Source of the DNA: an uncultured Clostridia bacterium
GTDB lineage: Bacteria > Bacillota > Clostridia > Oscillospirales > Acutalibacteraceae
NCBI GenBank assembly: GCA_947585615.1
Contig: CANPXD010000010.1
Span: 1 to 37,731, forward strand
Length of the DNA stretch: 37,731 bases
Reading direction: 5' to 3'
The notes beneath the pieces are model-generated. The model had not been told where the DNA came from and ran no database searches. It worked only from the letters and a program-made list of their open reading frames with translations. This document shows positions 1 to 37,731 of the stretch, one piece after another. Within the stretch, counting starts at the first letter, position 1, and each line of letters opens with the position of its first letter. A program made the position numbers and the translations under genes.

Positions 1-1
1 C

Positions 2-292
2 GGCATTCCACTTGCGTTACTCGGAATATTCTTTGCTTTTGAGCCTTTGATTTATGTGGGAATTGCACTTTACGGAGCTGTCGCTCTTTTTCAGCTTATA
101 ACTCTGCCTGTAGAGTTTAACGCTTCGGCACGCGCTCTTAGAATAATTGATGAGCACGGCTTTCTTGCAGGTGATGAATATAAGGGCGCAAAAAAGGTTC
201 TCACGGCTGCCGCTCTGACATATGTTGCCGCGCTTGTTTCAGCGCTTGCAACCCTTCTAAGGTTGCTGCTTGTTGCAAACAGAAGAAGATGA
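2..292 (+). CDS. YugP-like membrane zinc metallopeptidase, C-terminal part only
   Basis: This is the C-terminal end of a membrane protein whose start lies before the window; the frame is open from base 2. The visible 96 residues include the signature stretch LPVEFNASARAL, followed by a segment ending in a hydrophobic helix (ALTYVAALVSALATLLRLLL) and a basic tail. That layout is typical of the YugP/DUF2268-neighbour family of neutral zinc metallopeptidases of Firmicutes. The HExxH zinc site would be upstream and cannot be seen, so activity cannot be judged here. Two hydrophobic stretches support an integral membrane location. The stop codon overlaps the start of rsmB by four bases (ATGA), so the two are likely co-transcribed and translationally coupled. 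Confidence 0.8.
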   Translation, partial: GIPLALLGIFFAFEPLIYVGIALYGAVALFQLITLPVEFNASARALRIIDEHGFLAGDEYKGAKKVLTAAALTYVAALVSALATLLRLLLVANRRR

Positions 293-1524
293 AAAGTTCA
301 AGACAACTCGCATTTGAAATATTATATAGAATATTTTACAGTGACGCCTATTCAAATCTTGCTGTTGATTCAGCAATATCAGACATAAAGGATGGCAAGG
401 CATTTATTACAAGGCTTGTATACGGTGTTGTTGAGCGCAGAATAACGCTTGATAAAATCATTTCCGATTTTTGCAGTGCTCCGAAGCCTAAGGTTTTTGT
501 TATTTTGAGAATGGGTGTTTATCAGCTCCTTTTTATGGATAAAGTGTCGTCTGCTGCGGCAATTAACGAGAGTGTTCAGCTTGCAAGGAGAAACGGTCTC
601 GGATACTACTCAGGTCTTATCAATGCCGTTTTGAGAAAAATTGACGGAGAAAAAATAGACGTTGATGCCATAGATGATAAAAGTATAAAGTATTCTGTTC
701 CGGAAAACCTTATCAAAATGTGGAACAAGGCATACGGAGAGAAAACGGTCGACCGTTTTCTGCCTTGTTTGAATGGCGGCGCACCGTTGTTTGCTGTCCC
801 GAATCCGTTATTTGTTAATGCGGGTGAACTTCTGATCGAGCTTGAGAATTGCGGTATAAGGGGCACGCTGAAAGACTCGGTGGTAATGATTGAATCTGCA
901 CCCAATCTGTGTAGCTGTGATGTATTTTGCAAGGGCCATTTTCATATTCAGGATTTATCATGCTATCAGGCGGTTCATGCGCTCCGATTAAATGAAAACG
1001 ACACTGTAATTGATGTTTGTTCCGCCCCGGGAGGCAAGGCGTTTACGGTAGCAGGCTTGATGGGGAACAGCGGCAAAATATTTGCACTTGACATTTATGA
1101 ACACAGAGTAAAGCTTATCAAAAAAGGTGCCGAAAGGCTTGGCTTCACATCCGTTATTCCTATGGTAAATGATGCCCGCGTGTATAACAACAGTCTTCCA
1201 AAGGCGGATAAGGTAATTTGTGACGTTCCTTGCAGCGGCTTCGGAATTATAAGAAGAAAGCCGGAAATAAGGTATAAAAATCTTGATGATATAAAAGAAT
1301 TGCCGTTAATACAGTATGAAATACTTAAAACTTCTTCCGAATATGTTAAGCAGGGCGGTAAAATTTTATATTCAACCTGTACGCTTAACAAACGGGAAAA
1401 CGAGGCTGTTGTTAAACGCTTTTTGGAGCGGAACAGCGGATTTTCAGTATCTGAAATCAAAACGATTTTTCCGTCGGAATCAAGCGGTGACGGTTTCTTT
1501 TACGCGGTTATCGAAAGGGATTAA
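289..1524 (+). CDS. rsmB: 16S rRNA (cytosine(967)-C(5))-methyltransferase RsmB
   Basis: The 411-residue protein has the two-part RsmB/Sun layout: an N-terminal NusB-like helical RNA-binding domain (about residues 1-130) and a C-terminal Rossmann-type methyltransferase. The SAM-binding motif DVCSAPGGK lies near residue 243. The catalytic-loop motif DVPCSGFG lies near residue 310, and YSTCTLNKRENE, which holds the second conserved cysteine, near residue 360. Both cysteines expected of RNA m5C methyltransferases are present. Known role: it methylates C967 of 16S rRNA in the cytoplasm. The start overlaps the preceding stop by four bases, and rlmN begins directly after the stop codon. This reproduces the yloM-yloN order seen upstream of prpC-prkC in Bacillus. 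Confidence 0.95.
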   Translation: MKSSRQLAFEILYRIFYSDAYSNLAVDSAISDIKDGKAFITRLVYGVVERRITLDKIISDFCSAPKPKVFVILRMGVYQLLFMDKVSSAAAINESVQLARRNGLGYYSGLINAVLRKIDGEKIDVDAIDDKSIKYSVPENLIKMWNKAYGEKTVDRFLPCLNGGAPLFAVPNPLFVNAGELLIELENCGIRGTLKDSVVMIESAPNLCSCDVFCKGHFHIQDLSCYQAVHALRLNENDTVIDVCSAPGGKAFTVAGLMGNSGKIFALDIYEHRVKLIKKGAERLGFTSVIPMVNDARVYNNSLPKADKVICDVPCSGFGIIRRKPEIRYKNLDDIKELPLIQYEILKTSSEYVKQGGKILYSTCTLNKRENEAVVKRFLERNSGFSVSEIKTIFPSESSGDGFFYAVIERD

Positions 1525-2559
1525 ATGAAAATAGATATTAAATCATTAAGCTTTGACGAACTTAAAAATGAAATAATATCTCTCGGTCATCCGTCATTCA
1601 GAGCCTCACAGATTTTTGAATGGCTTCATCGGCACGGTGTTTCTTCTTTCGGTGTAATGAGCAATCTTTCCAAAAATCTGAGGACGCGGCTCGGCGATCA
1701 ATTTGAAATTCGCTGCTGTGAAATTGAGGAAAAATACGTATCGGCAATTGACGGAACAGTTAAATATCTTTTCAGGTTGTATGACGGCGAATACATAGAA
1801 TCTGTTATTATGAGGTATAAATACGGATATACGATATGCGTCTCTTCTCAGGTAGGCTGCCGTATGGGCTGCACATTCTGCGCATCCACGATTGCCGGAT
1901 ATAAGCGAAATCTTACGGCCGGAGAAATTGAAAGTCAGATACACAGTGCTCAGGCAGACTTGGGAATAAGAATTTCAAACGTTGTTCTTATGGGAATAGG
2001 TGAACCCCTTGACAATTATGAAAATCTTTTGCGGTTTTTTGAAAATGTAAACAGTGTAAACGGACTTAATATCTCAATGAGAAGCATCACAGTGTCAACT
2101 TGCGGCATAGTTGAGCGTATATATGATTTAATGGAGAAAAAAATACCTGTAACCTTGACGGTTTCTCTGCACGCTCCAAATGATGAAATTAGAAGCCGGA
2201 CAATGCCGATAAATAAGAAATGGGGCATAGATGAATTAATCAAGGCGTGCCGAAAATATGCAGATGTAACGAAAAGAAGAGTATCATTTGAATATACATT
2301 GATAAAAGGCGTGAACGATATGCCCGACTGCGCTAAGGAACTTGCTCAAAGGCTGAAAGGAATGCTCTGCCATGTCAATCTTATACCTGTCAACGCTGTT
2401 CTTGAGTGTGGCAACAAGCCGTCTGACAGCGAGAGCATATATAAATTTGCTGAAATATTGAAAAAGGCAGGAATTAATGTTACAATAAGAAGAACGCTGG
2501 GAAGCGACATTAACGCATCATGCGGGCAGCTTCGCAGAAAAAGAAACGGGGTGAAGTAA
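1525..2559 (+). CDS. rlmN: Dual-specificity 23S rRNA / tRNA adenine-C2 methyltransferase RlmN
   Basis: This 344-residue radical-SAM enzyme carries the cluster motif CxxxCxxC at Cys112, Cys116 and Cys119 (GCRMGCTFCAS). Near the C terminus Cys333 (NASCGQL) corresponds to the cysteine that is transiently methylated in this family. The motif GIGEPLDNYENLL and a block of conserved substrate-binding residues lie between them. Known role: it methylates A2503 of 23S rRNA and A37 of certain tRNAs. The ATG follows the rsmB stop with no gap and is preceded by AAAGGGA inside the rsmB end. Length and motif order are normal, with no sign of the Cfr resistance subgroup in the neighbourhood, so RlmN is preferred over Cfr. 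Confidence 0.95.
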   Translation: MKIDIKSLSFDELKNEIISLGHPSFRASQIFEWLHRHGVSSFGVMSNLSKNLRTRLGDQFEIRCCEIEEKYVSAIDGTVKYLFRLYDGEYIESVIMRYKYGYTICVSSQVGCRMGCTFCASTIAGYKRNLTAGEIESQIHSAQADLGIRISNVVLMGIGEPLDNYENLLRFFENVNSVNGLNISMRSITVSTCGIVERIYDLMEKKIPVTLTVSLHAPNDEIRSRTMPINKKWGIDELIKACRKYADVTKRRVSFEYTLIKGVNDMPDCAKELAQRLKGMLCHVNLIPVNAVLECGNKPSDSESIYKFAEILKKAGINVTIRRTLGSDINASCGQLRRKRNGVK

Positions 2560-3288
2560 TTGAAAATAGTTGCAAAAACCGACAAGGGTCGGGTAAGAGA
2601 ATCTAATCAGGACGCCTATGCTGTTGGAGAATTTCCCGATGAGGTCGCGTGGGCAGTCGTCTGTGACGGCATGGGAGGTGCAGCAGGAGGAAATATAGCC
2701 TCCGCGCTTGCAGTAAAAGTGATCAGCGATAAAATCAATGCTTCATACAGAGAAAATATGAGAGATTCCTCAATCAGAAATATGCTTGATTCCGCATTAA
2801 CTGCGGCAAACATAGAGGTTTATGATCTTGCTGACGCCAAGCCGGAGTTAAGGGGTATGGGAACAACAGTTGTTTGTGTTGTCGTCAAAAACGGCATTGC
2901 ATTCATTGCCCATGCGGGAGACAGCCGCGCATATGTCTATAATAACGACAGCCTCAGGCAGGTAACTGCTGACCACAGCATTGTTCAGAATCTTATTGAC
3001 AGCGGTAAAATTACGAAAGAAGAAGCTGAGCGTCACCCTAATAAAAATATTATAACTCGCGCAATCGGCGTGGATAAGGGAATTGAAATTGATTTTGACG
3101 AGGTTGAACTCGATGACGATGAAATTCTTATACTTTGTACCGACGGACTTACTAACTACGTTTCAGATGACGAAATGATAAGCGAGGTAAGCGACGGAAG
3201 ATATTATGCTTTTGCTGAAAGATTGATTAATAAGGCTAATAATAACGGCGGCGGAGATAATGTTACAGTCGTTGCCATTGCTAAATAA
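2560..3288 (+). CDS. prpC: PP2C-family serine/threonine phosphatase PrpC (Stp)
   Basis: The 242-residue cytoplasmic phosphatase starts with TTG at 2560, directly after the rlmN stop, with GGGGTGA upstream. PP2C metal-binding motifs are in the expected order: RESNQDAY near residue 12, CDGMGGAAGG near 36, GDSRAYVY near 120, CTDGLTNYVSDDE near 190 and GGDNVTVV near 230. All the metal-coordinating aspartates can be seen. Its family removes phosphates placed by the PASTA kinase encoded next, so the pair sets the phosphorylation state of cell-wall and translation targets. An alternative start further in is unlikely, because residues 1-15 already match the family (KTDKGRVRESNQDA). Confidence 0.95.
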   Translation: MKIVAKTDKGRVRESNQDAYAVGEFPDEVAWAVVCDGMGGAAGGNIASALAVKVISDKINASYRENMRDSSIRNMLDSALTAANIEVYDLADAKPELRGMGTTVVCVVVKNGIAFIAHAGDSRAYVYNNDSLRQVTADHSIVQNLIDSGKITKEEAERHPNKNIITRAIGVDKGIEIDFDEVELDDDEILILCTDGLTNYVSDDEMISEVSDGRYYAFAERLINKANNNGGGDNVTVVAIAK

Positions 3289-3304
3289 TCGGGGTATCGG
3301 TTTT

Positions 3305-5293
3305 ATGGAAAATTATGTTGGAAAAAGATTGGACGGCAGATATGAAATACAGGAGATTATCGGTGTCGGCGGTATGTCGGTCGTTTATAAAGCCTACGAT
3401 AATGTTGATGACAGAATAGTTGCCGTTAAAATTCTTAAGGACGAATTTGCGAGTGATGATGATTTTGTCAGAAGATTTAAGAATGAATCAAAGGCGATCG
3501 CAGTATTGTCGCATCCGAATATTGTCAAGGTCTATGATGTGAGCTTTGGTGAAAAGCTGCAATACATAGTCATGGAGTATGTGGACGGCATCACCCTCAA
3601 AGAGTATATTCAAAAACAGGGCACTATAACTTGGAACGACGCTGTTTTCTTTATATCCCAGATTTTAAAGGCTCTCCAGCACGCTCACGATAAGGGAATC
3701 GTTCACCGCGACATCAAGCCGCAGAATATTATTTTATTGCCCACGGGAAATATCAAGGTAACCGATTTCGGTATAGCAAGGTTTTCAAGAACCGAAACGC
3801 GTACGCTTACGGAAAATGCAATCGGCTCGGTTCACTATATTTCTCCTGAGCAGGCAAAGGGCGAATTTACCGATGAAAGAGCAGATATTTATTCACTGGG
3901 TGTTGTTTTCTATGAATTGCTCGCCGGCGTGGTGCCTTTTGAAGCGGACAGCGCGGTTTCCGTTGCTTTGAAACAAGTTAATGAAGAACCCGAAAGACTT
4001 ACACGGATTAATCCTGATATACCGCTCGGTATTGAGCAGATTTGTATGCACGCTATGCAGAAAAATCCTCTTGAAAGGTATCAGACGGCAACAGAAATGC
4101 TGCTTGACCTTGAGGAGGTAATAAAAAATCCGAATGCAACATTTGACTATACTTATTATGTTGATAAGCAGCCAACTAAATATGTTTTTAGGGAAGAGGA
4201 TAATTACAAGGCGAACGAATATAGCGATAATTATGAGGAATTTTATGAGCCGGAACCGAATAATAAACGCAGAATAATTTTCGCAACTGTTATAGGTCTC
4301 ATTTTTCTCGCCGCCGCAATAGTCGGGATCGTTATTTGGTTGACTCAGGGAGTAAACGCCGATTCTGTTACGCTTTCAAATTATTTAGGTCAGTCCTACG
4401 ATATGCTTATTTCCGCGGATAACAATGATTTGGTTTTTATTGCAAATTATGAGCAGTCACCTGACCATGATCCCGGAACGATTCTCGCACAGGTACCCGA
4501 GGCGGGAACAAAAGTTATCAAGGGAACTACGGTCAATCTTACGGTTGCGGCCTCTGAGGAGGATATTTCCGTACCGAACTGCTATGAAATGAGCCTTGAT
4601 GTTGCTAAAGAACAGCTTGCAAGAGAAGGGCTGACAAATGTTAAAATTGCCGAAGTATCAAGCGAAACTATAGAGGAAGGCTATGTTGTATATTCGGAAC
4701 CTAAAGCCTTTTCCATTGTTTCCAAGGACAGAGAGATAACCCTTTATGTTTCAACAGGTCCGTCAACAACTGTTATTGAAAAAATTAAAGTTCCTGATGT
4801 TACGGGTCTTTCGCAGAGTGACGCAAAGGCGTTTCTTAAAAAGGCGGGCTTTAATAATGTCAATGTTTCAACGAAAGACAGTACTGTTCAAAAAGGGATC
4901 GTTTTGTCACAGTCTCCCACATATGGTGAAAGCATAAAGGCTGATTCATCAATCACCATTGTTGTTTCTACAGGCTACACAACCACTGCCGCGCCCGAAA
5001 CGTATACAATAACGCTGAGCATTACTCTTCCGAATTGTTTTGACGCGGCTAAAGCTTCCAACGCAAGGGATAATCTTGTTATAACCGTGAACGGAGAGCA
5101 ATACTCAAAAAGACAGGTCACCCTTGACGGCAGCACAGTGGAAATCGCAATCGAGGGTGAAAGCGGCACGGATCAGAAAGTTGTTGTTTCTATTGAGGGC
5201 ATTGGGGCAAGCTCCAATTATGACTTTAAGCTGAATCAGAATAAAAACAGGTCTGTTGATTTCAGTGAATACTCCGACAATAATCAGGAGTGA
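3305..5293 (+). CDS. prkC: PASTA-domain serine/threonine protein kinase PrkC
   Basis: The 662-residue membrane kinase is chosen to start at ATG 3305, because MENYVGKRLDGRYE is the usual beginning; the frame is open further upstream, into prpC. Kinase features are the glycine loop GVGGMS at 20-25, Lys42, the catalytic loop HRDIKPQN at 134-141 and DFG at 154-156. A single membrane helix follows near residue 320 (GLIFLAAAIVGIVIWL). Outside are about three PASTA repeats (near 350-425, 430-500 and 505-570), then a threonine-rich linker and a roughly 90-residue beta-type tail that I do not recognise. Known role: it senses muropeptides or lipid II and phosphorylates targets, including during spore germination. 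It lies in one operon with prpC and rsgA. Confidence 0.95.
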   Translation: MENYVGKRLDGRYEIQEIIGVGGMSVVYKAYDNVDDRIVAVKILKDEFASDDDFVRRFKNESKAIAVLSHPNIVKVYDVSFGEKLQYIVMEYVDGITLKEYIQKQGTITWNDAVFFISQILKALQHAHDKGIVHRDIKPQNIILLPTGNIKVTDFGIARFSRTETRTLTENAIGSVHYISPEQAKGEFTDERADIYSLGVVFYELLAGVVPFEADSAVSVALKQVNEEPERLTRINPDIPLGIEQICMHAMQKNPLERYQTATEMLLDLEEVIKNPNATFDYTYYVDKQPTKYVFREEDNYKANEYSDNYEEFYEPEPNNKRRIIFATVIGLIFLAAAIVGIVIWLTQGVNADSVTLSNYLGQSYDMLISADNNDLVFIANYEQSPDHDPGTILAQVPEAGTKVIKGTTVNLTVAASEEDISVPNCYEMSLDVAKEQLAREGLTNVKIAEVSSETIEEGYVVYSEPKAFSIVSKDREITLYVSTGPSTTVIEKIKVPDVTGLSQSDAKAFLKKAGFNNVNVSTKDSTVQKGIVLSQSPTYGESIKADSSITIVVSTGYTTTAAPETYTITLSITLPNCFDAAKASNARDNLVITVNGEQYSKRQVTLDGSTVEIAIEGESGTDQKVVVSIEGIGASSNYDFKLNQNKNRSVDFSEYSDNNQE

Positions 5294-5306
5294 TTATGGG
5301 TACTGT

Positions 5307-6191
5307 ATGCAAAAGGGAAAGATAATTAAAGGTATTGGCGGCTTCTACTATGTGGAGGCCGCCGGAACGGTTTATGAGTGCAGGGCACGCGGCTCGTTCA
5401 GAAAAATGAATATTACGCCTCTTGTAGGTGATGATGTCGAATTTTCGGTAAACACAAATTCCGAAAACAGGATAGAAAATATATTGCCGCGAAGAAATTT
5501 TCTTATTAGACCACCGCTTGCGAATCTTGACAGACTGTTTATTATATCTTCAACTGTTGAACCTGAAATCAATACTTATATAATCGACAGGTTTATTGCT
5601 ATAGCCGAGCATAAAAAAATTGAGCCGATTGTTGTGTTTACGAAATCGGATTTAAGCGACAGTTATAAAAAGTATGTTGAAATATATGTAAGTTCAGGCT
5701 TCAAAACGGTTGTCTGCAGCAATCCGGATAAAGTGGGCGCTGAAGAAATCAGGGCGCTTCTTAAGGACGGAATTTCCGCGTTTACAGGCAATACCGGTGT
5801 AGGCAAATCCTCTTTGCTTAACGCTGTTGACGGAAGCCTTAAACTTGCAACAGGGGAAACGAGCAGAAAGCTCGGAAGAGGCAGACATACAACAAGGCAC
5901 TGTGAGTTGTTTAAGATAAACGGCGGTTATATTGCCGATACACCGGGTTTTTCCTCGCTTGATTTAGATAAATGCGAACGGATAAAGAAAGAGGAATTGT
6001 TCGGCTGTTTTCGTGAATTTGAGCCGTATTTCGGTCAGTGCAAGTTTTCCACGTGCGCGCATATAAATGAAAAAGGCTGCGCGGTTTGTGAAGCCGTCAG
6101 AAACGGTTTTATTCAAGAGAGCAGGCATAACAGCTATGTTAATATGTATAATGATGTTAAGGATTTAAAGGAATGGGAAATGAAAAAATAG
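5307..6191 (+). CDS. rsgA: Ribosome small-subunit biogenesis GTPase RsgA
   Basis: The 294-residue protein has the circularly permuted GTPase order diagnostic of RsgA/YloQ/YjeQ: an N-terminal OB fold (about 1-65), then the G4 motif TKSD, then the P-loop GNTGVGKSSLLNAV, then DTPGFSS. A C-terminal zinc knuckle follows (CKFSTCAHINEKGC). Known role: late 30S maturation, with GTPase activity stimulated by the small subunit. ATG 5307 gives MQKGKIIKG, the usual start; the AGGAG at 5286-5290 is rather far upstream (16 bases), so initiation probably relies on coupling to prkC. In Bacillus rpe follows this gene; here thiN overlaps its end instead. Confidence 0.93.
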   Translation: MQKGKIIKGIGGFYYVEAAGTVYECRARGSFRKMNITPLVGDDVEFSVNTNSENRIENILPRRNFLIRPPLANLDRLFIISSTVEPEINTYIIDRFIAIAEHKKIEPIVVFTKSDLSDSYKKYVEIYVSSGFKTVVCSNPDKVGAEEIRALLKDGISAFTGNTGVGKSSLLNAVDGSLKLATGETSRKLGRGRHTTRHCELFKINGGYIADTPGFSSLDLDKCERIKKEELFGCFREFEPYFGQCKFSTCAHINEKGCAVCEAVRNGFIQESRHNSYVNMYNDVKDLKEWEMKK

Positions 6192-6805
6192 GTTGTAAGA
6201 TTGTTTCCGGCGCGCCCGACGGGAATATTGATTATTTAAGAATTAAGTTAAGCGGAAATCCGTTTGTTATTGCCGCTGATTCCGGATACGTGAATTGCCT
6301 GAAGGCAGGCGTAATTCCCGATTTGATTATCGGAGACTTTGATTCCTCCGAAATGCCGTCATTGAAAACGGAAATAATTAAGCTTCCTGTTGAAAAAGAT
6401 GATACCGACACATTTTACTGTGTCAAGGAAGCTGTCAGACGAGGGTTCGTAGATATTGAGATACTATGCGCAATCGGGGACAGAGCAGACCACAATTACT
6501 CAAATATGCTCTGCCTTGAATATTGCAGGCAAAATAAAGTTAAATGTGCTATTTCAAATAAAAAAAATAAAATAATGCTTGTTGATGACTGTATTTGTAT
6601 TGATGACAGCGAATACAAATATTTTTCCGTGTTTTCTTTTTCCCGCCATGCTTACGGTGTGTCAATAGAAGGCGCGTACTATAAAGCGGATAATATCGAT
6701 ATGAATTATTATGATAATTTCGGGCAGAGCAATCATTTTTGCGGTGCTCCGGCTAAAATTTCAGTCAAAAAGGGAAATCTTCTTGTAATTCAGAGTAACG
6801 ATTGA
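6173..6805 (+). CDS. thiN: Thiamine pyrophosphokinase
   Basis: This 210-residue enzyme transfers pyrophosphate from ATP to thiamine to make thiamine diphosphate. Recognisable motifs are ADSGYVNC near residue 37, GDFDSSE near 54, KDDTDTFYCVKEA near 73 and GDRADHNYSNM near 103. These are the ATP/metal site and thiamine-site signatures of the family. A C-terminal beta domain (about 130-210) is also present. ATG 6173 lies inside the end of rsgA (19-base overlap). An AAGGA about nine bases upstream is the likely ribosome site, and an in-frame stop just upstream at 6158 rules out a much longer form. Position directly before spoVM matches the Bacillus order. Confidence 0.93.
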   Translation: MGNEKIGCKIVSGAPDGNIDYLRIKLSGNPFVIAADSGYVNCLKAGVIPDLIIGDFDSSEMPSLKTEIIKLPVEKDDTDTFYCVKEAVRRGFVDIEILCAIGDRADHNYSNMLCLEYCRQNKVKCAISNKKNKIMLVDDCICIDDSEYKYFSVFSFSRHAYGVSIEGAYYKADNIDMNYYDNFGQSNHFCGAPAKISVKKGNLLVIQSND

Positions 6806-6857
6806 ATATTTTTTTCATATCATATAGTAAATGCAGCAAAAAAGAGGTGCTTTTGAT

Positions 6858-7001
6858 ATGAAAAAGATGTGCCGCAGAGATTTTCTCTGGATCGCTTTTG
6901 GCGTAGGGTGTGTAGCGGCTATCTGTCTGCCCTCAACATGGCTTATTAGAATACTTGCTGTTGCGGTAATTGTTCTCGGCATCATTTGCTGCAAAAAATG
7001 A
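6858..7001 (+). CDS. 47-residue membrane peptide between thiN and spoVM
   Basis: A short reading frame with ATG at 6858 is preceded by GAGGTG eight bases upstream. It encodes a basic, cysteine-rich N terminus (MKKMCRRDF), a hydrophobic stretch with GVGCVAAICLP, a Pro-Ser-Thr-Trp turn and a second hydrophobic stretch ending in CCKK. That suggests a hairpin of two short membrane helices or one long helix. Five cysteines in 47 residues is high for this genome. The strong ribosome site, tidy stop and placement only 15 bases before the spoVM-like gene make it very likely real. I do not recognise a named family. It may be produced with SpoVM during sporulation, but this is inference. Confidence 0.7.
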   Translation: MKKMCRRDFLWIAFGVGCVAAICLPSTWLIRILAVAVIVLGIICCKK

Positions 7002-7016
7002 TTTGGAGGGAATTAC

Positions 7017-7100
7017 TTGAAAGTTGTAATTGTAAAACCGTCGAAATTCATGGCGCCCATAATGAGATTGATTTTTAAAATAAAAAAGGTTAATTACTGA
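7017..7100 (+). CDS. spoVM: SpoVM-like stage V sporulation peptide (27 residues, TTG start)
   Basis: The TTG at 7017 follows GGAGGG (7005-7010) by six bases. The peptide begins MKVVIVKPSKFMAPIMRL and ends IFKIKKVNY. Aligned without gaps to the 26-residue B. subtilis SpoVM as I remember it, it shares Lys2, Lys7, Lys10, Phe11, Ile15 and Arg17 and the amphipathic, basic-ended pattern. The helix-kinking proline is at position 8 rather than 9, with another at 14. Known role: SpoVM binds the convex forespore membrane and anchors SpoIVA. Gene order supports the call strongly: thiN precedes it, as in Bacillus, and sipL-spoIVA follow. It is too short for most gene finders. Confidence 0.85.
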   Translation: MKVVIVKPSKFMAPIMRLIFKIKKVNY

Positions 7101-7107
7101 CATACTT

Positions 7108-7156
7108 CAGAACGCTCCGTAAAATTGCTCGGGATTTTACGGAGCGTTCTGTTATA
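7108..7156 (+). terminator. Hairpin terminator after spoVM
   Basis: A perfect 18-base inverted repeat pairs 7108-7125 (CAGAACGCTCCGTAAAAT) with 7134-7151 around an eight-base loop. The following bases, TTATATTATT, are T-rich but interrupted, so termination may be partial. It separates the thiN-spoVM transcript from the sipL-spoIVA unit. Confidence 0.75.
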
Positions 7157-7180
7157 TTATTGCCAAGAACTGCATATGCT
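7152..7180 (+). promoter_or_regulatory. Probable sigma-E-type (mother cell) promoter for sipL-spoIVA
   Basis: TTATATT at 7152-7158 and CATATGCT at 7173-7180 are separated by 14 bases. This resembles the sigma-E consensus (a -35 with ATATT and a -10 of the form CATAcanT). It lies 78 bases before the sipL start, just after the hairpin that closes the previous unit. Sigma-E control of spoIVA is established in Bacillus; here it is inferred from the sequence match. Confidence 0.55.
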
Positions 7181-7257
7181 TTATCAGTAAGGCTGAAAGC
7201 AGGCGAAACACCGTCAAAAGTTTGCCGCGCCGACCTAAATACCAAAGGAGTACTGCT

Positions 7258-8715
7258 ATGGAAAATAACATAAGGGAAATCAAAGAAAAATGCAATGTTT
7301 TTTCAAAATGTGTGGACGTTGATCTTGATTTTCAGGAAAATCTTATGTCCTATAATGACGATTTGCTGAAAATTATAAGATGCTGTGTCAATAACTATAT
7401 TGTCAACACAGATTACGCCAACTCAACGCTGACCGTGTACGGAAAATCAAAAATTTATCTGACTTATGTAAGCGAATCAACCTCTTGCATTACAACGGCG
7501 GATTTTGAAGAGGATTTTCAGAAAACGGTTGCTATTGAGGGAGGATATGAAGATGTAACGGCAGATGTATCCGTTGTGAACAGATACAGCAATTTCAGGG
7601 TGATCAACCAGAGAAGGATTGATATTCACAATGCCTTTGCACTTGATATAAAGCTGTGTGCCCCTTCGCCGATAAATATGATTGAAGAAGCAGAGGGTGT
7701 GCTGATAAAGAGAGACACTGTAAACTATTTGTCTCTTGTGGGAACATCTTATTCAAAGGCAGAGTTTGAGGATGAGGCGGCAATTCCGTCTGACAGCGAC
7801 GTAATAAGAAAAATCATTAACACATTTGCGACGGTAAGATGTGAGGATGTTAAAATTATAAAGGATAAAATGCTGGTTCGTGCGGCAGCTGACTTTTCGC
7901 TTTTGTATACGACCGATACGGAAAAAGAAGTTATCAGAAAATGCGAAAAGAGTGTGACAATCAGCAAAATTGTGGACATAGGCGGTATTGATGAGGGCGA
8001 TGACGCTATAGTTAAGCTGACTCTCGGCAACGTCTATGCTAAGCCAAAGGCAGACAAAAATAACGAGCTGCGCGGTATAGAGCTTATCGGAGACATTCAT
8101 TTGAACAGCAGCGTATACAGAAAGATAAGCGCTCGGTTTTCAACAGATTCATATGCAACGGAAAATGAAATTAAAAATGAATTTTCAAAAATTAGTCTTA
8201 ATACAAACGGAGCAGTAATAAGCGATATTATCAACGATAAGACAGTTTTTGAATTTGACAATGTAAATATTGTTGAAATATTGGATTTGTCTCTTAATAT
8301 GAACGACGGCAAAAATCTTGAACTTGCGGCATATGTAAGGAATGAAAACGCAGAGCTTATTTTCATAACGCAGAAAAAAGAAATTTCGGTAAAGGAATTT
8401 AACACCGCAGCACTATATGTTAAATCGTTTGACTATATTGTAAAATCCGCAAATGAAATCAGTGTCAGGTATCTTATTGAATATACTGCTGCCGAATTTG
8501 AAGAAAAAACCTACAGCATATTGTCGGATATACAGTTCAGTGACACGACGGTAAGCGAATCGCCTGCGCTTGTTGTTTATTTTGCGAGGGAAAATGAACT
8601 TATATGGGATATTGCCAAAAAATTCAGAACTTCTGCGGATCTGATAAAAGCTGAAAATGAATTAAAAGACGACGTGCTTGATTCAAGACGTATTCTTTTA
8701 ATCCCCGGAATGTAA
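7258..8715 (+). CDS. sipL: SipL-like SpoIVA-interacting spore coat protein (SPOCS/DUF3794 repeats plus LysM)
   Basis: The 485-residue protein starts at ATG 7258 with AAAGGAG at 7244-7250; the in-frame extension upstream lacks a ribosome site. Residues about 1-430 are beta-rich repeats of the DUF3794/SPOCS kind, with DLDFQENLMSYNDD near the start and recurring SYVYRKIS-like and DISLNM-like segments. The last 50 residues form a LysM domain (VVYFARENELIWDIAKKF... RRILLIPGM). This SPOCS-plus-LysM build matches C. difficile SipL, the clostridial counterpart of SpoVID, which binds SpoIVA through its LysM end to encase the spore. The next gene, 12 bases away, is spoIVA, which makes SipL far more likely than another LysM protein. 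There is no signal peptide, as expected for a mother-cell protein. Confidence 0.88.
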   Translation: MENNIREIKEKCNVFSKCVDVDLDFQENLMSYNDDLLKIIRCCVNNYIVNTDYANSTLTVYGKSKIYLTYVSESTSCITTADFEEDFQKTVAIEGGYEDVTADVSVVNRYSNFRVINQRRIDIHNAFALDIKLCAPSPINMIEEAEGVLIKRDTVNYLSLVGTSYSKAEFEDEAAIPSDSDVIRKIINTFATVRCEDVKIIKDKMLVRAAADFSLLYTTDTEKEVIRKCEKSVTISKIVDIGGIDEGDDAIVKLTLGNVYAKPKADKNNELRGIELIGDIHLNSSVYRKISARFSTDSYATENEIKNEFSKISLNTNGAVISDIINDKTVFEFDNVNIVEILDLSLNMNDGKNLELAAYVRNENAELIFITQKKEISVKEFNTAALYVKSFDYIVKSANEISVRYLIEYTAAEFEEKTYSILSDIQFSDTTVSESPALVVYFARENELIWDIAKKFRTSADLIKAENELKDDVLDSRRILLIPGM

Positions 8716-8727
8716 GGAGGGAAAAAT

Positions 8728-10197
8728 TTGAGTATATATAATGATATATCAACAAGAACACAGGGCGACATCTATATAGGTGTAGTGGGTCCTGTAAGAA
8801 CAGGAAAATCAACCTTTATCAAAAGATTTATGGATACTCTTGTAATTCCGAGGATTGACGGTGAATTCCAAAAGGAGCGCGCAAGGGACGAATTACCGCA
8901 GAGCGCGGCAGGAAGAACGATTATGACGACTGAGCCTAAGTTTATTCCCGAAGAGGCGATTGAGCTTTCAATGCAGGATAATCTGCATTTCAGAGTGAGA
9001 TTGATTGACTGTGTCGGTTACATTGTTCCAAGCTCAGTCGGATACATAGAAGAGGATCAGCCGAGAATGGTCAGAACGCCTTGGTTTGAAGAGGAAATAC
9101 CTTTCAATATGGCTGCCGAAATCGGGACACAGAAGGTTATAAAAGAACATTCCACGATCGGTCTTGTTGTAACGACCGACGGTTCTATCAGCGCTATTCC
9201 GCGTGATGAATACGAAGAAGCAGAGGAACGCGTAATCTCTGAATTAAAGGAAATCAACAAGCCGTTTATAGTCATTATGAACTGCGTTGAGCCGGAATCG
9301 TCTGACGCGCTCTCACTGTGTCACAAGCTGTCGGATAAGTATGATGTTCCCGTAATTCCCGTAAACTGTCTTGAACTGAACGAGGATGAAATTAACCATA
9401 TTCTTGAAAAGGTGCTTTATGAATTCCCGGTTTCAAGCATTGCGCTTAATTTCCCGTCATGGATAAAGGGTCTTGAAAGGGAAAATGAGCTGAAATCAAA
9501 TCTTTTTAATTCGGTAAGAGAAAGCTGTTCGGAAGTCAGCAACATAAGGAGCGTAAAGCAGTTTGCGGAAAATCTTTCCAAATGTGAAAATATAGACAGC
9601 CTGAATATTTCTGACCTTGATTTGTCCGATGGGAGCGTCAGCATAAAGATTTCGATAGATAACAGCTACTTTTATTCAATTCTTTCAAAGCAGTGCGACA
9701 TTTCCATAACAAACGAAAGAGACCTAATGCGCGAAATTATTAATCTGACGTCGATAAAGCGTGATTATTTAAGATTTTCGGCTGCCCTTTCCGAGGTCGA
9801 ACGAACAGGCTACGGAATAGTTATGCCCGATATAAACGAACTAACGCTTGAAGAGCCTGAAATTATGAAGCAGGGCGGTCGTTACGGCGTACGTTTAAAG
9901 GCTCAGGCACCGTCAATTCATATGATTAAATGCAATACTTATACAGAGGTCGCACCGATAGTAGGAAGCGAGAGTCAGTCGCAGGAACTTGTTATGTATC
10001 TGCTCAGAGAATTTGAAGAAAATCCTGCTGATTTGTGGAAAACCGATATTTTCGGGAAGTCGCTTCACGAGCTTGTGAACGAAGGACTTCACGGCAAGCT
10101 TGAGCGTATGCCTGATGACGCGCGAAATAAATTCAGAGAAACCATAGAAAGAGTTATAAACGAAGGCTGCAGCGGTCTTATCTGTATTATACTCTGA
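8728..10197 (+). CDS. spoIVA: Stage IV sporulation protein A, spore coat morphogenetic ATPase
   Basis: The 489-residue protein begins with TTG at 8728 after AAGGAGG (8714-8720). Residues 18-29 hold the Walker A motif GVVGPVRTGKST. This is followed by the switch region with the conserved threonines (AAGRTIMTTEP) and the DCVGY segment typical of SpoIVA, which uses a GTPase-like (TRAFAC) fold to hydrolyse ATP. The middle and C-terminal domains (about 250-489) drive polymerisation, and the C terminus (SGLICIIL) is short and hydrophobic, as in the family. Known role: it self-assembles into the basement layer of the coat on the forespore surface, anchored by SpoVM and linked to SipL; both partners are encoded immediately upstream. 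Confidence 0.96.
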   Translation: MSIYNDISTRTQGDIYIGVVGPVRTGKSTFIKRFMDTLVIPRIDGEFQKERARDELPQSAAGRTIMTTEPKFIPEEAIELSMQDNLHFRVRLIDCVGYIVPSSVGYIEEDQPRMVRTPWFEEEIPFNMAAEIGTQKVIKEHSTIGLVVTTDGSISAIPRDEYEEAEERVISELKEINKPFIVIMNCVEPESSDALSLCHKLSDKYDVPVIPVNCLELNEDEINHILEKVLYEFPVSSIALNFPSWIKGLERENELKSNLFNSVRESCSEVSNIRSVKQFAENLSKCENIDSLNISDLDLSDGSVSIKISIDNSYFYSILSKQCDISITNERDLMREIINLTSIKRDYLRFSAALSEVERTGYGIVMPDINELTLEEPEIMKQGGRYGVRLKAQAPSIHMIKCNTYTEVAPIVGSESQSQELVMYLLREFEENPADLWKTDIFGKSLHELVNEGLHGKLERMPDDARNKFRETIERVINEGCSGLICIIL

Positions 10198-10202
10198 AAA
10201 AG

Positions 10203-10234
10203 ATAAAGAGGAGCGCGCGCTCCTCTTTATAATA
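10203..10234 (+). terminator. Palindromic terminator after spoIVA
   Basis: A perfect 28-base palindrome at 10203-10230 has half-site ATAAAGAGGAGCGC. The bottom of the stem supplies the T-rich end on both strands (CTCTTTAT). It could serve spoIVA and the convergent zinc-ribbon gene, so it is probably bidirectional. Confidence 0.75.
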
Positions 10235-10253
10235 TGCAGATATTGATTCCGTG

Positions 10254-10541
10254 TTATTTGAATTTTTTTAGTTGTTTGAAATCAAAATTACCGATTGCAA
10301 GCTTTTCTCCTTTTTCAAAAACTTTGCCCTTTGATTCATCTACGGTATAAACCGAGGCGCATTCGGGGCAGATGAGAAAATATACGTTTTGTGTATTGAT
10401 AAAAGGAAAAGATGAGTCAAGCCTGTTTTCAATGTTTGAAAAAACGCCGAAAGAAACCTTTTTGCCGCATTCCGGACAGACAAGCGGCAGCGTGTCACCT
10501 TTGCTTTTGATTTTTTTACCGGTTCCAAGCCTGTATTCCAT
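10254..10541 (-). CDS. Small zinc-ribbon protein (CpxC-like), function unknown
   Basis: The 95-residue minus-strand protein has two cysteine knuckles: CPECGKK near residue 23 and CPECASVY near residue 59. These would bind one zinc ion in a treble-clef or ribbon fold. The spacer between them carries aromatic residues (VYFLI), and the tail is lysine-rich (FKQLKKFK). No signal peptide is present, so it should be cytoplasmic. The start at 10541 is preceded on the minus strand by GAGGTGA at a good distance. The resemblance to the zinc knuckles of CpxC-type domains is loose. It is divergent from the GHL10 lipoprotein gene and convergent with spoIVA, so its own promoter must lie in the 49-base gap. 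Confidence 0.7.
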   Translation of the reverse strand: MEYRLGTGKKIKSKGDTLPLVCPECGKKVSFGVFSNIENRLDSSFPFINTQNVYFLICPECASVYTVDESKGKVFEKGEKLAIGNFDFKQLKKFK

Positions 10542-10590
10542 ATCGTCACCTCTACTATATATTTTACAAATTTAAGGAAGAGTGTCAAGC

Positions 10591-11808
10591 ATGAAAAAGA
10601 TTTTAACAGTTATAGTATCCGTTATTTTTCTCCTGTGCGGCTGCGCGGCGGAAAAGCCGAAAAGCCAGAGTGAGCCTGTAAATGCTGTTTACGTCAAAGC
10701 AGTGTGGATTTCGTATTATGAACTTGAAACCATGCTTTCGGACTGTAAAACGGAAAGCGATTTTGAAAAGAAAGTAAAATCCGCGTTCAGGGAAATTCGC
10801 TCTGACGGTCTGAATACTGTAACTGTTCAGGTAAGACCCTGCGCCGACGCATTTTATAAGTCGGAATATTTTCCTGTTTCAAAATACTGCTTCGGAACGC
10901 AGGGCGGCGAACTTAAATTTGATCCGCTGCAGATTATGATTGACGCTGCACGTCAGCTCGGACTCAGAATAGAGGCATGGGTAAATCCATACAGGGTTAG
11001 TCAGGACGCGGATGTTGACGCCCTTTCAGACAGCAATATCGCAAAGCAGTGGCTGAACGATGATAATAAAAAGTCAAATGTTTATATTGACGATAAGATT
11101 TATTTTAATCCCGCTTCTCAGGAGGTAAAGGAGCTGATCGTCAACGGAGTAAAGGAAATCGTGAGCAAGTATGCCGTTGACGCAGTACATTTTGACGACT
11201 ACTTTTATCCTACAACCGATGAAGAGATTGATGAAAAGGAATTCAGTCAGTATAAGGAAAGCGGAGGAGATATGAGTTTGAGCGACTGGAGACGTGAAAA
11301 TGTTTCCGATATGGTTAAATCCGTATACAACGCGGTCAAGGAAATCAATTCTTCCGTGGAATTCGGAATAAGTCCGCAGTCAAAGCTTTCTGCCGATTAC
11401 AACACGCTTTATGCAGATGTTGAACGCTGGGTTACCGAGGAAGGCTTTGTTGATTATATCTGTCCCCAGATATATTTTGGCTTTTATAATGAGGTTCAGC
11501 CGTTTACAAGAACCGTAAAGGACTGGGAGGATATGGTGAAAAGCTGTAAATTATATGTGGGACTTGCACTCTATAAATCAGGTCAGAAAGATGAATTTGC
11601 GTCAACCGACCAAAGCTATGCAATAAATGAGTTTATTGACAGTCATGATATAATTTCAAGACAAATTTCATATCTTTATCAGATAAACGGCGTCAAGGGA
11701 TTTTATCTTTTTTCATATAGTTATCTCACCGATAAGGAAAACACATCTGCAACCGAGGAAGTAAAGGCAATTAAAAAAGTAATTCAGCAGAGCAGTATTC
11801 AACATTAG
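10591..11808 (+). CDS. GHL10-type (DUF187/YngK-like) glycoside hydrolase-like lipoprotein
   Basis: The 405-residue protein begins at ATG 10591; the GTG nine bases upstream sits too close to the AAGGAAG ribosome site. Its signal peptide ends in the lipobox LCGC near residue 16, so it should be lipidated and face the outside. The body is a TIM barrel of the GHL10 family: VWISYYELE, a FREIRSDGLNTVTVQVRP strand, EAWVNPYR, VDAVHFDDYFYP and SPQSKLSADY. The paired Asp residues in HFDDYFYP are in the place of the presumed catalytic or sugar-binding acids. Its substrate is unknown; bacterial cell-surface glycans are a reasonable guess. Its end overlaps the convergent mtaB gene by 38 bases. Confidence 0.88.
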   Translation: MKKILTVIVSVIFLLCGCAAEKPKSQSEPVNAVYVKAVWISYYELETMLSDCKTESDFEKKVKSAFREIRSDGLNTVTVQVRPCADAFYKSEYFPVSKYCFGTQGGELKFDPLQIMIDAARQLGLRIEAWVNPYRVSQDADVDALSDSNIAKQWLNDDNKKSNVYIDDKIYFNPASQEVKELIVNGVKEIVSKYAVDAVHFDDYFYPTTDEEIDEKEFSQYKESGGDMSLSDWRRENVSDMVKSVYNAVKEINSSVEFGISPQSKLSADYNTLYADVERWVTEEGFVDYICPQIYFGFYNEVQPFTRTVKDWEDMVKSCKLYVGLALYKSGQKDEFASTDQSYAINEFIDSHDIISRQISYLYQINGVKGFYLFSYSYLTDKENTSATEEVKAIKKVIQQSSIQH

Positions 11809-13063
11809 CTTCAGTGATTATAACGTTGATTTCATCACCGATTATGTTTTTCTCGGATTTAATTCTTATTGGCGTGTAATTTTCGGTGTATCCCTGATAG
11901 ATTCCTTCCATTATTTCGTTTTCAACAAGAACGCAAACGGTTTTTCCGATAAGCGAATTGAAATAATCCGTTCTGATTTTTTCTGATTCTCTTATCATAA
12001 TTTCCGCTCTGCGTTCTTTTTCCTTTTTGGGAATATCATCACCCATTAACGAAGCTTTTGTCGTGCTTCGCTCGGAATAAGGAAAGACGTGTACCTTTTC
12101 AAACGCGGCTTTTTTAACAAATTCAAGACTTTCATTGAAGTCAGCCTCACTTTCACCGCAAAAGCCTACCATAACGTCTGTTGTAAGAGAAGCATTTACA
12201 AACGTTTTTCTTATTTTGCGGCAAAGCTCCATATATTCCTCGGCAGTGTAATGCCTGTTCATATTTCTGAGTGTCCTGTTGCAGCCGCTCTGGAGGGAAA
12301 TATGAAACTGAGGGCAGAATTTTTCGATTTTTTTAAGATCTTTCAAAATGTCGTCTGTTATATGATCAGGTTCAAGGCTTCCGAGACGAACGCGCTTGAT
12401 GTTTTCGTTTTCGGCGCAAATCCTTACAGCGTCGACAATATTGAAACACTCGTTTTTTCCGTATGCCGAAAGATTGATGCCGACAAGGACTATCTCTTTG
12501 ATTCCGTTAAAGGCAAGCAGTCTGATTTCTTCTTTTAAGTTCTCCGGCGATTTTGAGCGGACACGTCCGCGCGAGGTCGGAATAATGCAGTAAGAACAGA
12601 AACGGTCGCATCCGTCCTCAATTTTTACGAACGCGCGAATTCTTTCGCTGAATTTGGCTATTGAACAGTTCTGAAACTTATCTCCGCTTTGGTGACTGCT
12701 GATTTTGAGGATTCTGTTTTTCTCGGTGTTGTATTGATTGATAAGCTTTAATATATCGCCGTCGTTTCTGTTTCCCAGAACGATATCGGCTTCTTTCAAA
12801 CTTTCTGCTTCCTTTGGGAATGCCTGCGGCATACAGCCTGTAAGAATTATGACAGATGACGGGTGATTTCTTCTGAATCTTCGTACGCTCTGCCTTGTTT
12901 TTCGGTCAGCGGTTGCAGTGACCGTACAGGAATTAATTATGTAGAAATCCGCTTCTTCGCTGCTGCTGACTATTTCAAAGCCTGCTTTTTCAAGAATCTC
13001 AGACATATATTCTGTTTCCGCCTGATTTACTTTACAGCCGAGCGTATAAAATGCAGCTTTCAT
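11771..13063 (-). CDS. mtaB: tRNA ct6A/t6A37 methylthiotransferase MtaB
   Basis: This 430-residue radical-SAM methylthiotransferase has an N-terminal UPF0004 domain with three iron-sulfur cysteines (Cys10 in LGCKVNQAE, Cys46 in NSCTVT, Cys77 in TGCMPQ). The radical-SAM motif follows at Cys152, Cys156 and Cys159 (DGCDRFCSYCIIPTSRG), and a C-terminal TRAM-like domain covers about 370-430. LGCKVNQ and the missing extension separate the MtaB/YqeV class from MiaB and RimO. Known role: it adds a methylthio group to t6A37 in ANN-decoding tRNAs. It is transcribed against the GHL10 gene, and the two coding regions overlap at their ends. Confidence 0.93.
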   Translation of the reverse strand: MKAAFYTLGCKVNQAETEYMSEILEKAGFEIVSSSEEADFYIINSCTVTATADRKTRQSVRRFRRNHPSSVIILTGCMPQAFPKEAESLKEADIVLGNRNDGDILKLINQYNTEKNRILKISSHQSGDKFQNCSIAKFSERIRAFVKIEDGCDRFCSYCIIPTSRGRVRSKSPENLKEEIRLLAFNGIKEIVLVGINLSAYGKNECFNIVDAVRICAENENIKRVRLGSLEPDHITDDILKDLKKIEKFCPQFHISLQSGCNRTLRNMNRHYTAEEYMELCRKIRKTFVNASLTTDVMVGFCGESEADFNESLEFVKKAAFEKVHVFPYSERSTTKASLMGDDIPKKEKERRAEIMIRESEKIRTDYFNSLIGKTVCVLVENEIMEGIYQGYTENYTPIRIKSEKNIIGDEINVIITEANVEYCSAELLF

Positions 13064-13133
13064 AATTTTCAGAAGCCCTTTCCGTTTAAATGTATTGCGC
13101 CGAAAAAATGCGCGCGGAATAAATATTACACTG

Positions 13134-13162
13134 ATTATAGCAAAACTTCGTAATTATTACAA
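13134..13162 (-). promoter_or_regulatory. Sigma-A-type promoter for mtaB
   Basis: On the minus strand TTGTAA (13157-13162) and TATAAT (13134-13139) are separated by 17 bases. They sit about 70 bases before the mtaB start, in the gap shared with the divergent carboxypeptidase gene. Confidence 0.6.
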
Positions 13163-13194
13163 TAAGAAAAGAATATGATTTAATGGTGATTTGT

Positions 13195-14343
13195 ATGAAA
13201 AGAGTAATTATATTTTTTTTAACACTATGTATTTGCTTTGCTTTTTCCGCAAGGTGCTTTGCAGAGGAAAATCAAAATGAAAAAAAGATCGTGGAAGAAA
13301 CGGCTGCTTCGTCAATTCTTATGTGTATGGATACGGGAGACATTATTTATGAGAATAATGCGTACGAACATTGTTCTCCGGCATCAGTGACAAAGGTTAT
13401 GAGTATTCTTCTTGTTGTTGAAGCTATAGACAGCGGTAAAATTTCACTGACAGATACCGTTTCCGCATCCGAAAATGCTGTTTCAAAGGGCGGTTCGCAG
13501 ATATGGCTTGAGGTCGGTGAAAAGATGACGGTTGATGAATTGCTTAAGGCAGTTGTGGTTGCCTCTGCAAACGACGCCTGCACTGCTCTTGGTGAATATA
13601 TTGCGGGATCTGATACGGGCTTTATCAAAATGATGAATGACAGGGCAAAGGAACTCGGTCTTGAAAACAGTAATTTTGAGAACTCAACAGGTCTTGATGA
13701 TACGGTTACGAATCATTATTCCTGTGCTTATGACATTGCCGTTATAGCAAAAGAAGTAATGAAACATGAGCTTGTCAAAAATTATACATCAATATGGTTG
13801 GATTATCTGCGTGACGGAAAAACAGAGCTGAACAACACAAATAAGCTTGTTAATACTTATAATGGTATTACCGGTCTTAAGACCGGTACAACTTCCAATG
13901 CAGGGTTTTGCCTCTGTGCAACTGCAGAGAGGGACTCAATGAACCTTGTTGCCGTTGTCCTTGGCTGTGAAACGAGTGATGAGCGTTTCAGCAGTGCGAC
14001 AAATCTGCTTGATTTCGGTTTTGCAAATTATGAACTTGTAACTCCCGAATTTGATTATTCACAGATAAAAGAAATAAGAATTAAAAACGGAAAAGAAAAA
14101 GGCATCACCCCGTCCGTTTCGGGCGATCAAAAGATATTGGTTGCCAAGGGGAGCGGTGAAATAACATACAAATATGAAATGGTTGAGGAAATTGAAGCGC
14201 CGATGAATAAGGGGGATAAGCTGGGAACAATAACTCTGTATTCCGGAGATACCGCTATTAAAACCATCATTTTGAGAGCGGATAAAGACGTGGAAGCAGT
14301 AACGTTTTCATATATTTTCAAAAAAATGTTATGCAGTATTTAA
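13195..14343 (+). CDS. D-alanyl-D-alanine carboxypeptidase (DacF/PBP5-like)
   Basis: The 382-residue secreted low-molecular-weight penicillin-binding protein has a signal peptide (MKRVIIFFLTLCICFAFSAR, cleaved near residue 23). All three active-site motifs of the S11 peptidases are intact: SVTK at 64-67, SAN at 124-126 and KTG at 229-231. A C-terminal beta domain follows (about 280-365), then a short amphipathic end (FSYIFKKMLCSI) that could attach it to the membrane. Known role: it trims the terminal D-Ala from peptidoglycan stem peptides. ATG 13195 follows GGTGA; ATG 13183 would add four residues and is less likely. In this spore former it could act in cortex synthesis (DacF) or vegetative growth; the sequence alone does not decide. 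Confidence 0.92.
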   Translation: MKRVIIFFLTLCICFAFSARCFAEENQNEKKIVEETAASSILMCMDTGDIIYENNAYEHCSPASVTKVMSILLVVEAIDSGKISLTDTVSASENAVSKGGSQIWLEVGEKMTVDELLKAVVVASANDACTALGEYIAGSDTGFIKMMNDRAKELGLENSNFENSTGLDDTVTNHYSCAYDIAVIAKEVMKHELVKNYTSIWLDYLRDGKTELNNTNKLVNTYNGITGLKTGTTSNAGFCLCATAERDSMNLVAVVLGCETSDERFSSATNLLDFGFANYELVTPEFDYSQIKEIRIKNGKEKGITPSVSGDQKILVAKGSGEITYKYEMVEEIEAPMNKGDKLGTITLYSGDTAIKTIILRADKDVEAVTFSYIFKKMLCSI

Positions 14344-14352
14344 CAAAATAGG

Positions 14353-14381
14353 TTGATAAAAAAAGTATTTTGTTGTAAAAT
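14353..14381 (+). promoter_or_regulatory. Sigma-A-type promoter for pgi
   Basis: TTGATA at 14353-14358 and TAAAAT at 14376-14381 are 17 bases apart, with the pgi start 33 bases downstream. The region also holds three copies of a nonamer: AACAAAATA at 14342-14350 and its reverse complement TATTTTGTT at 14366-14374 and 14390-14398. These surround the promoter. Confidence 0.65.
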
Positions 14382-14413
14382 ATAACAGCTATTTTGTTAT
14401 AGGAGAAATCATT

Positions 14414-15763
14414 ATGGAAAAAGTAAAGCTTATAAATAAATATGCCGCAGGTTTTGTTTCCGATTCGGATATTGCCGCAATGACTCCGCGTGCCGTTGAA
14501 GCTATGCAAAAGCTCCATGCAAAGACGGGTGAGGGAAAGGATTTTCTCGGCTGGGTGACACTTCCTACCGATTACGACAGAAATGAATTTTCAAGAATTA
14601 AGACTGCCGCGGAATATATCAGAAAAAACTGCGACATACTGATTGTGATAGGTATTGGCGGTTCTTATCTCGGAGCAAGAGCGGTTATTGAGGCTCTGAA
14701 GTCTCCGAATTATAACGCTTTGACAAACGACACTCCGCAGATATATTTTATCGGAAATACGATAAGTCCGTCCATGGTAACGGAACTTGTTTCTCTCTGC
14801 GAAAATAAGGACATCTGCATAAATGTTATATCGAAAAGCGGAACAACAACCGAACCTGCTATTGCTTTCAGAATTTTCCGTGATGTTGTTTACAGGAAAT
14901 ATTCTCCCGAGGAGGCTTCAAAGCGCATTTTCTGCACAACCGATAGGGAAAAGGGAACGCTCAAAAAGCTTGCTGATGAGCAGGGATATGAAACCTTTGT
15001 CGTTCCCGATGATGTCGGAGGGCGTTATTCTGTTCTTACCGCCGTTGGTTTGCTTCCAATTGCTGTTGCGGGAATTGATATTGACGCTTTTATGAGAGGC
15101 GCACAGTCTGCGCAGAAAAATCTTAATAGTGAAGATATTTCCGAAAATGACTGTCTCAGATATGCCGCGATCCGAAATTGTTTTTATGAGGCAGGTAAAA
15201 AGCTTGAGTGTTTTATTTCATATGAACCGTGTATGACTATGTTTAATGAATGGTTAAAGCAGCTTTTTGCCGAGAGCGAGGGCAAGGACGGCAAGGGTCT
15301 TTATCCGGTTTCCTGTATTTTTTCAACAGACTTGCATTCAGTCGGTCAGTATATTCAGGAAAGCGGCGGAGCACTTATGTTTGAAACCTGCCTGAAATTT
15401 AATACCCCTCTTGATGATTTCACAATTACCGAACAGGAGGGCAATATAGATGGTCTTAACTTTCTCGCCGGAAAGAAAATGAGCCTTGTAAATGAAAAGG
15501 CAAGGCAGGGAACGCTCCTTGCACACACAGAAGGCGGCGTTGCAAACCTCATCATTGAATCGGAGGGAATTACGGAGGAAGCAATAGGCTATATGATTTA
15601 TTTCTTTGAAAAATCCTGTGCAATTTCCGGCTATATTCTCGGAGTCAATCCCTTCAATCAGCCCGGTGTTGAGAGTTATAAAAAGAATATGTTTGCTCTG
15701 CTTGGCAAGCCCGGATACGAAAGTGAAAAAGAAAAACTTGAAAAAGAACTCGGTATATGCTAA
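14414..15763 (+). CDS. pgi: Glucose-6-phosphate isomerase
   Basis: This 449-residue enzyme interconverts glucose 6-phosphate and fructose 6-phosphate in the cytoplasm. The sugar-phosphate (SIS) motif [16 protein letters not shown] lies near residue 76, [14 protein letters not shown] near 138, and the family signature region [20 protein letters not shown] near 294. The last stretch, [20 protein letters not shown], holds the conserved catalytic lysine region. Its length is that of the shorter bacterial type (about 450 residues). It has an AGGAG ribosome site and its own promoter; the next gene follows in the same direction after 34 bases. Confidence 0.97.
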
Positions 15764-15797
15764 TATTATATTGAAATAAACCTTGGAGGATTATTAA

Positions 15798-16214
15798 ATG
15801 ATCAAACTTATTATCGGTAATAAAGGCTCAGGAAAAACCAAGAAGCTTATAGACCTTGTTAATTCCAGCGTTGAAAATTCAGACGGAAATGTTGTTTGCA
15901 TTGAAAAAGAGCCGAAGCTCACGTATGATGTATCTTCAAAGGCGAGACTCCTTGAAACGGATACATACAGAGTGAGCGGTTGTAAGGCGTTTTACGGTTT
16001 TCTTGCCGGAATTTGCGCAGGTAATTATGATGTAACGGATATTCTTGTTGACGCAACATTTAAAATTGTAGGCAGAGAATATTCTAAGCTCCCACAGTTC
16101 TTTGAAATGCTTTCCGAGCTTTCCGAAGCGGCAGATGTAGATTTTACATTCACAATCAGTTGCGACAAGGAAGACCTTCCGGTTGAAGTTTTTGACTACT
16201 GCGAGGAAATATAA
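15798..16214 (+). CDS. Small P-loop ATP-binding protein, function unknown
   Basis: The 138-residue cytoplasmic protein opens with a Walker A motif, GNKGSGKTKK, at about residues 7-16. A possible Walker B strand, DILVDATF, lies near residue 82. It is too short for a full AAA or ABC domain, and looks like a minimal P-loop nucleotidase lacking a sensor or lid domain. A GGAGG ribosome site lies nine bases before ATG 15798. A strong terminator directly after it suggests that it closes a transcript beginning at pgi. I do not recognise a named family; similar short P-loop proteins are often annotated only as ATP-binding. Confidence 0.75.
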   Translation: MIKLIIGNKGSGKTKKLIDLVNSSVENSDGNVVCIEKEPKLTYDVSSKARLLETDTYRVSGCKAFYGFLAGICAGNYDVTDILVDATFKIVGREYSKLPQFFEMLSELSEAADVDFTFTISCDKEDLPVEVFDYCEEI

Positions 16215-16254
16215 ATTACGCAATATTCTGTGCGCAGTAATTTTTGCGCGCCGC

Positions 16255-16279
16255 GGCGTGGTATACCACGCCTTTTTTA
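16255..16279 (+). terminator. Intrinsic terminator after the P-loop gene
   Basis: The 18-base palindrome GGCGTGGTATACCACGCC at 16255-16272 is followed by six T residues. This is a textbook factor-independent terminator. Confidence 0.9.
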
Positions 16280-16291
16280 TTGAATTTTCTA

Positions 16292-16320
16292 TTGACAAAC
16301 TCTATTCTTATCTATATAAT
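16292..16320 (+). promoter_or_regulatory. Consensus sigma-A promoter for yceD-rpmF
   Basis: TTGACA at 16292-16297 and TATAAT at 16315-16320 are exactly 17 bases apart, a perfect match to the housekeeping consensus. It lies just after the upstream terminator and 28 bases before yceD. High expression is expected, as suits a ribosomal protein gene. Confidence 0.9.
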
Positions 16321-16347
16321 ACTAAAAGTGCAGGATGAGACAGTTCT

Positions 16348-16848
16348 ATGAATATAGACGTTACAAATCTTTTTAATGGCAGCGGAAATGCGGTTCAGGT
16401 TGACTGCAAAGTTGATCTTAGTGACTTTTCCTATTCAGATTATTATCCGATAAAAAGCGGTGCAAGCGTAACAGGCAGGGTGTATGAAAAGGCAGGTATT
16501 GTTCATCTTGACCTTAATGTGAGTTTTATATTCTGTGGCGTTTGTGACCGTTGTGCCGATGATTTTGAACGGAAATTCAGCTTTGATTTTTCAAGAATTC
16601 TCGTTACGGAGTTGGCTAACGATTCCGATTCTGATGATTATATCATTGTTGAAAAAGGAATTCTTGATATAGACGCGTTAATCCGCGAGGAAATTCAGTT
16701 GTTTTTACCGGCTAAAATGCTTTGCAGTTACGAGTGCAGAGGAATCTGTCCGAACTGCGGTAAAAATCTTAATTATGAAATATGCAGCTGCAGAAAGGCT
16801 TCTGATCCGCGAATGGAAGTTCTTTTTCAGTTGCTTGATGAAGAGTAA
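16348..16848 (+). CDS. yceD: DUF177/YceD-family protein linked to 23S rRNA accumulation
   Basis: The 166-residue cytoplasmic protein of the YceD/DUF177 family has an acidic beta-rich core with CGVCDRCADDFERKF near residue 58. A C-terminal cysteine knuckle follows: CSYECRGICPNCGKNLNYE, then CSC near residue 150. The family is nearly always next to rpmF, as here, with 33 bases between. In other bacteria YceD supports 23S rRNA accumulation. The cysteines, common in Firmicutes members, may bind zinc. A poorly placed AGGA precedes the start; the only other nearby ATG is out of frame. Confidence 0.9.
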   Translation: MNIDVTNLFNGSGNAVQVDCKVDLSDFSYSDYYPIKSGASVTGRVYEKAGIVHLDLNVSFIFCGVCDRCADDFERKFSFDFSRILVTELANDSDSDDYIIVEKGILDIDALIREEIQLFLPAKMLCSYECRGICPNCGKNLNYEICSCRKASDPRMEVLFQLLDEE

Positions 16849-16881
16849 AATAATTCATTTTGAATAAAGGAGGCTATAAAA

Positions 16882-17064
16882 ATGGCAGTACCGGCAAGAA
16901 GAACATCATCAGCGAGAAGAGATAAAAGGCGTTCAAGCGTTTGGAAGCTGAGTGCCCCCACACTTGTAAAATGTCCTAACTGTTCAGCTTATACAGTACC
17001 CCACAGGGTGTGCGGCTCATGCGGTTATTACAACGGCAAGGAAGTTGTTTCAAAAGAAGATTGA
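16882..17064 (+). CDS. rpmF: 50S ribosomal protein L32
   Basis: This 60-residue protein has the usual L32 features: a basic serine/arginine-rich N terminus (VPARRTSSARRDKRRS) and a four-cysteine zinc ribbon made of CPNC and CGSCG, separated by AYTVPHRV. It is therefore the zinc-binding (C+) form, and no zinc-independent copy is seen nearby. AAAGGAGG lies before the ATG. It is co-transcribed with yceD. Confidence 0.96.
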   Translation: MAVPARRTSSARRDKRRSSVWKLSAPTLVKCPNCSAYTVPHRVCGSCGYYNGKEVVSKED

Positions 17065-17078
17065 TATTTTAGGATGTT

Positions 17079-17103
17079 GGCGGGCAGTTCTGTCCGCCTT
17101 TCT
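17079..17103 (+). terminator. Weak terminator or attenuator between rpmF and der
   Basis: GGCGGGCAG at 17079-17087 pairs with CTGTCCGCC at 17090-17098, including one G-U pair, with a two-base turn; TTTCTTG follows. The very tight loop and broken T run suggest partial termination that lowers der relative to rpmF. Confidence 0.55.
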
Positions 17104-17123
17104 TGTTATAAAGGTGAGGTTTT

Positions 17124-18452
17124 ATGAGTAAACCTGTTGTTGCCGTTGTCGGCAGACCCAACGTCGGAAAATCAACACTATTTAATAAGCTCACAGGGAA
17201 AAGGCTTTCTATTGTTGACGATACACCGGGTGTTACAAGAGACAGGATATATGCTGACTGTGAGTGGCTCAGCCATACGTTTCTGCTTGTGGATACAGGA
17301 GGGATAGAGCCTGATTCGGATGATATAATCCTCAGCAGTATGAGAATGCAGACGCAGATTGCAATTGATACTGCCGATGTAATTGTCCTTGTAACCGATT
17401 TGACCTGCGGCGTTATTGCAACAGATTACGAGGTTGCTTCAATGCTCCAGAAGTCCGGAAAGCCTGTTATTCTGTGTGTCAATAAGTGTGACAGTATAGG
17501 CAGTCCTCCGCCTGAGTTCTATGAATTCTATAACCTCGGAATAGGCGAGCCTTTTGCGGTTTCGTCCGTTCACGGGCATGGAACAGGCGATCTGCTTGAT
17601 GAAATAGTAAAATATCTGCCCGAAAGCGATAACGCAGAAGCAGACGAAGAAATTATTAACGTTGCCGTTATCGGAAAACCGAATGTCGGAAAATCTTCGC
17701 TTGTGAACAAAATCAGCGGCGAAAACAGGGCAATCGTTTCTGATATTGCGGGAACCACTAGAGATTCAACGGATACACTTGTTGAAAATTCTTTCGGGAA
17801 ATTCAATATAATTGACACCGCCGGCATAAGACGGAAAAGCAGGGTGAACGACGCCATTGAAAAATTCAGCATTATTCGTGCCCGAATGGCTATAGAAAGA
17901 GCAAATGTTTGCGTTATTATGATTGACGCTAACGAAGGCTTTTCGGAACAGGATTCTAAGATTGCCGGAATTGCGATTGAGCAGGGCAAGGCTTGTATAA
18001 TAGCAGTCAATAAATGGGACGCAGTCGAGAAAGACGGCTCGACGATGAAACAGTTTCGCAGTAAGCTTGCAGTTGATTTTTCGTTTATGAGTTATGCTCC
18101 CGTCGTTTTTGTATCTGCAAAAACAGGGCAGCGGATAGATTTGCTGTTTGAAATGATAGCGCACGTTCATTCACAGAATTCCATGAGAATCTCTACAGGC
18201 AGACTGAATGAAATGCTTTCGGAGGCTACGGCAAGAGTCCAGCCTCCGACCGACAAGGGCAAAAGGCTTAAAATTTATTATATGACGCAGGCGTCAACAA
18301 GACCGCCGTCATTCGTCTTTTTTGTTAATGATTCACAGCTTTTTCATTTTTCCTATCAACGTTATCTTGAAAACCGTATAAGAGAAGTTTTCGGACTTGA
18401 CGGCACTCCCGTCAGATTCATTATAAGAGAAAGGAGAGACGGAAAAAAGTGA
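17124..18452 (+). CDS. der: Ribosome-associated GTPase Der (EngA)
   Basis: The 442-residue protein has two tandem GTPase domains and a C-terminal KH-like domain, the arrangement unique to Der. The first P-loop is GRPNVGKSTLFNKL (about residues 9-22), with DTPGVTRDR, DTGG and NKCD. The second is GKPNVGKSSLVNKI (about 183-196), with AGTTRDS, DTAGIRRK and NKWD. The KH-like domain spans about 355-442. Known role: assembly of the 50S subunit. The start has AGGTGAGG upstream. The stop overlaps the plsY start by four bases, so both are translated together. Confidence 0.97.
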   Translation: MSKPVVAVVGRPNVGKSTLFNKLTGKRLSIVDDTPGVTRDRIYADCEWLSHTFLLVDTGGIEPDSDDIILSSMRMQTQIAIDTADVIVLVTDLTCGVIATDYEVASMLQKSGKPVILCVNKCDSIGSPPPEFYEFYNLGIGEPFAVSSVHGHGTGDLLDEIVKYLPESDNAEADEEIINVAVIGKPNVGKSSLVNKISGENRAIVSDIAGTTRDSTDTLVENSFGKFNIIDTAGIRRKSRVNDAIEKFSIIRARMAIERANVCVIMIDANEGFSEQDSKIAGIAIEQGKACIIAVNKWDAVEKDGSTMKQFRSKLAVDFSFMSYAPVVFVSAKTGQRIDLLFEMIAHVHSQNSMRISTGRLNEMLSEATARVQPPTDKGKRLKIYYMTQASTRPPSFVFFVNDSQLFHFSYQRYLENRIREVFGLDGTPVRFIIRERRDGKK

Positions 18453-19099
18453 CAATCATAAAGTATATCGTCGTTGCGGTGATTTCCTATCTCCTTGGCA
18501 GTCTCAATTTTTCAATCATCGTATCAAGAAAACTTGCAAAAAAGGATATAAGGGAAAGCGGAAGCGGCAACGCCGGAGCAACAAATATGCTCAGAACCTA
18601 TGGTAAAAAATATGCCGTTCTCACTATGATAGGCGACGTGGTAAAAGTTGCGGCGGCTATAATAATCGCGTTTTTTATATTTGACGCTCCTTTTGATATG
18701 ATTTTCGGCTTTGCAGAAAGGGACACTTCAATAATATGCGCTCTTTATAAAGCATTTGCCGGATTTTTCTGCGTTCTGGGTCACATATTTCCGCTGTATT
18801 TCAGCTTTAAAGGCGGAAAGGGCGTCGCCGCCTGCACAGGTATGGTGATTCTTGTTGACTGGCGCGTTGCGCTTATTCTGTTTGTTATTTTTGCTGTGAC
18901 GGTACTCATTTCAAAATGGATAAGCCTCGGCTCTGTGGTGATTGCTCTTCTTTTTCCGATTTTGATTTATATCTTTCATCAGAGTTTGATACTGACCGCT
19001 GTTTCGATTCTGTTCACTGCTATTGTAATTGTTGCTCACAGGGAGAACATTAAGCGCATTTTAAACGGCACCGAAAACAAAATCACAATAAAAAAATAA
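18449..19099 (+). CDS. plsY: Glycerol-3-phosphate acyltransferase PlsY
   Basis: This 216-residue integral membrane enzyme transfers the acyl group from acyl-phosphate to glycerol 3-phosphate, the first step of phospholipid synthesis. Family motifs are SGSGNAGATNMLRTYGKK (about residues 37-54), GHIFPLYFSFKGGKGVA (about 110-126) and a third, less conserved region with AHRENIKRIL near the end. About five membrane helices are visible. It starts with GTG 18449, overlapping the der stop (GTGA), with AAGGAGA upstream. The pairing of der and plsY is common in Firmicutes. Confidence 0.96.
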   Translation: MTIIKYIVVAVISYLLGSLNFSIIVSRKLAKKDIRESGSGNAGATNMLRTYGKKYAVLTMIGDVVKVAAAIIIAFFIFDAPFDMIFGFAERDTSIICALYKAFAGFFCVLGHIFPLYFSFKGGKGVAACTGMVILVDWRVALILFVIFAVTVLISKWISLGSVVIALLFPILIYIFHQSLILTAVSILFTAIVIVAHRENIKRILNGTENKITIKK

Positions 19100-19111
19100 C
19101 GGTAAATTAAT

Positions 19112-19143
19112 AAAAAACGCTCCTGTTTATTCGGAGCGTTTTG
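19112..19143. terminator. Bidirectional terminator between plsY and pepP
   Basis: AAAACGCTCC (ending at 19123) pairs with GGAGCGTTTT (19133-19142) around a nine-base loop. A residues upstream and T residues downstream let it work for both convergent genes. Confidence 0.85.
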
Positions 19144-20211
19144 CTATAGTATAAGCAAATCCTTGCTTACTGTTGAAATATTCTGATTTCCGTTTTCGGT
19201 TACAACGCAGACGTCCTCAATTCTTATGCCGAATTTATCGGGAATATATATTCCCGGCTCTATAGATGTCACATTACCCGTTTCATAAATATCTGTGCTC
19301 CTCGGTGAAGCGTTATATCCTTCGTGAATATCAAGTCCCACACCGTGACCGAGTGAATGTCGGAAATATTTTCCCATATTTTTCTCCTCAAGCACATCAT
19401 ATGCCGACCTGTAGACGTCGGCACATCTTGCTCCGCTTTTGAGGGAGGAAATACCGGCAAGCTGCGCTCTTAGTACAAGGTTGTACGTATCCTTCATTTC
19501 ATCCGTTGCACTGCCGACTGCGACCGTGCGCGTCATATCTGAATGGTATCCCATATATGTTGCACCGAAATCAAACAATACAAAATCTCCGCTTTTGATT
19601 ACTCTGTCACTCGGTGTGCCGTGCGGATATGAAGTGTGTTCTCCCGTAAGCAGAATGGTTGAAAACGATACGCCGTCAGAGCCGTTTTTTGCCATAAGAT
19701 AGTCAAAATAGGCCTGAAGTTCCTTTTCGCTTTTCCCGGCCTTAACGTGGTTGAGCAACTCAAGAAAACTTTTCTCGGCAATTTCGTTTGCTTTTTTCAT
19801 CAGTTGTATTTCATTTTCGGTTTTTATATTTCTTATTTTCATCAAACCGTCGTCAATTCCGACAAATTCACAGCCGGTCGCTTGCGTATAGGAACAGTAT
19901 GCGCTGAGAGAAATCGTTTTGTTTTCAAATGCGATTTTTTTTATTTTATTCTCTTTGCACAGCACGGCAATGACATCTGCGAATTTTGAGTTGATCTCAA
20001 GAACCTTTAGCCCTGTTTCTTTTGCGTGAATTTCGGCTGTCTCGGTATATCTTGAATCAACAAGATGATAGGCTGTTCCGTTTTTAAGCATAAAAACGAC
20101 GCTTTCGCTTGGAGAAAAACCGCAGACGTAGTGCATATTGCTCTCATTAAGCAGTAAAAGGGCATCTGCGCCTGTTTTTTTGATAAGCTCACAAATTTTT
20201 TTCGTATTCAT
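19144..20211 (-). CDS. pepP: M24B-family Xaa-Pro aminopeptidase
   Basis: The 355-residue cytoplasmic metallopeptidase has a creatinase-like N-terminal domain (about 1-125) and the pita-bread M24 domain. Metal-binding and catalytic positions can be picked out: HTSYPHGTPSDR (about residue 192), LFDFGATYMGYHSDMTRT holding two metal aspartates (about 213-226), FRHSLGHGVGLDIHE (about 285-299) and TSIEPGIYIPDKFGIRIED with the two metal glutamates (about 315-333). It removes N-terminal residues preceding proline, helping peptide use. The minus-strand ribosome site is GGTGA. It has its own promoter, facing away from the arabinofuranosidase gene. Confidence 0.92.
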   Translation of the reverse strand: MNTKKICELIKKTGADALLLLNESNMHYVCGFSPSESVVFMLKNGTAYHLVDSRYTETAEIHAKETGLKVLEINSKFADVIAVLCKENKIKKIAFENKTISLSAYCSYTQATGCEFVGIDDGLMKIRNIKTENEIQLMKKANEIAEKSFLELLNHVKAGKSEKELQAYFDYLMAKNGSDGVSFSTILLTGEHTSYPHGTPSDRVIKSGDFVLFDFGATYMGYHSDMTRTVAVGSATDEMKDTYNLVLRAQLAGISSLKSGARCADVYRSAYDVLEEKNMGKYFRHSLGHGVGLDIHEGYNASPRSTDIYETGNVTSIEPGIYIPDKFGIRIEDVCVVTENGNQNISTVSKDLLIL

Positions 20212-20226
20212 TTAATCACCGTAATT

Positions 20227-20255
20227 ATTATAATTTTTATATGAAATAAAGTCAA
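20227..20255 (-). promoter_or_regulatory. Sigma-A promoter for pepP
   Basis: On the minus strand TTGACT (20250-20255) and TATAAT (20227-20232) are separated by 17 bases, ending 16 bases before the pepP start. Confidence 0.75.
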
Positions 20256-20262
20256 ATTTTTA

Positions 20263-20289
20263 TTGACATTAACGGATTCCTATGATAAT
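20263..20289 (+). promoter_or_regulatory. Probable promoter for the GH51 arabinofuranosidase gene
   Basis: TTGACA at 20263-20268 is followed by TATGATAAT at 20281-20289. The best -10, GATAAT at 20284, gives a 15-base spacer, shorter than ideal. The -35 boxes of this promoter and of pepP are only seven bases apart, back to back. Confidence 0.5.
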
Positions 20290-20321
20290 TTATTTGTATC
20301 AAATTTGCGAGGTATTCTATA

Positions 20322-21809
20322 ATGGAAAAATATCTTATTAATCCCAATCAGAAAATCAGCAGAATTAATAAGGATATATACGGTCATTTTGCCGAGCATC
20401 TCGGCAGATGTATTTATAACGGAGTATACGTCGGTGAAAATTCATCTATTCCGAATGTGAACGGAATGAGATGCGATGTAGTTAAAGCGCTCAGGGATAT
20501 GGGTATTCCCGTTCTCCGCTGGCCGGGAGGATGTTTTGCGGATGAATACCACTGGAAAGACGGTATAGGGCCTAAGGAAAAAAGAAAAAAAATGGTAAAC
20601 ACAAACTGGGGCGGCGTCGTTGAGGACAATTCCTTCGGCACGCACGAATATTTTGAGCTTTGCAGTCAGCTTGGCTGTGATGCCTATATAAACGGAAATG
20701 TCGGCTCAGCCACTGTTCAGGAAATGAACGAGTGGATTGAGTATATGACATTTGACGGTGTATCTCCCATGGCTGAACTGCGAAAGGCAAACGGTGCTGA
20801 AAAACCATGGAAAATCAAATATTTCGGCGTTGGAAACGAAAGCTGGGGCTGCGGCGGTAATATGGATCCCGAATATTACGGCTGTCTCTTCAAGAGATAT
20901 AATACCTTTGTCAGAGATTATGATTCGGAGAACAGAATTATGAGGATTGCCTGCGGGCCGAATGTTGACGATTATCACTGGACGCGAGAGGTCATGGTAA
21001 AGGTTAAGCATAAGGCGCAGGGAATATCGCTGCATTATTACACAATTCCGACAGGTCAATGGCATCACAAGGGTTCGTCGACTGAATTTGACGTTTCGGA
21101 ATATAACTCCACAATTTGCAAGGCTTATAAAATGGAGGAGCTTATCAGAAATCATCTCGCTGTTATGGACAGTGTAAATCCCCAGAAATGGGTTAAGCTT
21201 ATTATCGATGAGTGGGGAACATGGTATGATGTTGAACCGGGTACAAATCCCGGATTTCTCTATCAGCAGAATACGATGCGAGACGCAGTTGTTGCCGCGT
21301 TGACGCTCAACATCTTTAATAAGCATTCCGACAGAATTATGATGGCAAATATTGCGCAGACGGTGAACGTTCTTCAGGCGGTTATCCTCACTGACGGTGA
21401 AAAAATGCTTCTTACACCTACTTATCACGTTTTCAAAATGTATAAGGACCACCAGGAAAATACACTTATCGGCTCTTATATTACAACAGATGAAATCGAG
21501 TCAAAGAACGATAAGTCGCGTTTTCCGCAGCTTGTTGAATCTGCTTCCGTTGATGAAAACGGCGTTATTTATTCAACGATAACCAATACATCAGCCGTAA
21601 AGTCAGCTAAAATCAAATGTCAGATTGCCGACACAAAAGTAAAAAGCGTGAAAGCGGAAATTCTTTCAGGTGATATTCACGATAAAAACGATTTTGAAAA
21701 TACCGGCGCGGTTAAAACGGTTGAATTCAAAGATTATAAAGTCAGCAGAGACGGATTTACCGCATCGCTTCCCGCCTGCTCTGTTGTTAAATTTACTGTC
21801 GAGAGATAA
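20322..21809 (+). CDS. GH51 alpha-L-arabinofuranosidase
   Basis: The 495-residue enzyme has no signal peptide, so it acts in the cytoplasm on imported arabino-oligosaccharides. The GH51 barrel shows [20 protein letters not shown] (about residues 65-84), the acid/base glutamate Glu173 in [10 protein letters not shown] and the nucleophile Glu297 in [12 protein letters not shown]-terminal beta-sandwich covers about 390-495. Known role: it releases terminal arabinose from arabinoxylan or arabinan fragments, pointing to plant-fibre use. No transporter or regulator of arabinose is nearby, so it is a lone catabolic gene here. The next small gene overlaps its stop by one base. Confidence 0.95.
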
Positions 21810-22069
21810 TGGAGCATATACATTTGTGTAAAAAGTGCCTGTTGCTTGAGGCAGGCAACAGGGCGGCATATCAGAGCGTTAAAGACTGCATAAACGATAT
21901 AAGCGATGAATTAAAGACGGATAAGATGTTATACGACAGGCGTCTGGCGCTTTGCGGTGCGTGTGATTCACTTATCGCGGGAATGTGCCTTTTATGCGGC
22001 TGCTATGTAGAAATGAGAGCAGCGTATAAGGACAAAAGCTGTCCTGACCCCAACAATAGAAAATGGTAA
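21809..22069 (+). CDS. DUF6171-like cysteine-rich small protein
   Basis: The 86-residue protein has three cysteine clusters: CKKCLL near residue 7, CGACDSL near 49 and CLLCGCYVEMRAA near 59, with a last cysteine in KSCPDP. The pattern, including SVKDCI and YDRRLALC, fits the DUF6171 family of Clostridia as I remember it. It probably binds zinc or an iron-sulfur cluster; its role is unknown. The ATG overlaps the arabinofuranosidase stop (TAATG), so it is translated in the same transcript although the functions need not be related. Confidence 0.8.
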   Translation: MEHIHLCKKCLLLEAGNRAAYQSVKDCINDISDELKTDKMLYDRRLALCGACDSLIAGMCLLCGCYVEMRAAYKDKSCPDPNNRKW

Positions 22070-22070
22070 T

Positions 22071-22112
22071 AAACAGCGCACCGATTTCAAAATTTCGGTG
22101 CGTTGTTTATTT
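22071..22112 (+). terminator. Intrinsic terminator after the DUF6171-like gene
   Basis: AAACAGCGCACCGA (22071-22084) pairs with TCGGTGCGTTGTTT (22095-22108), with one G-U pair in 14. ATTTT follows. It closes the arabinofuranosidase unit. Confidence 0.8.
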
Positions 22113-22133
22113 TCGTGCAAAAATGCCAATATT

Positions 22134-23012
22134 ATGCGTATGAAAAATTTTTTTAAAATAAATGATTATCAGTTTGAATATATGAAAAAGCCGATTATGC
22201 TTCTTTCGTTGATTTCAGCGCTTGTCTATGCCCTGAAGCTTTTCAGTGTTTCGTTTGCTGATAATATTTTTTTCTTCTCGGTCATTTTAATTGTGTCGAT
22301 TCCGATTATGGTGCGCATAAGAAACGTCTGTAACAAAATAACTTTTACTGTTTTTCTATTCATTTTATTTATTCTTTACATTAATGTTTATGAGGATACA
22401 ATCATTTTTCTTGCCGAAAAATGTAAGAATAACGGAATATTTTTCGGCTTCGTCAATTCTTTTTTTAACACAATCGGTTTAGCTGATTTTGAAAATCTTA
22501 TCTATCATACTGCCTACGGTGGAGCAAAACTGATAAAAGGCGTGCTTGCGACAGGTGCGGCGGATATATTTCTGCTGAATCCGCAAAACAGCGGAACATA
22601 TATTTTTCTTTGCGGAAGGTATATATCAATACTGACCGCGATTGGCATCGCTTTTTCAATTAAAAAGAATCGGGGATTTGTTTTGTTTGTGACAATGTTT
22701 ACAGTGCTCACAGGAAATTTTACGCCATATCTCCTTATGCTCCTGTTTATGAGCACACCCGATTATTTTCTATTTCTCCTTTTTAACTTTTTTTCCTATT
22801 TTGCCGCGAATTTTGCCCGAATAGGGAGCGGATTTGCCGTAAGTCCCTCTGTGTTTGAATTTCTTGTCTATAAAAATAATTATGTCTATACGCTTGCTGT
22901 TGGTATTTTTCTCTGCGCCGTTTCCTATTATATTTCACGTCTTGTAAAGGAGCGCAGAGGCTGGTATAATAATGCCGGTGAAAAAAATGAACGTAAGAGA
23001 AGAACTGTTTAA
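22134..23012 (+). CDS. Unrecognised multi-pass membrane protein
   Basis: From ATG 22134 the product is 292 residues with roughly eight hydrophobic helices (for example LLSLISALVYAL, FFFSVILIVSIPIMV, TVFLFILFILYI, LLFNFFSYFAANF and YTLAVGIFLCAVSYYISRL). An outside or core loop with AYGGAKLIKGVLATGAAD and LNPQNSGTYIFLCGRY resembles the substrate-gate region of transporters only loosely. The C terminus is basic (KNERKRRTV). The start is uncertain: no ribosome site precedes ATG 22134 or ATG 22140, and the frame is open back into the terminator. Its end overlaps the AlkD-like gene. I do not recognise the family; function unknown. Confidence 0.65.
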   Translation: MRMKNFFKINDYQFEYMKKPIMLLSLISALVYALKLFSVSFADNIFFFSVILIVSIPIMVRIRNVCNKITFTVFLFILFILYINVYEDTIIFLAEKCKNNGIFFGFVNSFFNTIGLADFENLIYHTAYGGAKLIKGVLATGAADIFLLNPQNSGTYIFLCGRYISILTAIGIAFSIKKNRGFVLFVTMFTVLTGNFTPYLLMLLFMSTPDYFLFLLFNFFSYFAANFARIGSGFAVSPSVFEFLVYKNNYVYTLAVGIFLCAVSYYISRLVKERRGWYNNAGEKNERKRRTV

Positions 23013-23649
23013 GCATCAGGATATAAAATACAGGGATTTTCATAAAAAGCTAATCCCGAATATCAAAGAAGAAAAAATAATCGGTGTAAGACTTCCTGTT
23101 CTGCGCAAAATAGGAAAATCTCTGAAAACCTGTGATTTTCCATGGGATTACTATGAAGAGGTTATGCTCCACGGCTTTTATATCGGTTACGCACGGCTGC
23201 CCTTAGATAAAAGATTGCTCCTCCTTGATGAATTTGTTCCCCGAATTGATAATTGGGCGATTTGCGACTGCACGGCCTCAACATTAAAATTTATTGATAA
23301 ACACAAAGAGGACTTTTTGCATTATCTCGGTAAATATATGAAATCCGATAAGGAATACGAAATCCGCTTTGCCACAGTGATTCTGTTGGATTATTACCTT
23401 GATGACGTTTATTTTGATTTTTCGCTTAATTATCTTAAAAGTATCCAAAGCGATTTTTATTATGTAAATATGGCGGCTGCCTGGGCGCTGTGCGACGCTT
23501 TCGTTAAGGACAGGGAAAAGGTTATGCCTTTGATTGAAAACACCTCTCTCAGCAGGGAAATACATAATATGACTATATCAAAAATACGCGACAGTTATAG
23601 GGTGGATAAAGAAACAAAGGATTATCTCAAATCCCGGATGCGAAAATGA
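22987..23649 (+). CDS. AlkD-like DNA alkylation repair (HEAT-repeat) protein
   Basis: From ATG 22987, preceded by GGTGA six bases upstream, the 220-residue protein is made of helical HEAT-like repeats. It matches the PF08713 DNA alkylation repair family: REELFKHQDIKYRDFHKKLI at the N terminus, GVRLPVLRKIGK near residue 33, DNWAICDCTA near 88, EIRFATVILLDYYL near 118 and NMAAAWALCDAF near 153. The aspartate in DNWAICD is in the place of the AlkD catalytic residue. Family members excise or recognise alkylated purines, but close relatives in gut Clostridia are untested. ATG 22972 is an alternative start. The gene overlaps the end of the membrane-protein gene. Confidence 0.85.
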   Translation: MNVREELFKHQDIKYRDFHKKLIPNIKEEKIIGVRLPVLRKIGKSLKTCDFPWDYYEEVMLHGFYIGYARLPLDKRLLLLDEFVPRIDNWAICDCTASTLKFIDKHKEDFLHYLGKYMKSDKEYEIRFATVILLDYYLDDVYFDFSLNYLKSIQSDFYYVNMAAAWALCDAFVKDREKVMPLIENTSLSREIHNMTISKIRDSYRVDKETKDYLKSRMRK

Positions 23650-23672
23650 TTGTGTTAAATAAGATTGAAACT

Positions 23673-23702
23673 TCAGACGTCTGTACGGACGTCTGATTTT
23701 TA
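23673..23702 (+). terminator. Intrinsic terminator after the AlkD-like gene
   Basis: TCAGACGTC (23673-23681) pairs with GACGTCTGA (23688-23696), followed by TTTTTA. The stem is nine base pairs, extended by a T-G pair. Confidence 0.85.
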
Positions 23703-23787
23703 TGTCTGAACTGTCGCCGGGATAACAAGTCATCCTTAATTTTTTCTTGCGTTTCGACGCGTTTTTCTTGCATTTTGTCATAAAATA

Positions 23788-23816
23788 TTGAATTTTTTAT
23801 AGAAAAATGATAAATT
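23788..23816 (+). promoter_or_regulatory. Possible promoter for the small membrane-peptide genes
   Basis: TTGAAT (23788-23793) and TAAATT (23811-23816) are separated by 17 bases in a very AT-rich stretch, about 23 bases before the first small gene. The sequence match is modest, and chance matches are easy in such DNA. Confidence 0.35.
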
Positions 23817-23838
23817 GAATGGGAAAGGATGAATGCTT

Positions 23839-24015
23839 ATGAAAAAGATATTGTCAATAATATTGTCAATCTTAATCCTTTTACCAAGCAGTGTTGATAT
23901 GGTATTTATACTTATCGGAAGCAGTGTCGGTGAATTAATTGCAAAAGGTTTAGATTATCTTGACCCAAAATGGAAACGTGGCTTTGCGAAAAACAATGGA
24001 TATATTCTAAATTAG
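23839..24015 (+). CDS. 58-residue membrane or secreted peptide, unknown
   Basis: ATG 23839 is chosen because AAAGGA ends nine bases upstream; ATG 23833 is too close to it. The peptide starts MKKILSIILSILILLPSS, which could be a signal peptide or membrane helix. A second hydrophobic segment follows (VDMVFILIGSSVGELIAKGL) and then a polar, basic tail (DPKWKRGFAKNNG). It lies first in a patch that is visibly richer in A and T than the neighbouring core genes. No family is recognised. It may be a small membrane regulator, a bacteriocin-like or toxin peptide, or a degraded gene. Confidence 0.5.
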   Translation: MKKILSIILSILILLPSSVDMVFILIGSSVGELIAKGLDYLDPKWKRGFAKNNGYILN

Positions 24016-24077
24016 ATATTAGCTATAAAAAGTCAAAAGAAAAAAGTTGAGAATTGATTAAGGAAATAGGTGATAGT

Positions 24078-24254
24078 ATGAAACAAAAAACCACTTTGGT
24101 TTTAATGTCAATTGTTTGTGCCGGTCCTCCGTTAAATTTAATATTTGATTGTTTTCTACTGCATAAACCTTTGAGAATCGAAGTGGTTTTTTCAACAATT
24201 ATAGCCTTTTTGATCTATAGTGTGTATTTGGTTTGGTATATAAAGAGCAGATAA
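24078..24254 (+). CDS. 58-residue membrane peptide, unknown
   Basis: ATG 24078 follows AGGTGA by four bases. The peptide has two hydrophobic helices, TTLVLMSIVCAGPPLNLIFD (about 4-23) and VVFSTIIAFLIYSVYLVWYI (about 36-55), with a basic C terminus (KSR). It probably forms a two-helix hairpin in the membrane. The next gene, the S8 protease, starts 39 bases later in the same direction. I do not recognise the family; a link to export or control of the protease would be inference. Confidence 0.5.
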   Translation: MKQKTTLVLMSIVCAGPPLNLIFDCFLLHKPLRIEVVFSTIIAFLIYSVYLVWYIKSR

Positions 24255-24293
24255 GAAATTTTTAAATATTAAATCTTTAGGAGTCTGATTTAT

Positions 24294-26792
24294 ATGAAAA
24301 AAAGAATCATTTCTTTGACTATAATTGTAAGCCTTTTAATACCCAATTTTACTGCTTATGCACTAAATAATAACATCGTTCAACATAGTAATATTACTAA
24401 AAAAGAAACATATCAATTTGCTGATGAGCTTAAAGAAATGAGTTCGGAAGAATATGATGTTTCTGACAGATTAATAGTAAGCAGTAATAAGAAAATTGAT
24501 TATATGGACGCAGTTGATGTGGCAACAGGAATTGAAGGGCTTTATGTCCTTCAATTCCCGGATGATGAAACTGTAAGTGAAGCATATGATTACTATAATT
24601 CATTATCTTATGTAAACTATGTTGAATATGATGACGAACTGGAAAATGCATTATGCAGTAATAATACCGATGGAACTTTTGATTTTTTCCCTCAATGCGT
24701 AAGCACAGTCAACAGTAATATTGATGATGCTATAAAACTTTTAGAAAAAGAAAATGTTGAAATGCCTGAAATAAAAATAGGAATTATTGATTCGGGTGTG
24801 GCAAAAACAGAAATTACTGAAAGCCGAATTGATGGCGGATATTCATATCTTGAAGATCATTCATCGGATGGCACACAGGACGGTCAAGGGCATGGTACAT
24901 TAGTAGCGGGAACAATTATTCAAAACACTCTCGATTATGTTCGTCTGTATTCATATCAAATTTTTGAAAATACAGAAACCGCTTCAATATCTACTGTTGT
25001 TTCAGCGATTTATTTAGCTGTTACAGATAACTGTAAAATAATCAATTGCAGTTTCAAAAAAAGTACTGCAAAAATATCTGAAAAAACTTCTATAATAAAT
25101 GCAGTTAATTATGCAACAAATCAGGGTTGCATCTGCGTTGCATCAGCAGGCAATGATGGTAAAGATATAAGTGAAATTGAACCTTATCCCGCAATGGTAG
25201 AAAACACAATATCAGTTGGTGCAGTCACACAAACAAAAAGACTTGCAGATTTCAGTAATTATGGTGATTGTGTAGATATATACGCAACAGGATATGGTAT
25301 GACAAGCTATGATACAAGCGGTAAAGTTATTAGTTGGAGCGGAACCTCCGCTTCTGCTCCTGTAGTTAGCTCAATATGTGCCCTGCTTATCACAGCAAAA
25401 TCGGATATAACGGTTGACGAAATAAAGCAGTTATTGCTTGATACTGGCTATTCAACAAATGATGAAAATATTACGGAAGAACATAGAATTATTGCAGACG
25501 CATACAGCTGTGTGAAAAAATTGCTCGGTGCAGAATTAGAGCAGGTTCAGCTTGATTACACTGTAACAAAAAATGAATCAACAGGCTGTTCGGATATCTC
25601 CTTTTCAAGCAATGATGAAAATGTAAAAATCTTTTATGAGCTTGGTCTTGGGAGCTTACCCGAAATACCATATAAGGAAATGACAGGAGCAAGTCAATAT
25701 GAATATAAATTAGGTGACACAGTAAAACTTTCTAAATGGCAATTGATTACCGTGGCTGCCCATGCTCCCGGGAAAGAAAAGACGGTATTATACTTTTCTG
25801 CACCGGAATACAGCAACGAGAGCGGATACAGATTGACGCCGTCATCATCTGCGCAGCAATATAATATGGTTGACAGGTGTCAGATTATGGATCAGAAAGT
25901 AATTGAAGTACCTGAATCAATTAATGGCGTAGAAATTCAAGAGATTGGTGAATGGTGTTTCATAGGTAATAAAACTGTTGAAAAAATCATTTTACCTAAG
26001 GCAGTAAAACAAATAGACAGATATGCATTTGCTAACTGTCCTAACTTAAAAGAGGTAATTGCTCCGGGTGTTGAAGATTGCGGTATGTATGCCTTTTTTG
26101 ATTGTAAAAATCTTATCAATGTAGAAATGCCGAATGTAACAGTTGCGAACACGGGAATGTTCAAGAATTGTACGAATCTTGAAACAGCAAAGCTCGGAAC
26201 ATTAACGGAAATAGATAACCACGCGTTTTACGGCTGTGAAAATCTCAAACTTGTTAAAACTACCGCCGATAATATTTCCTTTGCCGTTAATACCTTTAAA
26301 GATTGCAACAATTTAACGGTTTATACTCCCGCAAACAGTTTTATGGAAACCTTCGCAAATCAAAACGATATACCTTTACTGGGAGAAGTTATGGCAAAGG
26401 GCGGAAGTATAAGAACAAGGGATTCAGGAATGAGATTCGGCTTTGCTTACATTGGGATGTCTAATCCGAATATAGAGGAATACGGATTTCTTTACTCCTA
26501 TGACGGATTAGAAGATTTTGATATAAACACAGAGGGAATAAAAAAGAAACCCGCAGTCAGCAAGCTTGACAGTGGGGACAGTGTTGCCTACAATCTTGTG
26601 TTTACAAATGTGCCGGAAACGGCATACAATCAGGATGTGTCAGCAAGAGCATACATAAAAATCGGAGGAGAGTATTTTTATTCCGCCGTTCTAATACGCA
26701 GTTTCAATCAGATAGTAAATGCAGTTCTTGCTGATGAAGAAATAGACGACAATACCAAATTAAGCGTAAGAAGTTTAGTAGAAGGGAAGTGA
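24294..26792 (+). CDS. Secreted S8 (subtilisin-like) serine protease with BspA-type leucine-rich repeats
   Basis: The 832-residue secreted protein has a signal peptide cut after TAYA (residue 23). An inhibitor-I9-like prodomain follows (about 50-115), then an S8 domain with the catalytic triad Asp166 (IIDSGVA), His200 (GQGHGTLVAG) and Ser352 (GTSASAP), plus Asn287 of the oxyanion hole. Next is a linker (about 410-530), then LRR_5/BspA-type repeats (about 540-690; IGEWCFIGNKTVEKIILP, IDRYAFANCPNLKEV, IDNHAFYGCENLKLV). A final domain of about 130 residues (GGSIRTRDSGMRFGFAY ... ARAYIKIGGEYFYSAVLIRS) resembles C-terminal domains of other Ruminococcaceae secreted proteins as I recall. There is no LPXTG or dockerin. 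It is coupled to the 35-residue peptide gene that follows. Confidence 0.92.
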   Translation: MKKRIISLTIIVSLLIPNFTAYALNNNIVQHSNITKKETYQFADELKEMSSEEYDVSDRLIVSSNKKIDYMDAVDVATGIEGLYVLQFPDDETVSEAYDYYNSLSYVNYVEYDDELENALCSNNTDGTFDFFPQCVSTVNSNIDDAIKLLEKENVEMPEIKIGIIDSGVAKTEITESRIDGGYSYLEDHSSDGTQDGQGHGTLVAGTIIQNTLDYVRLYSYQIFENTETASISTVVSAIYLAVTDNCKIINCSFKKSTAKISEKTSIINAVNYATNQGCICVASAGNDGKDISEIEPYPAMVENTISVGAVTQTKRLADFSNYGDCVDIYATGYGMTSYDTSGKVISWSGTSASAPVVSSICALLITAKSDITVDEIKQLLLDTGYSTNDENITEEHRIIADAYSCVKKLLGAELEQVQLDYTVTKNESTGCSDISFSSNDENVKIFYELGLGSLPEIPYKEMTGASQYEYKLGDTVKLSKWQLITVAAHAPGKEKTVLYFSAPEYSNESGYRLTPSSSAQQYNMVDRCQIMDQKVIEVPESINGVEIQEIGEWCFIGNKTVEKIILPKAVKQIDRYAFANCPNLKEVIAPGVEDCGMYAFFDCKNLINVEMPNVTVANTGMFKNCTNLETAKLGTLTEIDNHAFYGCENLKLVKTTADNISFAVNTFKDCNNLTVYTPANSFMETFANQNDIPLLGEVMAKGGSIRTRDSGMRFGFAYIGMSNPNIEEYGFLYSYDGLEDFDINTEGIKKKPAVSKLDSGDSVAYNLVFTNVPETAYNQDVSARAYIKIGGEYFYSAVLIRSFNQIVNAVLADEEIDDNTKLSVRSLVEGK

Positions 26793-26797
26793 AATAA

Positions 26798-26905
26798 ATG
26801 AAAGAAAAATATATGAAACCGACTGTTGAAACAGAAGAATTTAAAACCGCTGATATTATCACCACAAGCGGTGAACCCGATACCGACGTACCATGGGGAA
26901 CATAA
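26798..26905 (+). CDS. 35-residue peptide coupled to the S8 protease; possible precursor or signal peptide
   Basis: ATG 26798 lies five bases after the protease stop, with GGGAAG at a suitable distance upstream. The peptide begins MKEKYMKPTVETEEFKTAD, continues IITTSGEPDTD and ends VPWGT. It has a charged N-terminal half, a DIITTSG junction and a short acidic tail. This layout, without a hydrophobic signal peptide, recalls leader-plus-core peptides. I recall many short gut-Firmicutes proteins with a KYxKP start and an ITTSG motif, none with a firm function. A terminator follows directly, so peptide and protease end one transcript. A modification enzyme is not visible nearby. Function unknown. 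Confidence 0.7.
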   Translation: MKEKYMKPTVETEEFKTADIITTSGEPDTDVPWGT

Positions 26906-26910
26906 GAAAG

Positions 26911-26940
26911 AACGGGTGGCATTTGCCGCCCGTTTTTTTT
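26911..26940 (+). terminator. Intrinsic terminator of the protease unit
   Basis: AACGGGTGGC (26911-26920) pairs with GCCGCCCGTT (from 26925), with one T-G pair and a four-base loop, followed by a run of eight T residues. It is a strong terminator, positioned six bases after the small peptide stop. Confidence 0.9.
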
Positions 26941-26957
26941 GATGATTGGGAAGTATT

Positions 26958-28331
26958 CTATTTCAGCTTTTCGGCAAGTTTTCTTGATACTTTATAAACA
27001 TCTCCGCACCCGAGCGTAATCACTAAATCTCCGCTTTGACAATGATCGGCAAGGTAATCGGCAATATCTTCAAGTGAGTCGATTTGGATGCAGTTCGGTA
27101 TTTTATCTGACAAATCCGTTGCCTTAATGCCGATTTCGTTAATCTCTCTTCCTCCCATAATTTCCGAAACAATGCACTTGTCTGCAATTTGGAGGACTTT
27201 GGCAAAATCGTCAAGCAGTTTTGCCGTTCTTGTAAAAGTAAACGGCTGATGAACTGCCCAGACTCTCTTATATCCCATTTTCATTGCGGCATTCAGCGTT
27301 ACTTCAATTTCCTTGGGATGATGCGCGTAATCGTCTACTATGGTTATGCCTCTGAAATTTCCGCATATTTCAAAACGTCTGCCGGCACCTTTGAAAGTGC
27401 GTAAAGCGATGCAAATGCTCTTTGTATCGGCGCCGCTCAAATAAGCCGCCGTAAATGCGGCAAGTGAATTGAGAATGTTGTGCTCTCCCGGAACGGAAAG
27501 TTCAATATGTGTCAGAAACTCTCCGTTATGATAAAGGTCATATTCCGATTTGAAACCTCCGGGAACCGAAATGTTTTTTGCAGTAAAATCGCAGCCGTCT
27601 GTTGTTCCGAATGAAACAAGCTGTTTACCCTGAATTCCCTTTAGCATATCAACTGTGTTTTCATCGTCTGCATTATAAATAATGGTTTTGGTGGTTTTAT
27701 CGCAGAACTTCCTGAACGATTTTTTTATATTTTCAAGATTGCCGAAAAAGTCAAGATGGTCTTCGTCTATGTTAAGAACGACTGCCATATCGGCGTTCAT
27801 ATGAAGAAAAGTGTTGTTGAACTCGCAAGCTTCGCAAACAAAATTCTGACTTTTTCCGAATCTTCCGTATGCGTTGATTACAGGGAGCTTTCCGCCTATA
27901 ACTGCACTCGGATCAAGATCTGCTTCAAGCAAAATTTGAGTTGTCATTGATGAAACTGTCGTTTTCCCGTGAGTTCCGCATATACCGATGCAGTTGGTGA
28001 AAATTCTGCTCATCGCGCCAAGAAGTTCAGCTCTTTCAAATGTGGGCAGATTTTTCATTGCGTATTCAAGTTCTTCGTTTCCCTCCAAAATGGCGTTTGT
28101 ATAAATAACAAGCTCAACATCATCGGTGATGTTTTCTTTTTTCAGTCCGAGATAAACCTTTGCGCCTTCTTTTTCGATTTTTCTGAACGTCTCGGTATCG
28201 TTGTTATCGGACCCTGAGACAATGTAGCCGAGTGAAATTAGTATTTCCGCAAGCGGACACATTCCGGCGCCGCCGATCCCTATAAAATGAATTCTTTTTG
28301 TTTCTTTCAGCAATGTATCAATATTTTTCAA
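26958..28331 (-). CDS. murC: UDP-N-acetylmuramate-L-alanine ligase
   Basis: This 457-residue cytoplasmic Mur ligase adds L-Ala to UDP-MurNAc using ATP. The N-terminal domain opens with the nucleotide motif HFIGIGGAGMCPLAEIL. The ATP P-loop GICGTHGKTTVSSM lies near residue 108, and FNNTFLHM, NIDEDHLDFFGN and DDYAHHPKEIE are family signatures. The start is TTG at 28331, because GGAGG lies seven bases before it; the upstream TTG at 28352 would put the ribosome site inside the gene. The gene faces the protease unit, and its promoter region is shared with dpaA. Confidence 0.95.
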   Translation of the reverse strand: MKNIDTLLKETKRIHFIGIGGAGMCPLAEILISLGYIVSGSDNNDTETFRKIEKEGAKVYLGLKKENITDDVELVIYTNAILEGNEELEYAMKNLPTFERAELLGAMSRIFTNCIGICGTHGKTTVSSMTTQILLEADLDPSAVIGGKLPVINAYGRFGKSQNFVCEACEFNNTFLHMNADMAVVLNIDEDHLDFFGNLENIKKSFRKFCDKTTKTIIYNADDENTVDMLKGIQGKQLVSFGTTDGCDFTAKNISVPGGFKSEYDLYHNGEFLTHIELSVPGEHNILNSLAAFTAAYLSGADTKSICIALRTFKGAGRRFEICGNFRGITIVDDYAHHPKEIEVTLNAAMKMGYKRVWAVHQPFTFTRTAKLLDDFAKVLQIADKCIVSEIMGGREINEIGIKATDLSDKIPNCIQIDSLEDIADYLADHCQSGDLVITLGCGDVYKVSRKLAEKLK

Positions 28332-28360
28332 AAGAAATCCTCCAAAAGTCAATTTAAATT

Positions 28361-28366
28361 ATTATA
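28361..28366 (-). promoter_or_regulatory. Probable -10 element for murC
   Basis: A perfect TATAAT on the minus strand lies 30 bases before the murC start and is preceded by TGTAG. No good -35 is seen 17 bases upstream (TTTATT), so this is a partial call. Confidence 0.4.
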
Positions 28367-28403
28367 CTACATTTTATAAAAAAAATAAACACCAAAGTCC
28401 ATT

Positions 28404-28431
28404 AACAATGAAAAAAAATGCGCATAGTATG
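28404..28431 (+). promoter_or_regulatory. Probable mother-cell (sigma-K or sigma-E) promoter for dpaAB
   Basis: AACA at 28404-28407 and CATAGTATG at 28423-28431 are separated by 15 bases. This resembles the sigma-K pattern (AC, then CATAnnnTA) with one mismatch at the end. dpaAB encodes a late mother-cell function, controlled by sigma-K in Bacillus, and no sigma-A promoter is evident here. Confidence 0.5.
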
Positions 28432-28452
28432 AATTGAAACTGAGGTGTCTTT

Positions 28453-29181
28453 ATGAAATTAAAGAAATTTGCCGTCCCTTTCGGCGAGGATAAACGCATG
28501 GAATATGCAAAGGAATATCTTGAAAAGCATGGCTATCAGTATATAAACAGTACACAGGACGCTGATTTTGTCGTTCTTCCCGTTCCCGCAAAAAAACATA
28601 TGTTTTCAGGGCTTGACGATAAGTTGGTATTTTTCGGTATGGGCGATTTTATAAACGGCTTCGACTATATGAAATATGAAAGCTACGTTCTTAAAAACGC
28701 TTTCCTGACTGCCGAGGGCGCGGTAACTCTTCTTGAAGAAAACACGCCTTACTCGCTTTTCAGATCAGAAATACTTATCATCGGTTACGGAAGAATCGGA
28801 AAGGCTCTGCATAAAATACTTCGTGCCTACGGTGCAAATATCACAGTATGCTCAAGAAGCAGAGAATCAGAGGCAGACTCGGTTTTCAACGGTGCGCGGC
28901 ACATTGGATTTGAAGATCTGAGGTTGGAAAACAACGCTGATATAATTATCAATACCGTTCCCCATATGGTGCTTACAAAGCCGGAGCTTTCTGTGTTGAA
29001 AAAGGACGCCATTGTGCTTGATTTGGCGTCTTTCCCCGGAGGAGTCGACACGCTTTGCGCCGACAGCATGGGTTTAAATCTTTTAAACGGTCGTGCTATG
29101 CCGGCACGATATTCCGAAAAGACGGCCGGTTATCTTATCGGAGAGGCGGTAGCGGATATAATTGAGGAGGAATTTAATTGA
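28453..29181 (+). CDS. dpaA: Dipicolinate synthase subunit A
   Basis: The 242-residue protein has an N-terminal domain (about 1-90) and an NAD(P)-binding Rossmann domain starting at ILIIGYGRIGKALHKIL (about residue 103). TAEGAVTLLEEN, NTVPHMVL, LDLASFPGGVD and KTAGYLIGEAVADII match SpoVFA motifs in order. Together with subunit B it converts the DapA product to dipicolinic acid, which is loaded into the spore core. It is about 55 residues shorter than B. subtilis SpoVFA, mostly in the N-terminal domain, which may be normal for this group. GAGGTG precedes the ATG. Its stop overlaps the dpaB start (TTGA). Confidence 0.9.
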   Translation: MKLKKFAVPFGEDKRMEYAKEYLEKHGYQYINSTQDADFVVLPVPAKKHMFSGLDDKLVFFGMGDFINGFDYMKYESYVLKNAFLTAEGAVTLLEENTPYSLFRSEILIIGYGRIGKALHKILRAYGANITVCSRSRESEADSVFNGARHIGFEDLRLENNADIIINTVPHMVLTKPELSVLKKDAIVLDLASFPGGVDTLCADSMGLNLLNGRAMPARYSEKTAGYLIGEAVADIIEEEFN

Positions 29182-29741
29182 AAATAGGATATGCGCTTAC
29201 AGGTTCCTTCTGTACTTTTTCTAAATCAATCGAAGCATTGAAGGAGCTTGTTTTAAAGGGATATGATGTTTATCCCATAATGAGTGAAACTGCGTATAAT
29301 ACAGATACGCGTTTCGGCGACGCCAAGGATATTCAGGATGAAATAATCTCAATAACGGGACACAGTATAATTCATAAGATCGAGCAGGCCGAACCAATCG
29401 GTCCGAAAAAGCTTTTTGACATTCTCTGCATAGTTCCGTGTACCGGTAACACGCTTGCGAAGCTTTCAAATGGTATTGCTGACACGGCGGTCACCATGGC
29501 GGCAAAAAGTCATCTTAGGAATTCAAGGCCTGTTATTATAGGTGTTTCTACGAATGATGCCCTTGGTGCGGCAGCGAAAAACATAGGCAATCTGCTCAAC
29601 TACAAGAATTACTATTTTGTTCCTTTCGGCATGGACGACTGCATTCATAAAACGAAATCAATGGTCTGTGATTTTTCCCTTGTTGCCGATACGGTAAGCA
29701 AGGTTGAAAACGGGGAGGAAATTTTAAAAAAAATATTCTGA
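29178..29741 (+). CDS. dpaB: Dipicolinate synthase subunit B (flavoprotein family)
   Basis: This 187-residue flavoprotein-like subunit starts with TTG 29178 after GAGGAGG, overlapping the dpaA stop by four bases. It has the family opening IGYALTGSFCTFSKSIEALKEL, a phosphate/FMN-binding region with CIVPCTGNTLAKLSNGIADT (about residues 93-112), AAKSHLRNSRPVIIGVSTNDAL, and a tail region KNYYFVPFGMDDCIHKTKSM. All of these match SpoVFB. It forms the synthase with DpaA. No hairpin terminator follows; the pot operon promoter begins within ten bases. Confidence 0.93.
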   Translation: MKIGYALTGSFCTFSKSIEALKELVLKGYDVYPIMSETAYNTDTRFGDAKDIQDEIISITGHSIIHKIEQAEPIGPKKLFDILCIVPCTGNTLAKLSNGIADTAVTMAAKSHLRNSRPVIIGVSTNDALGAAAKNIGNLLNYKNYYFVPFGMDDCIHKTKSMVCDFSLVADTVSKVENGEEILKKIF

Positions 29742-29747
29742 ATTTTG

Positions 29748-29775
29748 TTGACATTTGTGTGTAATTTGATATAGT
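29748..29775 (+). promoter_or_regulatory. Sigma-A promoter for the pot operon
   Basis: TTGACA at 29748-29753 and TATAGT at 29770-29775 are 16 bases apart, with the potA start 65 bases downstream. The leader contains no obvious stable hairpin. Confidence 0.65.
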
Positions 29776-29839
29776 TAATTTATTAATGATTTGCATTTTT
29801 GCTTTCATTAAAATCGGGTTACAAAGAGGAAGTGCATAA

Positions 29840-30973
29840 TTGGAAAAATTAATTGATTTAAAGGATATTACCGTTAAATACGGTGATAATGTTGTGTTGG
29901 ATAAACTGAATCTGTATATAAACGAAAAAGAGTTTATAACGCTGCTGGGACCCTCCGGATGCGGAAAAACAACCACTCTTCGCTGTATTGCCGGCTTTAT
30001 TGAACCGGACAGCGGCGAAATCATTTTCGAGGGCAAGCGAATCAATGATGTTCCGCCTCACAAACGTAAGGTGAACACTATTTTTCAGCGTTATGCTCTT
30101 TTTTCACATTTAAACGTGTATGAGAATGTCGCTTTCGGTCCTGAAATTCAGAAAATGCCGAGAAATCAGATAAGAAAAACTGTTGCGGAAATGCTGGAAC
30201 TTGTCAATCTTAAAGGCTTTGAAAAAAGAACAATAGACAGTCTTTCCGGCGGTCAGCAGCAGCGTGTTGCAATAGCAAGAGCGCTCGCGAACAGACCGCG
30301 TGTCCTCCTCCTTGACGAGCCGCTCGGCGCGCTTGATTTAAAACTGCGCAAGGATATGCAGAAGGAACTTAAAGGCATTCAAAAGAGACTCGGAATAACC
30401 TTTATTTATGTTACGCACGATCAGGAGGAGGCTCTTTCCATGAGTGACACGATTGTTGTTATGGATAAAGGCAAGATCCAGCAGATAGGAACACCGGAGG
30501 ATATATATAACGAGCCTGTAAACGCTTTTGTAGCTGATTTTATCGGCGAGTCAAATATTGTGGATGCCGTAATGATAAAGGACTATGTTGTAAGCTTTCA
30601 GGGAGAAGTTTTTGACTGCCTTGACAGTGGGTTTGCTCCCAATGAACCTGCCGAGGCAGTTGTCAGACCTGAAGATATAAAAATATGCGAAGCCGGTGAG
30701 AAGGACTCTTTAACGGGAGTTGTTACCGATGTTGTTTTTAAAGGAACATTTTTTGAAATCTTTGTTGATGTAAACGGCTTTATCTGGCTTATTCAGACGA
30801 CTGATTACCATAAAGTCGGAGAAACGATCGGAATGTATATTGAGGCGGATGCGATTCACGTTATGAAACGCAGTGAATATAGCGGCGAATTCGGCGACTA
30901 TTCGTCATTCTCTGATGAATTCGACCATATCAATGATGCCGATTATGACTGGGAGGCGGAAAATGAGCAGTAA
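29840..30973 (+). CDS. potA: Spermidine/putrescine ABC transporter, ATP-binding subunit PotA
   Basis: The 377-residue ATPase has Walker [18 protein letters not shown] (about residues 37-53), the Q-loop region [10 protein letters not shown], signature [15 protein letters not shown] (about 135-149), Walker [13 protein letters not shown] and the H-loop THD. A C-terminal TOBE-type regulatory domain (about 240-340) ends in an acidic tail. It powers polyamine import at the inner face of the membrane. The start is TTG 29840 with AGAGGA upstream. PotB begins inside its last 11 bases, so subunit synthesis is coupled. Confidence 0.94.
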
Positions 30974-31808
30974 ATTTTTGCGTAATCTGCTTGATAAACC
31001 GTATCTGCTCTGGTCGCTTTTGTTTATCATTGCGCCTTTGATTATGGTTCTCTATTACGCTCTTACCGATTCAACCGGAGCGTTTTCGCTGCGATATGTT
31101 CAGGCAATTCCGGATTACACTTCAACAATTCTTCTTTCTGTTTTGTATGGTGTTTTTGCAACAGTAATATGTTTTGTGCTCGGCTATCCCTTTGCTTATT
31201 TTATGTCTAAGGCAAAGCTCAGCGCTCAAAGCACGATTATTTTGCTTGTGATGCTGCCGATGTGGATGAATTTCCTCATCAGGACTTATTCCTTAATGAC
31301 AATTCTCGGTGATTCGGGAATAATAAATACGCTTCTTCGTTTAATCGGTCTTGGGGGTGAGGACGGCTCACCGGCACTCAGCCTTATAAATACGGGCGGA
31401 GCCGTTATGCTCGGAATGGTGTATAATTTTCTGCCTTTTATGATTTTACCCATTTATTCAGTTCTGAGCAAAATGGACAATTCCCTTATTGAAGCGGCTC
31501 AAGATCTTGGCTCAAACCGTTTTCAGGTGCTCAAAAAGGTCGTTTTTCCTCTGTCGCTTCCCGGAGTCTTGAGCGGAGTTACAATGGTTTTTGTGCCATG
31601 TGTTTCAACATTTTATATCACTCAGAAGTTAGGCGGCGGTCAGATAGTTTTAATTGGCGACGTTATTGAAACGCAGTTCCAGAATGCCAATAACTACAAT
31701 CTCGGAGCAAGTTTGTCTTTTGTTCTTATGATACTGATTCTGATTTCGCTCGGTATTATGAACTACTTCGGCGCGGATAATGACAATGAAGGAGGAGTTC
31801 TGATATGA
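30963..31808 (+). CDS. potB: Spermidine/putrescine ABC transporter permease PotB
   Basis: The 281-residue permease begins at ATG 30963, with GGAGG seven bases upstream inside potA; a longer frame reaching further back lacks a ribosome site. About six membrane helices are seen, starting with [20 protein letters not shown]. The EAA loop that docks on PotA is [20 protein letters not shown] (about residues 187-206). It forms the channel with PotC. The stop overlaps the potC start by four bases. Confidence 0.93.
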
Positions 31809-32626
31809 AAAAAAGACTTTTTCACGGCTCAAGGCTCTATATGATTCTCATTTTCATTTTCCTTTATCTGCCGATAGTCGTTATGGCGTTGTTTTCGTTC
31901 AATTCATCAGCCAGCACATATACTTTTACGGGCTTTTCGCTCAAATGGTGGAGCGAAATGTTCAAAAATGAAGCTGCAATGCGGGCACTTTACAACACGA
32001 TTATTCTCGCTGTTGCTACTGCTCTTTGTTCTATGGTTCTCGGTACGCTGGCGTCTGTGGGACTGTTCAACGCTAAGAATAAGCTTTATAAAAAGTCTAT
32101 GATGACGGTTACGAATATTCCGATGATGAATCCTGAAATCGTTACAGGCATATCAATGATGCTGCTTTTTGCGTTTGCCGGAGCGCTTGTGAACAGAACG
32201 AACGTTCTCGGCTTTTGGACGCTGCTTATCGCGCATATCACTTTTTCGCTGCCTTACGTTATTCTTAACGTAACGCCTAAGCTCAAGCAGTTTGATATGA
32301 ATGTCTATGAAGCGGCGGTAGATCTGGGATGCAAACCGCTTGCCGCCTTTTTTAAGGTAGTTATGCCCAATATTGCGAGCGGAATCGTTACGGGACTTGT
32401 TATGAGTTTCACGCTTTCTCTCGACGATTTCATTATATCTTACTTCACAAACGGACCAAGCTTTCAGACGCTTCCGATCTACATTTTCTCACTCACTAAG
32501 AAAAGGGTAAAGCCTGATATGTATGCTCTGTCCACGCTGATATTTATTGTTATTCTGGTTTTGCTCATCTTGATGAATGTCGCTCAGTCGAAAGTCGATA
32601 AAAAGGGTAAGAGTGCTGCCGGATGA
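31805..32626 (+). CDS. potC: Spermidine/putrescine ABC transporter permease PotC
   Basis: The 273-residue second permease overlaps potB by ATGA, with GGAGGAG upstream. It has about six helices, the family segment SFNSSASTYTFTGFSLKWW after the first, and the EAA loop EAAVDLGCKPLAAFFKVVMP (about residues 174-193). SLDDFIISYF near residue 210 is typical of PotC. Its stop overlaps the potD start by four bases. Confidence 0.93.
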   Translation: MKKRLFHGSRLYMILIFIFLYLPIVVMALFSFNSSASTYTFTGFSLKWWSEMFKNEAAMRALYNTIILAVATALCSMVLGTLASVGLFNAKNKLYKKSMMTVTNIPMMNPEIVTGISMMLLFAFAGALVNRTNVLGFWTLLIAHITFSLPYVILNVTPKLKQFDMNVYEAAVDLGCKPLAAFFKVVMPNIASGIVTGLVMSFTLSLDDFIISYFTNGPSFQTLPIYIFSLTKKRVKPDMYALSTLIFIVILVLLILMNVAQSKVDKKGKSAAG

Positions 32627-33882
32627 AAAAGCTTGTTATATTTTTTCTAACCCTTGTTCTGCTCCTATCTCAGTCCGCAATTTTTGCCTATGCAGACGAT
32701 GAAGAAATTTTTACCGATGAGCAGATTGAATACTACAGCAGTCTCGGACTTCAGGGCACTTCAGTAAATGTCTATAACTGGGGGGAATATATTTCGGACG
32801 GCTCTGAGGATTCTATGGACGTTGTGCGTGAATTTCAACGTCTCACGGGCGCAAAAGTTAATTACACCAACTATGAATCAAATGAGAATATGTATTCAAA
32901 ACTTGCCGGAGGCGGCGTTTCCTATGATGTTATTGTTCCGAGCGATTATATGATAAGCAGGCTTCTTGATGAGGATATGCTTGTTGAAATCGACTGGAAC
33001 AATGTGCCAAATATAAAGTACATTGCCGATGAGTACCAGCACCTTTATTTTGATCCTGAACAGAAATATTCAATATGCTATAATGTCGGGACAACCGTTT
33101 TAGTATATAATACTAAGCTAGTAGAAGGTGAGCCTGACAGCTGGGATGTTCTCTGGGATGAACAGTACAGGGGAAAAGTTCTTATGTTCAATAACTCACG
33201 CGACGCTTTTGCCATTGCACAGGCTGTTCTCGGTCAGGATTTCAATTCCGTCAATGAATCCGATTGGATTGAAGCTGCTCAACTTCTTGCCGAACAGAAA
33301 GATAAGACAAGTCCGGTTTATGTAATGGATGAAATTTTCAACCTTATGGAAAGCGGCGAATACGCGTTCGCAACCTACTATGCAGGCGATTATGTTCTTA
33401 TGTCCGAAAATAATCCGGACCTTGCTTACTGCTTCCCGAAAGAGGGAATAAACGTATTTTATGACGCATTCTGTATTCCTTCCTGCGTGCAGAATAAGCG
33501 CGGAGCGGAGGCGTTTATAAACTTTATGCAGGAACCCCAGGTCGCCCTTGCCAATGCGGAATACATTTATTACGCCAGTCCGAATACTTCGGTAATCAAT
33601 AATGAGGAATATTCGCTTTATCAGGACGAAACCGTGTATCCCGAAAAAATAGAAAACGGGCAGTTCTTTGAAAATCTGCCCCAAAACATTCTTGAACTGC
33701 AGGCGGATTTATGGACGGGCGTCAAAAGCGGACAGCTTTCTTCACAGAGCAAGGAACAGAACAAACGAATTTACATTACGTCCGGAGTCCTGACGGGACT
33801 TATTGTTTGCGTTGTTTCTGTTAAACTTGTCTTAAATCATAAAAAAAGAAAAACAGAGGATCTGAGTGATCTGTATGAATGA
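32623..33882 (+). CDS. potD: Polyamine-binding protein PotD with a C-terminal membrane anchor
   Basis: The 419-residue protein has a signal peptide cleaved near FAYA (residue 24) with no lipobox cysteine. The binding domain starts with VNVYNWGEYISDGSED and includes SYDVIVPSDYMISRL, AGDYVLMSENNPDLAY and FYDAFCIPSCVQNKRGAEAF, all typical of PotD/PotF. After residue 380 comes a membrane helix (ITSGVLTGLIVCVVSVKLVL) and a charged inside tail (NHKKRKTEDLSDLYE). The protein is therefore held by a C-terminal helix instead of a lipid, unusual for Firmicutes binding proteins. The downstream phosphatase gene overlaps its end. Confidence 0.93.
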   Translation: MKKLVIFFLTLVLLLSQSAIFAYADDEEIFTDEQIEYYSSLGLQGTSVNVYNWGEYISDGSEDSMDVVREFQRLTGAKVNYTNYESNENMYSKLAGGGVSYDVIVPSDYMISRLLDEDMLVEIDWNNVPNIKYIADEYQHLYFDPEQKYSICYNVGTTVLVYNTKLVEGEPDSWDVLWDEQYRGKVLMFNNSRDAFAIAQAVLGQDFNSVNESDWIEAAQLLAEQKDKTSPVYVMDEIFNLMESGEYAFATYYAGDYVLMSENNPDLAYCFPKEGINVFYDAFCIPSCVQNKRGAEAFINFMQEPQVALANAEYIYYASPNTSVINNEEYSLYQDETVYPEKIENGQFFENLPQNILELQADLWTGVKSGQLSSQSKEQNKRIYITSGVLTGLIVCVVSVKLVLNHKKRKTEDLSDLYE

Positions 33883-34606
33883 TGTTTTACTTTTCGATGA
33901 ATTTAATGAAGGTCTGTATGAGACAATTTCTTCACTCAAAAATACAAAATGCCTGATTTTTGATCTTGACGGGACGCTTGTCAACACGATTGACGATTTA
34001 GCCCGTACCTGTGATTTTCTTTTGAAGAATGATGGGATCAGGCCGAAATGGACAATAGAGGATTACACACGTTTTGTCGGAAACGGTGCAAAAATGCTCG
34101 TTAAAAGAATTTATGAAGACTCTCTTACTGATGAGGAACTGAATTTCAGATATGAACTCTTCAAGAAAAAATATAATGAAATAAAGCTTGACAATGCTTA
34201 TATTTACAGTGGCGTCAAAGAACTTTGCAATTCGCTTAAGGCAAGGGGTTTGAAGCTTGCCGTATGCACAAATAAACCGTGTTTGGCGGCAGTTGATATG
34301 GTTGAAAGGCTTTTCGGCAAAAACTTCTTTGACGTTATCTGCGGAGCGCAGGATGGTATTCCAAAAAAGCCCGATGCTGCAATGGCAAACAGTATACTTA
34401 AAAAGCTCTGTCTTGAGCCGAGCGACTGCGTGTGGATAGGAGACAGCCCTGTAGACATTGAGTCCGCTGAAAATCTCGGCTGTAAATGTATTGCCGTTAC
34501 CTGGGGCTATACTTCTTTTGAATTGTTGCATCTTTCTTTTCCTGCACTTATCGTCGATAAACCTGAAGATATTTTAAAAATTTTCACATTTAATATTGAC
34601 AACTGA
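33866..34606 (+). CDS. HAD-superfamily phosphatase (phosphoglycolate phosphatase-like)
   Basis: This roughly 246-residue cytoplasmic HAD hydrolase has the nucleophile motif IFDLDGTLVNT (near residue 32), motif II in VCTNKP, the motif III lysine near IPKKPDA and motif IV in WIGDSPVDIESAENLG. The cap domain is the small helical type of Gph/PGMB-like enzymes (about 45-115). The substrate cannot be read from sequence. GTG 33866 has AGAGGA five bases upstream; ATG 33875 is an equally possible start. About 25 residues precede the usual HAD start. It overlaps the end of potD, so it is the last gene of the pot transcript. The tRNA promoter lies in its final codons. Confidence 0.85.
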   Translation: MICMNDVLLFDEFNEGLYETISSLKNTKCLIFDLDGTLVNTIDDLARTCDFLLKNDGIRPKWTIEDYTRFVGNGAKMLVKRIYEDSLTDEELNFRYELFKKKYNEIKLDNAYIYSGVKELCNSLKARGLKLAVCTNKPCLAAVDMVERLFGKNFFDVICGAQDGIPKKPDAAMANSILKKLCLEPSDCVWIGDSPVDIESAENLGCKCIAVTWGYTSFELLHLSFPALIVDKPEDILKIFTFNIDN

Positions 34607-34624
34607 CTGTTCTTCTGCTATAAT
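34596..34624 (+). promoter_or_regulatory. Consensus sigma-A promoter for tRNA-Leu
   Basis: TTGACA (34596-34601) and TATAAT (34619-34624) are exactly 17 bases apart, a perfect consensus. The -35 and part of the spacer lie within the last codons of the HAD phosphatase gene. Transcription should begin about seven bases before the tRNA. Confidence 0.9.
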
Positions 34625-34638
34625 CTCAATCGTTGCAA

Positions 34639-34723
34639 GCGAGAGTGGCGGAATCGGCAGACGCGCACGTTTGAGGGGCGTGTGGGGCGACTCGTACGGG
34701 TTCAAGTCCCGTCTCTCGCACCA
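34639..34723 (+). tRNA. tRNA-Leu, anticodon GAG, with encoded CCA
   Basis: The acceptor stem GCGAGAG (34639-34645) pairs with CTCTCGC (34713-34719), followed by the discriminator A and an encoded CCA (34721-34723). The anticodon stem CACGT/GCGTG frames the loop TTGAGGG, giving anticodon GAG at 34673-34675, which reads CUC and CUU leucine codons. A long variable arm (GGGGCGACTC region) marks a class II tRNA, as expected for leucine. The T arm has CGGGTTCAAGTCCCG. Confidence 0.96.
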
Positions 34724-34761
34724 AAAGGACTTGGTTTTCATTTGAATTCCAAGTCCTTTTT
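34723..34761 (+). terminator. Intrinsic terminator after tRNA-Leu
   Basis: AAAAGGACTTGG (34723-34734) pairs perfectly with CCAAGTCCTTTT (34749-34760), ending in five T residues. The loop can form a second short stem (TTCA/TGAA). Confidence 0.88.
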
Positions 34762-34796
34762 ACTGCCTGTTATTTTGTTCGATAAGGATGTTTAAT

Positions 34797-35771
34797 ATGA
34801 TTGTAAGAACACCAACTTTTTATAAAGAATTCAGTTGTATTGCCGGAGCCTGTCCCGATTCCTGCTGTCAGGGATGGGAGGTTGACGCTGATGAAATGTC
34901 GCTTCAATATTACAATACGCTTACCGGGGATATAGGAAAGCGCATTTCATCTGTTCTTGACAGTGATGAATACTCGAATACGGTTTTTCGTCTCTCCGAA
35001 AATAAGCGATGTCCTTTTCTCAATTCCGAAAATCTTTGTGATTTACATATCGCTGTCGGTCAGGAGCATACGCCTTATACCTGCCGCACGTTTCCGCGCT
35101 TCATTAATGATTTCGGTGCAACGCGTGAAATCGGTCTGTCTTTTTCATGCCCTGTTGCTTCGGAAATTATTTGGAATACAAATGATTTTGACTTCTGTGA
35201 AGAAGTAAACGGCGATCCTCCAGTGTTAAATGATATTGATGCAAAGCTCTATTTCAAGTTGGCAAATGCCAGAAAAGAAGCAATAAAAATTGTTAAATCG
35301 GATGAAACTTCTCTTACTGAACGTCTTTCACGCCTGCTCGATTTTGGTATTGCGTTGCAGAGTGATATTCATAAATATAAGGAACAGGGAAGTGTCACAC
35401 CTTTTTTTGATGTATTCAGAAATCCGGAACTAATTAATCCGGAGTGGGAGGAAAAGGTTAAAAATCGTTCGGATAAAGTTTTATTCATCAATCAGAAAAG
35501 CTGTGAAAATATTGCCGTCTATTTTCTATTCAGATATTTTCTTATGGCGGTTTATGACAAAGATATTTTATCTAAAATAAAAATGGCTGTTATCGGAGCG
35601 CTTATTCCGTCAATGTTCGGTAATGACGCATGGACTGTTCATCTTTGGAGTAAGGAAACGGAACACAGTGATGTCAATATGGAGAGATATAAATTTGAGA
35701 TTCGGCATAATATCAACTTATCCGCGCAAAAACTTAAGGAATTGCTTTCGGCAGGTGCAATTAAATATTAA
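34797..35771 (+). CDS. FliB/YkgJ-type cysteine-cluster protein (annotated family: flagellin lysine-N-methylase)
   Basis: The 324-residue cytoplasmic protein starts at ATG 34797, preceded by AAGGA; ATG 34788 overlaps that site. The N-terminal third has the cysteine pattern of the CxxCxxCC family: CIAGACPDSCCQGWEVD (about residues 14-30), CPFLNSENLCDLH (about 75-87) and TCRTFPR (about 98-104). These are likely to bind zinc or an iron-sulfur cluster. The remainder is helical. Homologues are commonly labelled flagellin lysine methylases after Salmonella FliB, but there is no flagellar gene in the window, and many Clostridia carry it without that link. Actual substrate unknown. Confidence 0.8.
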   Translation: MIVRTPTFYKEFSCIAGACPDSCCQGWEVDADEMSLQYYNTLTGDIGKRISSVLDSDEYSNTVFRLSENKRCPFLNSENLCDLHIAVGQEHTPYTCRTFPRFINDFGATREIGLSFSCPVASEIIWNTNDFDFCEEVNGDPPVLNDIDAKLYFKLANARKEAIKIVKSDETSLTERLSRLLDFGIALQSDIHKYKEQGSVTPFFDVFRNPELINPEWEEKVKNRSDKVLFINQKSCENIAVYFLFRYFLMAVYDKDILSKIKMAVIGALIPSMFGNDAWTVHLWSKETEHSDVNMERYKFEIRHNINLSAQKLKELLSAGAIKY

Positions 35772-35786
35772 ATATTTAAAAATTTG

Positions 35787-35815
35787 TTGAAATTAATATT
35801 AGTCTGTATTATAAT
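35787..35815 (+). promoter_or_regulatory. Sigma-A promoter for the FAD oxidoreductase gene
   Basis: TTGAAA (35787-35792) and TATAAT (35810-35815) are separated by 17 bases, 45 bases before the gene start. Confidence 0.75.
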
Positions 35816-35859
35816 AATCGGAGTTTATTTCCTAATTTTATTTGTGAGGAGCGAATACA

Positions 35860-37413
35860 ATGAAAAAGGCGCTTGTAATCGGAGCAGGACCCGCCGGTCT
35901 TACGGCCGCATATGAACTGCTGACAAAATCTAATGATTTTGAAGTGATTGTGTTTGAAGAAAGCGACACTTTCGGCGGAATTTCAAAAACCGTAAATTAT
36001 AACGGAAACCGTATGGATATGGGCGGACACAGATTTTTTTCCAAAATTCCAGAAGTAAACGAATGGTGGGAAAAAATGCTCCCTATGCAGGGTGCTCCTT
36101 CCTATGACGACCTTGTTCTCAATCGCAGTGTTCCGCTTACTGACGGAGGCCCGAATCCCGAAAAACAGGATCGCGTTATGCTTACGCGTAACCGTGTTTC
36201 GCGTATTCTGTTTGATTCAAAATTCTACGATTATCCTGTTTCTCTCAAAATGGAAACCCTTAAAAATATGGGACTGATTAACACCATAAAGGTTGGATTC
36301 AGTTATCTTGCGGCAATGTTTCATAAGCTTCCCGAAGATAATCTTGAAAATTTCTATATTAATCGTTTCGGCAGGAAGCTGTATTCGATGTTTTTTGAAT
36401 ATTATACAGAAAATCTTTGGGGCAGGCATCCGCGTGAAATAGACGCGTCTTGGGGTGCGCAGCGCGTAAAGGGACTTTCCATAACTGCAGTCATTAAGGA
36501 TATTTTCGGAAAGGTATTTAACAAAAAGAACCGCAAGGTGGAAACCTCACTGATTGAGGAGTTCAAATATCCCAAGCTCGGTCCCGGTCAGCTCTGGGAG
36601 GTTACGGCTTCCGAAATTGAGAGACTGGGCGGTACGATAATTAAAAACGCTAAGGTTATTGGAATAAATAAGGACAAAAACAATAGTATCACATCGCTGT
36701 CCTATGAAAAGGACGGTAAGGTGATTTCAGAGAGCGGAGACTGCGTTATTTCTTCTATGCCTATTAAGGATCTTGTTCAAGGGATGAACGATGTTCCTGC
36801 TGAACCGGCACAGATCGCACAAGGTCTCCCATACCGTGATTATATGACGCTCGGCGTGCTTGTTTCAAAGCTTAATCTTAAAAATAAAACAAATATGAGA
36901 ACGATCGGCAATATCGTTCCTGATTGCTGGGTGTATGTTCAGGACAGAAATGTTAAAATGGGACGTTTTCAGATTTATAACAACTGGTCGCCATATATGG
37001 TTAAAAATCTTGAAAATACTGTTTGGATCGGTCTTGAATACTTTGTCAATGAGGGCGATGAATTCTGGAAAATGACTGAGGATGAATTCAGAAAAATAGG
37101 TATTTCCGAGATGATTAAGCTCGGTCTTATTGACAGTGAAGATGTTGTAATTGATTGCCATATGGAAAAGGTTAAAAAAGCGTATCCAGCGTATTTTGAC
37201 ACATATGATGATATAGACAAGCTGATTGACTATCTTAATACGATTGACAATCTCTACTGCGTCGGTAGAAACGGTCAGCACCGCTATAACAATATTGACC
37301 ATTCAATGATGACCTCTTTTGAGGCAGTTAAAAATATAATTTCCGGCGAAAAGGATAAAACAAATATCTGGAATGTCAACACGGAACAGGAGTATCACGA
37401 AAAGGCAAACTGA
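35860..37413 (+). CDS. FAD/NAD(P)-dependent oxidoreductase, UDP-galactopyranose-mutase/protoporphyrinogen-oxidase-like
   Basis: The 517-residue protein opens with a dinucleotide-binding motif ([15 protein letters not shown], residues 6-20) and GGISKTV, then [20 protein letters not shown]. This layout is typical of amine-oxidase-like flavoproteins found with polysaccharide genes. Further signatures are [24 protein letters not shown] in the middle, cited in two parts ([10 protein letters not shown] and SWGAQRVKG), and the C-terminal FAD contact [18 protein letters not shown]. No signal peptide or membrane helix is apparent. GAGGAG precedes the ATG by eight bases. The likely role is redox or isomerase chemistry on a nucleotide sugar or lipid-linked sugar, but the substrate is not decided. 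A membrane protein gene follows after 25 bases. Confidence 0.85.
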
Positions 37414-37438
37414 TGCTGAATTTTGAAAGGTTAAATAG

Positions 37439-37731
37439 ATGAAGACGTTATACAAAAATATAAACGGAATATGGGGAATACTTCTCGTTATATACACGCT
37501 GTGCGTCATTTATCTTGAAGCGCTTGTTGATGAAAATTATTTGTCCTCATTCGGAAAGCTTGTACTTCCCGCTGCCGTAATTGCATTTTTTTACTTTGTG
37601 ATTCCCAAAATAAGAAAACTTGAATTTGATCTTGACGGCGACCTTTCAGCAAAAGCAAAGCGTAAGTTCTTTTTCGCTTTCTTTGCAATTTCTCTTCTTT
37701 GGCTGTCCTTTTGGCTTGCCGGTGCATTTCC
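37439..37731 (+). CDS. N-terminal part of a multi-pass membrane protein, cut by the window end
   Basis: ATG 37439 is preceded by GAAAGG at a good distance and the frame stays open to the window edge (97 residues). Three hydrophobic segments can be seen: WGILLVIYTLCVIYLEALV (about 12-30), KLVLPAAVIAFFYFVIP (about 43-59) and FFFAFFAISLLWLSFWLAGA (about 77-96). A charged loop (KIRKLEFDLDGDLSAKAKRK) lies between the second and third. The start resembles Clostridia membrane glycosyltransferases that attach sugars from lipid carriers, but the visible part has no diagnostic motif. Pairing with the FAD enzyme suggests a polysaccharide or glycosylation role, as inference. Confidence 0.65.
   Translation, partial: MKTLYKNINGIWGILLVIYTLCVIYLEALVDENYLSSFGKLVLPAAVIAFFYFVIPKIRKLEFDLDGDLSAKAKRKFFFAFFAISLLWLSFWLAGAF

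Follow-up and report, generated by a model that had tools for sequence, protein, structure and literature searches.

SpoVM serves as the model of a tiny protein that reads micrometre-scale curvature, and this model leans on one supposedly invariant proline. In Bacillus subtilis it is a 26 aa coat anchor that recognises curvature and has SpoIVA as its partner. A P9A mutant of this peptide loses its localisation, and variants with the proline re-inserted at positions 7-13 are credited to Kim 2017, both according to the review PMC12004969. PMC5607322 names K2, I6, P9 and I15 of the B. subtilis protein, and in Fig. 1 of that paper, an alignment of Bacilli and Clostridia, Pro9 alone is conserved throughout. 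No title or abstract opening describing a natural loss of Pro9 was found in a literature search that lay mostly outside subscription journals.

In C. difficile, a small gene (CD25622, 50 aa) precedes spoVM, the two are carried on one sporulation transcript, and SipL is a coat partner, as described in PMC5607322. The same paper reports CD25622 as Peptostreptococcaceae-specific and as having little effect on sporulation, a conclusion drawn from insertions that were probably polar on spoVM. It also describes the loss of spoVM as mild, SpoVM being barely needed, and SpoIVA as encasing the forespore without it. Because C. difficile barely needs SpoVM, a conserved spoVM in Clostridia is not necessarily a sign of curvature sensing. 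Concerning annotation, Table 2 of PMC3533761 lists 70 spoVM ORFs that had been overlooked, and this paper raises the question whether distant SpoVM versions exist.

Organization of the spoVM locus

The window, i.e. the whole stretch of 37,731 nt analysed here, contains the genes stp, prkC, rsgA, thiN, orf47, spoVM, sipL and spoIVA in this order (Table 1). An earlier note on this DNA had proposed a SpoVM-like gene with a GGAGGG motif, a TTG start and a 27 aa product; coordinates and sequence are as it claimed, with TTG at 7017-7019, the stop TGA at 7098-7100 and MKVVIVKPSKFMAPIMRLIFKIKKVNY as the product. The peptide is short (22-30 aa class) and basic, and its sequence has the KF.. and R17 core of SpoVM. 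All residues listed in the note as shared with B. subtilis SpoVM, namely Lys2, Lys7, Lys10, Phe11, Ile15 and Arg17, are found in it, in addition to Pro8 and Pro14. B. subtilis SpoVM has the same six residues, with Leu8-Pro9 in place of Pro8-Ser9, and Gly14 in place of Pro14. Position 6 is Val in the window and Ile in B. subtilis.

The suggested Pro8 in place of Pro9 was read correctly, position 9 being Ser. Pro14, the second proline of the same suggestion, is present as well; it occurs in 62 of the 65 genus loci described below and is no part of the shift. Since Pro9 is published as invariant, and stands in every sequence of the alignment of C. difficile SpoVM with other homologs in PMC5607322, the window peptide with its Ser9 and Pro8 breaks the published hallmark.

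Length, the pattern of charged and hydrophobic residues and the SpoIVA partner are features that the window gene has in common with B. subtilis spoVM. It is unlike the latter in its TTG start, in being clustered with sipL and spoIVA, and in the small membrane ORF upstream; a small gene in this position and SipL are likenesses to the C. difficile system, as far as the latter is described. The earlier note had placed thiN upstream of spoVM, as it is in Bacillus. It does lie upstream, but the immediate neighbour is orf47, which sits between them. The spoIVA gene starts 1.7 kb downstream of spoVM, two genes on, and encodes a protein with an intact C-terminus; its closest named record (95% identical) is from the uncultured Clostridia bacterium MAG Lapin-030, CANRMJ010000010.1.

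In the gap between thiN and orf47, the motif CATANNNT, which is -10-like and may be of the mother-cell sigma E/K type, was found in 62 of 65 genus loci, compared to 4.7 expected from mononucleotide shuffles. A match of this type in the window alone is not significant, since 35 of 100 shuffles have one. Of the 64 genus loci of sufficient length, 53 have a folding energy of at most -15 kcal/mol in the 80 nt 3' of spoVM (unshuffled energies). A CATA-type element at 7173-7190, before sipL, resembles the one before orf47 and suggests that sipL-spoIVA have a mother-cell promoter of their own, downstream of the spoVM terminator. In the genome to which the window belongs, Spo0A scores over its cut-off, and the sigma-E candidate (310 bits) stays below the cut-off of 348.6.

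Table 1. Coordinates of features in the window and of proline-free SpoVM-like peptides in other loci
Feature	Position	Strand	Basis and remarks
stp/prpC PP2C phosphatase	2560..3288	+	NF033484, 272.2 bits
prkC-type PASTA Ser/Thr kinase	3260..5293	+	NF033483, 565.6 bits
rsgA GTPase	5256..6191	+	TIGR00157, 229 bits
thiN (thiamine pyrophosphokinase)	6173..6805	+	TIGR01378, 130.8 bits, cut-off 76.4
CATATCATATAGTAA, -10-like element containing CATANNNT, thiN-orf47 gap	6816..6830	+	motif conservation
orf47, 47 aa predicted two-helix membrane hairpin	6858..7001	+	stop 15 nt before spoVM; conservation, single-sequence model
spoVM ribosome-binding site GGAGGG	7005..7010	+	read from sequence
spoVM	7017..7100	+	TTG-started 27-codon ORF, Pro8-Ser9 variant; orthology, weak profile match
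intrinsic terminator after spoVM	7108..7151	+	19-bp stem, 6-nt loop; -30.7 kcal/mol, z -8.1
sipL (SPOCS + LysM), SpoIVA-interacting coat morphogen	7258..8715	+	PF12673, 65.1 bits; PF01476, 22.2 bits
spoIVA, coat basement ATPase, protein anchored by SpoVM	8728..10197	+	TIGR02836, 691.4 bits, cut-off 459.9
proline-free SpoVM-like peptides	L251 1501 (-), L253 1501, L278 119, L298 6180 (-)		KASK/KSSK

Profile searches, orthologues and selection

The NCBIfam profile SpoVM_broad (NF033436) aligns residues 1-25 of the window peptide with positions 1-25 of its 26, at E 0.01 and 15.8 bits, which is below the cut-off of 31. When its whole genome was searched with this profile, the window spoVM was not reported, the best match (E 0.47) lying elsewhere; a Pfam scan of the peptide gave no match, and neither did a PDB search with a genus SpoVM peptide (a query one residue off those of G040 and G056). 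The cut-off of NF033436 is passed in 36 of 98 relatives, 28 of them within the genus, mostly by textbook xSPK peptides. Besides B. subtilis, 14 genomes served as controls; five of them give sub-threshold matches, and the cut-off is passed in one control genome. Taken by itself, the profile score would make a weak case for SpoVM. Because the peptide scores below the NCBI cut-off and spoVM genes are documented to escape annotation, it is plausible that the gene was missed by annotation here.

Searching the 98 relatives with the window peptide gave 69 with a match at E<=1. A 22-row alignment, in which row 10 is one residue off the G037 peptide (an effect expected to be small), was used as the query of the genus and class searches and as the profile for small-ORF counts. 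With this alignment, 66 of 80 genus genomes match at E<=0.01. Among those with a completeness of 90% or more and a contamination of 5% or less, 45 of 51 match, the remaining six having no spoVM match at this threshold. All matching genus loci were read except that of G020, whose match (E 0.009) falls within a frame of 132 codons and was excluded as chance-like, leaving 65.

The earlier note had made its proposal depend on whether close relatives conserve the frame, and such conservation was found throughout: the frame is present at the same place in the 65 genus loci, most of which encode textbook SpoVM. A purine-rich binding site precedes the start in all of them (loose pattern). Start codons are ATG in 39, GTG in 17 and TTG in nine loci, which bears out the TTG start of the window. 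Peptide length is 24-29 aa in 63 loci; G455 is cut by the contig end, and the frame of G042 has no stop after the peptide and runs on to 189 codons. ThiN is present in 64 loci, while the remaining one is at a contig edge.

In the clade of 16 species that includes the window's genome, the 23 codons compared have 12, 4 and 22 variable sites at the first, second and third positions. NG86 medians are 0.138 for dN and 1.09 for dS (71 of 120 pairs, the other 49 being saturated), and the ratio of the medians is ~0.13. This pattern indicates that spoVM evolves under purifying selection in the clade. We conclude that 7017-7100 is a real spoVM, and that the identification is carried by orthology (synteny across the 65 loci of the genus, purifying selection, and a place in one cluster with sipL and spoIVA) rather than by the profile score, which backs it weakly.

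Distribution of the proline shift

Within the genus, Pro9 is present in 59 of 65 peptides, and the other six are all Pro8-Ser9. A tree of concatenated PrkC, RsgA and ThiN (64 genus rows and six outgroup rows; the G042 stretch is without these genes) confines Pro8 within the genus to one clade of 16 species (support 0.999), ten with Pro8-Pro9 and six with Pro8-Ser9. Pro9 changed to Ser in three places on this tree, namely in G000+G021, in G059+G045+G032, and in G033, which is nested among Pro-Pro species. Support is 1.0 for each of the first two groups and for the node joining G033 with G027+G030, and two nodes within the Pro8 clade are weakly supported (0.0 and 0.24). By its position on the tree, the window's genome belongs to one of the three losses. 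The Ser9 codon in Pro8-Ser9 species is TCN, one transition from CCN. Outside the Pro8 clade, codon 8 is AGT in four listed relatives of other branches and GCT in G043.

The sample of the order outside the genus comprised 54 distinct loci, the best-scoring ones plus picks, and Pro9 is present in 53 of them; the exception is G257 with KSSK. Pro9 is also present in three further order loci (L237, L239 and L246), included in neither of the class counts. Pro8-Pro9 peptides were observed in two other families of the order (L110 of G089, L140 of G154 and L239 of G077, families f26 and f19), so that the double proline also occurs beyond the genus of the window.

Outside the order, 126 genomes of the class match at E<=0.001, and 60 of them were sampled, 21 from the best-scoring loci and another 39 from further down, chosen to cover different families, with sequences then unseen. 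Pro9 is present in 47 and absent in 13. Positions 8-9 of the latter are Pro-Ser in five, Pro-Gly in three, Pro-Lys and Pro-Cys in one each, and Ala-Ser in three; residue 9 is thus Ser in eight, Gly in three, Lys and Cys once each, and never Ala. Pro9 is absent in 10 of 26 SpoVMs with Pro8 (seven families), in contrast to three of 34 without Pro8 (one family), with Fisher p 0.01 when phylogeny is ignored. The search alignment held five Pro-Ser rows among its 22 and may favour such matches. Start codon, binding site and stop were checked in nine of the ten Pro8 cases of the class, in the three KASK cases and in G257; L294 was translated only.

Peptides entirely free of proline have KASK in three genomes of family f43 and KSSK in G257. 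These SpoVM-like peptides are natural counterparts of the outright loss of Pro9 and may work without the proline device. Judged by aligned peptides, the shift from Pro9 to Pro8 is recurrent among the sampled Clostridia, often beside a gene for a small predicted membrane protein of no named family, and the signal for helix start seems to tolerate a displacement by one residue.

The small ORF upstream of spoVM

A homologue of orf47 is located upstream of spoVM in all 65 genus loci (tblastn E<=1e-3). The structure model, calculated from a single sequence, has helices at 8-23 and 28-46 (mean pLDDT 75.7). We then defined a rule by which a small hydrophobic ORF has a binding site and ends at most 90 nt from spoVM. 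Such an ORF is present in 59 of 65 genus loci and in 47 of 64 distinct loci of the order and class, where those listed have 46-60 aa; among large ORFs taken as a control, with starts set mechanically, the rule holds for six of 593. Comparing the genus orf47 profile with 6817 frames of the other loci retrieved the upstream ORF across families, with clear matches from E 9e-11 to ~1e-2, trailed by weaker ones and a few chance matches. The upstream small ORFs are therefore partly homologous and partly alike in shape only. Eight orf47 members were searched against Pfam and NCBIfam, and none scored over a cut-off. With no named family and a place beside spoVM in many Clostridia, the orf47 family is a candidate coat or cortex factor.

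Because orf47 is found beside Pro9 SpoVMs too, it does not track the proline shift. CD25622 of C. difficile agrees with orf47 in position and size. If they belong to the same family, the result obtained with CD25622 speaks against a large role of orf47. SpoVQ was considered as a relative and rejected, its transmembrane part being described as the N-terminal 32 residues only and the remainder as soluble.

Partner proteins SpoIVA and SipL

In 35 of the 65 loci of the genus, the fetched stretch includes both sipL and spoIVA, and in some others spoIVA is located elsewhere. Residue 42 of SpoIVA (VIP-R-I) is Arg in 15 and Ser in one of the 16 species of the Pro8 clade. Outside this clade it is Asn in 45 of the 47 sequences with a letter there, and Gly in the sister G043. 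Mapped on the tree, this residue changed once, with or near the gain of Pro8, and the change may be coincidence or co-adaptation; as a single event on the tree, it is neither built on nor dismissed here. Species with Pro8-Ser9 and those with Pro8-Pro9 are not separated by any site in SpoIVA or orf47, and three SipL sites separate them loosely, with mixed residues.

Several other differences in SpoIVA were discarded. A Ser/Asn site near the C-terminus appeared linked to the clade in 14 sequences, and over 64 SpoIVA sequences, some of them partial, it does not track Pro8. Two further differences (string positions 2 and 3) fall at positions that precede the start codon.

Function of the Pro8-Ser9 peptide

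Very probably, 7017-7100 is the spoVM of this genome, with the helix-start proline one residue earlier and the peptide still choosing convex membrane. We infer that, in the sporulating mother cell, the conserved CATA-type promoter downstream of thiN would drive a joint transcript of orf47 and spoVM. This transcript would stop at the hairpin after spoVM, with sipL and spoIVA following. The C-terminal amphipathic helix of SpoVM, from about residue 10 on, would sit in the outer membrane of the forespore, the N-terminus of the peptide would recruit SpoIVA, and SipL would in turn build on SpoIVA. The proline would mark the start of the helix and keep the N-terminus flexible; in the lineage of the window this signal would come one residue earlier, as Pro8 with Ser9 as the likely helix cap, compared to Ser8-Pro9. 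In the simplest reading of the aligned peptides, the key feature is that the helix is broken and starts near residues 8-10, which persisted because Pro8 was there before Pro9 was lost. Ser and Gly are helix-capping residues. Replacement of Pro9 mostly by Ser or Gly and never by Ala, the residue of the mislocalising P9A mutant, fits the helix-cap reading, and it is suggestive only, as Pro to Ser is an easy transition and the residue chosen may reflect mutation.

That the stretch is a chance ORF or a regulatory sequence with no peptide gene could be argued from its 27 codons, TTG start and sub-threshold profile score, and from its absence from the whole-genome profile search. As all 65 loci preserve the frame and the start, 63 of them also the length, and change is mostly synonymous, the probability of this is negligible, and the codon pattern refutes it for practical purposes. 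A relaxed or decaying SpoVM, little needed in the clade and losing Pro9 by drift, would agree with the mild effect of spoVM loss in C. difficile, the six well-completed genomes with no match and the missing stop in G042. It is highly improbable in view of the strong bias towards third codon positions, the dN/dS value, the start and binding site kept in every locus, the length kept in nearly all of them, and losses of Pro9 that occurred mostly where Pro8 was already in place.

More weight is due to a genuine SpoVM in which curvature sensing is weakened or altered by the shift to Pro8 (with Pro14), and localisation is delegated to another factor such as orf47, SipL or an adapted SpoIVA. The essential role of Pro9 for localisation in B. 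subtilis, the encasement by C. difficile SpoIVA without SpoVM, the conserved predicted membrane neighbour orf47, the existence of proline-free SpoVMs and the change of SpoIVA residue 42 along with the Pro8 clade are all in its favour. We nevertheless regard it as rather unlikely, because orf47 accompanies Pro9 SpoVMs as well, the sites that split Pro8-Ser9 from Pro8-Pro9 species amount to the three loose ones in SipL, and the disappearance of Pro9 from lineages that have Pro8 suggests that function was kept. Three changes of Pro9 to Ser, each together with Pro8, purifying selection and an unchanged SpoIVA C-terminus make the comparative evidence lean against altered sensing, which is not favoured. 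A distinctly unlikely proposal is that of a two-part forespore-surface module in Clostridia, in which the orf47 hairpin, co-transcribed with SpoVM, helps to place it and releases it from the strict need for Pro9, so that the Pro9-to-Pro8 shifts and the proline-free SpoVMs would be its trace.

The window peptide is a natural version of the engineered B. subtilis P9A and re-insertion variants, with the proline off position 9. It differs from these in being natural and under selection, in having Pro-Pro relatives and in carrying Ser9 rather than Ala9. The proline has been moved by one position repeatedly, and sometimes removed, in nature, and such peptides are ready-made natural variants for a curvature assay.

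Position 21 also varies within the genus. Gly21 was observed in two SpoVMs, L099 (G017, FGVKK) and L103 (G003, FGIKK), and Lys21 in the other 62 genus peptides that are long enough. Gly21 is common in SpoVMs elsewhere in the order.
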